A stretch of 64,000 bases of DNA, from assembly GCF_017794765.1 (NCBI RefSeq), contig NZ_CP051236.1:384672-448671 (forward strand), read 5' to 3'. Below the pieces are notes generated by a model. That model ran no database searches. It saw only the letters and a program-made list of their open reading frames with translations, and was not told where the DNA came from. The translations under genes and the position numbers were made by a program. Origin of the DNA: Nitratireductor sp. GTDB taxonomy: Bacteria > Pseudomonadota > Alphaproteobacteria > Rhizobiales > Rhizobiaceae. The first letter of the stretch is position 1, and every line of letters starts with the position of its first letter. This document shows, one piece after another, positions 1 through 64,000 of the stretch.

Positions 1-1855
1 CCGTGGCGATCTCCACCGCCCTGCGGCCCTCGCCGGAGCCGGTGATCTCCACCTCGTTCGGAGCCAGCCAGCGGCCATCGGCAGAACGATAGGTCTCGTG
101 GACCACCATGCCCTGCGTGAACAGGCCCTTGAAGGGCTCGGCCACATCCAGATGCCCCGTCGCGCTCATGGCACGGGCGAAGAAGCGCGAATAGAGCAGA
201 TGCAGGATCGCGTGTTCGATGCCGCCGATATACTGGTCGACCGGCAGCCACTCATTGGCGGCCTTCGGGTTGGTCGGGTCGTTCTCCCACGGTGCGGTAA
301 AGCGGGCGAAGTACCAGGAGGAATCGACAAACGTGTCCATCGTGTCCGTCTCGCGCCGCGCATCCGCACCGCATTTCGGGCACTTCACATGTTTCCAGGT
401 CGGGTGACGGTCGAGCGGATTGCCAGGACGGTCGAACTCGATGTCGTCGGGCAGCTCGACCGGCATGTCAGCCTTCGGCACTGGCACGACACCGCAATCG
501 TCGCAGTGGATCATCGGGATCGGGCAGCCCCAGTAGCGCTGGCGGGAAACGCCCCAGTCGCGCAGGCGGAAATTCACCTTGCGCTCGCCCACCGGGCGGC
601 CATTGATCGTCTCGGCGGAGAGGCGCTTTGCAATTTCCTCGAACGCCGCCTTCGGCTTCATGCCGTCGAGGAAGCGCGAATTGATCATCACGCCATCATC
701 GGTGAAGGCTTCCTCGGTGATCTGGAAGGTCGCGGCATCCGCGCCCTCCGGCATCACCACCGGCGTCACCGGAAGACCGTATTTGTTGGCGAAATCCAGG
801 TCGCGCTGATCGCCCGAGGGGCAGCCGAAGATCGCGCCCGTGCCATATTCCATCAGCACGAAATTGGCGACATAAACCGGCAGCGTCCATTCCGGATCGA
901 AAGGATGACGCACGCGCACGCCCGTGTCGAAGCCCTTCTTCTCAGCCGTCTCCAGCGCCGCAGCCGAGGTGCCCATGCGGCGGCACTCTTCGCAGAATGC
1001 CGCAAGCTCGGCATTGTCGGTGGCCAGTGTCTTCGCCAGCGGATGGTCGGCGGCAATCGCCATGAAGGAAGCGCCAAACAGCGTGTCGGGCCGGGTCGTA
1101 TAGACCTCCAGTTCGTTCACGCCCTCGGGCGCCGTCTCTTCTGCCAGAGCCCAGCGGATCAACATGCCTTCCGAACGGCCGATCCAGTTGCGCTGCATCA
1201 GCCGCACCTTCTCCGGCCACTGGTTGAGATCGTCGATGGCGTCGACCAGATCCTGCGCGTAATCGGTGATCTTGAAGAACCACTGCGCCAGCTCGCGCTG
1301 CTCGACTTCCGCACCGGAGCGCCAGCCGCGACCGTCGATCACCTGCTCATTGGCAAGCACCGTCTGGTCCACCGGGTCCCAGTTGACCTTGGAGGTCTTG
1401 CGCGTCACCAGCCCCTTCTCGAAGAAGTCGACAAACAACATCTGCTGCCGGTGGTAATAGTCCACGTCGCAGGTGGCGAACTCACGACTCCAGTCCAGCG
1501 ACAGACCGAAGGTCTTAAGCTGATCCCGCATCACCGCGATGTTCTGATAGGTCCACTCCTTGGGGTGCACCTTGTTCTGCATCGCCGCGTTTTCGGCCGG
1601 CATGCCGAACGCGTCCCATCCCATCGGGTGCAGCACATTGTAGCCCCTGGCGCGCTTGTAGCGCGCGACCACGTCACCCATCGTGTAATTGCGCGTGTGG
1701 CCGATGTGAATGCGCCCGGACGGATAGGGGAACATCTCGAGCACGTAGTATTTTGGCCGCCCGTCATCATTGCTGGCCTCGAACAGCTTTGCTTCGTCCC
1801 AGGCCTTCTGCCAGCGGGGTTCTGCGACACGGGGATTGTAACGTTCGGTTGCCAT
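1..1855 (-). CDS. leuS: Leucyl-tRNA synthetase, N-terminal part (cut by window edge)
   Basis: Charges tRNA-Leu with leucine in the cytoplasm. Reading the reverse strand from the ATG at 1855 gives a class I synthetase starting MATERYNPR. The HIGH motif is near residues 50-53, followed by a zinc-ribbon/editing (CP1) region with a CPKCG pair. About 618 codons are present; the KMSKS loop and anticodon-binding domain lie beyond position 1. The gene is divergent from the PLP protein at 1967. Identity is certain from the protein sequence; only the 3' end is missing. Confidence 0.97.
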
Positions 1856-1966
1856 GGCCGGATTTTCACAAGATAAGAAGCGGAAATGATGTTGGCGGAC
1901 CTTCACCATGGTTTCGCCGAAGCGTCAACTCCAAGAGGCCTTTTTGGAAGAGGGATCAGCGAACCG

Positions 1967-2629
1967 ATGAGCCACGCCGTCGAGAATCTGCAAGATGTCA
2001 AAGCGAAGATAGCAGAGGCGGAGAAAGCTGCCGGACGCTCAGGCGAACCGGTCACACTGGTCGCCGTTTCCAAGACGTTCGAAGCAGATCAGATCCGCCC
2101 GGTCATCGAGGCAGGGCAGCGTGTGTTCGGCGAGAACAGGGTTCAGGAGGCCCAGGGCAAATGGCCCGCGCTGAAGGAAGCGCATCCCGACATCGAGCTG
2201 CGCCTGATCGGCCCGCTGCAGTCCAACAAGGCCGCCGATGCCGTCGCCCTTTTCGACGTGATCGAGAGCGTCGACCGGGAAAAAATTGCCCGTGCGCTCT
2301 CGAACGAGATGCAGAAACAGGACCGTCACCCGCGTCTTTATGTCCAGGTCAATACCGGCCTCGAAGAACAGAAAGCCGGCATCGACCCGCGCCAGGCCGT
2401 GACTTTCGTCAAACATTGCCGCGAGGAATACGGCCTCGCCATCGAAGGGCTGATGTGCATCCCCCCGCTTGATGAAAACCCCGGCCCGCATTTCGCCCTT
2501 CTGAAAAAGCTCGCCGCCGAGGCCGGCGTCGAGAAATGCTCCATGGGCATGTCCGGTGACTACGAAAAGGCCATCGCCTTCGGTGCCACCAGTGTTCGCG
2601 TCGGATCAGCGATCTTCGGCGCACGCTGA
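1967..2629 (+). CDS. YggS/PROSC family pyridoxal-phosphate homeostasis protein
   Basis: A 220-residue, single-domain alanine-racemase-fold protein that binds PLP and is thought to buffer cellular vitamin B6; no catalytic activity is established for the family. The PLP lysine is K36 in VAVSKTF, and the family signatures FGENRVQEA and GMSGDYEKAI are present. The ATG at 1967 is preferred over an in-frame upstream ATG at 1886, because a purine-rich AAGAGGG lies about 12 nt before it and the protein then has the family length. It converges on the reverse gene at 2634 with only 4 bp between the stops. Confidence 0.93.
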   Translation: MSHAVENLQDVKAKIAEAEKAAGRSGEPVTLVAVSKTFEADQIRPVIEAGQRVFGENRVQEAQGKWPALKEAHPDIELRLIGPLQSNKAADAVALFDVIESVDREKIARALSNEMQKQDRHPRLYVQVNTGLEEQKAGIDPRQAVTFVKHCREEYGLAIEGLMCIPPLDENPGPHFALLKKLAAEAGVEKCSMGMSGDYEKAIAFGATSVRVGSAIFGAR

Positions 2630-2633
2630 GATT

Positions 2634-3017
2634 TCATGCATCTGCTGACGAACGTCCCGTCCCACGCACGACAATCACGAGAAAAAGCAGCGCGGCAATC
2701 AGAATAAGCACCGATCCCACTTTAGCCAGTCCCTCGCCTGTTCCCGAAATCGCGAAAATGATGCCCGGAACAATAACGATCACCCCGAGCTGGGCGAGCA
2801 GCACCTGCAGCTTGGCGAGCCGGCTTGCCGCCGCCTCCGGCACCAGCGTGTAGAACGCCCCATAAAGCGCGATGGTCACCCAGCCCAGAAGGTTCAGATG
2901 CCCGTGCGCCGGCGAGAAGGTGTGATCACCCGAAGCCGACATGTATATACCGAAAACCATCCCGAGCACCGCATAAAGCGGAGCCGTAACCCAGCAAACT
3001 CTCGCAAGCCCGTTCAT
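2634..3017 (-). CDS. Small four-helix membrane protein, haem-copper oxidase subunit I-like
   Basis: A 127-residue protein with about four predicted membrane helices. The segment around HGHLNLLGW, following an SPAHGH motif near residues 35-45, resembles a helix of cytochrome oxidase subunit I (CcoN-like). Such short proteins are often annotated as cytochrome-c oxidase in Rhizobiales, but it is far too short to be a catalytic subunit. No subunit II or haem biosynthesis gene lies nearby. The two histidines could bind haem or a metal; this is inference. The gene is transcribed alone. Confidence 0.7.
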   Translation of the reverse strand: MNGLARVCWVTAPLYAVLGMVFGIYMSASGDHTFSPAHGHLNLLGWVTIALYGAFYTLVPEAAASRLAKLQVLLAQLGVIVIVPGIIFAISGTGEGLAKVGSVLILIAALLFLVIVVRGTGRSSADA

Positions 3018-3230
3018 TGTTGCCCCTTACACAATGCGACGCGGCCACCGGAGCAATAGCGTACCGGTTCCTCGTCTCCTCATTCCCAGAACGGCAGTCT
3101 ACACCTGAGATTGAAGGGTAGGAATATAGGCACAATGGCTGGTCGCTGCTGGCGGAGCCCGCCACCCAATCGGAAAACGTGGCAACCGGACACGGAGCGA
3201 GGAGAAAGCTCCATGCCCGGCTGCGCCTGA

Positions 3231-3259
3231 CCCCAACAGGCATCGCCCCAACAGGCATC
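3231..3259. repeat. Two tandem copies of a 14-15 bp unit
   Basis: The unit CCCCAACAGGCATC occurs at 3231-3244 and again at 3246-3259, in the gap downstream of usg. It looks like a small replication-slippage duplication. No function is evident. Confidence 0.6.
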
Positions 3260-3530
3260 AATGCAGAACGAGTTCTCCGGCGACGCTACGCCACTCGTTG
3301 GGAGAGATCAGCTTTCGGTGTGTGTAGGTCACCGAATGGAGCGGGCCGTCCAGCGTCTCGTTCCAGAAATCGATGAACCGGTAAAGTGCCGGAAAATCCG
3401 GTGCGGTGTCGTAATGCTGCCATAGAAAACTCTGCAAGATCGTCGGGTGATCAGGCAGGTGATAGAGAAATTCTGCCGTCGTCAGCCCATAGCCCCGGAG
3501 CATCAGCTCCATTTCGCCCGTCTGCTGCAT
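3258..3530 (-). CDS. usg: Usg family protein
   Basis: A 90-residue protein of the alphaproteobacterial Usg family, named for an ORF near trp genes in Rhizobiales; its function is unknown. Diagnostic stretches are LRGYGLTTAEFLYHLPDHP, LQSFLWQHYD and APDFP..RFIDFW. The start at 3530 is chosen because an AAAGGAAG ribosome-binding site sits just upstream and because it gives the usual family length; an in-frame ATG at 3614 would add 28 unrelated residues. It has no signal peptide and is probably cytoplasmic. Confidence 0.85.
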   Translation of the reverse strand: MQQTGEMELMLRGYGLTTAEFLYHLPDHPTILQSFLWQHYDTAPDFPALYRFIDFWNETLDGPLHSVTYTHRKLISPNEWRSVAGELVLH

Positions 3531-3640
3531 GTGCTTCCTTTCCGAATCGGTTCCGGATTGAAAAATTGTGCGGTGAAAGTGCGCCGCCGTCCAGTGAGAT
3601 GCTGTCACGAGCACGTAAATTTATCGTGTAAATACATATT

Positions 3641-3669
3641 GTTAGCAGCCGTCACTCAAGGATGCTAAC
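3641..3669. promoter_or_regulatory. Inverted repeat upstream of acs, possible operator
   Basis: GTTAGCA at 3641-3647 is mirrored exactly by TGCTAAC at 3663-3669, with 15 nt between. It lies about 160 bp before the acs start, in a more AT-rich patch that also carries CACG-N9-CGTG. The half-site spacing suits a dimeric regulator. No experiment or family match supports a specific protein. Confidence 0.3.
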
Positions 3670-3826
3670 GCTCCTGGTCCATGCGATTTCGCTCGTTTCA
3701 GCCGCTGCCACCAAATGTCTAATGTTGTAGCAGAAGGCAGAATGGTAATAATGCGCGCGAGCTAGCGACCGCTGCGTTGCTCGACGCAGATTACGTCCCG
3801 GCAAGCGCATATCCGGAGGAGGAAAA

Positions 3827-5782
<1,956 letters not shown>

Positions 5783-5790
5783 CATTCCTG

Positions 5791-5816
5791 AACGCCGCGC
5801 AGCTCGCGCGGCGTTT
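5791..5816 (+). terminator. Intrinsic terminator of acsA
   Basis: AACGCCGCGC (5791-5800) pairs perfectly with GCGCGGCGTT (5806-5815) around a 5-nt loop, 9 nt after the acsA stop. The U-tract is short (TTT), but the stem is very GC-rich. Confidence 0.8.
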
Positions 5817-5892
5817 CTATGCACCCCTTGCAGAACCGGACGAACGCCTCCACATTGGGTGTGTCGTCAACAAACCGAAAGGAGGTGATCCA

Positions 5893-5961
5893 ATGTCGAG
5901 TGATTTCCGTTCAAGCGTGGTCTCGATGGATTGCCTTCGCGGGGAGCAGTCTTCCCGCTGA
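5893..5961 (+). CDS. Possible 22-residue micro-ORF inside the small RNA
   Basis: The ORF begins MSSDFRSSVV and ends at TGA 5959-5961. It is preceded 7 nt upstream by the strongest Shine-Dalgarno in the window, a complete match to the anti-SD and its flanks. A second short frame (5978-6013) begins MDCNRRP, echoing the SMDCLRG inside the first. Translation may be the point of the element, or the SD may simply capture ribosomes; the sequence cannot decide. No homologue is recognised. Confidence 0.4.
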   Translation: MSSDFRSSVVSMDCLRGEQSSR

Positions 5962-6029
5962 AGCGCATGAAACGCGGATGGACTGCAATCGCAGACCAGC
6001 CATGACCGCGTGAGAATTCGAAAACACGG

Positions 6030-6061
6030 GGCCGTTCCTTCGGGAACGGCCTTTTGTTTTT
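6030..6061 (+). terminator. Strong intrinsic terminator with UUCG tetraloop
   Basis: GGCCGTTCC (6030-6038), loop TTCG, and GGAACGGCC (6043-6051) form a perfect 9-bp stem capped by the very stable C(UUCG)G tetraloop. TTTTGTTTTT follows. It ends the small RNA unit that begins near 5877. Confidence 0.9.
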
Positions 6062-6102
6062 AGAATGGGTTTCGTGTTTGATCAGAAGGCGCTGACTTCG
6101 AA

Positions 6103-6145
6103 GCCCCTTCTCCCCGTGCACTGAGAGAAGGTGAGGATGAGGGGC
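6103..6145. repeat. REP-like palindromic intergenic element
   Basis: GCCCC at 6103 pairs with GGGGC at 6141-6145, enclosing CCTTCTC/GAGAAGG around a short loop. The wording (CCTTCTCCCCGTG...GAGAAGGTG..GATGAGGGG) is like the dispersed extragenic palindromes common in Rhizobiales chromosomes. It lies just downstream of the nuclease gene stop. Confidence 0.6.
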
Positions 6146-6178
6146 CAGCACCAACGCCTTAAAAAAATCACGCCACCA

Positions 6179-6634
6179 TCAACACACGAACGAAACCCGC
6201 CGCCCGCCGCCATAGGCCGCCACAAGCCGGGCATCCAGCAGACGCGATGCAACATCTCCGCCCGGTTCCGTCACCACATCGGCAAGCACGCGCCCGTAAT
6301 ACTTGCCGCCGCTAATGTCGCTTATCCAGACAGTCCCTTCGGCGAGCAAGCGCTCGAGCGCTACGCGTGCCTCGCGCGCCGCAGCCTTCTCGACAGCACA
6401 GCGGCTTCGCATTTCGGGTGCATCGACGCCGCGAATGCGCACGCTCACCGTGATGCGCTGGCCGGGCCAGACATGCGCCTCGGCAACAAATGTATCTCCG
6501 TCGATCACGCGAACGACACGCGCCTCCACCGGTCCGGAGATCGTCTCCCTGCGGGCTGCGTGGGAGGTGGGTTGCCAGACCAGCAGACAGGCAATTGCCA
6601 GCGCAGATATGAATATGGGACAAGAGAAACGCAT
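6179..6634 (-). CDS. Secreted thermonuclease-like (SNase-domain) protein
   Basis: A 151-residue protein with a Sec signal peptide (hydrophobic core IFISALAIACLLVW, cleavage near SHA). A staphylococcal-nuclease-type OB-fold domain follows: VVRVIDGDTFVAEA, then VRIRGVDAPEMR, then YYGRVLADV. The calcium-binding Asp and catalytic Arg/Glu-type positions look present. It probably degrades or binds nucleic acid in the periplasm or outside the cell. Its start codon and ribosome-binding region lie within the perfect palindrome at 6626-6663, so translation may be sensitive to that hairpin. It follows the DUF1674 gene in the same direction. Confidence 0.8.
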   Translation of the reverse strand: MRFSCPIFISALAIACLLVWQPTSHAARRETISGPVEARVVRVIDGDTFVAEAHVWPGQRITVSVRIRGVDAPEMRSRCAVEKAAAREARVALERLLAEGTVWISDISGGKYYGRVLADVVTEPGGDVASRLLDARLVAAYGGGRRVSFVC

Positions 6635-6663
6635 TAGAGGAATATATTCCTCTAATGCGTTTC
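6626..6663. repeat. 38-bp perfect palindrome over the nuclease start codon
   Basis: The sequence from GAAACGCATTAGAGGAATA onward is followed by its exact reverse complement, with no loop; the centre is AATATATT at 6641-6648. The nuclease ATG (6634-6632) lies in one arm and an AGAGGA ribosome-binding-like sequence in the other. As RNA it would make a long hairpin sequestering both. Confidence 0.9.
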
Positions 6664-6676
6664 GCGCAACCCGCTA

Positions 6677-6883
6677 TCAGAAGTCGGTAGCGATGCCCTT
6701 CACTTCCCAGTCGCCATAGCGGGCGGGATCCTGTCCGCCGCGCCCGCCAAGCTCCTTCGGGGCCTTCGCGGCCTCTGCCGCATAGGCCCTGCGCCGTTCC
6801 TCGGCTTCCGCCAGCGCGCGCCTTGCCGCAGGCGTCAGCGCCTTCTTCGGCTGCTCTTCCTGTCTGTCCGTCTCTTCCTTCAC
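6677..6883 (-). CDS. DUF1674 protein, succinate dehydrogenase assembly factor 4-like
   Basis: A 68-residue protein ending in the DUF1674 signature ELGGRGGQDPARYGDWEVKGIATDF-type tail. In mitochondria the homologous SDHAF4 binds the flavinated succinate dehydrogenase A subunit and protects it before assembly; the same role here is inferred. The GTG at 6883 is chosen because GAGAGGA lies 7 nt before it; an upstream ATG at 6922 lacks such a site. The middle is charged, Ala/Glu-rich and probably helical. The sdh operon itself is at 37-41 kb. Confidence 0.85.
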   Translation of the reverse strand: MKEETDRQEEQPKKALTPAARRALAEAEERRRAYAAEAAKAPKELGGRGGQDPARYGDWEVKGIATDF

Positions 6884-7005
6884 GGCGAATTCCTCTCGAA
6901 AACGGTGAAATATTGAATACACGAAGCGCGTTCCCCATCATATAAGCGATTGGTCGCGCCATGGAAAACGCCGGCGCAGCCTTGTTTCTGGAGCTTGAGA
7001 CAACG

Positions 7006-7998
7006 ATGAACATGATACGCACCGCGATGCTCTTGGCCCTCATGACGGCACTCTTCATGGGCGTGGGCTATCTGATCGGGGGTACAGGCGGCATGATGAT
7101 CGCCTTCCTGATTGCAGCGGCCATGAATCTGTTCAGCTACTGGAATGCCGACAAGATGGTGCTCAGGATGCACAACGCCGTCGAGGTCGATGAGCGCAAC
7201 GCGCCGGAATATTTCGGCATCGTGCGCGATCTGGCCGCGCGCGCCGGCCTTCCCATGCCGCGCGTCTACCTGATCCAGAACGACCAGCCCAACGCGTTTG
7301 CCACCGGCCGCAACCCGCAGAACGCCGCCGTGGCCGCGACCACCGGCCTTCTCGATCGCCTGAGCTATGAAGAGGTGGCCGGCGTCATGGCGCACGAGCT
7401 TGCCCATGTCCAGAACCGCGACACGCTCACCATGACCATCACCGCGACCCTTGCCGGCGCGATCTCCATGCTCGGCAATTTCGCGTTCTTTTTCGGCGGC
7501 AACCGCGACAACAACAACCCGCTCGGTTTCGTCGGGATCCTCGTGGCGATGATCGTCGCCCCACTCGCCGCCATGCTGGTACAGATGGCCATCAGCCGTA
7601 CCCGCGAATATTCCGCCGACCGGCGCGGCGCAGAAATCTGCGGCAACCCGCTGTGGCTCGCTTCCGCGCTCGACAAGATCGCCCGGCGCGCCAGGCAGGT
7701 GGTCAATCAGGATGCCGAGCGCAATCCCGCCACGGCGCACATGTTCATCATCAATCCGCTCTCGGGCGAGCGCATGGACAATCTGTTTTCCACCCACCCG
7801 GACACGGACAACCGCATCGCCGCGCTTCAGGCAATGGCGGGCGAAATGCGCGCGACGCCTGAGCCGCAACGCCGTGAGGAAAACCACGGTCCATGGGGCG
7901 CCCGGACCGAAGCACCCGAACCCCGGCCCCAACCCCAGCCCAAATCCGGGCCCCGCTGGGGCCGTGACGCCAAGGGGCGCAAAGGCCCCTGGTCGTGA
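7006..7998 (+). CDS. htpX: Membrane zinc metalloprotease HtpX
   Basis: Inner-membrane M48 protease for membrane-protein quality control. The 330-residue protein has two N-terminal helices (about 5-50), the zinc motif HELAH at about 130-134, two more helices, and the third zinc-ligand region [10 protein letters not shown] near 201. The C-terminus is a proline/arginine-rich tail (PEPRPQPQP). The ATG at 7006 matches known HtpX N-termini ([10 protein letters not shown]) better than the ATG at 6961. The stop overlaps the rsmB GTG, indicating translational coupling. Confidence 0.95.
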
Positions 7999-9374
7999 GC
8001 CGCCCCACTGTGCGCCGCGCCACCGGCAAAAACCGCCCCAGCCCCGAGACCTTCGACAAGCCCGGCCTTGAGACCCGCCGCGTGGCCACGAAACTGCTCG
8101 CCGCCGTGGTGGATGCCCACGCCTCGCTCGACGGTCTCACCGATCCCGCCCACGGCCAGCCCAATTTCCGCGCGCTCGATGCGCGGGACCGCTCGCTTGT
8201 CCGCGCCATCCTGATGAGCGCGCTCCGCCACCGCAGCACGATCGAGGCACTGCTTTCCCGCCGTCTGGAGCGCCCGTTGCCCGCCAACGCCCGCGCCCTC
8301 TCGCACGCGCTGCATGTGGCGGCGGCGCAGATCCTTTTCCTCGACGTGCCCGACAGCGCCGCCGTAGACCTCGCTGTCACCCAGGCAAAAAGCGACCCGC
8401 GTCTCGCCCGCTTTTCGGGTCTGGTCAACGGCGTTCTGCGCAATCTGATCCGTGTGAAGGCACGCGCGCTTCCCGCCGCCCTTGCCCAGACGCGCGAAGC
8501 GCCTGACTGGTTCGCCGAGCGGCTGGAAGCGGCCTATGGCGCGGAAAAGACCGCCGCCATCCTCGCCATGCACCGCCTGGAACCACCGGTGGACTTCACT
8601 GTCAGGCAAGACCCGCAACGCTGGGCCGAAGCCCTGGGCGGCATCGTCCTGCCCACCGGAACCGTACGCATCGCGAAGCTTGAGGCTGGCGTCGACACAC
8701 TTCCGGGCTTCGAGGAAGGCGCATGGTGGGTGCAGGATGCCGCCGCCAGCCTGCCTGCAAAACTGCTCGGCGACATCGCCGGCGCGCGTGTGGCAGACCT
8801 CTGCGCCGCGCCCGGCGGCAAGACGGCGCAGCTCATTCACGCGGGCGCAGATGTCACCGCAGTCGACCTTTCGAAAAGCCGGCTCAAACGCCTTGCCGAA
8901 AACCTCAAACGCCTTCGCCTCGAATCGCAGATCGTCGAATCCGACATCCGCAAATACAAGCCCGAAACCCCGTTCGACGCCGTCCTCATCGATGCCCCCT
9001 GCTCCTCCACCGGCACGGTGAGGCGGCACCCCGATGTTCCATGGTCCAAGACACCGGAAGACATCGAGAAACTGGCCGCCCTCCAGCGCGCGCTTCTAGA
9101 CCATGCAGTGACGCTGGTCAGACCTGGTGGCCGGATCGTCTTCTCCAACTGCTCGCTCGACCCCATCGAAGGCGAGGCGATGCTCAACGCGTTCCTGACC
9201 GAAACATCAAAGGTCTCGCTCGAGCCCATAAATCCGGACGAGTTGCCGGGCATCAGCACCTTCGTCACACCGCAAGGTTTCCTGCGAACCACCCCTGCCG
9301 ATGGTTTCGGCGAAACGCCTCTCGCCCAGGGTCTCGACGGCTTCTTCGCTGCCCGTCTGATACGCGAACCCTGA
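7995..9374 (+). CDS. rsmB: RsmB-type rRNA/RNA cytosine-C5 methyltransferase (Fmu family)
   Basis: SAM-dependent m5C methyltransferase of the RsmB/Sun family; the target is probably 16S rRNA C967. The 459-residue protein has an N-terminal NusB-like helical domain (about 20-150). The Rossmann methyltransferase domain follows, with [13 protein letters not shown] near 267, the DAPCSSTG cysteine near 335 and the second-cysteine motif FSNCSLDP near 387. The GTG start at 7995 overlaps the htpX stop. Orthologues in Rhizobiales sit at this same position next to htpX. Confidence 0.92.
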
Positions 9375-9425
9375 GCTGGTCCTGCCATCTGTGCGCACTG
9401 ATATATTTCAACTTCGCACAAATCC

Positions 9426-11201
9426 TTGAATCAACTAGACTCTCAGCTGATTTGGGGTCACGGAAAGAAAAGTCGGTCGGTGGATCAAGCACGGGGACAC
9501 TCACCACACGAGCTGTGGGGCCTTGTTGCGCGGCAGGCATGGGCGCGCCTGCGGCGGCGTCTGCGCGCGGGCCCGTCCTATCGCTGGCGCTATTCCGGCC
9601 GCACGCCTGAACGCGTGCTGATAGCGCCGCCGGACCTGCGCATCGCGGATCCCCAGGTTGCACGAGATATCTATCACGGCCAGTTTCTCCTCGCCGGCCA
9701 GCTTGTTGAGACACGCGGCCAGTCTCCGTTCCGCGTGCCGGTCACTGACCCCGCCTGGCAGGAAGCGCTGCACAGTTTCCGCTGGTTGCGCCACATGCGC
9801 GCCGCCCAGAGTGATCTGGCCTCGGCCAATGCCCGCGCTCTGGTGGAGGAGTGGATTTCACTCCACGGCAAGCGCATCTCCGGGCCGCCATGGGAGCCCG
9901 GCACCACATCCCGGCGCGTCATCGCATGGCTTCAGCATTCTTCCGTCGTGTTGCAGGGCGCCGAGCTTCCGTTTTACCGCCAGTTCCTGAAAATGCTCGC
10001 CGTGCAGATGCGCTATCTGCGCACGAACGCCCGTGAGATACCTGATGGAGAAGATCGCCTGCGCGCGCGCATAGCGCTGGCATTCTGCGCCCTTTCGCTT
10101 CCCGCACCCGCCACCGCGGTCAAGGCCGCCAGCCGCAATCTCGCACAGGAGCTTGAGCGACAAATCCTTGCCGATGGGGGCCATGTCTCGCGCAATCCGC
10201 GCGCAATCATGGAACTCCTCACCGACCTTCTGCCACTCCGGCAGACCTATACGAACCAGGCCGAGCAGCCCCCGCAGGCGCTCATCGACGCCGTCGAGCG
10301 CATGCTTCCGGCTTTGCGCTTCTTCCGCCATCGCGATGGTTCCATCGCCCGTTTCAACGGCATGGGCATCACCCAGCACGACAGTGTCGCCGCCATCCTG
10401 CGCTACGATGATACCGGGGGCGCACCCCTCCTGCACGCACCGCATTCAGGCTATGAGCGCCTGGCGCTGGGTGCCACCACCATCATTGCCGATACGGCGG
10501 CACCACCACCGGCCGACCTTTCCCACTTCGCCCATGCGGGCTGCCTGTCTTTCGAGATGTCATCCGGTCGGCACCAGTTCGTGGTCAACAGTGGCATCGA
10601 CAATTACAGTGACGACAGCTATCGCCCGCTGGCGCGCACCACGGCGGCGCATTCCACCATCACAATCAACGACACGTCACAGGCACGCTTCAGCCTTTCA
10701 CCGAAATGGAGCGATCTGATCGGCACTCCGCTGATCGGCGGACCACGCAGGGTCGAGTGCCGGCGCGACGACGGGGCCGGTATCCAGCGCTTCACTGCCA
10801 GTCACAATGGCTATGTCTCACGCTTCGGGCTCATCCACGAACGCGCCCTCTCCTTGTCGGAGGAAGGGGCCCTGCTCGAAGGCGTGGATCGCGTGGTCAG
10901 GCCCGATGGTTCTGCTTCGACGGCAATCGGCAACGATGCGCTCGCTGTGCGTTTTCATATCCACCCCGACATTGACGTTTTCCGGGATCCGGAGGGACGC
11001 CACATTCTCGCAGGTGAAGCTACCGACACCTGGCTCTTCACCGTTGAAGGCATTGTTCCGGTGGTGGAGGAATCGATCTTCTTCGCCGGTCTTGGCGGCC
11101 CCCGCAGGAGCCGCCAGATCGTTCTTTACACCACCGCTTCAGAGCATCCGGAAATTCGCTGGCAGTTCCGCAGGACACACGCAATCAACGGCAACGGTTA
11201 G
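9426..11201 (+). CDS. Heparinase II/III-like family protein
   Basis: A 591-residue protein of the family with an N-terminal alpha-helical toroid (about 30-330) and a C-terminal beta-sandwich heparinase II/III domain (about 340-580). The latter includes HSGYERL, DLSHFAHAGCLSFEMSSG and TAAHSTITINDTSQARF. Members are polysaccharide lyases for uronic-acid glycans, but this Rhizobiales group sits between rsmB and purH and its substrate is unknown; an envelope or capsule polysaccharide is a guess. There is no clear signal peptide. The start is uncertain: an ATG at 9426 lies close after rsmB, and a GTG at 9480 is also possible. Confidence 0.85.
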   Translation: MNQLDSQLIWGHGKKSRSVDQARGHSPHELWGLVARQAWARLRRRLRAGPSYRWRYSGRTPERVLIAPPDLRIADPQVARDIYHGQFLLAGQLVETRGQSPFRVPVTDPAWQEALHSFRWLRHMRAAQSDLASANARALVEEWISLHGKRISGPPWEPGTTSRRVIAWLQHSSVVLQGAELPFYRQFLKMLAVQMRYLRTNAREIPDGEDRLRARIALAFCALSLPAPATAVKAASRNLAQELERQILADGGHVSRNPRAIMELLTDLLPLRQTYTNQAEQPPQALIDAVERMLPALRFFRHRDGSIARFNGMGITQHDSVAAILRYDDTGGAPLLHAPHSGYERLALGATTIIADTAAPPPADLSHFAHAGCLSFEMSSGRHQFVVNSGIDNYSDDSYRPLARTTAAHSTITINDTSQARFSLSPKWSDLIGTPLIGGPRRVECRRDDGAGIQRFTASHNGYVSRFGLIHERALSLSEEGALLEGVDRVVRPDGSASTAIGNDALAVRFHIHPDIDVFRDPEGRHILAGEATDTWLFTVEGIVPVVEESIFFAGLGGPRRSRQIVLYTTASEHPEIRWQFRRTHAINGNG

Positions 11202-11230
11202 ACCAGCGCCAGTCTGATCCGGCTCCCGTT

Positions 11231-12250
11231 TCAAAGCCCGGCAAACGCCGCGATCTCCTCGACAATCGCCTCGTGAACCGCCGCCCGATCGGTCCCTTCA
11301 GGATCGTCGCACACCGGGTCGTCCTTTTCTGCAGCGAGCATAGCCGCGCCTTCCGGCTTGCACTCCGCGAGGAATGTGAAGTGATGGGCGGGCGCAATCG
11401 TCTTCAGCAGCGCCGAGGGCAATCTTGCGGCCAGATTGCTCCCGTCCGGCCCCACATCTGCCGCCTTGAAAAGATTCGCTTCACCTAGATTGATGAGCAG
11501 CACCGGCGTCTTCGTTCTGCCGATGCTCTCGGGCGTTGCGGCATACGTCATGCCCGGATCGATGGCGAAGGCCCGCGTGATGCGATCATCGCGCATCTCG
11601 ACACCGAATCCTTCAGGCAAGGCCGTGAGGTCGACACCTCCCTTGGCGAAGAACACACAGTCCTGACCGTGCTCGCCCATCCGCGCGCAGTAGTCCGCAT
11701 ACGCACCAGGGTCGAAGCGCAGCCCGGCAAGGTTCAGCGCCGTGGCGCCGCCAAGCGAAAAGCCCAGCGATGCAATGCGCGAACGATCCACGTGATCTGC
11801 AAACGCAGGCTCATTAAGCAGCGCGTCGAGTGCAGCGCTGAGATCGGCCGCCCGCTCATCGAGCCGCAGCGAACGGCGCGGAGATGAATCGCCAGATGTG
11901 CTGCCTGGATGGTTCACCGCCAGCACCATCGCACCGCGAAGGGCAAGAGCGGAGGAAAGCCAGGAAATGGTGTCCATATTGCCACCAGAGCCATGCGAGA
12001 GCACGAAGAGCGGAAAGCGCCCCTCCGCCACCGCAGCACCGACATAGGCAGACGTGCCCTCAAACACGGCATTGTCCCCCACCAGCCCACGATAGGTCGG
12101 CGTACCTGCCGGATACCACAGCGAGGCCGCCAGAACCGATGGGCGGTGATCCGCCTTGACCGTCAGGCGATCATACCCGGCATAGGGTTCGGCCATGGCT
12201 GCGCCCGTCAGGCCCATGCCGACGAGAAAAGCAGAAAGCAGTTGTTTCAT
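11231..12250 (-). CDS. Secreted alpha/beta hydrolase (dienelactone-hydrolase-like)
   Basis: A 339-residue alpha/beta hydrolase with a signal peptide cleaved after about residue 20 (AMA). The nucleophile elbow GFSLGG puts the serine at about 165, an oxyanion HGSGGN lies near 86-91, and a late histidine is in PAHHFTFL. It resembles predicted dienelactone hydrolases and platelet-activating-factor-acetylhydrolase-like esterases; the substrate is unknown. The ATG at 12250 is chosen because AAAGGA lies 8 nt upstream. It is divergent from an AraC-type regulator, which may control it. Confidence 0.82.
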   Translation of the reverse strand: MKQLLSAFLVGMGLTGAAMAEPYAGYDRLTVKADHRPSVLAASLWYPAGTPTYRGLVGDNAVFEGTSAYVGAAVAEGRFPLFVLSHGSGGNMDTISWLSSALALRGAMVLAVNHPGSTSGDSSPRRSLRLDERAADLSAALDALLNEPAFADHVDRSRIASLGFSLGGATALNLAGLRFDPGAYADYCARMGEHGQDCVFFAKGGVDLTALPEGFGVEMRDDRITRAFAIDPGMTYAATPESIGRTKTPVLLINLGEANLFKAADVGPDGSNLAARLPSALLKTIAPAHHFTFLAECKPEGAAMLAAEKDDPVCDDPEGTDRAAVHEAIVEEIAAFAGL

Positions 12251-12305
12251 ATCCGTCATCCTTTCATCTGGATAACGCCAATCTGCTCAACCCGCGTTCT
12301 GCCCG

Positions 12306-12345
12306 CGTCCTGAAACCGGTTTCAGGACGTGCGAAACCGGTTTTC
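12306..12345. promoter_or_regulatory. Tandem LacI-type operator-like palindromes
   Basis: CGTCCTGAAACCGGTTTCAG and onward forms a perfect 24-bp palindrome (12306-12329). A second AAACCGGTTT core is at 12334-12343. The two centres are 21 bp apart, about two helical turns. TGAAACCGGTTTCA fits the general LacI-family operator pattern, but no lacI-type gene is in the window. The sites lie 56-95 bp upstream of the hydrolase start. Confidence 0.5.
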
Positions 12346-12422
12346 GAACCAGGCCGTCCACATCGATTCGGAGGCCGCGATATGCAGCCCCCGGCAGTTT
12401 CCCAGCCACGGCCTGCTGCACG

Positions 12423-12513
12423 ATTCGACAGGTTCACCATGAGGGAGTGGATGGGCTGATCACTAAAAAGCTTTCCACCGGAACCTACGCTCCTCATGGT
12501 AAATCTGTCGAAC
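12423..12513. repeat. Imperfect long inverted repeat (REP-like)
   Basis: An arm at 12423-12447 (TTCGACAGGTTCACCATGAGG) is repeated in inverted, slightly diverged form at 12489-12513, with about 40 bp between. TCGACAGGTTCACCATGAGG-type wording recurs in extragenic repeats of alphaproteobacteria. It could be a decayed mobile palindromic element. Confidence 0.6.
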
Positions 12514-12677
12514 CACGCACCGCGCCGATGCCTTGGGATAATATGATCGCTGCTCATACGCATAAGGAGTGATCTGGGATTCACCCCGCTAAACGCACCA
12601 GGGCTTCGGCAAACATTGCCACGGGCCGGCGGCAATGTCACAACGCAAGCCCTTGCAGCAACGCGCAGGCTCCATCC

Positions 12678-13676
12678 ATGCTGGCTCTGCCCATTCCAAC
12701 GATCGTCGCCTTCGTGCTCGGCGGGCTACTGATCCGGATCGCCACCTCCAGCGAGCGCCCACCGTTTCTGATGGCGCTGCTCACGGCCTGTGCAGTGCAA
12801 AGCCTCATTGTGTCTCTGCGTCAGCACTACGGGATCGCGGCTCTTCTGCCTTTTCAGCCCATCACAGCCACATTCGTGCCGCCGCTGACATGGCTGGCGT
12901 TCCAGACGGCCTCGTTCCGTCAGTTCTCATTGCCCCGCGATCTCGTACATCTCGCCGCGCCGGGCTTTGCAGCCTTTTGTGTCATATTCGCTCCCGATAC
13001 TCTGGATACGGTGGTGCCCGCCATCTTCGTTCTTTACGGCTTCGCGATCCTTGCGAAACTGCATCGCAGCGGCGAGGACCTGCCGCTGGCACGGCTTGAG
13101 GCAGGGCGCCTGCCAGCCCGCATCTGGGGTGGCATCGGCCTGGCGCTCGTTCTGTCGGCACTCAGCGACGCGTTTATCGCCTTCGCCTTCATGACTGGAA
13201 AGACCTGGCTGCCGCCATTGATCGTCAGCGTATTCTCGTCCGCCGCCCTGCTTGCCATCGGACTTCTGGCAGTCTCTCCAGGTGCGATCGGCGAGGCAGA
13301 GCCCCAGCGGCCTGAACAGGCACAGAACCCGACTGAACAGGACGCCCATCTCATCGAGAGGCTCGATGCCCTTCTCGAGACCGACAGGCTCTATCTCGAT
13401 CCCTCCCTCACGCTCGCACGGCTCGCACGGCGATTGCACGTGCCGGTCAAGCAACTCTCATCAGCCATCAATCTGGTAAGCGGAGAAAATGTTTCGCGCT
13501 ACATCAACCGCCATCGCATTCAGCATGCCTGTCGCGCGCTGGAAGACGGCGCAAATGTCACCGAAGCCATGCTCTCAAGCGGCTTCAACACCAAATCCAA
13601 TTTCAACCGCGAGTTCCTGCGCATCACCGGCACGACGCCGCGCGAATGGAACGCGAGGATCGCCGCTCACGATTAG
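12678..13676 (+). CDS. Membrane-anchored AraC family transcriptional regulator
   Basis: A 332-residue protein with about seven hydrophobic segments in residues 1-215, a linker rich in Glu/Gln/Pro (about 215-235), and a C-terminal AraC-type double helix-turn-helix (about 240-330: LTLARLARRLHVPVKQLSSAIN, then VTEAMLSSGFNTKSNFNREF). It probably senses a signal at the membrane and regulates the divergent hydrolase gene; this is inferred from position. The ribosome-binding site is weak, so the start is moderately sure. Confidence 0.82.
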   Translation: MLALPIPTIVAFVLGGLLIRIATSSERPPFLMALLTACAVQSLIVSLRQHYGIAALLPFQPITATFVPPLTWLAFQTASFRQFSLPRDLVHLAAPGFAAFCVIFAPDTLDTVVPAIFVLYGFAILAKLHRSGEDLPLARLEAGRLPARIWGGIGLALVLSALSDAFIAFAFMTGKTWLPPLIVSVFSSAALLAIGLLAVSPGAIGEAEPQRPEQAQNPTEQDAHLIERLDALLETDRLYLDPSLTLARLARRLHVPVKQLSSAINLVSGENVSRYINRHRIQHACRALEDGANVTEAMLSSGFNTKSNFNREFLRITGTTPREWNARIAAHD

Positions 13677-14290
13677 CCGTGTAACGCCGAGCCAATCGCA
13701 AGCGCGGAGAAGCCAAACAGGATCGTTCCCGATATGCGCGATACCCAAACCGACAGACCGTCAGGCAGCCGTGCACGCGCCAGCGCCACACCGCCACTCA
13801 AGATAAACCACCACAGAAGCGAGCCGAGAAAAACGCCAGTCACGACGACCGCCGCATCGGTAGGACGTGGAGAATCCGCCAGCCCGAGACCGGCAAACAT
13901 CGCCGCAAAGGCGAGAATGGTCATCGGATTGGTGATTGTCAGAAAAAACGTGGCCGCAGCGGTCCCGAACAGATCGCTTGCCCGGGCCCTGGCAGCGACC
14001 CGCGGCGGTACTGCCGAAAAACTCTTCCAGCCGAGCCATGCTAGAAACAGGCCTCCGGCAAGCTTTAGCGGCACATCGACCATCGCAAGGGCCGCCGCAA
14101 ACGCCGCAAACCCGACTGCTGCCAGCGCCGCATAGAGAGCATCTGCAAGGGCCGTGCCCAGACCGCCGGCAAGGCCGGCCCACAGCCCATGCTCGAGCGT
14201 TCTGTTCACACACAACGCCCCGATTGGCCCAAGCGGCGCCGCAACGGCCAACCCAAGCAGCACGCTCTTGCCGAACAGGAGCGCATCCAT
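13673..14290 (-). CDS. LysE family amino-acid exporter
   Basis: A 205-residue, six-helix protein of the LysE/RhtB translocator family, with the N-terminal signature GPIGALCVNRTLEHG and the LGWKSF segment after helix three. It exports an amino acid or analogue across the inner membrane. The ATG at 14290 has AAAGG 8 nt upstream and follows the Lrp-type gene stop by 4 bp, so the two are co-transcribed. This is the classic pairing in which an Lrp regulator controls efflux of its own ligand. It converges on the AraC gene with a 4-bp overlap. Confidence 0.9.
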   Translation of the reverse strand: MDALLFGKSVLLGLAVAAPLGPIGALCVNRTLEHGLWAGLAGGLGTALADALYAALAAVGFAAFAAALAMVDVPLKLAGGLFLAWLGWKSFSAVPPRVAARARASDLFGTAAATFFLTITNPMTILAFAAMFAGLGLADSPRPTDAAVVVTGVFLGSLLWWFILSGGVALARARLPDGLSVWVSRISGTILFGFSALAIGSALHG

Positions 14291-14294
14291 GGCA

Positions 14295-14747
14295 TCAGCC
14301 TTTTTCAACCGGCGCGAAGGATCCCGGCTCTACCGTCGACAGGGCGACAACAGATTCGCTGCGGGCGAGAAAGCCATGTTTCTTCATGTCTTCCAGAACG
14401 CTTTCCACATCGGCGAGTGAGGGCACCCGCGCCTTGATGAGATAGGACCACGGGCCAGTCACATGGTGGCATTCCTCTACCGCCTTGTGGGCAGCCGCAA
14501 AAACGCGAAACGCCTCTTCATTGACGTTCTGAACCAGTGATACCCAGATGAAAACAAGCACCGGACAGCCCAGCGCCGCCGGATCGGCATCCACCGTGAA
14601 ACGCCGGATAACACCGCTTGCCGAAAGCCGGCGAATGCGCTCATTGACCGCCGAAGCTGACAGCCCCACCACACCACCAATATCAGCCAGAGAGCGGCGG
14701 GCATCTTCCGCCAGAAGGGTCACGATTTTATGGTCAATCTGATCCAT
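14295..14747 (-). CDS. Lrp/AsnC family transcriptional regulator
   Basis: A 150-residue regulator with an N-terminal winged helix-turn-helix (1-60: LAEDARRSLADIGGVVGLSASAVNERIRRL) and a C-terminal RAM ligand-binding domain (about 65-140). It probably senses an amino acid and activates the downstream LysE exporter. Its promoter region carries repeated TTCYGCAAAT motifs that look like its own binding sites. The ligand cannot be told from sequence. Confidence 0.92.
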   Translation of the reverse strand: MDQIDHKIVTLLAEDARRSLADIGGVVGLSASAVNERIRRLSASGVIRRFTVDADPAALGCPVLVFIWVSLVQNVNEEAFRVFAAAHKAVEECHHVTGPWSYLIKARVPSLADVESVLEDMKKHGFLARSESVVALSTVEPGSFAPVEKG

Positions 14748-15533
14748 GGCAATTTTTCCGCAAATCCAATTTCCGGAAAATTTGCAGAATAAATGTATTT
14801 AGTCAATAAAATATGCGGTAAAATTCGAATTCTGCCGCAAATCTATCAACATCACTTTCCAGAGTGCGCCATTGGCTCTTGATTGCCACAGGTGATCGCT
14901 GTTGTCGAGTATGCGCCTTGCTGAGCTTATCGAAGGTCGTGCCCGGAAGCAGCCTGACCGATTGCGCGTCAACGCTCTCGGCGCAACCAGAATGTATTAT
15001 GGATCCGTTCCATGCCGATGCGTTGGCAAAACCCCGCGGCCTGCGGCACGGATACCAGGATCAAAGCGGCTTCCGATCCAGGCAGCCGGCGCGTCTGCCT
15101 GGTCATACCCTGTCCAGCTCCAGGCCCCTGGGCGTTTGAAGACACGGCAAGATCGGAAAGATTGGCCACCACGAGAAGTCCGTCACACAACGGGCGGCAC
15201 CGACAGGCGGCTTGTCTTTTACATTCCGTCGCGCGGTCACGATGAGCCCGGCTTCCGCTGTCATGCGCTAAAGCCGCGCTTCCCATCGATGGGGCGGCTC
15301 GCACCGGGACCTGAATCAAGCAGCATCCAGCCAAACTCGCGAGCCTCAAGGTGCGGCTCACGGGCATGAATGATTCCAGGTTTCTCCATCATGCCGGGCA
15401 CCAGGCTCTTTTGAACAATCGATGCATGCCCGATAGTCAGCCAAAAAAGCCGATCGGCCGCCACCAAGCTTGATTTGCATCCCGCCTGCCGGTACGTCCC
15501 CCACATCCTTCCCCAAAGCCGGAGCCGCCTCGC
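14748..15533. other. 786-bp stretch without a recognisable gene
   Basis: Between the Lrp regulator and purH. The first 100 bp are AT-rich and hold Lrp-like sites. The rest is GC-rich and contains open frames on both strands (for example 14902-15369 + and 14969-15367 -), but their translations are Arg/Pro/Ser-rich, lack convincing starts and match no family I know. It may be gene debris left by the insertion of the neighbouring accessory genes, plus the purH promoter. Confidence 0.6.
14756..14838. promoter_or_regulatory. Putative Lrp-type operator array
   Basis: TTCCGCAAAT (14756-14765) is mirrored by ATTTGCAGAA (14780-14789). A 24-bp imperfect palindrome centred on AATTCGAATT runs from 14815 to 14838, flanked by GCGG/CCGC. 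The repeats lie directly upstream of the Lrp-type gene in AT-rich DNA, the usual arrangement for autoregulation in this family. Confidence 0.5.
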
Positions 15534-17150
15534 ATGTCCGTTGCCGCCAAGAACATCCCCGCACCCGATCTCGTTCCCGTCCGCCGCGCGCTTCTGTCGG
15601 TCTCCGACAAGAAGGGCATCGTGGAGTTTGCCCGCGCGCTTTCGGGCCGCAATGTCGAAATCGTCTCAACGGGCGGCACGTCCAGAACACTCTCCGGCGA
15701 AGGTATCCCCGTGCGCGACGTCTCCGAGCTTACGGGTTTTCCCGAGATCATGGACGGACGCGTGAAGACGCTGCATCCGGGCGTCCATGGCGGCCTGCTG
15801 GGCATACGCGACGATGCAGATCATGCCAGCGCGATGAAGGAACACCACATCGCGCCCATCGACCTTCTCGTCATCAATCTCTACCCGTTCGAAGAGGTGC
15901 GCTTCGGCGGTGGCGATTATCCGACCACGGTCGAGAACATCGACATTGGCGGCCCGGCCATGTTGCGCGCAGCAGCCAAGAACCACGCCTATGTAGCCGT
16001 GGTGACCGAACCCGCCGACTATGCCCGCATTCTCGACGCGCTCACCGAAAACGACGGCGCCCTGCCCTATCGCCTGCGCCAGGAGCTCGCCGCCAAAGCT
16101 TTCGCCCGCACCGCAGCCTATGACGCGGCCATCTCCGGCTGGTTCGCTGAAACGCTCAAGGTCAATGCACCGGATTTCCGCGCTGTCGGCGGCAGGCTCA
16201 GGGAAGTGATGCGCTACGGCGAGAACCCGCACCAGACGGCCGGCTTCTACGTCACCGGTGAAAGCCGCCCCGGCGTCGCCACCGCGACCCAGCTTCAGGG
16301 CAAGCAGCTTTCCTACAACAACATCAACGACACGGACGCCGCGTTCGAGCTCGTCTCGGAATTTTCGCCGGAGCGCTCCGCCGCTGTCGCCATCATCAAA
16401 CACGCCAATCCCTGCGGTGTCGCAGAGGGCGCGACGCTTCGGGAAGCCTATGAGAAGGCGCTCGCCTGCGACCCCGTCTCCGCATTCGGCGGCATCGTCG
16501 CGCTCAACCGCCCGCTCGATGCGGAAGCAGCCACCGAGATCGTCAGGATCTTCACCGAGGTCATCATCGCACCCGATGCCACCGAAGAGGCCCGCGCCAT
16601 CGTCGCCGCCAAGAAGAACCTGCGCCTGCTCGTCACCGGCGGGCTCGCCGATCCGCGCGCGCCTGGCCTTGCCGTCAAGACCGTTGCCGGCGGCCTGCTG
16701 GTCCAGGCGCGCGACAATGGCGTGGTCGACGATCTAGACCTGAAGGTCGTGACCAGGCGCGCGCCGAGCGAGAAGGAAATGGCCGATCTCATCTTCGCCT
16801 TCCGCGTCGCCAAGCACGTGAAATCGAACGCCATCGTCTATGTGCGAGACGGCGCGACCGTGGGCGTGGGTGCCGGCCAGATGAGCCGTGTCGATTCCGC
16901 CCGCATCGCCGCGCGCAAGGCCGAGGACGCGGCACAGGCTGCCGGCAATGCCGAACCGCTGACGAAGGGCTCCGTCGTCGCCTCCGACGCCTTCTTCCCC
17001 TTCGCCGATGGGCTTCTCTCCGCCGTGGAAGCCGGCGCCACCGCCGTCATCCAGCCGGGCGGCTCCATGCGCGACGACGAGGTCATCGCCGCCGCCGACG
17101 AGCATGGCATCGCCATGGTCATGACCGGCATGCGCCACTTCCGTCACTGA
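15534..17150 (+). CDS. purH: Bifunctional AICAR transformylase / IMP cyclohydrolase
   Basis: Performs the last two steps of IMP synthesis. The 538-residue protein has the MGS-like cyclohydrolase domain (about 15-160: [19 protein letters not shown]) and the transformylase domain (about 165-538: KHANPCGVA near 287, [21 protein letters not shown]). The ATG at 15534 gives the normal length. It is the housekeeping gene after heparinase II/III in related genomes, here separated from it by about 4.3 kb. Confidence 0.97.
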
Positions 17151-17167
17151 CGCAGGCTGTGCAAAGG

Positions 17168-17191
17168 ATCAGGAGGCGCCCGCCTCCTGAT
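17168..17191. terminator. Shared hairpin between purH and the MFS gene
   Basis: ATCAGGAGGC and GCCTCCTGAT form a perfect 10-bp stem with a 4-nt loop, overlapping the MFS gene's stop and lying 18 bp after the purH stop. It has no clear U-tract, so termination on either strand is plausible but not certain. Confidence 0.45.
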
Positions 17192-18605
17192 GCCGGCTCT
17201 TCACGAAAGGCAGAAGCACCAGCCCGATGAGGAACAGAACGAGGATCGGCGTCACGCCGAGCCGCTGCGCGTCCTCGACGGAAAACCCGAAGCCCTCCGA
17301 AGCGAAATACCCGGTCGCAATGGCGATGGCGAATGGCCCGATAAAGGTCGTCGCCTTTCCCGAAAGCGCGTAGAGCCCGAACGCTTCTGTCACCCGCTCG
17401 CGTGAAACCTGATCCACCAGCAGCGTGCGCGAGGCTGCCTGGATCGCCCCGCCCGCAGCGCCGATGAAGGCTCCTGCCACGAAGAAGGCAATGTCGGGCA
17501 GGCTGCTTGCCCCAGCCCCGCCGATCGGCATGAAAAGAAGCTCCTCACGCGTGGTGGAAATCACCAGAAGCGCGCACATGGTCAGCACCACGATGGAAAC
17601 GCTCACCACCAGCTTCGGCCCGAAACGCCTGTCCATCCGCCCGCCCAGCCACGCGCCCAGCGCGCCGGTCACATTGGCGAGAATCCCGAAAAGGCCGATC
17701 TGCGTGATGGACCAGTTGAGCACGCCAGCCGCATAGATGCCGCCAAAGGCATAGAGCGCGTTGAGCGCATCGCGGTAGAACATGGACGACAGGAGAAAGC
17801 TGAAATAGCTCCGCTCGCCCGGCAGCCGCTTCAGCGTGGCGCTTAGCCGGCCGAGCCCTTCGCGGATCGCCCCCGTCGCCGCCTTGCGGCGCGGCGCATC
17901 GGGCGTGAACAGAAACATAGGCAGCACGAACAGCGCATACCATAAGCCCGTCAGCGGCCCTGCCGCCCGGTCGCCCTCACGCGCAGCCGGATCGAGCCCG
18001 AAGATCGGCTCCAGCCCCAGAAGCGTGCGGCCCGTATCAGGCTGCGCTGCCATGAAGCCGAGCACCAGAACCAGCGACAGGAGCCCACCGAGATACCCCA
18101 GCCCCCAGGCAGAGCCCGAAAGCCGCCCAAGCTCAGAGCGCGGCACGAGATCGGGCATCATCGCATTGTTGAAGACAGCGGCGAACTCCATGCCGAACAC
18201 GGCAAGCGCCACGGCAAGCAGAACCAGTCCCACATGCCCGCCCCCCGGTGCTGCGAACCAGAGCGACGCGCAGGCCAGAACCCCGATCACCGAAAACACG
18301 AAAATCCACGGCTTACGCGGCCCCGTCGCATCGGCAATCGCCCCCAGAACCGGCGAGGAAACCGCAATGGCAAGCCCGCCAATCCCCGTGGCGAGCCCCC
18401 AGAGTTCCTGCCCGCGCGCCGCATCGGGCGCGACGGCGGAAGCAAAATAGGGCGCGAAGACAAAGGTGATGATGAGCGTGTGAAAGGGTTGCTGCGCCCA
18501 GTCAAAGAACATCCAGCCCCATATGCCACGGCGGGGCACGGTTCCGTGCTCCGCCGGTGGCATGTTCATCCCGGCGTCTTCCGGCGCCCCGGCGAGATCA
18601 GACAC
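17169..18605 (-). CDS. MFS transporter, UMF1/Atg22-like family
   Basis: A 478-residue protein with about 12 membrane helices. The N-terminal WGWMFFDWAQQPFHTLI segment and the MDRRFGPK loop place it in the UMF1 (vacuole-efflux Atg22-like) group of the major facilitator superfamily, whose bacterial substrates are largely unknown. The GTG at 18605 overlaps the stop of the glutamate dehydrogenase gene, so coupling is likely. An ATG at 18569 with a GGAAG upstream is an alternative start. The operon position suggests transport linked to amino-acid catabolism, which is inference. Confidence 0.88.
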   Translation of the reverse strand: MSDLAGAPEDAGMNMPPAEHGTVPRRGIWGWMFFDWAQQPFHTLIITFVFAPYFASAVAPDAARGQELWGLATGIGGLAIAVSSPVLGAIADATGPRKPWIFVFSVIGVLACASLWFAAPGGGHVGLVLLAVALAVFGMEFAAVFNNAMMPDLVPRSELGRLSGSAWGLGYLGGLLSLVLVLGFMAAQPDTGRTLLGLEPIFGLDPAAREGDRAAGPLTGLWYALFVLPMFLFTPDAPRRKAATGAIREGLGRLSATLKRLPGERSYFSFLLSSMFYRDALNALYAFGGIYAAGVLNWSITQIGLFGILANVTGALGAWLGGRMDRRFGPKLVVSVSIVVLTMCALLVISTTREELLFMPIGGAGASSLPDIAFFVAGAFIGAAGGAIQAASRTLLVDQVSRERVTEAFGLYALSGKATTFIGPFAIAIATGYFASEGFGFSVEDAQRLGVTPILVLFLIGLVLLPFVKSRHQEAGAS

Positions 18606-21600
18606 TCAAATCGCTCATCAGACCCGAGGCCACAGTGAGGCGCGACACGCTGATTTCGCCGCCCTCCACGAGGGACTGCAGCCTCTCGCGCACGCGCACC
18701 ACATGCTCACCGCCGGCCTCGACCCATTTTTCCGCCGGATCCTCCTCCTTGCCATAGTCGGTAAGCGCGGCGATCGTCATCCCGCGCCGCGCCGCGCTGA
18801 TCATGTCGGTCGCGCGGAAAAGCGCCAGCCCGTCATAATAGTCCGACGGCACGATCGTGTGCGCGGCGTCCTCGATGCGCCCGATGCGAAACGCATCGGT
18901 AATGCCGAAGAACGCTTTCGCGGCCTTTTCCAGCGGCGCACCGGCTTTCTCGGCCACCAGTTCGATATCGGGCACCATCTCCGCGACCGAAAGGAACGCA
19001 AGCTTCTTCGCCAGATCCTCCGGCGCGCCAAGCGCCACAAGTTGCGCCCGGCGGTTTTCCAGGCGCTCGCGCATGAAGGCCGGCAGCATCGGCATGAGCT
19101 TGCCTTCCAGCGCCTTGCGCGCAGCCCGCAGCCGGTCGATCCGTGCGCCGACGGTTTCCTTATCGCTGTCGTTCTTGAGCTGCCAGGACGTCGCCGAATA
19201 GATCAGCCGCCATACGAGCTGGTAGAGATCGAGCTGCGCCATACCGTCGATATTGTTGTCCAGCGCATCGATGGCCTTGTAGATCCTGCGCAGTTCAAAT
19301 CCCTCACGCACCACGGCGAAGGCCGCGACGATGTCGGCTGCCGGTCGCCCTGTCAGGTCCTGAAGCCGCGTCACGAAGCTGGGTCCGCCGCGGTTGATCA
19401 CGTCATTGGCCAGTTCCGTGGCGATGATCTCGCGCTTCAGCCGGTGCGAACGGATTTCGCTTTCGTATTTCTTCGCCATACGGCCTGGGAAATAGGCGAA
19501 AAGATCTTCCTCCAGATGCGGCGCGTCCGGCACCTTGCTGGCGACGATCTCGTCGAAGAGCACGATCTTCGCATAGGCAAGCAGCACGCCCACCTCGGCG
19601 CGCGTCAGCGGCTCACCCCGGCTTTCCCGGTCCGCCAGTTCCTGCGGACCGGGCAGGAACTCCACCGCCCGGTCGAGCAGCCCGCGCTGCTCGAAGAGGG
19701 TCATCATCCGCGCCTGATGCGGCATTTCCGGGATGCCACGCTTCTGAACCTGCGAGATCGCGAGCGTCTGCTGATAGTTGTTTGCCAGAACCAGCTCGGC
19801 GACTTCATCCGTCATTTCGGCCAGAAGCTTGTCACGCGCCGGCCGCTCGAGCGCGCCGGAACGCATGGCCGCCGCCAGCGCGATCTTGATGTTCACCTCA
19901 ACGTCGGAAGAGTTCACGCCGGCAGAGTTGTCGATGGCGTCGGAGTTGCAGCGCCCGCCATGGCGGCCAAACTCGATGCGCGCCAGCTGCGTCATGCCCA
20001 GATTGGCGCCCTCACCGATCACCTTGGCGCCCACTTCGCGCGCGGTGACGCGGATTGCATCATTGGCCCGGTCGCCCACGTCCTGATTGCTTTCCGTGTG
20101 TGAGCGCACATAGGTGCCGATACCACCGAACCAGAGGAGATCGACCGGTGCTTTCAGGATCGCGGTCATGATCTCGGTCGGCGAGGCGGTTGTCTTGTCG
20201 AGCCCGATGGCATCGGCTGCCGCCTTGCTGAGCGTGATCGATTTCTGGGCCCGCGAAACGATGATGCCGCCCTTGGAAAGCTTGCTTGTGTCGTAATCCT
20301 GCCAGCTCGAGCGCCCCATGTCGAAAAGACGCTTGCGCTCGGCATAGGACACCGCCGGGTCAGGGTCTGGGTCAATGAAGATGTCGCGATGGTCGAACGC
20401 CGCCACCACCTTGGTGCAGGTGGACAAAAGCATGCCATTGCCGAACACATCGCCCGACATGTCGCCAACGCCCACTGCCGTGAAAGGTTCGGTCTGTATG
20501 TCGCGGTTCATCTCGCGGAAGTGCCGCTTCACCGCTTCCCACGCGCCCCGTGCGGTGATGCCCATCTTCTTGTGGTCATAGCCGGCGGAACCGCCGGAGG
20601 CGAAGGCGTCGTCGAGCCAGAAATCATGCGCCTGGCTGATCGCATTGGCGGTGTCGGAGAAGGTCGCCGTTCCCTTGTCGGCCGCCACCACGAAATACGG
20701 GTCGTTGCCGTCGTGGCGCACCACGCCTTCTGGCGGAATGACCTTGTCGCCATCCAGATTGTCGGTCAGCGACAAAAGACTGGAGATGAAATTGATGTAG
20801 GCCGCGCGGCCTGCCTCGAACACCTCCTGGCGGCTGCCATTCTCCGGCAGGCGGCGCGGGTAGAAACCGCCCTTCGCGCCCACCGGCACGATCACAGCAT
20901 TCTTGACCTGCTGTGCCTTCACCAGGCCCAGCACTTCGGTGCGATAATCCTGTGCCCGGTCAGACCAGCGCAGGCCGCCGCGCGCCACCGGTCCAAACCT
21001 GAGGTGAACACCTTCCACCTCTGGCCCATAGACGAAAATCTCGCGCCACGGCCGCGGTTGGGGCAGGCCCGTGATGGCGCGAGAATCGAATTTCAGCGCC
21101 AGTGAGCGGACTGTCTCATCGGCTTTTGGCCGATAATGATTGGTGCGCAGCGTTGCCTCGATCAGGTTGAGGAAGCGCCGGATGATCGTGTCGTCGTCGA
21201 GGTTGGGCACCGCATCGAGATCTGTCTCCATCGCGCTCTTCAGCGCCATTGCCTCATCGCGAGCCTTCGCCTTCCCTGCCTTGGCAGGGTCGAAGCGCAG
21301 TACGAACAATTCAAACAGCTTTCGCGCGATATGCGGATAGCGGTTCATCGTCGCGGCGATGAAATCCTGGCTCTGCGGAATGCTCGCCTGATGCAGGAAG
21401 CGGCTGTAGGCGCGCAGAATCGCGATCTCGTCGACGCGAAGGCGGGCTCTCTGCGCCAGTGCGTTGAGCCGGTCGTCGTCATGTTCCTTGCGCCAGACAG
21501 AAAGGAACAGTTCCTCGAACAGTACACCGTTGTCCGAAAGATCTATTGGCCCATCGAACGCGTTTTCCAGCTCCATGTCATGGATGAATATCTGGGCGCT

Positions 21601-23382
21601 CTCTTCATCGTCGGCATCGCCGACTTCGAAGGTGCGCTCGGAGATGACACGGAAGCCCATGTTTTCAAGCAGCGGAACGCGCTCCGTCAGCGGAACCGGG
21701 GTGCCGTGATGATAGATCTTCAGTGCTGCCTGCGTTTCATCCTGATCATCATGCCTGTGAAAATCGATGGCGATGGGATTGCTCTCGGAGAGCTTGGCCA
21801 TACGCTCGGCATCGATTAGCGCCGTTTCGGCAGAAAAACCATTGCGGTAGCTCTCTGGAAACGCCGCGGCGACGGCTGCGAGCCTGCGGTCTGCCCCGGT
21901 TTCTTCCAGCGCTTCCTGCAGGGCATCGTCCCAGGTTCGCACGATCTTGCGAATGCCCGCCTCAAGCGTCTCCGTATCGATGCGCGGCGTCTTGCCGCCA
22001 GAACGTCCGATGATGAAATGGACACGTGCCAGTGTGCCTTCAGGGAAGGCCGGATAATAGGCTGAAACCCGTCCCTTGAAGACGGTCTTGAGGTAGTTGC
22101 CGATCTCGATACGAACCTGTGAATCGTATCGGTCCCGCGGCACGAAGACGATCACGGAGACGAAACGGTCGAACTGGTCGATGCGGTAGAGCGCGCGGAC
22201 ACGAGGCCGCTCTCCCAGCGCCAGTATCGCTTCCGCATGCTTGCGCAGGATCGGCAGACCGATCTGGAAAAGCTCGTCGCGTGGATAGGACTCCAGAACG
22301 TTGATCAGTGCCTTGCCCGAATGGTCGGTCGGTGCAAATCCGGACTTGGCGATAACAGCCTCGGCCTTCGACCGCAGATACGGGATCTTCATCACCGATC
22401 GCGTGTAGGCCGTGGAGGTGAACAGGCCGACAATGCGCAGTTCACCGGTCAGTTTTCCCTTGTCGTCAAAGGTTTTGACGCCGATGTAATCGAGATAGGC
22501 ACGGCGATGAACCACCGATTTGGCGTTGGCCTTGGTCACGATGAACGGATCGGGGCCATGGAGAAAGGCGCGAATCTCCGGAGTGGTCGAAACCGCCTCC
22601 TTGCCACGGCGCAGAACGAGAACGTCCGGATCGGCCAGAATGCCCAGCCCTTTCTTGTTGGCGCGCTCCAGCGTCCCGTTCTCCTCGCCTCCCGAATACC
22701 GAAACTCGCGCATGCCGAGAAACGTGAAATTGTCGTCGCGCAGCCATTCCAGAAAGGCGATTGCTTCTGAAACAGCATCCTTGTCCAGCGGCACGGGGGC
22801 ATAGCGCAATTCGGTGATCTGCTGATCGAGCCGGGCAAGCATCGGCTTCCAGTCGACCACCGCCGCGCGCACCTGCGCCAGTGTTGCGTTGAGGCGAGTT
22901 TCCAGCTCCTTGCACTGGTCATCGGACAATCGGGGAAGATGGACGTGAATGAGGCTGATCTTGTCCTCACCGGCAGCGGGTTTTGTGCCGGCTGCGTCGC
23001 CGACAATCTCTTCCACGCCTTTTTTGCTGTGGCGAACCACGAGAACCGGATGCGCGACGAGTGTCGCTTCAGCACCGAAATCGCTGAGTTCTCCCAGCAC
23101 CGAATCGAACAGAAACGGCATGTTGTCATTCACGACCGTCAGGACGCTGACCGCGCGGCCAAGCCGTTCGATCCCGGCAACATTGTCTATCCGTACAACG
23201 CTGGTTCCCGGCTTGTGAGCCTTGATGGCGGCGACAGCATCCTCGGCCGCACGCAGCAGCGCTGCCTCGTCATAGGGGTGAAGATCCTCCGCCGGCGTCC
23301 GCGCGCTGATGATCTCATGCAGGACCTTGCCCATCGGTCCGCCCTTTTTCGCGGTCTTGGAGGTCTTTGCTTTGGCTACCAT
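18598..23382 (-). CDS. NAD-specific glutamate dehydrogenase, large (180-kDa) type
   Basis: Oxidatively deaminates glutamate to 2-oxoglutarate with NAD+, a catabolic route linking amino acids to the TCA cycle. The 1,594-residue protein belongs to the GdhB/GdhZ class, with long N-terminal ACT-like regulatory segments (about 1-700), a central catalytic core containing GGLRWSDRAQDYRTEVLGL and GGSAGYDHKKMGIT, the EGANLGMTQLARIEF segment, and a C-terminal helical domain. The ATG at 23382 is supported by AGGGA 7 nt upstream and the usual length. Upstream in-frame codons overlap the divergent gene and are not used. Confidence 0.95.
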   Translation of the reverse strand: MVAKAKTSKTAKKGGPMGKVLHEIISARTPAEDLHPYDEAALLRAAEDAVAAIKAHKPGTSVVRIDNVAGIERLGRAVSVLTVVNDNMPFLFDSVLGELSDFGAEATLVAHPVLVVRHSKKGVEEIVGDAAGTKPAAGEDKISLIHVHLPRLSDDQCKELETRLNATLAQVRAAVVDWKPMLARLDQQITELRYAPVPLDKDAVSEAIAFLEWLRDDNFTFLGMREFRYSGGEENGTLERANKKGLGILADPDVLVLRRGKEAVSTTPEIRAFLHGPDPFIVTKANAKSVVHRRAYLDYIGVKTFDDKGKLTGELRIVGLFTSTAYTRSVMKIPYLRSKAEAVIAKSGFAPTDHSGKALINVLESYPRDELFQIGLPILRKHAEAILALGERPRVRALYRIDQFDRFVSVIVFVPRDRYDSQVRIEIGNYLKTVFKGRVSAYYPAFPEGTLARVHFIIGRSGGKTPRIDTETLEAGIRKIVRTWDDALQEALEETGADRRLAAVAAAFPESYRNGFSAETALIDAERMAKLSESNPIAIDFHRHDDQDETQAALKIYHHGTPVPLTERVPLLENMGFRVISERTFEVGDADDEESAQIFIHDMELENAFDGPIDLSDNGVLFEELFLSVWRKEHDDDRLNALAQRARLRVDEIAILRAYSRFLHQASIPQSQDFIAATMNRYPHIARKLFELFVLRFDPAKAGKAKARDEAMALKSAMETDLDAVPNLDDDTIIRRFLNLIEATLRTNHYRPKADETVRSLALKFDSRAITGLPQPRPWREIFVYGPEVEGVHLRFGPVARGGLRWSDRAQDYRTEVLGLVKAQQVKNAVIVPVGAKGGFYPRRLPENGSRQEVFEAGRAAYINFISSLLSLTDNLDGDKVIPPEGVVRHDGNDPYFVVAADKGTATFSDTANAISQAHDFWLDDAFASGGSAGYDHKKMGITARGAWEAVKRHFREMNRDIQTEPFTAVGVGDMSGDVFGNGMLLSTCTKVVAAFDHRDIFIDPDPDPAVSYAERKRLFDMGRSSWQDYDTSKLSKGGIIVSRAQKSITLSKAAADAIGLDKTTASPTEIMTAILKAPVDLLWFGGIGTYVRSHTESNQDVGDRANDAIRVTAREVGAKVIGEGANLGMTQLARIEFGRHGGRCNSDAIDNSAGVNSSDVEVNIKIALAAAMRSGALERPARDKLLAEMTDEVAELVLANNYQQTLAISQVQKRGIPEMPHQARMMTLFEQRGLLDRAVEFLPGPQELADRESRGEPLTRAEVGVLLAYAKIVLFDEIVASKVPDAPHLEEDLFAYFPGRMAKKYESEIRSHRLKREIIATELANDVINRGGPSFVTRLQDLTGRPAADIVAAFAVVREGFELRRIYKAIDALDNNIDGMAQLDLYQLVWRLIYSATSWQLKNDSDKETVGARIDRLRAARKALEGKLMPMLPAFMRERLENRRAQLVALGAPEDLAKKLAFLSVAEMVPDIELVAEKAGAPLEKAAKAFFGITDAFRIGRIEDAAHTIVPSDYYDGLALFRATDMISAARRGMTIAALTDYGKEEDPAEKWVEAGGEHVVRVRERLQSLVEGGEISVSRLTVASGLMSDLSV

Positions 23383-23505
23383 GCCGAAAATCCCTGTTGG
23401 TTGACCAAACTGGCCCATCGTATTCAGACAAAAGCGGTTTGACGACCCGTCATTCCACCGTGCAGGCTGAATACAACCTATTCCTATCGAAAGGGTGTCT
23501 GCATC

Positions 23506-24087
23506 ATGACGAAACCGGTCACTGCACTGCATTTTCCCCCGCTCGAATCGCTGAGCGAGGATACCCGAGCCTATTTCGAAAAGTGCGAGGAGAAACTTGG
23601 CCTCGTGCCCAATGTTCTCCGCGCCTACGCGTTCGATGAGAACAAGCTCAGAGCGTTCACGCAGATGTACAACGATCTGATGCTGGGTGATTCGGCTCTG
23701 ACGAAGCTCGAGCGCGAAATGATTGCCGTCACGGTGTCGAGCATCAACCACTGCTTCTACTGCCTCACCGCTCACGGCGCCGCCGTTCGTCAGCTATCCG
23801 GCGACCCGGTGCTGGGCGAACTCATGGTCATGAATTATCGGGCGGCAAAACTTGACCCGCGACAAAAGGCGATGCTTGATTTCGCCGTCAAACTTACCGA
23901 AAGCCCTGCAAAGATTGAGGAAACGGATCGGGAAGCGCTGCGCGCGGCCGGCTTCTCCGAGCGCGACATCTGGGACATTGCCGCCGTCGCCAGCTTCTTC
24001 AACATGTCAAACCGCATGGCCGCTGCCGTCGATATGCACCCCAATGAGGAGTATCACGCGATGGCGCGCCAGCCGGCAGCAGACTGA
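23506..24087 (+). CDS. Peroxidase-related AhpD-like protein
   Basis: A 193-residue alkylhydroperoxidase-D-fold protein with the redox motif HCFYCLTAHG (C83, C86, H90). It belongs to the uncharacterised peroxidase-related group related to carboxymuconolactone decarboxylases, likely a cytoplasmic thiol peroxidase or disulfide-linked redox enzyme. It is divergent from glutamate dehydrogenase across about 120 bp that probably holds both promoters. Confidence 0.88.
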   Translation: MTKPVTALHFPPLESLSEDTRAYFEKCEEKLGLVPNVLRAYAFDENKLRAFTQMYNDLMLGDSALTKLEREMIAVTVSSINHCFYCLTAHGAAVRQLSGDPVLGELMVMNYRAAKLDPRQKAMLDFAVKLTESPAKIEETDREALRAAGFSERDIWDIAAVASFFNMSNRMAAAVDMHPNEEYHAMARQPAAD

Positions 24088-24112
24088 CCGTCAGGAGCGA
24101 TCGACGACCCGG

Positions 24113-24661
24113 CTACCGATACACTCTGATTCGCGTAGTCGGGCCGATGAGCGGCAGAATGCGTGCCATGGCGCGAGGCGATACGGCTATACAGCCCTCG
24201 GTGGGCGGGAAACCGGGCTTGGCAATATGAAAGAAAATTGCACTGCCGCGATTGCGGATTGCCGGCCGCATGTTCCAGTCCGACACCATGCAGATATCGT
24301 AGAGACGATCCTCGCGCCTCATGCGTTCATGGCTGGCCGGATAAGGAAGACGAACCGGGCGATTGTAATTGCGGTCGCCCGCCGCGTCGCACCACCCATC
24401 CCCGTCGTTGATCTGCCGAAGCGAAAAACGGCATTTGGGCGGCCCGGAAGGGGCTCTGTCACCACGAAAATAGCCATAGAGGCACCGCAATTCTCCGATT
24501 GGAGTGGCACCATCCCCTTCGCGCTTGAGCATCGCTGTGCCTGTTCGCCCCAGCGCGCATGGAAAGACGAATGGGCCCACCGTCATCAAGCCCTCGGTCG
24601 GCCTGCCCGGTCTGCGTCGCACCTCGATCAGAGGAATCGATTTGCCGGCTTCACACGTCAT
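24113..24661 (-). CDS. L,D-transpeptidase (YkuD) domain protein
   Basis: A 182-residue protein with the YkuD catalytic signature HIAKPGFPPTEGCIAVSP (H145, C157), plus GDGATPIGEL and YDICMVSDWN earlier. L,D-transpeptidases make 3-3 peptidoglycan crosslinks or attach lipoproteins. No signal peptide or peptidoglycan-binding domain is visible, which is common for this short subgroup but leaves its location unclear. It converges on the peroxidase-like gene. Confidence 0.87.
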   Translation of the reverse strand: MTCEAGKSIPLIEVRRRPGRPTEGLMTVGPFVFPCALGRTGTAMLKREGDGATPIGELRCLYGYFRGDRAPSGPPKCRFSLRQINDGDGWCDAAGDRNYNRPVRLPYPASHERMRREDRLYDICMVSDWNMRPAIRNRGSAIFFHIAKPGFPPTEGCIAVSPRAMARILPLIGPTTRIRVYR

Positions 24662-24817
24662 CTTGAGGAATATCCACCTGTCAGCTTACGTTAAATTGAT
24701 TGGAACAAATGTTCGCCATGGTGTTCTCGCACTGTTAGGTTTCGCATAAAGCGGGAACGGTCAACACTGCAATTCCATTTGAATCGGCAGCATTTTTCCT
24801 GGATAGTGGATACAACC

Positions 24818-25501
24818 ATGACGTCACGCACCATCCTAATCGTCGATGATGACGAAGACCTGAGGACGACGCTCGTCGAGCAGCTGTCGCTCTATGAGGA
24901 ATTCGATATTCTTCAGGAGAACACGGCCACGAAGGGCATTCAGTCTGCACGCAACGCGATTGTCGATTTGCTCATCATGGATGTCGGCCTGCCGGACATG
25001 GATGGGCGTGAAGCGGTCAAGCTTCTGCGCAAGGGCGGCTATCGTGCACCGATCATCATGCTGACGGCGCAGGACACCGATTCGGATACGATCCTTGGCC
25101 TTGAGGCCGGCGCCAACGATTATGTCACGAAGCCGTTCCGCTTTGCGGTGCTTCTCGCCCGCATCCGTGCCCAGCTTCGCCAGCACGAGCAGAGCGAGGA
25201 CGCCACCTTCGCCGTTGGTCCCTATACGTTCAAGCCCTCGCAGAAACTGCTCATCGATGAACGCGGCGGCAAGATCCGCCTGACAGAAAAAGAAGCCGCG
25301 ATCATCAAATACCTCTATCGCGCCGAGCAGAAAGTGGTGACGCGCGACATCCTTCTGGAAGAAGTCTGGGGATACAATTCCGGCGTTACCACCCACACGC
25401 TCGAGACCCATGTCTACCGTCTTCGGCAAAAGATCGAGCGCGATCCTTCCAAAGCTGAAATTCTTGTGACAGAAAGCGGTGGTTATAAGCTCGTTCCGTG
25501 A
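24818..25501 (+). CDS. OmpR-family response regulator
   Basis: A 227-residue two-component regulator with a receiver domain (acidic DDDED at 10-14, phospho-acceptor D55 in MDVGLPD, K in TKPF) and an OmpR/PhoB winged-helix DNA-binding domain (about 130-227, THTLETHVYRLRQKIE). No kinase gene is adjacent. The position next to a cNMP-binding protein and xthA is conserved in Rhizobiales, and the protein resembles the CenR type of envelope regulator. That identity is a suggestion only. The ATG at 24818 is preferred over 24779. Confidence 0.92.
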   Translation: MTSRTILIVDDDEDLRTTLVEQLSLYEEFDILQENTATKGIQSARNAIVDLLIMDVGLPDMDGREAVKLLRKGGYRAPIIMLTAQDTDSDTILGLEAGANDYVTKPFRFAVLLARIRAQLRQHEQSEDATFAVGPYTFKPSQKLLIDERGGKIRLTEKEAAIIKYLYRAEQKVVTRDILLEEVWGYNSGVTTHTLETHVYRLRQKIERDPSKAEILVTESGGYKLVP

Positions 25502-25556
25502 GACTGCGCCATGAGGGCGTTCGGGGATCGCCGGGAACGGGTCGGGGACAACGTCA

Positions 25557-26012
25557 ATGGCGCTGGACGATGATATTCGCATTCTGTCCGGCGTGGGTCT
25601 GTTTGAGGGATTCACGCGCGAACAGTTGCGCCTCATGGCATTCGGCGCCGAAAGCATGACGCTTTCCGCCGGACGGGAAATCTATGCCGAAGGAGCACCT
25701 GCCGACTGCGCCTTCATCGTCGCCTCCGGAAGCGTTGTTCTGTTTACCGAACGGGATGGCGAACGACAGATTGTCGAAAGGCTTGGGCCCGGCGACATGA
25801 TGGGCGAGTTCGCACTGATTGTCGAAGGCCGCCGTATGACAAATGCGATGGCTGAAAGCGAAACGCGGCTTGTGAGGATCAGTCGTTCAAGCTTTCACCG
25901 GATCCTCGAGGAATTCCCCGAAACAGCGGTCCGCCTGCATGAGAGAATTGTCGATAATTTGCAACTCATGATCTCCCGGATGGAGCAAATCGCAGCGCGA
26001 TTCGCCGACTGA
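25557..26012 (+). CDS. Single-domain cyclic-nucleotide-binding protein
   Basis: A 151-residue protein that is essentially one CRP-like cNMP-binding beta-roll: EIYAEGAPADCAFIVASGSVVLF, then GPGDMMGEFALI, then RMTNAMAESETRLVRISRSSF, with a short helix at the end. It has no DNA-binding domain. The phosphate-binding cassette FALIVEGRRMTNA keeps the G-E and an Arg, so nucleotide binding is possible. It probably acts as a partner or sensor, perhaps with the response regulator 55 bp upstream, with which it is likely co-transcribed. Confidence 0.85.
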   Translation: MALDDDIRILSGVGLFEGFTREQLRLMAFGAESMTLSAGREIYAEGAPADCAFIVASGSVVLFTERDGERQIVERLGPGDMMGEFALIVEGRRMTNAMAESETRLVRISRSSFHRILEEFPETAVRLHERIVDNLQLMISRMEQIAARFAD

Positions 26013-26040
26013 TTTTTTTGGAAAACACGCACGTTTTACC

Positions 26041-26060
26041 CCTTTTTCTTTCAAAAAAGG
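26041..26060. terminator. Weak AT-rich hairpin between convergent genes
   Basis: CCTTTTT and AAAAAGG can pair around a short loop between the cNMP protein and xthA, with T-rich sequence on both sides. It could end transcription from either side. Confidence 0.3.
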
Positions 26061-26099
26061 CGTTTTCGCTGAAAATACGTGAAATTCCCGAAAAATCGG

Positions 26100-26909
26100 T
26101 CAGCCGAAGTCGAAGCCTGCTATGACAGGGACGTGGTCAGACGGCCGGTCCCACCCACGCGCCTCGCGCAGCACTTCGATCCGGTTCAGCGCCGGTGAGA
26201 GATTGGGCGACGACCAGATATGGTCGAGCCTGCGTCCACGATCAGAGAGCGCCCAGTCCTTGGCGCGATAGCTCCACCACGTAAAGACTTTCTCCTCCGG
26301 CGGTATCTTCTCCCGCATCAGATCCACCCAGCCGCCTTCCTTCCGCAGCCTTTCCAGCCCCTCGGTCTCGACCGGTGTGTGGCTGACGACTTTGAGAAGC
26401 TGCTTGTGTGACCAGACATCGGTTTCGAGCGGCGCGATATTGAGGTCGCCGACGAGAATGGTCCCCGAATTGCCGCTCTCTTCGGCGCGCAGCGCATGCA
26501 TTTCTGCAAGAAAGTCAAGCTTGTGGCGAAACTTCGGATTGATCTCCGGATCGGGCTCGTCGCCACCGGCCGGCACATAGAAATTATGGAGAAGGACGGT
26601 GCGCCCCGCGCCCGCATCCAGGGATACGGAAATGTGCCGGCTATCGCCCATCCCGCAAAACGCGCGCTTTTCAACGAGTTTCAGCGGGCGGCGCGCGATG
26701 GTGGCAACACCGTGATAACCCTTCTGGCCATGGATCGCCATGTGCTCATATCCAGCCTTTCGGAAAGCCGCGGCGGGGAACTGGTCATCGGCACATTTGG
26801 TTTCCTGCAGGCAAAGGACGTCCGGGCTATACCGTTCCAGAAACTGCTCGACGAGCGGCATGCGCAGCCGCACGGAGTTGATGTTCCAGGTGGCGATGGT
26901 GAAGGGCAT
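26100..26909 (-). CDS. xthA: Exonuclease III / AP endonuclease
   Basis: Base-excision-repair enzyme that cuts at abasic sites. The 269-residue protein starts MPFTIATWNINSVRLR and has LCLQETKC, the metal-binding GDLNIAPLETDVW, and the C-terminal RRLDHIW and SDHVPV motifs of the endonuclease/exonuclease/phosphatase fold. The ATG at 26909 fits the family start; in-frame codons to 26975 add unrelated residues. It lies downstream of lolA in the same direction, behind a terminator. Confidence 0.95.
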   Translation of the reverse strand: MPFTIATWNINSVRLRMPLVEQFLERYSPDVLCLQETKCADDQFPAAAFRKAGYEHMAIHGQKGYHGVATIARRPLKLVEKRAFCGMGDSRHISVSLDAGAGRTVLLHNFYVPAGGDEPDPEINPKFRHKLDFLAEMHALRAEESGNSGTILVGDLNIAPLETDVWSHKQLLKVVSHTPVETEGLERLRKEGGWVDLMREKIPPEEKVFTWWSYRAKDWALSDRGRRLDHIWSSPNLSPALNRIEVLREARGWDRPSDHVPVIAGFDFG

Positions 26910-26992
26910 GGAGACAGTCCGGGCTAGAAAGCTTGCAGGAGGCGCAAACCTGCCCGGAACGGGAAAGAATGACAAGCAGATCGGCCTGCCAC

Positions 26993-27025
26993 AAAAGAAA
27001 AGGCCGGACTTTCCACAGCCCGGCC
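26993..27025 (-). terminator. Intrinsic terminator of lolA
   Basis: On the reverse strand, GGCCGG and CCGGCC close a 12-nt loop and are followed by TTTTCTTTT (27001 down to 26993). It lies 19 bp after the lolA stop. Confidence 0.75.
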
Positions 27026-27044
27026 ACGCGCCAATTCGCAGGTA

Positions 27045-27698
27045 TCAGCGCCCGTTGCGGCTCATTTCATCAACCCGCCGGTAATCGATCTTGAATACGC
27101 TTGGATCGAAGGTCACGCCCTGCTGGACATTGAAAATCATGACCGTCGTGTCCTTGCCCTGCGCATCGGTGATGGTCCATTGGCGCAGGTCATATGAATT
27201 CGTGTCGAACATCATGGTGATGGTCGAATCTCCGAAAACGGACTTGTCGGACATCTTGATCGTCGTGAGATCATTGTCCTCACGCACGGTCTGGACCTTG
27301 TCGCCCGAGAGGTCGATACGCTCGTCGAGAAGAAGCTTCAGCGGCGTTTTCGAGAGCGGGTAAAGGTCCGCCGTGTTGAGCTTCTTGTTCATAATGACCA
27401 CCGAACTGCCGTCCGAGGTGACACGAAAGCCTGACGGTTCCTCATAGTCGAAACGGATCTTGCCCGGCCGTTCGATATAGAACTTGCCGCCGGTCTGCTC
27501 TCCGCGCGGCCCGAATTGCACAAATTCGCCCATCATGGTGCGGACGCTGGAAAAATGCGCCGCGATCTGGTCAGCACTCTGCGCAGCCTGCGCCGCCAGA
27601 GGCGCAACGCACAACGCCGACAGAGCGATCGCCGCGATCGCGATACGCCGGGCCAGAAAGTCGGTTACCCCAAAATTCATCGTGTTCGATCTCCACAT
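27045..27698 (-). CDS. lolA: Outer-membrane lipoprotein carrier protein LolA family
   Basis: A 217-residue periplasmic chaperone that ferries lipoproteins from the inner to the outer membrane. An N-terminal Sec signal (AIAAIALSALCVAPLAAQA) is followed by the LolA-like beta-barrel half, with GEFVQFGPRGEQTGGKFYIERPGKIRFDYE and late DPSVFKID. The ATG at 27698 has GGGAGGG just before it; the ATG at 27680 is an equally possible start. It is downstream of ftsK, as in other Rhizobiales. Confidence 0.9.
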   Translation of the reverse strand: MWRSNTMNFGVTDFLARRIAIAAIALSALCVAPLAAQAAQSADQIAAHFSSVRTMMGEFVQFGPRGEQTGGKFYIERPGKIRFDYEEPSGFRVTSDGSSVVIMNKKLNTADLYPLSKTPLKLLLDERIDLSGDKVQTVREDNDLTTIKMSDKSVFGDSTITMMFDTNSYDLRQWTITDAQGKDTTVMIFNVQQGVTFDPSVFKIDYRRVDEMSRNGR

Positions 27699-27786
27699 TT
27701 GCCCTCCCGAATAACCAACCAGTAGGGCCGAAATTTGGCTGCAGGTTAACGGCCAGTGCCGACGCCGGTTCCAGCGCCGGGCATGA

Positions 27787-30333
27787 TCAGACCTCGTCCT
27801 GCTCCGTCGGCACGAGAATCTCGCGCTTGCCCGCATGATTGGCGGGGCCGACAATGCCCTCTTCCTCCATGCGTTCGATGATCGAAGCGGCACGGTTGTA
27901 GCCGATGCCCAGGCGGCGCTGGATATAGCTGGTGGACGCCTTTCCGTCGCGCAGAACCACCGCAACCGCCTGATCGTAGGGATCGGCAGAATCGCCCAGA
28001 TTGCCGCCGCCCGATCCACCGCCACCGGCAGACCCGCCATCCTCCTCGTCATCATCCTCGGTAACAGCGTCAAGATAATCCGGCACGCCCTGCATCTTCA
28101 GGTGACTGACGATGCTCTCCACCTCGCCATCGGAAACGAACGGGCCGTGGACACGCTGTATACGCCCGCCACCGGCCATGTAGAGCATGTCACCCATGCC
28201 CAGAAGCTGCTCGGCACCCTGCTCTCCCAGGATCGTGCGGCTGTCGATCTTCGATGTCACCTGGAAGGAGATACGTGTCGGGAAGTTCGCCTTGATCGTG
28301 CCGGTGATGACGTCCACCGAAGGCCGCTGTGTGGCCATGATCACATGGATGCCGGCGGCGCGCGCCATCTGAGCCAGACGCTGCACGGCGCCTTCGATAT
28401 CCTTGCCGGCGACCATCATCAGGTCGGCCATCTCATCGATGATGACGACGATGAAGGGCATCGGCTCGAGATCCAGATCCTCGCTCTCGTAGATCGCCTC
28501 GCCCGTCTCGCGGTCGAAGCCCGTCTGCACCGTGCGCTTGATCGTCTCGCCCTTCTTCTTGGCGGCAACGACACGCTGGTTGAAGCCCTCGATGTTGCGC
28601 ACGCCGACCTTGGACATCTTGCGATAGCGGTCTTCCATCTCCCGCACGGTCCATTTGAGCGCGACGACCGCCTTCTTGGGGTCAGTCACAACCGGGGTCA
28701 GGAGATGCGGGATGCCATCGTAAATCGACAGTTCCAGCATCTTCGGATCGATCATGATCAGGCGGCACTGCTCGGGCGTCATGCGGTAGAGCAGCGACAG
28801 GATCATGGTGTTGATGGCAACCGACTTGCCGGAACCGGTGGTACCGGCCACCAGAAGGTGAGGCATCTTTGCGAGATCTGCGATCACCGCTTCACCATTG
28901 ATGGTCTTGCCCAGCGAAAGAGCAAGCTTGGCCTTGCTCGCCTCGAAATCGCGGCTGGCAAGCAGCTCGCGCAGATAAACGGTTTCACGCGTGGAATTCG
29001 GCAGTTCGATGCCGATGGCGTTGCGGCCGGGGACGACCGCGACGCGAGCCGCGATGGCGCTCATCGAGCGGGCGATGTCATCGGCAAGGCCAATGACACG
29101 CGACGACTTGATGCCGGGTGCAGGCTCCAGCTCATAGAGCGTGACCACGGGGCCCGGACGCACATGGATGATCTCGCCCTTGACGCCGAAATCCTCCAGA
29201 ACGCCTTCGAGAAGGCGGGCATTCTGCTCCAGCGCATCCCGGGAAAGCGAAGGGTCCTTTGTCGAGGTTTTTGGTTCCGCAAGCAGATGGAGTTCTGGAA
29301 GTTCAAAGGTTCCGCTGTCGAGGAAAGAGGGCTGTGCCTCGCGGCGAACACGCGCACCTTCCGCCGGTCTTGGTGCAGGATTCTCAACCCGTTGCGTCGC
29401 AGGCGCGGACACTGCCTGCCGCGATGATGCGGCAATAGGCTGCGGCACCGGGGCGTCAAATTCGGGTTCAACGCGCGCGCGCGGGGCTGCAGGCGCCTCG
29501 TTGAAGTCCGGCTCAACCCGGGCATCCATATCAAAATCGTCGAAGCCCGTCTCTTCATCCTCGTCCAGATCCATCGCCCGCATCCGATGGCTATCGCGAG
29601 GGCCGGCACGGACAAGGTTGCGTCGGAAAAATGCGCAGAAGGACAACCACCAATGGGCCATATAGCCAAGGATGACCGAACCTCCGCTTTCTTCCTCATC
29701 GTCCAGCGTATCGAAGGCGGTTTCGTCTTCCAGATCGTCGACGAACTCTTCCGCATCCGGACGCGAGACCAGACCCGCACCGAAGACAAGCAACCAGCCG
29801 GCGGGCACCGCGAGAATGGCAGCGATGACGAAACCTGCAAAGCCACGCGGATAAGCGCCCGTGAATTTCGCAGGGACGGAAAGGATCATGTCCCCCAGCA
29901 CGCCGCCAAGGCCCGTGGGCAAGGGCCAGGTTGGCGGCGGCGCGAAAGCGCCGACAATGCCGGCGGCCAGAACCGCACCAAGGAACCATGCACCGGCGCG
30001 CTTCACGGTACGATCAATCTGCCGCCCGAGCAGAAGAAGAGCGCCCCAGCACACCGCAGGCACAAGCCCGATCAGCGCCGCCAGGCCGTAAAACTGCATG
30101 GCAAGATCGGAGAAAACCGCCCCGGGATACCCCATCGCATTGGTGACAGGATTGGCAGTGGCATGGCTGAAGCTCGGATCGGCAACGTTCCATGTGGCAA
30201 GCGCCGCCACACCAAACGCCACGAAGGCAAGCAGCGCAAGGCCGCCTGCACGCGCTGCCTGACGGCGCAGGAAGGCCTGCAGACCGTAGCTGTTTTCATC
30301 CATCGCCAAGAATGCCGAAGACCCGGAACTCAT
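27787..30333 (-). CDS. ftsK: DNA translocase FtsK
   Basis: Septal DNA pump that clears the chromosome terminus during division. The 848-residue protein has four N-terminal membrane helices (about 25-200), an acidic and proline/alanine-rich linker (about 210-330), the RecA-like motor with Walker [10 protein letters not shown] near 495 and Walker [12 protein letters not shown], and a C-terminal gamma winged helix (about 785-848) after a Gly/Ser-rich spacer. The linker is short compared with E. coli FtsK, as is typical of alphaproteobacteria. Confidence 0.96.
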
Positions 30334-30462
30334 GCGCTCAATTCTCCGCTCGCGCGTTGCTTTCGACGCGAAACGCGCCGTGATGACTCGCCTGTGACCC
30401 TAGCGAGCGGATGGTTAAGACGGCATTAACCATGGAGGGGCGGGTTGCAATTTCTCAAATCA

Positions 30463-30490
30463 ATAAAAAAGGGCCCGGCGAACCGGGCCC
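30463..30490 (-). terminator. Intrinsic terminator of amtB
   Basis: GGGCCCGG and CCGGGCCC pair perfectly around a 4-nt loop (30471-30490). On the reverse strand a run of six U follows (30470 down to 30465). It lies about 54 bp after the amtB stop. Confidence 0.88.
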
Positions 30491-30543
30491 CTTCAGGAAG
30501 GCAACCGGCCCGAAGGCCGATTGTCAGGCAAGTGCTTGCCCGA

Positions 30544-31887
30544 TCAACGCCCATGCATGGGCATGAACTCGGGATAGGCTTCGACACCCACCTCGGCGAC
30601 GTCGAGACCACTCATCTCGTCTTCCGCGCTCACGCGCAGTCCCATGGTGGCCTTGAGGATCATCCAGACCACGAAGGAGACGACGAAGGTGAAGACACCA
30701 TAGGCAACGATGCCGACGATCTGGACACCGAAGCTGGCGTCGCTGTTGGTGAGCGGAACGGCGAGCGTTCCCCATATACCTGCAATCAGGTGAACCGGGA
30801 TGGCACCGACAACATCGTCGATCTTCAGCTTGTCGAGCAGCGGCACGGTGAGCACCACGATGACACCGCCAATGGCACCGATGATGATGGCCATGAACGG
30901 GCTCGGCGTGAGCGGTTCAGCGGTGATCGACACCAGACCGGCCAGAGCACCATTGAGCACAAAGGTGATGTCGACCTTCTTGTAGAGGATCTGCGTGAGG
31001 ATCAGCGCAGCGACGACACCTGCAGCGGCGGCCAGATTGGTGTTGGCGAAGATGCGGCTGATGTCGGATGCATCGGCATTGGAGCCCATGGCAAGCTGCG
31101 AGGCACCATTGAAGCCGAACCAGCCGAGCCAGAGAATGAAGGTGCCAAGTGTGGCAAGCGCCATGTTGGACCCTGGAATTGGCGAGACCTTGCCGTCGGA
31201 GGAAAATTTGCCATTGCGCGCGCCCAGAAGGATCGCACCGGCAAGAGCTGCCCAGCCACCCACGGAGTGAACCAGAGTGGAGCCAGCGAAATCCTGGAAG
31301 CCCATGGCATCGAGCCAGCCGGCACCCCATTTCCACGAACCTGCGATCGGATAGATGAAGCCGGTGAGCACGACGACGAAGATCAGGAACGGCCACAGCT
31401 TGATTCGCTCGGCCAGCGTGCCCGAGACGATGGAAGCAGCGGTGGCGACAAAGACCATCTGGAAAAACCAGTCGGAGGCGACGGAATAATCGCCCTCATT
31501 GGCCGTACCGGCAGCGGGCCAGCTATAGGGCGCGAAGGTGCCGATATAGCTCGACACATCCACATACATCAGGCTGTAACCCACCACCCAGTACATGATG
31601 CCGGCGATGGAATAGAGCGCGACGTTTTTCAAGAGCTGCATGGAAACATTCTTGGTGCGCACCATGCCCGCTTCGAGCATGGCAAAACCCGCCGCCATCC
31701 ACATGACGAGAAAACCGCCCATGAGAAAGAGCAGGGTGTTGAAAATAAACGCCGTCTCGGAAGCCGAGGCAAATTCCGGGGCCGCCTCAGCGGAATCCTG
31801 TGCCAGAGCCGGAAAGGACATGGCTGCCAGCGCGAGCCCGCCCAGCGCCAGCGGACCCGCGGCGCTCTTCAGTGTTCGATACATCAT
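30544..31887 (-). CDS. amtB: Ammonium transporter
   Basis: Trimeric inner-membrane ammonium channel. The 447-residue protein has a cleavable signal-like N-terminus (PLALGGLALAAMSFPALA), 11 membrane helices, the SGTLAERIKLWPF and DFAGSTLVHSVGGWAAL signatures and the pore histidine region. The ATG at 31887 is chosen because GGAGAA lies 6 nt upstream; an ATG at 31899 is in the same frame. It follows glnK by about 28 bp in one operon, so GlnK can plug the channel when nitrogen is ample. Confidence 0.96.
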   Translation of the reverse strand: MMYRTLKSAAGPLALGGLALAAMSFPALAQDSAEAAPEFASASETAFIFNTLLFLMGGFLVMWMAAGFAMLEAGMVRTKNVSMQLLKNVALYSIAGIMYWVVGYSLMYVDVSSYIGTFAPYSWPAAGTANEGDYSVASDWFFQMVFVATAASIVSGTLAERIKLWPFLIFVVVLTGFIYPIAGSWKWGAGWLDAMGFQDFAGSTLVHSVGGWAALAGAILLGARNGKFSSDGKVSPIPGSNMALATLGTFILWLGWFGFNGASQLAMGSNADASDISRIFANTNLAAAAGVVAALILTQILYKKVDITFVLNGALAGLVSITAEPLTPSPFMAIIIGAIGGVIVVLTVPLLDKLKIDDVVGAIPVHLIAGIWGTLAVPLTNSDASFGVQIVGIVAYGVFTFVVSFVVWMILKATMGLRVSAEDEMSGLDVAEVGVEAYPEFMPMHGR

Positions 31888-31915
31888 CTGATTCTCCATC
31901 GGAATATGCTGCCGC

Positions 31916-32260
<345 letters not shown>

Positions 32261-32337
32261 TCACCTTTGCTGTTGCGGGATCCCGCGGGTTGCCTGCATC
32301 GCGCGAACCGCCATGCGGACCGCGACAGCAAAGGAGA

Positions 32338-32354
32338 ATCAAATGCCGTGCCAG
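32338..32354 (-). promoter_or_regulatory. Sigma-54 promoter of glnK-amtB
   Basis: The reverse strand reads CTGGCACGGCATTTGAT, matching the -24 element TGGCACG exactly and the -12 element as TTGAT instead of TTGCT. It gives a leader of roughly 75 nt before glnK. An AT-rich stretch further upstream (around 32380-32400) could be an IHF bend site. Confidence 0.75.
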
Positions 32355-32440
32355 TTCGAATGAACAAGCTTCAAGCTATTGAAAAATATATTAAAATAAT
32401 CGGCCCGCTCGGGCAGAGGAGAATCTGGCGCCGCAAGATC

Positions 32441-32486
32441 TGCGCAATAAATAGGCAAAACTTTCATTTTGCCTATTTTGTGCGCA
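32441..32486. terminator. Long stem-loop overlapping the tesB stop
   Basis: TGCGCA (32441) pairs with TGCGCA (32486) outside a perfect 11-bp stem AATAGGCAAAA/TTTTGCCTATT with a 6-nt loop, a 3-nt internal mismatch separating the two. The tesB stop codon (32473-32475) is inside the right arm. It probably acts as a tesB 3' end hairpin; no strong U-tract follows. Confidence 0.5.
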
Positions 32487-33339
32487 ATCGCACCAGTCCT
32501 TCTTGAGCAACAGATGCGATCAGCGTGCCATCAAGCGCATAGAGACTGCCACGGGAGAAGCCACGCGCGCCCTGCGCCGATGGGCTGTCCTGCGTGTAGA
32601 GAAGCCAGTCATCAAGCTTGTGCTGTCGATGAAACCACATGGCGTGGTCGAGGCTTGCCATCTGGATATCCGGATCGAACCCGTTGCGACCATGGGCGAA
32701 GGTGGAGGTATCGAGCAGCGTCATGTCGGAAAGATAAGCAAGCACAGCGGCCTGCAGTGCCCGATCGTCCGGCACCGGACCCGTGGTGCGGATCCACACG
32801 TCCTGGCGCGGCGGCAGCTTGTCGCGGCTGGTATAGTGCTCAATGATGACCGGTCGCACCTCGATGGGACGCTCGCGCGCCCAGTAACGCCGGATGTTTT
32901 CCGGCACACGCTCGCCAAACTCGGCCAGAAACTCGCGCTGGGTGCGCAGATTTTCCGGAGGCGTGACGCCCTCAGGCATGGGAAGCTGATGATCGAGGCC
33001 GGGCTCCTCTTTCTGGAAAGAGGCGGAGAGCGAAAAGATGGCGTGGCCATGCTGAATGGCAACCACGCGGCGGGTGGTGAAGCTGCCGCCATCGCGGATG
33101 CGATCCACTTCGTAGATGATCGGCACTGCCGGATCACCAGGCCGCATGAAATAGCAATGGAGCGAGTGGACATGACGGGCGGCATCGACGGTGCGCTGGG
33201 CGGCGACGAGCGCCTGACCGATCACCTGCCCGCCGAAAACGCGTTGCCAGGCCGATTGCGGACTGCGACCACGAAACAGATTGTGTTCGAGCGTCTCAAG
33301 ATCGAGTATGGCAAGCAGGTCTTGCATGGCCGACGACAT
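32473..33339 (-). CDS. tesB: Acyl-CoA thioesterase II
   Basis: A 288-residue double-hotdog thioesterase that hydrolyses acyl-CoA to free acid. Family motifs include RVFGGQVIGQALVAA, HSLHCYFMRPGD, the catalytic-Asp region LAYLSDMTLLDTS and SLDHAMWFHR. The ATG at 33339 has GGAGGGAG upstream. It is divergent from the Ubi-type monooxygenase across 125 bp. Confidence 0.95.
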   Translation of the reverse strand: MSSAMQDLLAILDLETLEHNLFRGRSPQSAWQRVFGGQVIGQALVAAQRTVDAARHVHSLHCYFMRPGDPAVPIIYEVDRIRDGGSFTTRRVVAIQHGHAIFSLSASFQKEEPGLDHQLPMPEGVTPPENLRTQREFLAEFGERVPENIRRYWARERPIEVRPVIIEHYTSRDKLPPRQDVWIRTTGPVPDDRALQAAVLAYLSDMTLLDTSTFAHGRNGFDPDIQMASLDHAMWFHRQHKLDDWLLYTQDSPSAQGARGFSRGSLYALDGTLIASVAQEGLVRLRTK

Positions 33340-33464
33340 GAATGGGCTCCCTCCGGCGCAAAATGTATGGCTGACCGTTTCCAAGACGAAGGCGGGAACC
33401 AAGTCAAGCCCCCCCGGATTGGGTCAAAGACACGCTGGAACGCTGATTTAAATGAGGTGCCGCT

Positions 33465-34709
33465 ATGGCCAGGAATACGAAACAGACATCCAGGCGCGAA
33501 CTCGACATCCTGATCGCCGGGGCCGGCTATGTGGGGCTGGCGACCGCTGTTTCCATTGTGCGCGCCCAGCCAGGTCTCAAAGTGGCGCTGGTGGACGCCG
33601 CGCCCGAAGGGGTGTGGCAGCGGGACGGGCGCGCTTCGGCCATCGCGGCTGCGGCCTGCCGCATGCTCAAACGGCTCGATTGCTGGACAGAGATAGAGCC
33701 GGAAGCTCAGCCCATCACAGAGATGGAAATCACCGATTCGCGCACCGCCGATGTGGTGCGGCCGGTGTTTCTCACCTTTGGAGGAGAGGCCGGGGAGGGC
33801 GAGCCCTTCGCCCACATGGTGCCGAACCGCGTGATGAATGGCGCATTGCGCGCCCGCGCTGCCGAGAGCGGCATTGAGATTATTGACGGTGTCGCAGTCG
33901 ACGGCTTTGCCAATATGGGTGGCCATGTGACGGTGAGCCTTGCAGATGGCACGACCTGCCGCACCCGGCTTCTCATTGCTGCCGATGGCGTGCGCTCGCG
34001 CCTGCGCGACATGGCCGGTATCAAGACGGTGAAGTGGGATTACGGCCAGTCGGGCATCGTTTGCACCGTGGCGCATGAGCGCCCGCACCATGGTCGCGCG
34101 GAGGAGCATTTCCTGCCCGCCGGCCCGTTCGCAACGCTGCCGTTGACAGGCAACCGCTCGTCCATCGTGTGGACTGAGCGCACGGAAGATGCTGAGCGCC
34201 TCGTGAGCGAGGATGACCTCGTCTTCGAGCAGGAGCTGGAGCTGCGCTTCGGCCTAAAACTGGGCGAGATACGCGTGGAAGGCCCGCGCCGCGCGTGGCC
34301 TCTGGGGCTCACGCTGGCGCGCGAATTCGTGAAACCGCGCTTCGCACTGGCGGGCGATGCGGCGCATGGCATCCACCCCATTGCGGGGCAGGGTTTGAAT
34401 CTCGGCTTCAAGGACGCGGCAGCGCTGGCCGAGGTGATTGTGGAGGCCGAACGGCTGGGCGAGGATATCGGTGCGCTCGACGTGTTGCAGCGCTATGAGC
34501 GCTGGCGGCGGTTCGACACGGTGCAGATGGGTGTGACAACCGACATTCTGAACCGGTTGTTCTCCAACGATATCGGCCCGGTGCGGGCGCTGCGTGATTT
34601 TGGTCTTGGCCTGGTTGAACGAATGCCGGCCATGAAGCGTTACTTCATCCAGCAGGCTTCGGGACTGGCCCCCGGCACGCCGAGACTGCTGCGCGGAGAG
34701 GCGATCTAG
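33465..34709 (+). CDS. UbiH/UbiF/COQ6 family FAD monooxygenase
   Basis: A 414-residue flavoprotein with the N-terminal dinucleotide fold IAGAGYVGLATA (about 17-28), the DGVRSRLR motif and the GDAAHGIHPIAGQGLNLG FAD/NADPH signature. Such enzymes hydroxylate the aromatic ring during ubiquinone synthesis; alphaproteobacteria use one or two of the UbiH, UbiF or UbiL types, and which position this one modifies cannot be read from sequence. No other ubi gene is adjacent. Confidence 0.9.
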   Translation: MARNTKQTSRRELDILIAGAGYVGLATAVSIVRAQPGLKVALVDAAPEGVWQRDGRASAIAAAACRMLKRLDCWTEIEPEAQPITEMEITDSRTADVVRPVFLTFGGEAGEGEPFAHMVPNRVMNGALRARAAESGIEIIDGVAVDGFANMGGHVTVSLADGTTCRTRLLIAADGVRSRLRDMAGIKTVKWDYGQSGIVCTVAHERPHHGRAEEHFLPAGPFATLPLTGNRSSIVWTERTEDAERLVSEDDLVFEQELELRFGLKLGEIRVEGPRRAWPLGLTLAREFVKPRFALAGDAAHGIHPIAGQGLNLGFKDAAALAEVIVEAERLGEDIGALDVLQRYERWRRFDTVQMGVTTDILNRLFSNDIGPVRALRDFGLGLVERMPAMKRYFIQQASGLAPGTPRLLRGEAI

Positions 34710-34750
34710 CCTTTTGGCTTCAACGCACTATTTCCAATAAGGAGAAGACC

Positions 34751-35194
34751 ATGGCAATGAAACGGCATGCGGACGTCACCTGGAAGGGATCACTGGTCGA
34801 AGGCTCGGGCAGCCTCAACACACAGAGCGGTGCGCTTTCGGGCCTGCCCCTCGGTTTCAAGGCCCGTTTTGAGGACGAGAGCGGCAAGACGGGCACCAAT
34901 CCCGAAGAGTTGATCGCGGGCGCCCATGCCGGCTGTTTCGCCATGCAACTCTCCCACATGCTGGCCGAGAGCGGCACACCGGCGGAGAAGCTGGACGTGC
35001 GAGCCGACGTCTCCCTGCAGCCGGCCAAAGGCGGCGGCTTCGAGATTACCAAAAGCGCCCTAACGCTTGTGGGCAAGGTGCCGGATCTCGACGAGGCAAA
35101 ATTCGTTGAGATCGCCGAGAAGGCCAAGGCCTCCTGCCCCGTCTCCAAGGCGCTCGGCGCAATCGAGATAACGCTGGACGCCAAATACGGCTGA
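34751..35194 (+). CDS. OsmC family peroxiredoxin
   Basis: A 147-residue thiol peroxidase for organic hydroperoxides. The two redox cysteines are C62 (AHAGCFAM) and C129 (KASCPVSK), with a family-typical Arg and Glu nearby (FKARFEDE). AAGGAG precedes the ATG by 6 nt. It sits alone between the monooxygenase and the amino-acid dehydrogenase. Confidence 0.94.
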   Translation: MAMKRHADVTWKGSLVEGSGSLNTQSGALSGLPLGFKARFEDESGKTGTNPEELIAGAHAGCFAMQLSHMLAESGTPAEKLDVRADVSLQPAKGGGFEITKSALTLVGKVPDLDEAKFVEIAEKAKASCPVSKALGAIEITLDAKYG

Positions 35195-35323
35195 CGACAC
35201 TTTCGCGATGAAAAACCGTCGGCCGACGCAATGGAAGGTCGTTCGATGGCACCACTTCGCAACCAAAAATCAGGCGATGCAGCTAGAATTTCCTTACGAA
35301 ACAAGTCGTTCGGGAGGAATGGC

Positions 35324-36439
35324 ATGCTGCATACTCACACACCGCGGACGCTGAAAACCGCGGCACAGAAACCCTCACTCACCATAACCGACATCACGGC
35401 CGAGGCCGCGAAGCTGGACGCGTTCGATCATCACGAACGCGTCTGGCACGGCCGCGACGGGGAACGTGGTCTGAACGCCATCGTGGCAATCCACAACACC
35501 GCGCTTGGTCCCGGTCTCGGCGGTACGCGTGTATGGCCGCACGAGAGCTTCGAGGCGGCCCTCACCGACGTCTTACGCCTGTCGCGCGGAATGACATTCA
35601 AGTCGGCGGTGGCGGGCATGGATTTCGGTGGTGGCAAGGCACTGATCATCGCCAATTCCAAGACCGACAAGACGCCGGCCCTGCTTGAGGCCTATGCGGA
35701 GATGCTGGCAGCGCTCGACGGCCAGTATTTCACCGGAGAAGATGTCGGTTTCACCGTCGCTGATGCGGATTTTCTGCGCGAGCGTACCCCAAATGTGACC
35801 GGCACCACCGTGGGCGGCAGCGGCAACCCTTCGCCCGTGACCGCCCATGGCGTGTTTCTGGGGATCAAGGCCGCGCTGAAGCACCGTGGCGTCGCCACGC
35901 TCGACGGCGTGCACGTTGCCGTGCAGGGGCTTGGCTCGGTGGGCTGGACCCTGTGCGAAAAGCTTCACGCGGAAGGCGCGAGGCTTTCGGTGACCGACAT
36001 CGACGCAGCCCGGATGGAGCAGGCGAAAGACACATTCGGCGCAACACCGATTGCGCTGGACGACATTCTGAAAGTGAACGCCGACGTATTCGCCCCCTGC
36101 GCGCTGGGTGGCGTGCTCTCTTCCGAAACGATCCCGGCGCTCGGCGCGCAGATTGTTGCGGGTGCCGCCAATAACCCGCTGGTCCGACACGAGGATGCCC
36201 GGCTCCTGATGGAGCGCGGTGTGCTCTATGCGCCTGACTATGTGATCAATGCCGGCGGGCTTCTGAACGTTGCAGCCGAGCTCGCGCCAGGCGGCTACGA
36301 CCGTGAAGCCACGATGGCGAAAGTGGCGAAGATACCCGAGACTCTCGCAGACATTTTCACCCGCGCCGAGGCACAGAAGCGCGCCACCAACGATGTGGCC
36401 GCAGAGATCGCGTTTGAGCGGATTAACGCGGCGCGGTAG
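35324..36439 (+). CDS. Leucine/valine/phenylalanine dehydrogenase family enzyme
   Basis: A 371-residue NAD-dependent amino-acid dehydrogenase of the Glu/Leu/Phe/Val group. It has GPGLGGTRVWPH, the catalytic-lysine stretch MTFKSAVAGMDFGGGKALI, and the Rossmann QGLGSVGWTLCEKL. The short length and motifs favour leucine- or valine-type over glutamate dehydrogenase. GGGAGGA sits 5 nt before the ATG at 35324, which rules out the longer frame from 35231. It probably starts branched-chain amino-acid breakdown. Confidence 0.9.
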   Translation: MLHTHTPRTLKTAAQKPSLTITDITAEAAKLDAFDHHERVWHGRDGERGLNAIVAIHNTALGPGLGGTRVWPHESFEAALTDVLRLSRGMTFKSAVAGMDFGGGKALIIANSKTDKTPALLEAYAEMLAALDGQYFTGEDVGFTVADADFLRERTPNVTGTTVGGSGNPSPVTAHGVFLGIKAALKHRGVATLDGVHVAVQGLGSVGWTLCEKLHAEGARLSVTDIDAARMEQAKDTFGATPIALDDILKVNADVFAPCALGGVLSSETIPALGAQIVAGAANNPLVRHEDARLLMERGVLYAPDYVINAGGLLNVAAELAPGGYDREATMAKVAKIPETLADIFTRAEAQKRATNDVAAEIAFERINAAR

Positions 36440-36497
36440 CGCTGAACAACTGGCGGGTTGCGCGCGATGGGCGCAGCCCGCTCAGTTCAAACGCGGA

Positions 36498-37139
36498 TCA
36501 CTTGATCCCCGTAAAGGCCGCCTCACCCCAGACCTGGCGAACGCGTGCATCGCGACCGCAGCCCTCGCGGTAGCCCTTGTAGGCGTCTTTCTTCTTCACC
36601 AGCCCAAAGCGGGAGAGGATGCGCTCGTCGCTCTGGTAATAATTCTGGTGGTAATCCTCCGCCGGCCAGAATTTAGCAGCCCCGAGTATCGGCGTGACGA
36701 CATTGCCACCGAGCGCGGCGCTTGCTTCCTGTTTGGCTTTCTCGGCTGCAGCCTTCTGTGCATCGTCAAGCGCATAGACTGCTGTTGAATAACTCTCGCC
36801 CCGGTCGCAGAACTGGCCGCCGGCATCGGTCGGGTCGACCGAACGGAAGAAGATTTCCAGCAACCGGTCATAGCTGACCGTCGCATCGTCGAAATCGATC
36901 TTCACCACCTCCCGGTGGCCGCCCGAGGAATAGGTGCGGTAGGTCGGGTTTTCCGTGCTGCCGCCCGCATAGCCGGACACCGTGTCGAGCACGCCGGGGA
37001 CCTTGTCGAAATCGGCCTCGACGCACCAGAAACAGCCCCCTGCGAATATGGCGGTCTGCTTTTCAGCCGATGCTGGCTGTGAAAACGTCGCAATGGCGGT
37101 AAGGGAAAAGGCCGCGGCCAAAAGGGAACGTCGCAACAT
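36498..37139 (-). CDS. msrA: Periplasmic peptide-methionine (S)-S-oxide reductase
   Basis: A 213-residue MsrA with a Sec signal (LLAAAFSLTAIATFSQPASA, cleavage near 25), so it repairs oxidised methionines outside the cytoplasm. The catalytic GGCFWC puts Cys at 36 and 39, and a possible resolving Cys lies in YREGCGRD near the end. AGGAGAG precedes the ATG at 37139. No msrB follows. Confidence 0.94.
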   Translation of the reverse strand: MLRRSLLAAAFSLTAIATFSQPASAEKQTAIFAGGCFWCVEADFDKVPGVLDTVSGYAGGSTENPTYRTYSSGGHREVVKIDFDDATVSYDRLLEIFFRSVDPTDAGGQFCDRGESYSTAVYALDDAQKAAAEKAKQEASAALGGNVVTPILGAAKFWPAEDYHQNYYQSDERILSRFGLVKKKDAYKGYREGCGRDARVRQVWGEAAFTGIK

Positions 37140-37248
37140 CGATATCTCTCCTGTATTCGCCACAGAGCTACAACGTAGGCCGGCGAATTCAAATCAACCC
37201 GCTACACGCTTGCGTGAGGTGAATGAAGCTGAAGAGAGAGGGCAGCGA

Positions 37249-37283
37249 TCCTCCCTGCCGTGACAGACAGCGGGCAGGGAGGA
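37249..37283 (-). terminator. Hairpin after sdhB
   Basis: TCCTCCCTGCC (37249-37259) and GGCAGGGAGGA (37273-37283) form an 11-bp perfect stem 10 bp beyond the sdhB stop. There is no U-tract, so it may stabilise the mRNA 3' end instead. Confidence 0.55.
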
Positions 37284-37293
37284 AAGACGTATT

Positions 37294-38076
37294 CTAGACG
37301 CGGCGCTCGACCATCATCTTCTTGATGTTGGCGATCGCCTTGGCCGGGTTAAGGCCCTTGGGGCAGGCCTGGGTGCAGTTCATGATCGTGTGGCAACGAT
37401 AGAGCCGGAAGGGGTCTTCCAGATTGTCAAGACGCTCACCCGTCTTCTCGTCGCGCGAATCGATCAGCCAGCGATAGGCCTGAAGCAGCACGGCAGGGCC
37501 GAGATAACGCTCGCCATTCCACCAGTAGCTCGGGCACGAGGTCTGGCAGCAGAAGCACAGGATGCACTCGTAAAGCCCGTCGAGCTTGGTGCGGTCCTCA
37601 TGGCTCTGCTTCCACTCGGTCGCAGGCTCCGGCGTGATGGTCTGCAGCCACGGCTCGATGGAGGAAAGCTGTGCATAGGGCACGGAAAGATCCGGCACCA
37701 GATCCTTGACCACCGGCATGTGCGGCAGCGGGTAGATCTTCACCGCATCCTGAGCAACCTCATCCATGCCCTTGGTGCAGGCAAGCGTGTTGGTGCCGTC
37801 GATGTTCATCGCGCAGGAGCCGCAGATGCCCTCGCGGCAGGAGCGGCGGAAGGTCAGCGTCGGGTCGATCTTGTTCTTGATGTAGATCAGCCCATCGAGG
37901 ACCATCGGTCCGCAATCGTCCATGTCGACATAATAGGTATCGACACGCGGGTTTTCTTCATCATCCGGCGACCAGCGATAGATCTTGTATTCGCGCAGAT
38001 TGGTCGCGCCCTCGGGCTTCGGCCAGACCTTGCCCTCCTTGACGCGGGAATTCTTGGGAAGGGTGATTTCAACCAT
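37294..38076 (-). CDS. sdhB: Succinate dehydrogenase iron-sulfur subunit
   Basis: The 260-residue electron-transfer subunit of complex II. Three clusters are visible: [2Fe-2S] ligands in [15 protein letters not shown] and a later Cys, [4Fe-4S] in [16 protein letters not shown], and [3Fe-4S]/[4Fe-4S] in [17 protein letters not shown]. It is the last gene of sdhCDAB, 12 bp after sdhA. Confidence 0.98.
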
Positions 38077-38088
38077 GATTTCCTCGCC

Positions 38089-39939
38089 TCAGTAGACCCG
38101 CGCCTTGGGCGCGATTTTCTTGGGATCGATGCCGCCGTCTTCCGGCCTCAGCATCGGGTCGGTGTGGACGGGACGATAGTCGAGCGTGACCTTGCCGGCC
38201 TCATCGACCCAGGACAGCGTGTGCTTGCGCCAATCCTCGTCGTTGCGGCCGCCCATCGGACCATCCTTGTAGTCCTCGCGGGCATGGGCGCCACGGCTCT
38301 CCTTGCGCGCTTCGGCGCTGTAAACCGTGGTGATGGCGTTGGCCATCAGGTTTTCCAGCTCCAGCGTCTCCATGAGATCCGAGTTCCAGATCATTGAGCG
38401 GTCGGAGACCTTGACGTCGGGAAGCTCTTTCCAGACGGCGCTGATGCGCTCGCAGCCCTGCTCGAGCGATTCCTGCGTGCGGAAAACGGCGGCGTCTTCC
38501 TGCATGGCGCGCTGCATCTTCTCGCGCAGTTCCGCCGTGGGCGTGGAACCCGAAGCATGACGCAGTCGGTCGAAACGCTCCATGATCTTTTCGCAGGCTG
38601 CCTCGTTGAGCGCCGGAACGGGAGCTTCACGGTCCACCACCTCGCCGGCGCGAATGGCGGCGGCACGGCCAAAGACCACAAGGTCGATCAGCGAGTTGGA
38701 GCCCAGACGGTTGGCACCATGCACGGAGGCACAGGCCGCCTCGCCAACGGCCATCAGGCCGGGTGCTACCGCATCGGGGTTGTCCTTCGTCGGGTTCAGC
38801 ACCTCACCCCAATAGTTGGTCGGGATGCCGCCCATATTGTAGTGGACCGTCGGCAGGACCGGGATCGGCTCGCGGGTCACATCGACACCGGCGAAGATGC
38901 GGGCCGATTCGGCGATGCCGGGCAGGCGCTCGTGGATGACCGCCGGATCCAGATGGTCGAGATGCAGGAAGATGTGATCCTTGTTCTTGCCGACGCCGCG
39001 GCCTTCACGGATCTCCATGGTCATGCAGCGCGACACCACGTCACGCGAGGCAAGGTCCTTGGCCGATGGCGCATAACGCTCCATGAAGCGCTCGCCCTCG
39101 GAATTGACCAGATAGCCACCCTCGCCGCGCACACCCTCGGTGATGAGGCAGCCGGCACCATAAATGCCGGTCGGGTGGAACTGCACGAACTCCATATCCT
39201 GCAGCGGCAGGCCGGCGCGGGCGATCATGCCATTGCCGTCGCCCGTGCAGGTGTGGGCGGAGGTGCAGGAGAAATAGGCGCGGCCATAACCGCCCGTCGC
39301 CAGCACCACCATCTTGGCGGAGAAGCGGTGAATCGTACCGTCTTCGAGGTTCCACGCCACGACACCGGTGCACACACCATCGTCGGACATGATGAGATCG
39401 AGCGCGAAATACTCGATGAAGAACTCGGCGTGATTCTTGACGGACTGGCCATAGAGCGTGTGCAGGATGGCGTGGCCGGTGCGGTCTGCCGCCGCACAGG
39501 TGCGCTGCACGGGCGGGCCGTCGCCAAAATTCTGCATGTGGCCGCCGAAGGGACGCTGGTAGATCTTGCCTTCCTCGGTGCGCGAAAACGGCACGCCGTA
39601 ATGCTCCAGCTCGTAAACGGCGGCGGGCGCCTCACGGGCGAGATATTCCATGGCGTCGACATCGCCGAGCCAATCCGAACCCTTCACCGTGTCGTAAAGG
39701 TGCCACTGCCAGTGGTCCGGGCCCATGTTCTTGAGCGAGGCGGCGATGCCGCCCTGTGCCGCCACCGTGTGCGAACGGGTCGGGAAGACCTTGGTGATAC
39801 AGGCCGTTTTCAGACCCTGTTCGGCCATGCCGAGCGTGGCGCGAAGGCCGGCACCACCGGCCCCGACGACGACGACGTCGAACTTGTGGTCGACATAGGT
39901 GTAGGCGCTTCCCGCCTTCTTTTCTGTTGCCTTTGCCAT
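38089..39939 (-). CDS. sdhA: Succinate dehydrogenase flavoprotein subunit
   Basis: The 616-residue catalytic subunit that oxidises succinate to fumarate. It has GAGGAGLRA for FAD, the covalent-flavin histidine in [11 protein letters not shown], the active-site [15 protein letters not shown] and R in [15 protein letters not shown]. It lies 8 bp after sdhD. The DUF1674 gene at 6677 may help its assembly. Confidence 0.98.
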
Positions 39940-39947
39940 AACCGGGT

Positions 39948-40331
39948 TCAGCCTCCGAGGGCGATCTTGACGAGGGCGAGGAGAGAAACGACGCCCAGAA
40001 TGAGTGTGAAGAAGATGTTGCCGATCAGGAGCGCGACCTTGCCGCCCTCGCCGTGGACGTAGTCCTCAATGATGACCTGCATGCCGAGTTTCATGTGGTA
40101 GAGCACCGACAGGACGGCGAAAGCCAGAAGCACGGTGACGACCGGATTGGCGATGGCCGCGCGAACCTCTTCATAGGATGCGCCATTGTTGGCGATGACG
40201 AAGCCGATGAAGAAGATGACAAGCGGAATGTTGGCGATGGCCGTGAGGCGCTGACGCCAGAAGTGATCCGTGCCTTCCTTGGCCGAACCGAGACCGCGAA
40301 CGCGGTTGAGCGGTGTGCGCATGTCGCTCAT
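39948..40331 (-). CDS. sdhD: Succinate dehydrogenase membrane anchor subunit
   Basis: A 127-residue protein with three membrane helices; it anchors SdhAB and helps bind haem b and ubiquinone. The segment [24 protein letters not shown] carries the haem-ligand histidine. The ATG at 40331 has GGAGGG upstream, formed by the end of sdhC, which stops at 40334 just before it. Translation is probably coupled. Confidence 0.95.
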
Positions 40332-40333
40332 GA

Positions 40334-40741
40334 TCAAAACCCTCCACGGACGGCATAGCCGATGATCCAGACCAGGATGGTCAGCACGATGGAGACGGCG
40401 ATAGTGGCCTTGGCCATTTTCGTGGCCGTCGTCTTTTCAAGGCCGCGCCCCGTGTCCCAGACGAGATGGCGAAGCCCGCCGACCAGGTGATGGATCATGG
40501 CCCAGGTGAAGCCGAGCAGGACGAGACGGCCGAACCAGGACCCGTAGATGCCGTTGACGGTGTCGAAGGTTTCCTTCGAGCCGCTAGCGGCGGCAAGCCA
40601 GATGACGAAAAGCACCATGCCGAAATAAAGCGCGCCACCGGTGATGCGGTGGACGATCGACATAAGCATTGTCGGAATGAGGCGATAGACTTGAAGGTGA
40701 GGCGAAAGCGGCCTTGCCTTTACAGTTGCGGTTTTGCTCAT
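40334..40741 (-). CDS. sdhC: Succinate dehydrogenase cytochrome b556 subunit
   Basis: A 135-residue three-helix haem b subunit. The signature [12 protein letters not shown], then [14 protein letters not shown] and [16 protein letters not shown] with the haem histidine, is diagnostic. The ATG at 40741 has GGGGAAG upstream; in-frame codons up to 40915 belong to the leader. It is first in the sdhCDAB operon. Confidence 0.96.
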
Positions 40742-40826
40742 GGCTTCCCCAATTCGATACCGGCGCGGCGGGGTGGCTGTTGCGAGAGCGACATCGGGTC
40801 CCGAACTCGCGCCCTGCGGCTGTGGC

Positions 40827-40855
40827 TTTCTAATGCGGTTTTTGCAGTGCGTCAA
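40827..40855 (-). promoter_or_regulatory. Putative sigma-70-type promoter of sdhCDAB
   Basis: On the reverse strand TTGACG (40855-40850) and TAGAAA (40832-40827) are 17 bp apart, the canonical spacing. The leader to sdhC would be about 80 nt. Confidence 0.5.
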
Positions 40856-40969
40856 AGCCGCAAAAGCAATCCTTTGGCCGAATATATTGCAGCACGCGCG
40901 CAGGACGACCGGCATTGTGCGACTTCAAACGATTGAAGGCATTTTTTGCCTGTCGACACGGCGGCCCTT

Positions 40970-41335
40970 CTATCTGCGACAGGTAATTGGCACCTTGCCG
41001 CTAACCATCCACAGCGCCTCGCTACCCTCGATCACAACAGCGTAAAGCGACTCGCCGTAGCGGACGCTTTGCCCCGGCGGCGACGCCGGCAAATCCAGCT
41101 CCAGCCCCCGAGGGCTGACCACGGATATACCGCCACGCCTCGGGGAAATCGTCATCTCCATACCGTCATCGCAGGCCAGCTTGACCGGTCCTGAAAAAGC
41201 AAGTCCGGTGGCCTTGTTCGCCTCCTGAGAGGATGGCGCGACACAACCAGCCAACCCAGGCACGGATGCGGTGAGCAGGAAACCGAGCATGCCGAACTGG
41301 CACGTCCGCCATGAAGGCAGTCCTGAAAACGTCAT
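40970..41335 (-). CDS. MliC-like lipoprotein (lysozyme-inhibitor fold)
   Basis: A 121-residue protein with a signal peptide and a perfect lipobox LAGC (Cys near 33). The mature part reads VKLACDDGMEMTISPRRGG ... PPGQSVRYGESLYAVVIEGSEALWMVSGK ... ITC. This matches the pattern of the MliC/PliC fold: an early Cys-Asp-Asp-Gly, a G-x-RYG turn, a W before a Gly-Lys turn, and a terminal Cys. MliC proteins inhibit C-type lysozyme at the outer membrane. It lies 10 bp after the GNAT gene and is likely co-transcribed. Confidence 0.65.
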   Translation of the reverse strand: MTFSGLPSWRTCQFGMLGFLLTASVPGLAGCVAPSSQEANKATGLAFSGPVKLACDDGMEMTISPRRGGISVVSPRGLELDLPASPPGQSVRYGESLYAVVIEGSEALWMVSGKVPITCRR

Positions 41336-41345
41336 TCGAAAGCCT

Positions 41346-41837
41346 CTATTGCGGATCTGAAGCCGGCATACGTTCGCTGGACTGCTCAAAACGGATGACA
41401 TGTGTGGTCCAGTCTGCCGGGGCCGCCATCGCCTCGTAAAGCTTGCGCCCTTCTTCCGGCTGGCGCGGCGCATTGAGCGCGAGGCGCGCCCAGCCGCGCT
41501 CTTCGGCCTGATCGGCAATAACATCGACCAGTGCCTTGCCGATACCCTTGCGGCGGTGATCGTGATGTACGAAGAGATGGTCGACCAGGCCATGACGCAT
41601 GCCGGAAACCGGATCCGGCAGATCGTAGAACAGCGCGAACCCGACCAGGACGCCGTCGAGACTGGCACCGACCACCTCCACGGCGCGATCCTGCAACAGC
41701 GTTTCGGCGTAGTATTCGTCGGGACGACGCGGCGCACCGCGCTTCAGCGACTGGGTGTAGGCTGCCAGCAGGGGCGCCAGAACATGCGCATCCTTGAGAC
41801 GCAGCGGATTGATGTCGATCTGATGATTCTCGCCCAT
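41346..41837 (-). CDS. GNAT family N-acetyltransferase
   Basis: A 163-residue acetyltransferase with the acetyl-CoA motif HHDHRRKGIGKALVD, preceded by the beta-strand DHLFVH and followed by LALNAPRQPEEGRKLYEAMA. The acceptor is unknown; proteins of this shape often acetylate small amines or amino acids. The ATG at 41837 has GGGGAAGGG upstream. It begins a two-gene unit with the MliC-like lipoprotein. Confidence 0.9.
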   Translation of the reverse strand: MGENHQIDINPLRLKDAHVLAPLLAAYTQSLKRGAPRRPDEYYAETLLQDRAVEVVGASLDGVLVGFALFYDLPDPVSGMRHGLVDHLFVHHDHRRKGIGKALVDVIADQAEERGWARLALNAPRQPEEGRKLYEAMAAPADWTTHVIRFEQSSERMPASDPQ

Positions 41838-41971
41838 GGAGCACCCTTCCCCGAAATTAACCACGTCTGTCAATCGGCATGTTTGAGAACCATGCTCCAC
41901 GTGACAAAGGTTAAGAAAGGATTAATGTGTGGAGAATGAGGAGGCCACGAGGATTCAAGGAGCGATGGCGC

Positions 41972-42337
41972 ATGCCTTTACGACCTCTATTCGTGGCAGC
42001 GGCCCTTGCGGCCGCAGCGATCACTGTGCCGGCTATAGCCGGAGGTTTTTATGACGCAGGCGGTGGCCGGGTCTATGCGGATGCCTATGGCAATCTGGTG
42101 ATCCACAGCCGCGCTGGCTTCAAACGTATTCTGGTCGGCAAGGGACACCTGGCTGACGACTATCGCGCGCTCGAGATCGAATCGCCGCGCCAGACCGCCT
42201 ATCTGGAACGCAGCGGCGGGAAGCTCTATCTGCGCCGCGCCGCACCGTGCAGCGCCGGGGCCCTGATCAAGGGCCGCAGCTATATGTACGGCCTGTCCGA
42301 GGGCGAGCTCCCGGTGCTTGTTTCACCCTGCGACTGA
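41972..42337 (+). CDS. Secreted protein of unknown function
   Basis: A 121-residue protein with a Sec signal (FVAAALAAAAITVPAIAGG). The mature part is beta-rich, starting GGFYDAGGGRVYADAYGNLVIHSRAGFKR, with two cysteines (APCS and the C-terminal SPCD) that may form a disulfide. I recognise no family. GGAG sits upstream of the ATG at 41972. The stop lies 9 bp before the next gene, so the two are probably co-transcribed. Confidence 0.65.
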   Translation: MPLRPLFVAAALAAAAITVPAIAGGFYDAGGGRVYADAYGNLVIHSRAGFKRILVGKGHLADDYRALEIESPRQTAYLERSGGKLYLRRAAPCSAGALIKGRSYMYGLSEGELPVLVSPCD

Positions 42338-42346
42338 CCGCGACCC

Positions 42347-43174
42347 ATGAACTATCCACGCACAGCGACCGCAGACTGGGCATTCGCGATCAAGCGGGCA
42401 ATAACGCCCGTTAACGGGTCCGTGCTGCGTGCCGCCGTGGTCGGCGCGGCGATTGGCGCAGCGGTTGTTCTCGGGATGGAGTTGCGTGAACTGACCGACC
42501 GGCAGGGCGGCCTGAAGGCGAGCCTGCGATTGGCATTGGATCATGCAGCGCAGCGTGTGCAGACTGTTGCTGGCTCGGAAAACAGACATCCTCTATGGCA
42601 GCGCCCGGCGGAGGATACCGCTCCGCCCCGACGACCGGTTTCATCATCAGCGTCCGGCCTCATTTTCACGACCGGACGAAACGGCGTCCTTTCACTCAAG
42701 GGCGTGATCCAGCCGGGGAGCGCCAGCCGTCTGCGTGATGTGCTGACCGCATCGGCATTGCCGATCACCACTGTCACGCTCGATTCTCCGGGGGGTGCGC
42801 TTAACGACGCCATGGCCATGGCGCGGTTGATTCGCCAGCGGGGGCTGGCGACCCGGGTTGAGGCCGGCGCGACCTGCGCCTCCTCATGTCCGCTGGTTCT
42901 GGCTGGCGGTGCGGAGCGCCATGTCGGCCGCAATGCGACCGTCGCCTTGCACCAGTTCCACAGCCCCGGGAGCCTCTTCGATCCTCGGCAGGCCCTTTCG
43001 GATGCCCAGCTGGTGACCGCAAGGATTTCCCGCCATCTGGACGAAATGGGTGTCGACCCGGCCCTTTGGCTGCATGCGCTCGACACCCCGCCGCGTGCGC
43101 TCTACGTGCTCTCTCCGGAGCAGATGATCGCTTACCGGCTTGTTACAGATACCCGGTCGCTGGCGCTGAACTAG
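42347..43174 (+). CDS. Membrane-anchored ClpP/crotonase-fold protein (COG3904-like)
   Basis: A 275-residue protein with one N-terminal membrane helix (about 27-45) and a C-terminal ClpP/crotonase-fold domain (about 105-260). The motifs TLDSPGGALNDAMAMARLI, GATCASSCPLVLAGG and HQFH are placed as in Clp-type serine proteases, with the SSCP serine at the nucleophile position. Such predicted periplasmic proteins are widespread but uncharacterised. Proteolysis is inferred; the substrate is unknown. Confidence 0.8.
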   Translation: MNYPRTATADWAFAIKRAITPVNGSVLRAAVVGAAIGAAVVLGMELRELTDRQGGLKASLRLALDHAAQRVQTVAGSENRHPLWQRPAEDTAPPRRPVSSSASGLIFTTGRNGVLSLKGVIQPGSASRLRDVLTASALPITTVTLDSPGGALNDAMAMARLIRQRGLATRVEAGATCASSCPLVLAGGAERHVGRNATVALHQFHSPGSLFDPRQALSDAQLVTARISRHLDEMGVDPALWLHALDTPPRALYVLSPEQMIAYRLVTDTRSLALN

Positions 43175-43226
43175 GCCGGCATGTGCCGCGACAGATTGGC
43201 CGGTAGCCGACGCAGCTAGGGCCCTG

Positions 43227-43445
43227 TCAGCCCTCTTCCACGTCCGGCTGATATTCAAGAATGTCGCCGGGCTGACAATCGAGCGCCCGGCATATCCTTT
43301 CGAGCGTCTCGAAGCGGACACCGCGCACCTTGCCCGATTTGAGCAGAGAGACATTCTGTTCAGTGATGCCGATCTGCTCGGCCAGTTCCTTGGAACGCAT
43401 CTTACGGCGCGCCAGCATGACATCGAGATTGACGATTATCGGCAT
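43227..43445 (-). CDS. XRE-type helix-turn-helix regulator (YozG-like)
   Basis: A 72-residue Cro/C1-type DNA-binding protein, starting MPIIVNLDVMLARRKMRSKELAEQIG, with the recognition helix ITEQNVSLLKSGKVR. Small regulators of this type travel with DUF2975 membrane proteins, as here; a GTG at 43454 overlapping the DUF2975 stop is an alternative start. The pair probably regulates itself and perhaps the divergent secreted-protein gene. Confidence 0.88.
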   Translation of the reverse strand: MPIIVNLDVMLARRKMRSKELAEQIGITEQNVSLLKSGKVRGVRFETLERICRALDCQPGDILEYQPDVEEG

Positions 43446-43450
43446 GGCGA

Positions 43451-43996
43451 TCACACAAAGTCGCGCTGTTCAGCGCGCACCTCTGCCGCCACCGCCATGA
43501 GCCGCCCTGCCATATACATGACGCAGGCGATCAGAAGCGCCAGAAGCTCGGAACTTCCAAACCCTATCGACAAGGCCTTCTGACCAGGTGGATTGCCAAG
43601 GGTCAGAACGAGGATCATCAATGTCTGCAACAGGATGCTTCCTCCCGCCACGGCCACGAATGCAAGGCTGGCTCGGCGCAGCCAATGGGCCGATTCAACC
43701 GACAGCGGCTCCTCTGCTGCAAAAGCACCAAACATCCGCCAGACACAATAAAGCGCAGCCGCGAGCAGCCCGAACTGAACAACCATCAACGCGACCGTGG
43801 CACCCACGGCCAAAGGCGTAAAGGTCAGCGGACCGGAAAGAGAAAGACCATTTCGAACAAGCTCCTCGAAACGAGCTGGCTCCCCGCCAGCACTCAGCAC
43901 CAGCCAGCAAACCGCAAGAGCGATCAGAAGGCCAACACCAAGGACAATGTGCTGCATCAGGCGCCCAAGACGGCGCAATTCGGCCACGTCATGCAT
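43451..43996 (-). CDS. DUF2975 membrane protein
   Basis: A 181-residue protein with four hydrophobic helices (about 15-35, 60-90, 110-135, 150-170), the DUF2975 layout. It is translationally coupled to the XRE regulator. DUF2975/XRE pairs are thought to couple a membrane signal to transcription, but no ligand is known. GAGGTG lies before the ATG at 43996. Confidence 0.85.
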   Translation of the reverse strand: MHDVAELRRLGRLMQHIVLGVGLLIALAVCWLVLSAGGEPARFEELVRNGLSLSGPLTFTPLAVGATVALMVVQFGLLAAALYCVWRMFGAFAAEEPLSVESAHWLRRASLAFVAVAGGSILLQTLMILVLTLGNPPGQKALSIGFGSSELLALLIACVMYMAGRLMAVAAEVRAEQRDFV

Positions 43997-44016
43997 CAAA
44001 TCACCTCTTGCTTGAT

Positions 44017-44045
44017 TTAATTAATGTATTACGATAATTAATTAT
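44017..44045. promoter_or_regulatory. AT-rich inverted repeat, candidate XRE operator
   Basis: TTAATTAAT (44017-44025) is mirrored by ATAATTAAT (44034-44042) in the 82-bp gap between the DUF2975 gene and the divergent secreted-protein gene. It is the only strongly AT-rich patch nearby and could be bound by the adjacent XRE regulator. Confidence 0.4.
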
Positions 44046-44078
44046 CCTGTTTCAACCTTTTTCAAAAGGACTATCTCC

Positions 44079-44672
44079 ATGTTTCCCCCAAAATCCATCG
44101 GACGCACCGCCCTCCCCCTCTGTGCGCTGGCAGCTTTTACCTTGAGCCTGGCGGCAGGCCCCGCCAGAGCAGAGAATTTTGATCCATTGAGCGCCGATCC
44201 GGCCACGCTCGGGATTGCCGTCAAGATCAATGGGAATTTGCGTCTGCAGAAAGGCGATGCCGTGCTGGTGATGCAGCTTCCCAGCGAACGCAGGGAATGG
44301 GCGATCGATGAAACCTTCATTCTCGACATCGCCAAGGTCCAACAGGACGTGAAAAGTTCGAACGCGTCCGAGACCACGGATCATTACGAACTGGCGATGA
44401 TTGCGCCAACCGACCGCAGCCGGTTCAAGGAAGCGCTGAGAAAGGCGCGGGAAGCGAGAAAAGCGACCGCCACCGGCGGGAAAGGGTCGATCAGCGTGTC
44501 TGTAACGGGAGGCTGCAAGACAGGCCCACTGGATCCTGCCGTCGCGACCCTGCAGGGCTTTCTGCGCGCCAGCGCAGACGCCCCGCTAGTCCCTTTGACC
44601 GGCACGATGAAACTGTCGGATGTTTTCCGGCAGGCCGGCGTGCCTTTTACAGCCATTCCTGACTGTAAGTGA
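44079..44672 (+). CDS. Secreted protein of unknown function
   Basis: A 197-residue protein with a Sec signal (PLCALAAFTLSLAAGPARA, cleavage near 31). The mature part begins ENFDPLSADPATLGIAVKINGNLRL and has a central charged helical segment (RFKEALRKAREARKA). Two cysteines, in GGCKTG and the C-terminal PDCK, may pair. No family is recognised. It is divergent from the XRE/DUF2975 operon. Confidence 0.65.
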   Translation: MFPPKSIGRTALPLCALAAFTLSLAAGPARAENFDPLSADPATLGIAVKINGNLRLQKGDAVLVMQLPSERREWAIDETFILDIAKVQQDVKSSNASETTDHYELAMIAPTDRSRFKEALRKAREARKATATGGKGSISVSVTGGCKTGPLDPAVATLQGFLRASADAPLVPLTGTMKLSDVFRQAGVPFTAIPDCK

Positions 44673-44680
44673 GCGTGGAA

Positions 44681-44703
44681 GCGGCGGGGCTTAGCCCTGC
44701 CGC
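44681..44703 (-). terminator. Hairpin over the leuC stop
   Basis: GCGGCGGGG and CCCTGCCGC pair around a 5-nt loop that includes the leuC stop codon. A U-tract is lacking. Confidence 0.4.
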
Positions 44704-46109
44704 GGCCACTCGCGAATATCCACGAAATGGCCGGCAATGGCAGCAGCAGCAGCCATTGCCGGCGAAACCAGGTGGGTGCGGCCCTTGAAGCCCTGACGCC
44801 CCTCGAAATTGCGGTTCGAGGTGGACGCGCAGCGCTCGCCTGGCTTCAGGCGGTCGTCGTTCATGGCAAGGCACATGGAACAACCCGGTTCACGCCAGTC
44901 GAAACCGGCAGCCTTGAAGATCTTGTCCAGCCCTTCAGCCTCGGCCTGCGCCTTCACGAGACCGGAGCCCGGCACGATCATGGCGTTCAGACCGTCCTTG
45001 ACCTTCTGGCCCTCGGCAATCTTCGCAGCTTCGCGCAGATCCTCGATACGGCCATTGGTGCAGGAGCCGATGAAGACACGATCAACGGCAATGTCGGTGA
45101 TCTTCGTGCCAGGCGTGAGGCCCATATACTCGAGCGCGCGCTTCTTGGAGAGGCGCTTGGTCTCTTCGGTGATGTCATCCGGGTTCGGCACGACACCGGT
45201 AACGGAAACGACATCCTCGGGCGAGGAACCCCAGGTGACGATGGGCGGCAGATTGGCGGCGTCAAGCTTGACGACGCGATCATACTCGGCGCCTTCGTCG
45301 GTCCGCAGGGAATCCCAATAGGCAAGCGCCATGTCCCAGGCCTTGCCCTTCGGCGCGCGCGGGCGATCCTTGATATAGGCATAGGTGGTCTCATCCGGCG
45401 CAATGAGGCCGGCGCGGGCACCGCCTTCGATGGACATGTTGCAGACAGTCATGCGGCCTTCCATGGAGAGCGCGCGGATCGCTTCCCCCGCATACTCCAT
45501 GACGTGTCCGGTGCCGCCAGCCGTACCGATCTCACCGATGATGGCGAGGATGATGTCTTTCGCAGTCACACCTTCGGGCAGAGCACCATCCACCTCGATC
45601 AGCATGTTCTTCGCGCGGCGCTGGATCAGAGTCTGCGTGGCAAGCACATGTTCGACCTCGGACGTGCCGATACCGTGCGCCAGCGCACCGAACGCGCCAT
45701 GCGTGGAGGTGTGGCTGTCGCCACAGACGATGGTCATGCCCGGAAGGGTGAAACCCTGCTCGGGACCGACAATGTGCACAATGCCCTGACGTTCGTCGTT
45801 GGCGTCGTAATATTCAATGCCGAAGTCGGCGGCATTCTTCGCCAGCGCTTCGACCTGGATGCGGCTCTCGGGGTTCTTGATGCCGAATTTGCGGTCGGGC
45901 GAGGTGGGAACGTTGTGGTCGACCACCGCGAGGGTCTTTTCCGGATGACGGACATTGCGGCTGGCCATGCGGAGCCCCTCGAAGGCCTGCGGGCTGGTCA
46001 CCTCGTGCACCAGATGCCGGTCGATATAGAGCAGGCATGTGCCGTCGTCCTGCTGATCGACCAGATGGTCGTCGAAAATCTTGTCGTAGATCGTGCGTGC
46101 TTTGGTCAT
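44691..46109 (-). CDS. leuC: 3-isopropylmalate dehydratase large subunit
   Basis: Isomerises 2-isopropylmalate in leucine synthesis, with LeuD as partner (not in the window). The 472-residue aconitase-family protein has [12 protein letters not shown] and the [4Fe-4S] ligands in GSCTNGR and GCSMCLAMN. The ATG at 46109 has AGGGA at good spacing; the codon at 46118 is too close to it. Upstream lies a leader with mutually exclusive hairpins. Confidence 0.97.
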
Positions 46110-46197
46110 TTTGTTCATCCCTAGCGGAGCGAAATGGAAGGCTGGCCGGCTAATCTTGTGTCTCGTTGCATTCCCGATCGATAGACTGGATGGGAAT

Positions 46198-46275
46198 GCC
46201 GAGCCGGTTGGCGTGTCCGCCTAAGGCAGTCGGCTCAGAAGCGAGCCGGAAACCCGCGCAAAAAAGCGGCTCGGC
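46198..46275 (-). promoter_or_regulatory. Attenuator-like set of alternative hairpins before leuC
   Basis: Four blocks alternate in sense: GCCGAGCCG (46198-46206), CGGCTC (46231-46236), GAGCCG (46243-46248) and CGGCTCGGC (46267-46275). Outer with outer pairs over 9 bp, the inner two pair over 6 bp, and each neighbour pair is also possible. This is the logic of a transcription attenuator, about 90-165 nt before leuC. Confidence 0.4.
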
Positions 46276-46337
46276 AGGCGCTTGATGTCCTGCAGAACAA
46301 AGCCCTTGTAGGCTGGGTTTCCAAAAAGTGCTTCCAT
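46221..46337 (-). CDS. Possible 38-residue leader or small protein before leuC
   Basis: The frame starts MEALFGNPAYKGFVLQDIKR and ends with a Leu-rich tail (SLLSRLP). It spans three of the four hairpin blocks of the leuC leader. The ribosome-binding site is weak and no homologue is recognised. It could be a leader peptide or an unrelated small protein. Confidence 0.35.
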   Translation of the reverse strand: MEALFGNPAYKGFVLQDIKRLPSRFFARVSGSLLSRLP

Positions 46338-46398
46338 GAGAGGGCTAATACCAGCCTTTCATGGGATCGGCAATCGCCACGGCACGGCCGACTGCCGC

Positions 46399-46953
46399 TC
46401 AGGCTGCCTCATGCTCCACGCAGATATGGGTCGCATCCTCATCACTGAGTGGTTCCTTCAGCAATCCACACAGATGCTTTCCCGGACCGCGCTCACCTTC
46501 GCGGAAATGACGGCATTCACGGCACAGGCCGAATGGCCTGCCACCATCGGCAGCGATACGCGCACTGAGCAGCGCCGACAGCCCGATCCGGAGCGCCCGG
46601 CGCTCCTCCTCGTTCATCGTTTCCATCGCCGCTTCAAACCGCAGGGTTTCATCCCGTGGCAGCAGGGATAGCGCCGCCTCCGTCAATTCGAGCCGCACCG
46701 AGCGCCGGTCGGCAGGGTCGGCGGACTTACGGATCAGTCCGGCGCGTTCGAGAGCCATCAGCGTCTGCGAGACCGTGCCTTTCGTAGCACCCAGATAAGC
46801 CGTCAACGCCCCCGGCGTGCGCGAAAAGCGATTGGCGCGCGCCAGATAGCGCAAGGCCTCCCATTGCGCAGGCTTCAAGCCGGCGGCATGGCCGTCATGG
46901 GTCACGATGCGGGCAAGGCGCCCGATCATCGCCAAGGCGTCGGAATCGTTCAT
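46399..46953 (-). CDS. MarR family regulator with cysteine-rich C-terminus
   Basis: A 184-residue regulator with a MarR winged helix (about 25-130: LKPAQWEALRYLARANRFSRTPGALTAYLGATKGTVSQTL, then DRRSVRLELT). Its unusual tail carries LCRECRHF, HLCGLL and HICVEHE, four cysteines and several histidines spaced like a metal or iron-sulfur site. Neither this ATG nor the in-frame one at 46980 has a good ribosome-binding site. It is divergent from a secreted-protein gene, and palindromes in the gap suggest autoregulation. Confidence 0.88.
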   Translation of the reverse strand: MNDSDALAMIGRLARIVTHDGHAAGLKPAQWEALRYLARANRFSRTPGALTAYLGATKGTVSQTLMALERAGLIRKSADPADRRSVRLELTEAALSLLPRDETLRFEAAMETMNEEERRALRIGLSALLSARIAADGGRPFGLCRECRHFREGERGPGKHLCGLLKEPLSDEDATHICVEHEAA

Positions 46954-46969
46954 GGCGAAAAAGTATTGT

Positions 46970-47032
46970 GTCGACACCATGATTGCAATCCCCTCATTCG
47001 CATGCTAGCAATTATGTATCGAGTCGATACTA
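46970..47032. promoter_or_regulatory. Two related palindromes, candidate MarR operators
   Basis: GTGTCGACAC (46970-46979) and GTATCGAGTCGATAC (47018-47032) share the GT-TCGA-AC core and flank the divergent promoters of the MarR gene and the secreted-protein gene. Their centres are about 50 bp apart. Confidence 0.5.
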
Positions 47033-47044
47033 AAGGAAAATCCG

Positions 47045-47800
47045 ATGACCGTCTCACCCAATCGCAAGTGTACGTTTCTCAGCCCCCGGACAGCGTTCGG
47101 AGCCGCGCTTACAACCATGTTCCTTCTGACGGGCTCGCTTGCCGCGCACGAAATTGAAAGCGCGGCCGATGCCGCTATCGAGCCAGCCTTTGATATTCGT
47201 CGTGCCGGCGCGACGGCCACCGACCGGCTCATGACCTTTTCGATGGAACTCTCCGGCGAAGCGGGCAGCATAAAGCCGGCGGCGACTGGCGATCTGCCGG
47301 GGGCAGGCGTTGCCGCCTATGTCTGGCCGACCGGTCTCGACCCGGCGACGGTCGGTTTCGACAAAGCGTCCGGCATTCTCGCGCTTGCCATCACCGCCCA
47401 TCCGGATTTCGACGACACGCCGCTGTTCGACGAGAATGCCGACGGCGATCCGGCCAATGACGGCGCAGACTGGCATTCCCACTGGGTGGTACTGGAAAAG
47501 GCCGAAGCCTGTGGCGCCGGATACAAGGTGCGCGATGTCTCTCCCGGCGTCGATGCGTTGCCGTCAACCGCACCGATGCTGCCCATCGCACTCGATAGCC
47601 CCGGCATGTCGCCGCGTCTCGACGGCAACGCCGTCCGTATCACCGTGCCAATGGCCAACGGTGCCGACGTCGCCTTCGATGCGGTAACGGCCGCGCTGCG
47701 CGTGCACCCGCAAGGCAAGATGCCGCTACTTTGCGTTACCGGCGTTCACGACATTGCCTCCGGTGATCTTTCGCTGCCGGGCCGCGTCATTGCGGAATAG
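47045..47800 (+). CDS. Secreted protein of unknown function, MarR-linked
   Basis: A 251-residue protein with a signal peptide (FGAALTTMFLLTGSLAAHE, cleavage near the Ala-His). The mature part is beta-rich and acidic, with an Asp-rich stretch DENADGDPANDGADWHSHW that could bind a metal ion. Two cysteines, in EACGAGY and LLCVTG, may pair. I recognise no family. AAAGGA precedes the start. The divergent MarR gene probably represses it. Confidence 0.7.
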   Translation: MTVSPNRKCTFLSPRTAFGAALTTMFLLTGSLAAHEIESAADAAIEPAFDIRRAGATATDRLMTFSMELSGEAGSIKPAATGDLPGAGVAAYVWPTGLDPATVGFDKASGILALAITAHPDFDDTPLFDENADGDPANDGADWHSHWVVLEKAEACGAGYKVRDVSPGVDALPSTAPMLPIALDSPGMSPRLDGNAVRITVPMANGADVAFDAVTAALRVHPQGKMPLLCVTGVHDIASGDLSLPGRVIAE

Positions 47801-47882
47801 GCCATTGGCAGTTTAAGCCCCGAAGCGGCCGCACCTGTGACCGCTCCGGCCCATTGCTGCAGGCCACATCCCGGCACGGGAT

Positions 47883-48704
47883 CTAACGCCGGGCCTGGCT
47901 CTTGCGCATGCGCTGTTCGAGCGCCCGAAGGGCAAGAGACAGACCAACAGTCAGAATGAGATAGATATAGGCGACGATCGAGTAGGTCTCGAAGAAGCGG
48001 AACGAGCCCGAAGCATAGATCTTGCCCATCTGGGTGATGTCGGCAACGCCGAGCACCGAGACCAGGGAGGAGTCCTTGACCATCGCCACAAAGTCATTGC
48101 CAAGCGGCGGCAGGATGGTGCGGATCGCCTGCGGCAGGACGATCAGGCGAAACCGCTGGAAGCGTGAAAGCCCGAGCGCCTTGGCCGCTTCCACCTGGCC
48201 TTCGTCCACCGATTGGATGCCTGCACGAAACACTTCGGCGATAAAGGCCGAGTAACCGATACTGAGTGCAATGATGGCGCGCCATAGAAGCGAGATGTCG
48301 CGGACCTTAAGCTCATCAAGAACCCCGGCTTCCTGCAATGTCGCCGTCATGGCATTCCAGCCGGTCACGACGATGGGCACGCCGGCAAAGGCGATCCAGA
48401 AAAGGAGAACGAGGACGGGCACACCGCGAATGATCTCGACATAGAAGCGCGCAATCTGCCGAAGCGCCAGCGACCCAGACAGGCTCATCAGCGCGATACC
48501 GAGGCCAACCGCCGTCGCGAGTGCAAATCCGACAACTGTCACGAACACCGTGATGCCGATGCCTCTGGAGACGATCGCGAAGACCTGCGCATAGAGATCG
48601 CTGGTGGCAATGAGAATAGCGACGCCGAGAGCGATGCCCCCGGCGGCAACCAGCCACCAGGGAAAATCCCGCTTGGCAGAAGGTCTGGAAGACGTCACCG
48701 CCAC
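47883..48704 (-). CDS. Polar amino-acid ABC transporter permease
   Basis: A 273-residue inner-membrane permease of the His/Glu/Gln (HisM-like) group. It has about six helices, with an extra N-terminal helix, and the EAA loop EAAKALGLSRFQRFRLIVLPQAIR that contacts the ATPase. The GTG at 48704 is the start. It lies 62 bp after the binding-protein gene in the same direction. No ATPase gene is adjacent, so the ATPase must be encoded elsewhere. Confidence 0.93.
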   Translation of the reverse strand: MAVTSSRPSAKRDFPWWLVAAGGIALGVAILIATSDLYAQVFAIVSRGIGITVFVTVVGFALATAVGLGIALMSLSGSLALRQIARFYVEIIRGVPVLVLLFWIAFAGVPIVVTGWNAMTATLQEAGVLDELKVRDISLLWRAIIALSIGYSAFIAEVFRAGIQSVDEGQVEAAKALGLSRFQRFRLIVLPQAIRTILPPLGNDFVAMVKDSSLVSVLGVADITQMGKIYASGSFRFFETYSIVAYIYLILTVGLSLALRALEQRMRKSQARR

Positions 48705-48766
48705 AAGCTCTGAATGCTTCTCAAAAGACCGGCGGTCAGGCCGGCGGAACGCGGGTCGGCCACGCC

Positions 48767-49573
48767 TTATTCACCCATCTTGTATTCGAGAAACCATTTC
48801 TTGTTGAGCGCGTCCAGCGTGCCATCTGCCTTCATCGAAGCGATGGCTGCGTTGACGGGCGCGACAAGGTCGGAGCCCCTGGCGAAAATAAAACCGAAAT
48901 CTTCCGAGCCAAGCGGCTCGCCGAGAAGCTTCAGCGCACCGTTCGACGCGTCCACATAGCCCTGCCCACCCGTGCTGTCGGTCAAAACCACGTCCACATC
49001 GCCCGCACGCAGCGCCTGCACGGAAGCGCCAAAAGTCTCAAACAGCTTTATGCGCGGATTGGCCTCGTCGCCATCGAGCACCTCATAGACCGCGGTGTAG
49101 AAGGGCGAGGTGCCCGGCTGAGCCCCAACGAGACCATCTTCATAGGCAGCGAAGCTTTTCGCGTCGGTGAAATTCGTTTCGTCGCTGCGCACGAGCATGT
49201 ACATTTCCGAGCGCATATAGGGATCGGAGAAATCCACCTTCTCCTTGCGGTCGTCCCGAATGGTGATACCGGTCATGCCCATATCGTACTGGCCATCGGA
49301 GACAGACTGGATCATCGCGTCCCAACTCGTATTCTGGTAGGTGACATTGATGTTGAGCCTCCTGGCGATCTCGTTCACGGCATCATATTCCCAGCCGACC
49401 TGCTCACCGGAGTTGGGATCTATGAACTGCAGTGGCGGGTACGCGTTTTCGGTGACCACGACAACTTCGCGGCCCTGAAGGTCCGGTAGATCGTTCGCAT
49501 AGGCGGAAAAACCAGAGACCGCGAAAACTGAGGCCGCGAAGGACGCAGCCAGAAGGGACGTGCGCAACGTCAT
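48767..49573 (-). CDS. Amino-acid ABC transporter substrate-binding protein
   Basis: A 268-residue periplasmic protein of the polar amino-acid family (PF00497-type). A signal peptide ([21 protein letters not shown]) is followed by [32 protein letters not shown] and [28 protein letters not shown], the canonical ligand-site stretches. The ligand is unknown. AGGGAGA precedes the ATG at 49573. It is first of a two-gene unit with the permease. Confidence 0.94.
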
Positions 49574-49690
49574 AACCAATCTCCCTGTGGCAGGCCGATG
49601 CTCGGCCGGGTGATTGCTTTTCCTTAAAGCAGAGCGATTTCGAGTAAAAGAGCCAAGACGATTTCAAACTGTGGCAGCGGGACCGTCAAA

Positions 49691-49721
49691 TGCAAAAAAG
49701 GCGCGCCGAAGCGCGCCTTTT
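49691..49721 (-). terminator. Terminator of rplS
   Basis: AAAAGGCGCGC and GCGCGCCTTTT pair perfectly around a 4-nt loop (49696-49721). On the reverse strand six U residues follow. It lies 25 bp after the rplS stop and reads in both directions. Confidence 0.88.
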
Positions 49722-49745
49722 GAGGAATTTCGATGCCGAATGAGA

Positions 49746-50270
49746 CTATTCGGCGTTGTTCTCGGCGGCAGCAGCTTCCTGCGCCTTGGCAGCCTCTTCA
49801 GCAGCCTTTTCCGCCGCGAGCGCCTCGGCAGCGGCAACCTTCTCCGCCTCAATGCGGGCTTTCTCTTCGGCAGCGGCCTGACGCACGGCATCATTCAGGC
49901 GGCGTGCGCGCACGCCGGTGTTCTCGGTGATGCGAGCCGATTTGCCGCGGCGATCACGCAGGTAATAGAGCTTCGCGCGGCGAACCTTGCCGCGGCGGAC
50001 CACCTCGACGCCCTCAACGAGCGGAGAGTAGACCGGGAAAACACGCTCGACGCCTTCGCCGTAAGAAATCTTGCGGACGGTGAAGTTTTCCTGGAAGCCG
50101 GAGCCGGAACGGGCAATGCAGACACCCTCATAGGCCTGGACGCGGGTGCGCGTGCCTTCGGTGATGCGCACCAGAACGCGAACCGTGTCGCCGGGCTGGA
50201 ATTCGGGAAGCTGACGCTGTGCAGCAATCTTCTCGGCCTGCTCGGCCTCGAGCTGACGGATAATGTCCAT
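49746..50270 (-). CDS. rplS: 50S ribosomal protein L19
   Basis: A 174-residue L19. The conserved core (1-125) includes [31 protein letters not shown] and [23 protein letters not shown]. The last 45 or so residues are an Ala/Glu/Lys-rich, probably helical extension ([20 protein letters not shown]) common in Rhizobiales but absent from E. coli L19. AGAGGA precedes the ATG at 50270; the frame continues upstream without support. Confidence 0.97.
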
Positions 50271-50467
50271 CTCTGTGTCCTCTTGTTCTTCGCGAACCGT
50301 CAGAGCGCTCATCCCAGTGGCAGTTTCAACACCGCCTGAAGAGTGCCCTCCGCAAGGAGGAACAGGAGCGAATTCACGTGTTCTTTGGTTAGATCCAAAC
50401 CGGCCTTGGCCGTTTACGTGCGGGGCACATACACGACATTCCTGCCGGAATCAACATGAGAGACGTC

Positions 50468-51166
50468 TCAATTGCCGTTTTCATAACGTTTCCAGAGATC
50501 CGGGCGGCGCTCACGCGTCAGCCTTTCCGCCTCGCCGCGGCGCCATCTGGCGATCTTCGCATGGTTGCCGGAAAGCAGGACTTCCGGGATGGGCATTTCC
50601 TCGAAAAGCTGCGGGCGCGTATATTGCGGGTGTTCCAGAAGCCCACCTTCAAAGCTCTCCTCCTCGCCCGACGCATCATTGCCCATGACGCCTGGCAGAA
50701 GACGGATCACCGCATCGAGCATAACCAGAGCAGCCGGTTCACCGCCCGAAAGCACATAGTCGCCGACAGAGATCTCTTCCAGGGCTCGCCCCTCGATCAC
50801 GCGCTGATCGACCCCCTCAAAACGACCGCAAAGGATGACCGCGCCGGGCCCGGCAGCCAGTTCACGCACCCGCTGCTGATCTAGCGGCCGGCCGCGCGGG
50901 CTCATCAGAAGGCGCGGCCTTGGATCTGCCGGCGGCGCGGCATGGTCGATCGCGCGTGCAAGCACGTCGGCGCGCATCACCATACCCGCACCCCCGCCAG
51001 CGGGTGTGTCATCCACATTACGGTGTTTCGTCGTGGCGAAGTCGCGTATCTGGACCGTCTCCAGAGACCACTTCCCCGCCTCACGCGCCTTTCCCGCCAG
51101 AGAAACATCAAGCGGGCCCGGAAACATTTCGGGATAAAGCGTGAGGATCGTCGCGCGGAACGTCAC
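50468..51166 (-). CDS. trmD: tRNA (guanine-37-N1)-methyltransferase
   Basis: Methylates G37 of tRNAs to prevent frameshifting. The 232-residue SPOUT-fold enzyme has the knotted SAM site [41 protein letters not shown] and the C-terminal HPQYTRP. It overlaps rimM by 4 bp (ATGA). Confidence 0.97.
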
Positions 51167-51732
51167 GTGCTCTCTCCCTCCCCCTCGCGCGGCATCTCGG
51201 GATCCTCGTCCTCTACCAGACCGGCCGCGACACGGTCGATCTCGACCTGACCCTTTGATACACGGACATGAGGCACGGCCGCGCGGGTGAATGGAACCAT
51301 CGCCGAGCCACCTTCGGCCAGCAGAACCTCGAGAATGTCACCTCCCCCGAAATTGTGCAGCGCTCGCACCTTGCCGACCCGCTCTCCCTCGCCATCAACA
51401 ACCGCGAGCCCGATCAGATCGGCGTGATAAAATTCCTCTTCCTCAAGATCATCCGGCAACGCTTCGCGCTCGACATACAGCGCGGTTCCGTTCAGCGCCT
51501 CGGCGGAGGTGCGGTCGCCAATCTCTGCAAAGCGCACCACGACCACGTTCTTTGCCGGCCTCACATTGAGAACGGTCAGCGTGCGTCCATCCTCCGTGCT
51601 CAGCGGCCCATAATCTCCAATAGCCAGGGGATCGGCGGTGAACGTCTTAACGCGCACCTCTCCACGCAAGCCCTGCGCCGCCCCGACAATGGCGAGCTGA
51701 ATGCGGGTATCGCTTGTCTTCTGCCTGTTCAT
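51163..51732 (-). CDS. rimM: Ribosome maturation factor RimM
   Basis: A 189-residue protein that helps 30S head assembly at S19. It has an N-terminal [19 protein letters not shown] domain and a C-terminal PRC barrel (about 95-170: [36 protein letters not shown]). The tail is acidic. It is translationally coupled to trmD. In most relatives rpsP precedes it; here zapA does. Confidence 0.96.
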
Positions 51733-51782
51733 CTGCCTGATTTGCCACTAAGCCGTTCGGAAAAACAGGCTTATGCGCCGTT

Positions 51783-52145
51783 TTACGGCTTTCCGGCAAG
51801 CTTTCCGGCAAGACTTTCCATGCGCGTGGCGAGATCGTTGAGCGCGCCGGTCACGGCCGCGTCGTTCTTGCCGGACTGGTTGAGGGCTTCATCCCGCGTC
51901 TTGCGAAGCGTCGCGACCTCTCCTTCCATGGTGCGCATCCGCTTCTGCAGTTCCGAGAGCTCGTCCATCACCATGATCCCGGCCATGACTGCCAGCCGGT
52001 GGTCTCCGATCTCACCGAAAGAATCTTTCAGATGCGTGATGTATCGGTCGAAGCGCTGCGCAAGATTGACAAGATGCTCTTCCTGTCCCTCATCGCACGC
52101 CATGCGATAGGACTTGCCGTCGATCGTGACTGTAACCTGTGCCAT
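51783..52145 (-). CDS. zapA: Cell division protein ZapA
   Basis: A 120-residue FtsZ-ring stabiliser, starting MAQVTVTIDGKSYRMACDEGQEEHL, with a C-terminal coiled coil (about 60-110: DELSELQKRMRTMEGEVATLRKTRDEAL). It follows the DUF4164 gene by 8 bp and lies 50 bp upstream of rimM, all in one direction. The usual 6S RNA/ygfA gene after zapA is not present in that gap. Confidence 0.92.
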   Translation of the reverse strand: MAQVTVTIDGKSYRMACDEGQEEHLVNLAQRFDRYITHLKDSFGEIGDHRLAVMAGIMVMDELSELQKRMRTMEGEVATLRKTRDEALNQSGKNDAAVTGALNDLATRMESLAGKLAGKP

Positions 52146-52153
52146 CGCCCGCC

Positions 52154-52426
52154 CTACCGATCCAGCACGGCACGGATGGTCTCCATGGCCGTGACCAAAC
52201 GCCGCGAGACTTCGCGGTTCACCTCTTCGAGACGCTTGGCGCGTGCCTCGGATTTGTCGATCTCCTGAGCGAGACGCGCGCGGTCCGCGTTCATGCGCTG
52301 CAGTTCGGCATCGGAATCCGCAACCGCGCGGTCCCGTTCCAAGCGTGCCTCAACCGCATCCTCCAGCGAAGACAGCGCCTTGCTCAGGCGCTCGATCGCC
52401 CCCTTGAGCGTGCTTTCACCACTCAT
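52154..52426 (-). CDS. DUF4164 coiled-coil protein
   Basis: A 90-residue protein, nearly all coiled coil (KALSSLEDAVEARLERDRAV, then LAQEIDKSEARAKRLEEVNREVSRRL). The DUF4164 family is confined to Rhizobiales and sits with zapA, so a role at the division site is likely but untested. The start at 52426 is chosen for the MSGESTLKGAIERL N-terminus; upstream in-frame codons are Cys/Trp-rich and not protein-like. Confidence 0.85.
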   Translation of the reverse strand: MSGESTLKGAIERLSKALSSLEDAVEARLERDRAVADSDAELQRMNADRARLAQEIDKSEARAKRLEEVNREVSRRLVTAMETIRAVLDR

Positions 52427-52870
52427 GGCCGCCACCCCCAGTCGAGCATTCCCGGAACATGCCGGCCGCCAATGCGGCCAAGGCACGCGGTCTCCGAAAA
52501 TGTTGTGACACAGGCAATCTTGCTTACTCTCATCCGCCCAGTGATGCACCCGGACACGTGCCGGCAGACAAATGCGCGACAGCTTTTACGAGGCCTCGGC
52601 TGCGAATCGCTGGCCTTACTAACCAGTTACGCCGAAAAGATTAGGCGGCGTGTGAAGGTCCCGTCAACAAAACACGACGGCTAATCCCCCAAAATGCTGT
52701 AACAAGGTTGATACAAAATCCTCCTTCCCCTGGGGCAGGCAGCGGCCTGCAAACCGCACCTTTGTTGACTTCAAGGCCGCAACTGCTATGTGTCGCCTGC
52801 TTTTTCCAAAGGGCCCGGGCTGCCCGTGCAGCCTGCCCGACAACTGCCTAAAGCGGACCAGCGAGCAATC
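52427..52870. promoter_or_regulatory. Divergent intergenic region with tkt promoter
   Basis: This 444-bp gap lies between the DUF4164 gene and tkt. A good promoter is TTGACT (52765-52770) with CTATGT (52786-52791), the first hexamer followed by 15 nt, and an 80-nt leader to tkt. No further gene or repeat was recognised in the rest. Confidence 0.5.
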
Positions 52871-54865
52871 ATGATCTCACGCGACAAACACGACCGGATG
52901 GCCAACGCGATCCGCTTCCTATCGATGGATGCGGTGGAGAAGGCCAATTCGGGTCACCCCGGCCTGCCCATGGGCGCAGCCGACATCGCCACCGTTCTTT
53001 TCACCCGCTTCATGAAGCACGACCCCAAGAACCCCGATTGGGCCGACCGCGACCGGTTCATCCTGTCCGCCGGTCATGGGTCGATGCTGCTCTATTCGCT
53101 GCTTTACCTGCTGGGTTATGAAGACATCACGATCGACGAGATCAAGAACTTCCGCCAGCTCGGCTCGCGCACGGCCGGCCACCCGGAATTCGGCCATGCG
53201 GCCGGTATCGAGACAACGACCGGACCGCTGGGCCAGGGCCTCGCAAACTCCGTCGGCATGGCAATCGCCGAACGCATCCTGAATGCGCGCTTCGGCGATG
53301 ATCTCGTGGACCATTACACCTATGTTCTGGCCGGCGACGGCTGCCTGATGGAGGGCATCAGCCAGGAAGCGCTGACGCTTGCCGGGCACCTCAAGCTGAA
53401 CAAGCTGATCGTTCTTTTCGACGACAACCAGATCTCCATCGACGGCTCCACCTCGCTGACAGACTCCACCGACCAGTGCGAGCGCTTCGAGGCTTCGGGC
53501 TGGAACACGATGCGCATCGACGGGCATGATCCGGATGCCATTGCCGGCGCCATTGAATCCGCGAGGAAGGCGGACAAGCCGACCCTGATCGCCTGCCGCA
53601 CGACCATCGGCTTTGGCGCACCGTCCAAATCCGGCACGGCAAAGGTGCACGGCTCCCCGCTTGGTGCGGAGGAAATTGCTGGCGCACGCAAGGCGCTTGG
53701 CTGGGATGCCGATCCCTTTGTCGTTCCTTCCGACATTCTTGACGACTGGCGTCTGGCCGGCCTGCACTCCGCCAAGGAGCGCAAGGCCTGGGAAGACCGT
53801 CTTGCGGCTGCCGACGCGGAGACACGCGGGGAATTCGAGCGCCGCATGCGCGGAGATCTGCCGGAAACCTTCTCTGCCGCCATGCTCGAATACAAGGAAA
53901 AGCTCGCAGCCGAGCCTCCAAAGGTGGCGAGCCGCAAGGCTTCGGAAATGGCGCTCGAAGCCATCAACGCAGTGCTGCCTGAAACCATCGGCGGCTCTGC
54001 GGACCTGACCGGTTCCAACAATACCAAGACGAGCCAGACCGGCCCCATCAGCGCCGAGGACTTCTCCGGTCGCTATATCCACTACGGCATCCGCGAGCAC
54101 GGCATGGCCGCCGCCATGAACGGCATGACGCTGCATGGCGGCATCATACCCTATGGCGGCACCTTCCTGACCTTCTCGGACTATGCCCGCCCGGCGATGC
54201 GTCTCGCCTCGCTGATGCAGATTCGCTCCATCTTCGTGATGACGCATGATTCCATCGGCCTTGGCGAGGACGGCCCGACCCACCAGCCGGTGGAGCACTT
54301 GGCCGCGCTGCGCGCAATCCCCAACCATCTCGTGTTCCGCCCGGCAGATGCGATCGAAACAGCTGAATGCTGGCAGGTGGCGATCGAAAGCCGCAAGGCG
54401 CCATCCACGCTTGCCCTTTCGCGCCAGAACCTTGCACCGGTACGCACCAGCCATGAAGCTGACAATCTCTGCGCCCGTGGCGCGTATGAACTCGCCGGTT
54501 CCGAAGACGACGCTAGGGTGACGCTCTTCGCCACCGGCTCGGAAGTGGAAGTGGCAATGAAGGCGAAGTCCCTTCTCGATGCCGCCGGTCACCCGGCCCG
54601 CGTTGTCTCCGTGCCGTGTTTCGAATTGTTCGAACAGCAAAGCGATGACTACCGCAAGGCAGTGATCGGCAACGCCCCCGTAAAGGTGGCAATCGAAGCT
54701 GGCATTCGGCAGGGCTGGGATGCGATCATCGGGTCCGACGGTATCTTCATTGGCATGACCGGGTTCGGCGCCAGTGCGCCCGCTCCGGAGCTCTACAGGC
54801 ATTTCGGCATCACTGCCGAGGCTGCTGCAAACGCCGCCCAGAAGCGGCTGGCAGAGATCGGTTGA
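52871..54865 (+). CDS. tkt: Transketolase
   Basis: Moves two-carbon units between sugar phosphates in the pentose-phosphate pathway, with thiamine diphosphate. The 664-residue protein has [15 protein letters not shown], the ThDP motif [13 protein letters not shown], the NQISIDG metal segment and [14 protein letters not shown]. The ATG at 52871 fits the family N-terminus. It heads the tkt-gap-(antiporter)-pgk-fba cluster. Confidence 0.97.
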
Positions 54866-55001
54866 GGCCAATATCGGGCTTGTTATGGTTTGGGACGGGC
54901 GAATGCCTGCCCCACCATCTGGATTCTCGACGCAGACGCCGCTATGAAGCGGCGTCTCCTTCCGTGCCTGCGCACGACCACCCACTCTCCGGAGGAAGTT
55001 C

Positions 55002-56009
55002 ATGACCGTCAAAGTTGCCATCAACGGATTTGGCCGCATCGGCCGCAATGTCGTACGCGCGATCTACGAGTCGGGCCGCAAGGATATCGACATCGTCGCG
55101 ATCAACGATCTCGGCCCAGTCGAGACCAACGCCCACCTTCTGCGCTATGACAGCGTGCATGGCCGCTTCCCCTCCGAGGTGAAGGTCGACGGCGACGCGA
55201 TCAACATCGGATCCGATTCCTTCAAGGTTTTCGCAGAGCGTGACCCGTCCAAGCTCCCCTGGGGTGAGCTGGGTGTCGACATTGTGATGGAATGTACCGG
55301 CATCTTCACTGCCAAGGAAAAGGCATCGCTGCATCTCGATGCCGGCGCAAAGCGCGTGCTGGTTTCGGCTCCGGCCTCCGGAGCCGACCTGACGGTGGTC
55401 TATGGTGTCAACCATGACAAGCTTTCCAGCGAACACCGCGTCGTCTCCAACGCTTCCTGCACCACAAACTGCCTGGCGCCGGTCGCAAAGGTTCTCAACG
55501 ATGCCTTCGGCATCGAGAAGGGCTTCATGACCACGGTTCACGCCTATACGGGTGACCAGCCGACGCTCGATACGATGCACAAGGATCTTTACCGCGCCCG
55601 CGCTGCCGCCATGTCGATGATCCCGACCTCGACGGGTGCGGCCAAGGCTGTCGGCCTCGTGCTGCCGGAGCTCAACGGAAAGCTGGACGGCGTATCCATC
55701 CGCGTTCCGACCCCGAATGTTTCGGTCATCGACTTCAAGTTCGTGCCGAAGAAGAAGGTCACTGTCGAAGAGGTCAACCAGGCGCTGGTCGCTGCCGCCG
55801 ATGGAAGTCTCAAGGGCATACTCGCCTATACCAACGAGCCACTCGTTTCCATCGATATGAACCACAACCCGGCCTCCTCCACCTTCGCGCTTGACCAGAC
55901 CAAGGTGATCGAAGGCGACCTGGTGCGTGTCATGTCCTGGTACGACAATGAATGGGGCTTCTCGAACCGCATGGCCGACACGGCCGTCGCCTTCGGCAAG
56001 ACCATCTGA
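55002..56009 (+). CDS. gap: Glyceraldehyde-3-phosphate dehydrogenase
   Basis: Glycolytic/gluconeogenic enzyme of 335 residues. It has [15 protein letters not shown], the nucleophile C153 in [14 protein letters not shown], and [12 protein letters not shown] at the end. GGAGGA lies 7 nt before the ATG. Residues [19 protein letters not shown] are typical for the NAD-type enzyme. A strong terminator follows. Confidence 0.98.
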
Positions 56010-56030
56010 TACGGTTTACAGGCCATTCTG

Positions 56031-56059
56031 AACGCCCGGCCGTCGCGCCGGGCGTTTTT
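56031..56059 (+). terminator. Intrinsic terminator of gap
   Basis: AACGCCCGGC (56031-56040) and GCCGGGCGTT (56047-56056) pair perfectly around a 6-nt loop, followed by TTT. It lies 21 bp after the gap stop. Confidence 0.85.
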
Positions 56060-56148
56060 CTTTTGGCCCGGCTCTTGCATCTCACTTCCGCCGCACCTTT
56101 TATGAAAAAAGAACAGCAACTTGCGGCAGGCGGGATCAAGAGACGCGG

Positions 56149-57939
56149 ATGGATCAGGGAATTTATGTTATTACGCTGGTGGGCACGACCCTCGTGCTGT
56201 TTGCCGCATTTTCCAGCGTGATTGCTTTCCGCTTCGGCGCACCGCTGCTTCTCATCTTCCTCGGTATCGGCCTCGCAGCAGGAACAGATGGGCTCGGGCT
56301 TGATTTCGACAATGCTGCCATTGCCTATTTCATTGGCTCGCTCGCGCTCGCGGTCATCCTCTTCGATTCGGGCTTCGGCACATCCATAGCTGCGTTTCGG
56401 CAAGCCGCAGCGCCAGCGATCATTCTGGCAACAATCGGTGTTTTGCTGACGGCGGGCCTCGTGGGTGTCGCAGCCTATTATGTCACCGGCTTCAGCTGGC
56501 TTGAATCCTTTCTGCTGGGAGCCACCGTAGCATCTACAGACGCCGCGGCTGTGTTCTTTCTGCTCCGGGTGGGGAACATCTCGGTGCGTGAGCGCGTTCG
56601 CTCGACGCTGGAAGTCGAATCCGGATCGAACGATCCGATCGCGATCTTCCTCACCCTCTCGCTAGTTGGCCTGATCGCCGGTGGCGAGGCCATCAAGGCA
56701 GGAGAGCTTGCGGCTGACGTGGCTCTCGGCTTTCTGCAGCAGATGGGCATCGGTCTCGCCGCGGGTCTCCTCGGCGGCTGGAGTATTGTCCGGCTGGTCA
56801 TTCGTCTCCGGCTCGAGCAGGGGCTCCTGCCAATCTTCGTTATTGCATTGTCGCTACTCGTGTTCGCGCTGGCTGGGGCAGTGGGCGGTTCGGGCTTTCT
56901 TGCCGTTTATGTGGCTGGCCTGATCGCCGGCAACGCCAAGCTCCGCTCGACCGCCATGCTCAAACGCTTTCAGGACGGCGTGACCTGGCTGGCCCAGATC
57001 ATCATGTTCCTCGTGCTCGGTCTCTTTGCCACGCCTTCACAATTTGCCGAGATCGTATTTCAGGCGCTCTTCATCGGCCTGTTCCTGATTTTCATCGCCC
57101 GGCCGATTGCGGTGACCCTTTGCCTGATGCCGTTTCGGTTTTCACCGGCGGAAAGCGCGTTCATCTCATGGGTGGGCCTGCGCGGCGCCGTGTCCATCCT
57201 GCTTGCGATCACGCCATTGATCGACGAACTGCCCAATGGCCGGCCCCTGTTCAACATCGTCTTCATCATCGTGCTTGTTTCGCTGATCGTGCAGGGCTGG
57301 ACGGTGGGCCCGCTGGCCCGCCGGCTGGGGCTGACACTGCCGCCACGCATGGGTCCGCTGAACAAGGTGGAACTGGAGTTGCCCGGCTCGGCCCGCCACG
57401 AGCTTCTCGCCTATCGGGTGGTGGCGGGTAGCCCTGTGGAACGCGGCCAGCGGATCCCACGCTGGGCGAAGCCTTCCCTCGTGGTACGCGACGGACGCTC
57501 GATGACCTACCAGTATGCCGGACGGCTTGCAGCGGGCGATCACGTTTATATTTTCGTGCCTGATCGCTATCCCCGTCTCCTCGACCGCCTGTTTGCCAGC
57601 CCCGTGGAGATGGACCCGGAAGACGCAGAGTTTTTCGGAGCCTTTGCAGTCGACCCCGAGCGGCCCGCATCCGACATCGAGGCGGCCTATGCGACCGGTC
57701 TCAACGAAGAAGACCAGAAGAAGACTATTGCCGATCTCCTGCGGGAGCGGTTGGGCGGACGCGCAGAGTATGGCGACCGCACGACGCTTGGCGAGATCGA
57801 GCTGATCGTACGGGATGTCGACGAGAACGGACGCATAAGCGCCGTGGGACTTTCCGTCGAACCGCAGGCACCGGAAACCCGTTTGCCGCTGCTCCTCAGT
57901 CCTCGCGATCTCGTGCGGCGTATTTTTCAAAAACCATAG
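56149..57939 (+). CDS. K+/H+ antiporter, CPA1 NhaP2/CvrA type
   Basis: A 596-residue inner-membrane cation/proton antiporter with about 12 helices (1-390). It includes the ATVASTDAAAVFFLL and VESGSNDPIAIFLTL acidic-pair segments of the CPA1 fold. A cytoplasmic RCK-C (TrkA-C-like) domain follows (about 405-475), then a C-terminal CorC/HlyC-like extension. NhaP2 proteins export K+ under low osmolarity or alkaline conditions. It is an outsider in the glycolytic cluster. Confidence 0.9.
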   Translation: MDQGIYVITLVGTTLVLFAAFSSVIAFRFGAPLLLIFLGIGLAAGTDGLGLDFDNAAIAYFIGSLALAVILFDSGFGTSIAAFRQAAAPAIILATIGVLLTAGLVGVAAYYVTGFSWLESFLLGATVASTDAAAVFFLLRVGNISVRERVRSTLEVESGSNDPIAIFLTLSLVGLIAGGEAIKAGELAADVALGFLQQMGIGLAAGLLGGWSIVRLVIRLRLEQGLLPIFVIALSLLVFALAGAVGGSGFLAVYVAGLIAGNAKLRSTAMLKRFQDGVTWLAQIIMFLVLGLFATPSQFAEIVFQALFIGLFLIFIARPIAVTLCLMPFRFSPAESAFISWVGLRGAVSILLAITPLIDELPNGRPLFNIVFIIVLVSLIVQGWTVGPLARRLGLTLPPRMGPLNKVELELPGSARHELLAYRVVAGSPVERGQRIPRWAKPSLVVRDGRSMTYQYAGRLAAGDHVYIFVPDRYPRLLDRLFASPVEMDPEDAEFFGAFAVDPERPASDIEAAYATGLNEEDQKKTIADLLRERLGGRAEYGDRTTLGEIELIVRDVDENGRISAVGLSVEPQAPETRLPLLLSPRDLVRRIFQKP

Positions 57940-58090
57940 GCATTGCCAGCTTATAATCAGCACCCTCCATCTTGCACCAGTCGCAAGGCATTGTATGGTC
58001 CCGACAAATTCACATCCTTCTTCAACCCGCGGTTCCGGGCGTCCGATTTCTCCACCCCGAGGAACCCCTTAAAGGAGACTTCAACGCGCC

Positions 58091-59293
58091 ATGCCGGATT
58101 TTAAGACCCTCGACGATCTCAACGATATCGCAGGCAAGCGTGTACTCGTACGGGTCGACCTGAACGTGCCCGTAAAAGATGGCAAGGTGAGCGACACGAC
58201 CCGCATTGAACGCGTCGCGCCAACCATCCAGGAGCTTTCCGGCAAGGGCGCGAAGGTGATCCTGATGGCACATTTTGGTCGGCCTAAGGGCAAGCCAGAT
58301 CCGGCAGCTTCGCTGGAACCCATCGCCTATGCGGTGGAGAGTGTGCTCGACCATCGCGTGCATTTCGCCAGGGATTGCATCGGAACCCCGGCGGCAGACG
58401 CCATTGCTGAAATGGCCAATGGCGACATCCTGCTCCTTGAGAACACGCGCTTCCACGAGGGCGAGGAGAAGAACGATCCGGAGTTCGCAAAGGCGCTGGC
58501 CGGGAATGGCGATATCTACGTGAACGACGCATTCTCCGCCGCCCACCGCGCCCACGCCTCCACGGAGGGGCTCGCACATCTGCTGCCAGCCTATGCCGGG
58601 CGCACCATGCAGGCGGAGTTGGAGGCGCTGGAGAAGGGGCTCGGCAAGCCGGCCAAGCCGGTGCTTGCGATTGTCGGCGGAGCAAAGGTTTCCACCAAGA
58701 TCGATCTTCTCATGAACCTTGTGAAGAAGGTCGACGCACTGGTTATAGGCGGCGGCATGGCCAACACCTTCCTCGCCGCGCGCGGAACGGAAGTGGGTAA
58801 ATCGCTGTGCGAACACGACCTGGCATCTACGGCCAAGCAGATCATGATCGAGGCAGCAGAATCCGGCTGTGCGCTTGTCCTGCCCGTGGATGGCGTGGTC
58901 GCGCGCGAGTTCAAGGCGGGTGCTGAGAACGAAACGGTCGCGATCGAAAGCGTTCCGTCAGACGCCATGATCCTCGATGTAGGACCGAAGAGCGTCGAGA
59001 AGGTGAACGAATGGCTCGACCGCGCCGACACGGTGGTGTGGAACGGCCCGCTGGGAGCCTTCGAGATCGAGCCATTCGATGCGGCAACCGTTGCTGCGGC
59101 AAAACACGCGGCACACCGCACCTCAGAAGGATTGCTCGTTTCAGTCGCCGGCGGCGGCGACACGGTGGCAGCGCTCAACCACGCCGGCGTGGCCGAAGAA
59201 TTCTCCTACGTGTCGACCGCAGGCGGGGCATTTCTTGAATGGATGGAAGGCAAGAAACTGCCCGGCGTGGAGGCCCTTTCGAAGTCGCGTTAA
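58091..59293 (+). CDS. pgk: Phosphoglycerate kinase
   Basis: A 400-residue two-lobed kinase making ATP from 1,3-bisphosphoglycerate. It has [49 protein letters not shown] and the hinge/ATP segments MILDVGPKS and [20 protein letters not shown] precedes the ATG. It is followed by the class I aldolase gene after 109 bp. Confidence 0.98.
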
Positions 59294-59402
59294 GCAAAAT
59301 GTGAATAGTCTGTCATTTCAATCGATTAGGGGTCTTAAGGGCGCATTCCGTTTGTCATCGGCATCTGCTATCGCCCGGTCATGAACAGACAGGAGACCTG
59401 AA

Positions 59403-60425
59403 ATGAGCGAACGGCTTGAGGATATTGCATCCGCCATGGTGACCCCCGGACAGGGGATTCTGGCGGCGGATGAAAGCTCCGGCACCATCAAGAAGCGCTT
59501 TGACACGATCGGCCTGGAATCGACGGAAGAGAACCGCCGTGACTATCGCGAGATGATGTTCCGCGCCGATGATGCTATGAAGAGCTGCATCTCCGGCGTT
59601 ATCCTCTACGACGAGACGATCCGCCAGAAGGCCGCCGACGGCACGCCGCTGGTGGATGTCATCAAGGCCTCCGGCGCTGTTCCGGGAATCAAGGTCGATG
59701 GCGGCGCGAAGCCGCTGGCCGGTTTTGACGGCGAGACCATCACTGAAGGTCTCGATGGCCTGCGCGAACGTCTTGCGGAATATTACGGTCTTGGCGCGCG
59801 CTTTGCCAAATGGCGCGGTGTGATCTCGATTTCGAACGATCTGCCAAGCTGGGGGGCCGTGAAGCAGAACGCACAGGCCCTCGCCCGCTACGCGGCACTT
59901 TGCCAGGAAGCCGGCATTGTGCCGATCGTGGAGCCCGAAGTTCTGATGGATGGCAAGCCGGGCGATCATTCCATCGACCGCTGCTACGAGGTGACCGAGT
60001 GGGTTCTGAAGACCGTCTTTGCCGAGCTCTACGATGCGCGTGTTTCGCTTGAGGGCATGGTCTTGAAACCGAACATGGTGATCGACGGCAAGAACGCCCG
60101 CAAGGCGAGCCGCGAGGAAGTGGCTGAAAAGACCGTGCGCTGCCTGAAATCGACCGTGCCGGCCGCGGTGCCCGGCATCGCCTTCCTTTCGGGCGGCCAG
60201 TCGGATGAAGAGGCCACGGCGCATCTCTCGCTCATGAATGCTGGCTTCGACATGCCCTGGGCTCTGACATTTTCCTATGGTCGCGCGCTGCAGGCTGCCG
60301 CGCTCAAGACCTGGGCCGGCAAGAAGGAAAACGTGGCAGCAGCGCAGAAGGCTTTCGCGCACCGCGCGAAGATGAACAGCCTTGCCGCCACCGGCCAGTG
60401 GAAGCAGGACCTCGAGGCTGCCTGA
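59403..60425 (+). CDS. Fructose-bisphosphate aldolase, class I
   Basis: Cleaves fructose-1,6-bisphosphate through a lysine Schiff base. The 340-residue protein resembles eukaryotic-type class I aldolases: GQGILAADESSGTIKKRF, GVILYDETI, the Schiff-base lysine K222 in GMVLKPNM, and AFLSGGQSDEEAT. Many alphaproteobacteria carry a class II enzyme instead or as well. AGGAGA lies before the ATG. Confidence 0.96.
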   Translation: MSERLEDIASAMVTPGQGILAADESSGTIKKRFDTIGLESTEENRRDYREMMFRADDAMKSCISGVILYDETIRQKAADGTPLVDVIKASGAVPGIKVDGGAKPLAGFDGETITEGLDGLRERLAEYYGLGARFAKWRGVISISNDLPSWGAVKQNAQALARYAALCQEAGIVPIVEPEVLMDGKPGDHSIDRCYEVTEWVLKTVFAELYDARVSLEGMVLKPNMVIDGKNARKASREEVAEKTVRCLKSTVPAAVPGIAFLSGGQSDEEATAHLSLMNAGFDMPWALTFSYGRALQAAALKTWAGKKENVAAAQKAFAHRAKMNSLAATGQWKQDLEAA

Positions 60426-60453
60426 TCAGGCGGATTTGAAGACACGGAATCGG

Positions 60454-60485
60454 CCCGTCGGCGCTTGTCGGCGGGTCTTTTCTTT
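60454..60485 (+). terminator. Terminator of the aldolase gene
   Basis: CCCGTCGGCG and TCGGCGGG form a stem with some G-U pairs around a short loop (60454-60475), followed by TCTTTTCTTTT. It lies 28 bp after the aldolase stop. Confidence 0.7.
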
Positions 60486-60506
60486 TGGTCTCCTACGGGA
60501 AAAGGC

Positions 60507-60668
60507 CTACTCTCCCCCACGCAGAAGGATCGTGAGCGAGACCATGGCTAGCGCGATCAGGGCCAGCTTCCAGAAATCTGCCCGCCGCCTGAGGCCCGGA
60601 AGGCCGAGCGGCTTTATAATGTGCACGATCATCATCGCCAGGATGAGAAGAAGCAGGATCTTGGTCAT
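60507..60668 (-). CDS. Small two-helix membrane protein
   Basis: A 53-residue protein with two hydrophobic helices (about 3-22, KILLLLILAMMIVHIIKPLG, and about 35-50, FWKLALIALAMVSLTILL) joined by a basic loop GLRRRADFW. No family is recognised, but similar short proteins are seen in Rhizobiales. The ATG at 60668 is chosen because the longer frame from 60740 is not protein-like. It is opposite in direction to its neighbours. Confidence 0.6.
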   Translation of the reverse strand: MTKILLLLILAMMIVHIIKPLGLPGLRRRADFWKLALIALAMVSLTILLRGGE

Positions 60669-60818
60669 GAAGGCCCGATTCGCGAAGTCATGCCCTGTTG
60701 TGCCTCCCTGCCGGCCTGCTGTCAAAAGCGCACCCTTCACCGCAAGTCTGATTTACGCACGACCCTGCGATCCGCTAACCTCTCAATAAAGAGGCTCAAA
60801 CCGCAGGGAGGAGGCGGG

Positions 60819-62720
60819 ATGACGTCGCGCTATCACGAGGTTTATTCGGGCTGGCAGCAGGATCCCGAGGGGTTCTGGGTGAAGGCCGCGGCCGAGATCG
60901 ACTGGTTCAGTCCCTGGGAAAGGGTTTTCGACGTAGAGACCGGCGTCTATGGACGCTGGTTTCCCGGCGCGACCTGCAACACGTGTTTCAATGCGGTGGA
61001 TCGGCATGTCGAGGGTGGGCGAAAGGATCAGCCCGCCCTTGTCTATGACAGCCCCATCAGCGGCCGGAAGAAAAGCTTCACCTATGGGGAAGTGAAAGAC
61101 GAGGTTTCGGCGCTGGCCGCCGTACTGAAGGATTTCGGCGTCGGCAAGGGCGACCGCGTGGTCATCTACATGCCGATGGTGCCGGAGGCTGTGTTTGCCA
61201 TGCTCGCCTGCGCGCGCATTGGTGCCGTGCATTCGGTGGTGTTTGGTGGGTTCGCCGCAAGAGAGCTTGCAGCGCGCATAGACGATGCAACGCCAAAGGC
61301 GATCATCTCGGCCTCCTGCGGACTGGAGCCCGGCCGTGTGGTTGCCTACAAGCCTCTGCTCGATGAGGCGATCCGTCTCTCCGCCGCCAAGCCGAAGGCC
61401 TGCCTGATCCTGCAGCGGGAGGATCGGCGCTGCGACCTGACGGAAGGCCGCGACCATGACTATGCGGAACTGGTGGGCGCTCACCGGGCAGCAGGAAGCG
61501 TGGTGGATTGCGAGCCCGTGCTTGCGACCGACCCGCTCTACATCCTCTACACGTCGGGCACGACGGGGCGGCCCAAGGGCGTGGTGCGCGACAATGGCGG
61601 CCACATGGTGCGGCTCAAATGGTCGATGTTCAACGAGTTCGGCATTGAGCCCGGCGAGACGTTCTGGGCAGCCTCGGACGTGGGTTGGGTGGTGGGCCAT
61701 TCCTACATCGTCTATGCGCCGCTGCTCCACGGCTGTACCACAGTGCTTTTCGAGGGCAAGCCGGTCGGTACCCCTGATGCCGGCGTATTCTGGCGGGTGA
61801 TCGCGGAGCACAAGGTGGCCGCACTCTTCACCGCGCCGACCGCGTTTCGCGCGATCCGCACGGCAGACCCGGACGCAGAGATGCTGGCCCCGCACGACCT
61901 CTCCGGCTTCCGCACGCTGTTCCTTGCCGGCGAAAGGGCAGATCCCGACACGGTGAAATGGGCGGAGAAGACCCTGGGCGTCCCGGTGATCGATCACTGG
62001 TGGCAGACGGAAACCGGCGCACCGATCAGCCAGGATCCGGTCGGGTTAGGAATGCTGCCTGTGAAATACGGCTCGCCCGGCGTGCCGATGCCGGGCTACG
62101 ACGTTCAGGTTCTGGACGATGCGGGCCACCGGGTGCCGGCGGGCACGCTCGGCAATGTGGTGATCAAACTGCCGCTGCCTCCAGGCGCGCTTCCGACGCT
62201 TTGGAACGACGACAGGCGCTTTCGCGATGCCTATCTCACCGAATTTCCCGGCTATTACAAAACGGCGGATGCCGGCATGCTGGACGAAGATGGCTATCTC
62301 TTCATCATGGCGCGCACGGACGACATCATCAACGTGGCGGGCCACCGGCTTTCCACCGGCGGCATGGAGGAGGTGGTGGCCGAGCATCCGGCCGTCGCCG
62401 AATGCGCGGTGATCGGCATCGCCGATCCGCTCAAGGGACAGGTGCCCTGCGGCTTCGTGGTGCTGCACGGAAAGAATGCGGCTGATATCCGCACCGTTGA
62501 GCGCGAATTGATCGCCATGGTACGCGAGCGCATCGGTCCTGTAGCAGCGTTCAAGAAGGTGGTTTCGGTGAAGCGACTGCCCAAGACGCGTTCCGGCAAG
62601 ATCCTGCGCGCCACCATGCAGAAGATCGCCGACCGTCAGGAGTGGTCGATGCCTGCCACCATCGACGACCCTGCCATTCTTGATGAAATCGGCGAAGCGC
62701 TGGGCAAGACGGATTCCTGA
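60819..62720 (+). CDS. prpE: Propionyl-CoA synthetase
   Basis: Activates propionate (and some acetate) to the CoA ester. The 633-residue AMP-forming enzyme resembles acetyl-CoA synthetase: YTSGTTGRPKG, HWWQTETGAPI, the C-terminal RSGKILRATMQKIA with the regulatory lysine. Features that mark PrpE are the N-terminal YHEVYSGWQQDPEGFW and TCNTCFNAVDRHVEGG. GGGAGGAGG precedes the ATG at 60819. The SDR gene 75 bp downstream may be co-transcribed. Confidence 0.93.
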   Translation: MTSRYHEVYSGWQQDPEGFWVKAAAEIDWFSPWERVFDVETGVYGRWFPGATCNTCFNAVDRHVEGGRKDQPALVYDSPISGRKKSFTYGEVKDEVSALAAVLKDFGVGKGDRVVIYMPMVPEAVFAMLACARIGAVHSVVFGGFAARELAARIDDATPKAIISASCGLEPGRVVAYKPLLDEAIRLSAAKPKACLILQREDRRCDLTEGRDHDYAELVGAHRAAGSVVDCEPVLATDPLYILYTSGTTGRPKGVVRDNGGHMVRLKWSMFNEFGIEPGETFWAASDVGWVVGHSYIVYAPLLHGCTTVLFEGKPVGTPDAGVFWRVIAEHKVAALFTAPTAFRAIRTADPDAEMLAPHDLSGFRTLFLAGERADPDTVKWAEKTLGVPVIDHWWQTETGAPISQDPVGLGMLPVKYGSPGVPMPGYDVQVLDDAGHRVPAGTLGNVVIKLPLPPGALPTLWNDDRRFRDAYLTEFPGYYKTADAGMLDEDGYLFIMARTDDIINVAGHRLSTGGMEEVVAEHPAVAECAVIGIADPLKGQVPCGFVVLHGKNAADIRTVERELIAMVRERIGPVAAFKKVVSVKRLPKTRSGKILRATMQKIADRQEWSMPATIDDPAILDEIGEALGKTDS

Positions 62721-62795
62721 TCGCGCGTTGGCGGGCACTTGACCTTCGGGGCCCCTCGTCGCAGGGTCCAGCCGTTTTCGGCACGGGGATTCACC

Positions 62796-63590
62796 ATGGC
62801 ACTGGACGGCAAGACGGCAATCGTAACAGGCGGGGCGGGTGGCATAGGCTATGCAATCGCAGAGCGGTTTCTGCGCCACGGCGTCAAGGTCGTGATCGCC
62901 GACCTGGACAGTGAAAAGGGCAAGCAGGCCCTTTCCGATCTTGAAAAGCTGGGCAATGCGCGCTTCGTGAAAGCCGATGTGAGCAAGAGGCTCGATGTGC
63001 ACAACCTGCTGGCTGAAACGATTGACGCCTTCGGCGACGTGGACATTCTCGTCAACAATGCCGGCGTCGTGCACGCGGCGGGTTTCCTCGATTTGAAGGA
63101 AGAGGATTTCAACCGGGTTCTCGACACAAATCTCAAAGGCACTTTCCTCACTGGGCAAGCTGTCGCGCGCTATATGGTCGAAAAGGTCGAAGGCGGCGGC
63201 GCTGCAGGAACGATCATCAACATGTCGTCGATCAATGCCATTCTCGCCATACCGGAGCAGATTGCCTACACGGTGTCGAAGGGAGGTGTCAGCCAGCTTA
63301 CCCGCGTCATGGCGCTGGCGCTGGCGCCCTATGGCATACGTGTAAACGCCATTGGACCGGGCTCGATCGCGACCGACATGTTGTCCAGTGTCAACAGCGA
63401 TCAGACCGCACGCAACCGTATGCTGTCGCGCACCCCGCTCGGGCGTGTTGGAGAACCGGGCGAGATCGCATCGATAGCGACCTTTCTGGCCGACGACGAT
63501 TCGAGCTATGTGACGGGGCAAACCATCTATGCCGACGGAGGCCGGCTGCCGCTGAATTACACGGTCGAGGTCAAGCCGGAAACCTCCTGA
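62796..63590 (+). CDS. Short-chain dehydrogenase/reductase
   Basis: A 264-residue NAD(P)-dependent oxidoreductase with the nucleotide motif TGGAGGIGYAIA (11-22), NNAGVVHAAGF, the catalytic serine in NMSSINA and the YTVSK tyrosine/lysine pair. The acidic D after the second strand (IADLDSEKG) suggests NAD+ preference. The substrate is unknown; the ending GGRLPLNYTVEV resembles SDRs annotated as glucose or 3-oxoacyl reductases. The ATG at 62796 has GGGGA upstream. Confidence 0.92.
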   Translation: MALDGKTAIVTGGAGGIGYAIAERFLRHGVKVVIADLDSEKGKQALSDLEKLGNARFVKADVSKRLDVHNLLAETIDAFGDVDILVNNAGVVHAAGFLDLKEEDFNRVLDTNLKGTFLTGQAVARYMVEKVEGGGAAGTIINMSSINAILAIPEQIAYTVSKGGVSQLTRVMALALAPYGIRVNAIGPGSIATDMLSSVNSDQTARNRMLSRTPLGRVGEPGEIASIATFLADDDSSYVTGQTIYADGGRLPLNYTVEVKPETS

Positions 63591-63650
63591 CAAAACGCTG
63601 TCACCACCGGCAGGCGATAATGCTCCCGCCAGAATCAGGAGATTGTTGCC

Positions 63651-63812
63651 ATGTCAGACTTCCCCGGAAGCCTCCTCAGCACTGTCCGCCGCTGGGCCGA
63701 CCAAACCCGTGATCGCCGGCGGCGTCGGTTGACCAGACGGATGCTGAACGACCTGCCGATAACAGTGCAACGCGATATCGACTGGGATCCAACCGGTCGA
63801 TACCGGCGATAG
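63651..63812 (+). CDS. DUF1127-like small basic protein
   Basis: A 53-residue Arg-rich protein: RRWADQTRDRRRRRLTRRMLNDLPITVQRDIDWD. The Arg-rich helix followed by a LPxxVQRDIxW ending matches the DUF1127 group, members of which bind RNA or act in phosphate and carbon metabolism in Rhizobiales. AGGAGA precedes the ATG by about 9 nt. The gene is monocistronic with a hairpin after it. Confidence 0.75.
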   Translation: MSDFPGSLLSTVRRWADQTRDRRRRRLTRRMLNDLPITVQRDIDWDPTGRYRR

Positions 63813-63842
63813 GCCCTCCAGAGATCTCAGGCAACACTTTTG

Positions 63843-63876
63843 CAGCCCTCCTGACGGAATGTTGTCAGGAGGGCTG
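63843..63876 (+). terminator. Perfect hairpin after the DUF1127-like gene
   Basis: CAGCCCTCCTGAC and GTCAGGAGGGCTG form a 13-bp perfect stem with an 8-nt loop, starting 31 bp after the stop. The following TGTCATTG is only weakly U-rich. Confidence 0.65.
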
Positions 63877-63914
63877 TGTCATTGTCACCCATCGACAATG
63901 GAGGGTTGCGAAAC

Positions 63915-64000
63915 ATGTCCGATACGTTGCCGCTAAACGCAGTGGTCTGGGCGGAAATTCCTGTGACAGATCTCGACCGTGCGCGGGCCTTTTATGCCGC
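63915..64000 (+). CDS. VOC (glyoxalase/bleomycin-resistance fold) protein, N-terminal part
   Basis: The first 28 residues, including VVWAEIPVTDLDRARAFYA, are the typical opening of a VOC-fold protein with the strand-helix unit that carries a metal ligand. GGAGGG lies upstream of the ATG. The rest is beyond the window, so the function cannot be assigned. Confidence 0.75.
   Translation, partial: MSDTLPLNAVVWAEIPVTDLDRARAFYA

Follow-up and report, generated by a model that had tools for sequence, protein, structure and literature searches.

A predicted small RNA of Nitratireductor and its alphaproteobacterial relatives, with a full complement of the 16S rRNA tail, whose fold or fate may be set by translation

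Within a 64,000-nucleotide stretch of Nitratireductor sp. DNA (the window, to which all positions refer), the forward strand carries an element that belongs to a family widespread in Alphaproteobacteria and may well encode a small RNA on whose fold or fate translation itself decides. Comparison among relatives bears out the predicted parts of this element and their conservation: a complement of the 16S rRNA tail that would act as a Shine-Dalgarno (SD) sequence, a short open frame encoding a near-neutral peptide, competing helices, and a terminator. The core of SD, start codon, drifting short frame and terminator is what one would expect of such an RNA. An earlier note on this DNA had proposed either an RNA that captures or senses ribosomes or a tiny protein expressed under the control of RNA structure. 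This points in the right direction, as start, frame and stop are conserved and the SD does lie in a conserved hairpin; the helices drawn in the note find no support, and the peptide does not seem to be kept as a product.

The 16S-tail complement and the micro-ORF

Positions 5877-5892 (+ strand) read GAAAGGAGGTGATCCA and pair with the tail ...TGGATCACCTCCTTTCT of the 16S rRNA of a same-genus genome. The reference was the 16S end from that one genome, the single such end found among 20 relatives, reading CTGCGGCTGGATCACCTCCTTTCTAAGG and identified as SSU rRNA by Rfam, a search of the genome of the window itself having yielded none; against it the match extends over 16 nt, UGGAUCACCUCCUUUC, so that the exact complement noticed earlier was confirmed and its length corrected from 15 nt. 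The 14-nt core of the complement has a single exact copy in the 3.7-Mb genome, and with one mismatch it finds one further site, as does a reversed control pattern. This single exact copy, together with the occurrence of the element across genus, order and class, rules out a chance origin. The match is far longer than translation ordinarily needs.

The ATG at 5893 opens a 22-codon micro-ORF, MSSDFRSSVVSMDCLRGEQSSR (5893-5961, + strand), which ends at a TGA at 5959-5961, just as the earlier note had read it. Among 166 distinct sequences the frame holds 14-27 codons in 158, is longer in seven and is ended by the contig edge in one; TGA closes 94 of them, TAA 47 and TAG 24, and the lengths of the remaining two frames scatter. 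Exactly 18 codons are present in every one of the 20 sequences of the Rhodobacterales type and in 29 of the 32 of the Sphingomonadales type, 14 codons in all seven ORFs of the Bradyrhizobium type, and 21-25 codons with the start kept in all 76 BLASTN-found loci examined in the window's family.

The sequence within this frame drifts. Past codon 4, pN/pS is about 0.66-2.7 over the groups, values drawn from pairs that are not independent and from an RNA whose structure lowers synonymous change, so that they could still accommodate a weakly selected peptide. For codons 5-12 and 13-22, respectively, it is 0.99 and 2.69 among the family's 22-codon ORFs and 0.76 and 0.77 among its 23-codon ORFs; the corresponding pairs of values are 0.66 and 0.95 in Rhodobacterales and 1.54 and 1.35 in Sphingomonadales. 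For vsh and mss, with 6-11 pairs to draw on, the values span 0.71-2.52. Change is spread evenly over the three codon positions of the micro-ORF. Synonymous change is absent from codons 1-4 in the window's family and in Sphingomonadales, a pattern suggestive of constraint at the RNA level, but is present there in Rhodobacterales and Bradyrhizobium. Since start, frame and stop are kept while pN/pS is near-neutral, selection seems, from these comparisons, to act on translation and not on the peptide. A type I toxin was set aside, as the peptides lack conservation and, by eye, do not look hydrophobic.

Competing helices and their variation among clades

The folding energy of the RNA strand, -82 kcal/mol, is lower than that of any of 200 shuffles, which average -63 (z = -4.0). 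Structure was tested on an alignment of 66 family sequences, with shuffles that ignore relatedness. Hairpin H1 (5881-5938, + strand), predicted from pairing in relatives and by RNAalifold, joins the SD at 5881-5892 to codons 12-16 of the ORF at 5927-5938 and holds the start codon in its loop. Its 11 pairs between 5881-5891 and 5928-5938 are formed in 94.9% of alignment cells, and its closing pair, 5892-5927, is GC in 42 sequences of the RNAalifold alignment, AU in 12, GU in four and broken in eight; other changes in H1 are mostly one-sided. The exchange of Cys and Arg at codon 14 coincides with a U/C change that preserves a pair to the SD. Hairpin H2 (5939-5946 with 5951-5958, + strand), whose last base directly precedes the stop codon, is paired in 94.7% of cells and has both-sided changes in six of its eight pairs.

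Two further helices share one strand. The long-range helix HL (5915-5922 with 6004-6011, + strand) is paired in 88.6% of cells, with a covariation score of 0.284 against at most 0.118 in slid versions and 43 double-change cells against 9.5 in shuffled alignments. The local helix H3 (5972-5977 with 6006-6011, + strand) offers the 3' strand of HL an alternative partner and is paired in 93.2% of cells, its covariation of 0.197 comparing with at most 0.072 in slid versions. Covariation of H2, H3 and HL exceeds both shuffled and slid controls, and H1 is conserved. Scores are low for the terminator, paired in 63.9% of cells, and for helix 4, the inner portion of H3, paired in 41.2%; loop lengths vary among the rows in this region, and many rows end before the terminator does. 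H3 and HL are mutually exclusive, both requiring 6006-6011; HL is not nested with H1, and the two might coexist as a pseudoknot.

RNAalifold, run unaided on the 66 relatives, recovers H1 and H2 and reports neither HL nor H3. In the window the modelled energies of the two states are nearly equal, -82.0 kcal/mol with HL and -80.7 kcal/mol with H1 and H3, and pair probabilities are about 0.54 for HL, 0.45 for H1 and 0.27 for H3. Masking the middle of the window's ORF in silico yields H3, masking the stop region yields H1, and HL stays when the SD and start codon are masked. Across the 66 relatives a probability above 0.5 is reached by HL in 50, by H1 in 10 and by H3 in one; HL is thus dominant in silico in most relatives, and the window's even balance is not general. 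The test of the two pairings covers the window's family alone.

The nested helices TGGTCT/AGACCA and GATTGC/GCAATC, in which the earlier note suggested looking for compensatory changes, were not borne out: in the 66 relatives they are paired in 55.1% of cells against 55.4% in shuffles, and they covary no more than the shuffles do, although they do exceed slid versions in cells paired (27.7-47.2%). GCAATC is lost already in the nearest same-genus rows, and TGGTCT overlaps the 5' strand of HL but the partner in HL is a different one. A second frame, MDCNR, starting at ATG 5978, is present in five of 66 rows, all from the window's genus.

Clades differ in whether the SD is buried by a 16S-tail mimic inside the RNA. 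When the SD was compared with shuffled probes, the internal mimic fell in the best 5% for 52 of 75 sequences of the window's family, 15 of 20 of Rhodobacterales, seven of seven of the Bradyrhizobium type, seven of 15 of the phyllo set, 12 of 42 of mss, three of 33 of vsh, two of seven others and none of 29 Sphingomonadales, against a background of 19 of 161 control stretches. The values for Sphingomonadales and vsh rule out SD burial as a universal rule; the long 16S match itself is retained in clades that lack such burial. The Rhodobacterales mimic lies shortly upstream of the terminator, with at least seven contiguous pairs in 19 of 20 sequences. In Sphingomonadales codons 3-6 can pair instead with GCTGACCATG (31 of 34), a predicted pairing that may replace SD burial. 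As far as these alignments reach, the wiring varies by clade, and the common parts are the SD, the start codon, the short frame and the terminator.

Transcription unit, distribution and relation to CC2171

Promoter-like boxes are visible by eye at 5827-5832 (CTTGCA) and 5851-5856 (CACATT) on the + strand; a promoter scan with an E. coli-type consensus found none at the window element. Among relatives, 105 of 172 loci have a TTG 43-56 nt 5' of the SD, whereas a control stretch has one in 36 of these loci. It is present in all 20 Rhodobacterales, all 15 loci of the window's type and six of 34 Sphingomonadales, with no excess in Sphingomonadales or the Bradyrhizobium type. At the other end an intrinsic terminator is predicted at 6028-6061 (+ strand), its stem at 6028-6053 capped by the UUCG loop that the earlier note had pointed out and followed by a T-rich tail. 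Terminator-like hairpins accompany 159 of the 172 loci, 131 of them 140-190 nt past the SD, in counts made without a shuffled control.

The next sizeable ORF, taken as a gene, is at 6179-6634 on the - strand, and there is, as had been stated, no same-strand gene directly downstream. By a crude ORF caller, flanking ORFs over the 172 loci vary in family and strand, the largest cluster touching 20 loci, and no constant co-directional downstream gene was found. With neighbours this variable, the element looks like a stand-alone gene.

The surroundings hold some features of their own. Directly past the terminator, 6100-6145 (CCCCTTCTCCCCGTGC...GAGAAGGTGAGGATGAGGGG) resembles, by eye, a degenerate palindromic intergenic repeat (REP-like), and a perfect palindrome with 19-nt arms and no spacer (6626-6663) lies over the start codon of the - strand ORF 6179-6634. 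At one related locus (L022) an FMN riboswitch (117.1 bits; 1126-1276, - strand of that locus) follows the element at a short distance and on its strand.

A BLASTN search with the 221-base element found it in 10 of 10 genomes of the genus, 162 of 247 of the family and 84 of 199 of the order, so that it is conserved well outside the strain. The pattern AAGGAGGTGATCCNRTGTC, with at most one mismatch, occurs in 95 of 385 genomes of the class, and no match of the control pattern was seen in the class sample rows. One genome, G210, is the sole member of that sample with two sites, one exact and one mismatched. In a phylum sample of 200 the pattern is present in 30 of 51 in-class genomes and five of 149 others; all five out-of-class matches are mismatched, and the reversed control has one match in the 200. 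Four of the out-of-class genomes (G852, G861, G894 and G919) share the same one-mismatch match, AAGGAGGTGATCTGATGTC, which is also present in some in-class genomes; outside the class it marks gene starts with a strong SD, or else relatives at a very great distance.

A named collection yielded at least 116 stretches with the pattern. Among the matches listed, 110 are ranked Alphaproteobacteria; of the other six, five are without class (one titled Bosea) and one is a gammaproteobacterial record, with a different frame of 44 codons. Orders among the matches listed include Hyphomicrobiales (at least 39), Sphingomonadales (at least 34), Rhodobacterales (at least 17), Rhodospirillales (at least six), Acetobacterales (at least four) and Caulobacterales (at least four). 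The pattern is also present in six IMG/VR contigs, four of which (L294, L295, L297 and L299) bear a Bradyrhizobium-type or Brevundimonas-like element, perhaps in host flanks of proviruses; in L298 the frame is 71 codons long and looks like chance.

No match at the gathering level of Rfam was found in the window. The family is partly known: cmscan reports RF01867 (CC2171), a Caulobacter sRNA family, at 34.2 bits (E 5.4e-5), below its gathering score of 75. Nineteen of 20 related loci likewise match CC2171 below threshold, at up to 73.3 bits. The CC2171 consensus contains GAAAGGAGGUGAUCCAGUGUCUCAU, and both it and the window element have a 5' block GAAAGGAGGUGAUCC-A-GUGUC and a terminal hairpin; in the window alignment the block GAAAGGAGGUGAUCC is indeed followed by RUGUC. 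Between the 5' block and the terminator the window's family seems to have a structure of its own that differs from the CC2171 consensus, the fit of the window in mid-structure being poor, with many non-standard pairs and a 46-base insert. With its score below the gathering level, the window element is taken as a distant relative of CC2171 and not as a member. Rfam 15 names RF01867 as an improved family, the improvement being one covarying pair. In a Mesorhizobium huakuii screen (PMC5596092) MH_s33, with sequenced coordinates of 215 nt, is annotated as RF01867, which makes it a candidate relative of the window element. Passages and listings of the CC2171 literature make no mention of a micro-ORF, a 16S match or alternative helices, and we found no paper in the open-licence PMC literature on CC2171 function or on an RNA of such anatomy.

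A model, its rivals and known systems

These observations suggest the following course of events. The 5' end of the RNA would pair with the whole 16S tail and recruit a 30S subunit, which in the window's lineage would have to open H1, where the ORF mimics that tail. The ribosome would then translate a short ORF of near-irrelevant sequence and stop beside H2. Its passage would choose the pairing of the 3' half, either HL or a combination of H3 and an H1 that forms again once the ribosome has passed, and the product would be an RNA in a translated or untranslated state, the peptide being incidental. The RNA is probably regulatory, its 3' half being free of ribosomes; a switch driven by ribosomes is our inference, as is any action in trans. 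Extended to the whole class, the model becomes an RNA switch with the ribosome as ligand, in which the full 16S tail opens a built-in mimic, a ribosome crossing a meaningless ORF sets the 3'-half fold, and the supply of free 30S subunits is reported without a downstream gene. We offer this extension tentatively. Counted against the switch are the dominance of HL in relatives, the RNAalifold result without HL or H3, the mostly one-sided changes in H1, the possible pseudoknot of H1 with HL, the clades without SD burial (none of 29 Sphingomonadales, three of 33 vsh) and the confinement of the two-pairing test to the window's family.

The main rival is a ribosome decoy or ribosome-protected RNA, in which a parked 30S subunit titrates subunits or shields the 5' end and the stop of the ORF lets ribosomes leave. 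In STAB-SD leaders a bound 30S subunit shields the 5' end from decay. A 16S match far above need, kept where internal burial is not, argues for this reading, and every clade examined has in common no parts beyond the SD, the start, the short frame and the terminator; a decoy, however, needs neither conserved competing helices nor burial of its own SD, and we regard it as rather unlikely. Next comes a coding reading, in which the RNA is the message for a working micropeptide of 14-26 residues or serves two functions, one of them through its peptide. The strong SD, the conserved start, frame and stop, and peptide starts that recur across loci (MSSD, MSHG and VSH) are what such a gene would show, but pN/pS values that in several groups approach or exceed 1, even change at the codon positions and a codon 14 exchange that tracks retention of an SD pair make it improbable.

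Two other readings concern the partners of the RNA. Its GGAGG-rich 5' end could make it a sponge for sRNAs whose seed is an anti-Shine-Dalgarno sequence, the alphaR8 group (UUUCCUCCCU) among them; CrfA of Caulobacter, described as a sponge for sRNAs of this kind in a passage of PMC12559287, is a precedent. Only GGAGG (5 bp), however, fits the alphaR8 core by eye, against 16 nt to 16S rRNA, and a start codon and a conserved stop follow the match, which makes a sponge very unlikely. A leader or attenuator of an adjoining gene would have a similar anatomy of short ORF, alternative helices and terminator, but the window's next gene is on the other strand and flanking ORFs vary over the 172 loci (crude ORF caller); this reading, the least probable of those considered, was rejected.

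An RNA that is present across many orders of one class and has no known job is rare. If ribosome passage does set the fold of this one, it would be a direct cellular readout of translation capacity, and the orphan family CC2171 would gain a function open to experiment. Lists of sRNAs may hide translated RNAs whose peptides are unimportant.

Among known systems, the proposed RNA stands near the dual-function sRNAs. Spot 42 and SgrS are dual-function sRNAs with functional peptides. rnTrpL of Sinorhizobium meliloti is another, whose peptide is described as functional in a passage of PMC10117765. The window RNA shares with all three a short frame in a small RNA, translation being predicted here, and its start, frame and stop are conserved; unlike theirs, its peptide looks near-neutral, pN/pS speaking against a functional one, and its SD is complementary to the 16S tail over its full length. 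Ribosome-mediated attenuators and leader peptides have in common with it a short ORF, competing helices and a terminator, but the window element lacks a constant downstream gene. Finally, anti-SD sRNAs of Rhizobiales, represented by SmelA075/A099 (PMC3927594) and alphaR8 (PMC12559287), carry CCUCC according to passages of those papers. They and the window RNA are alphaproteobacterial sRNAs built on SD/anti-SD letters; unlike them, the window RNA bears the full SD itself, with a weaker internal anti-SD mimic in some clades.
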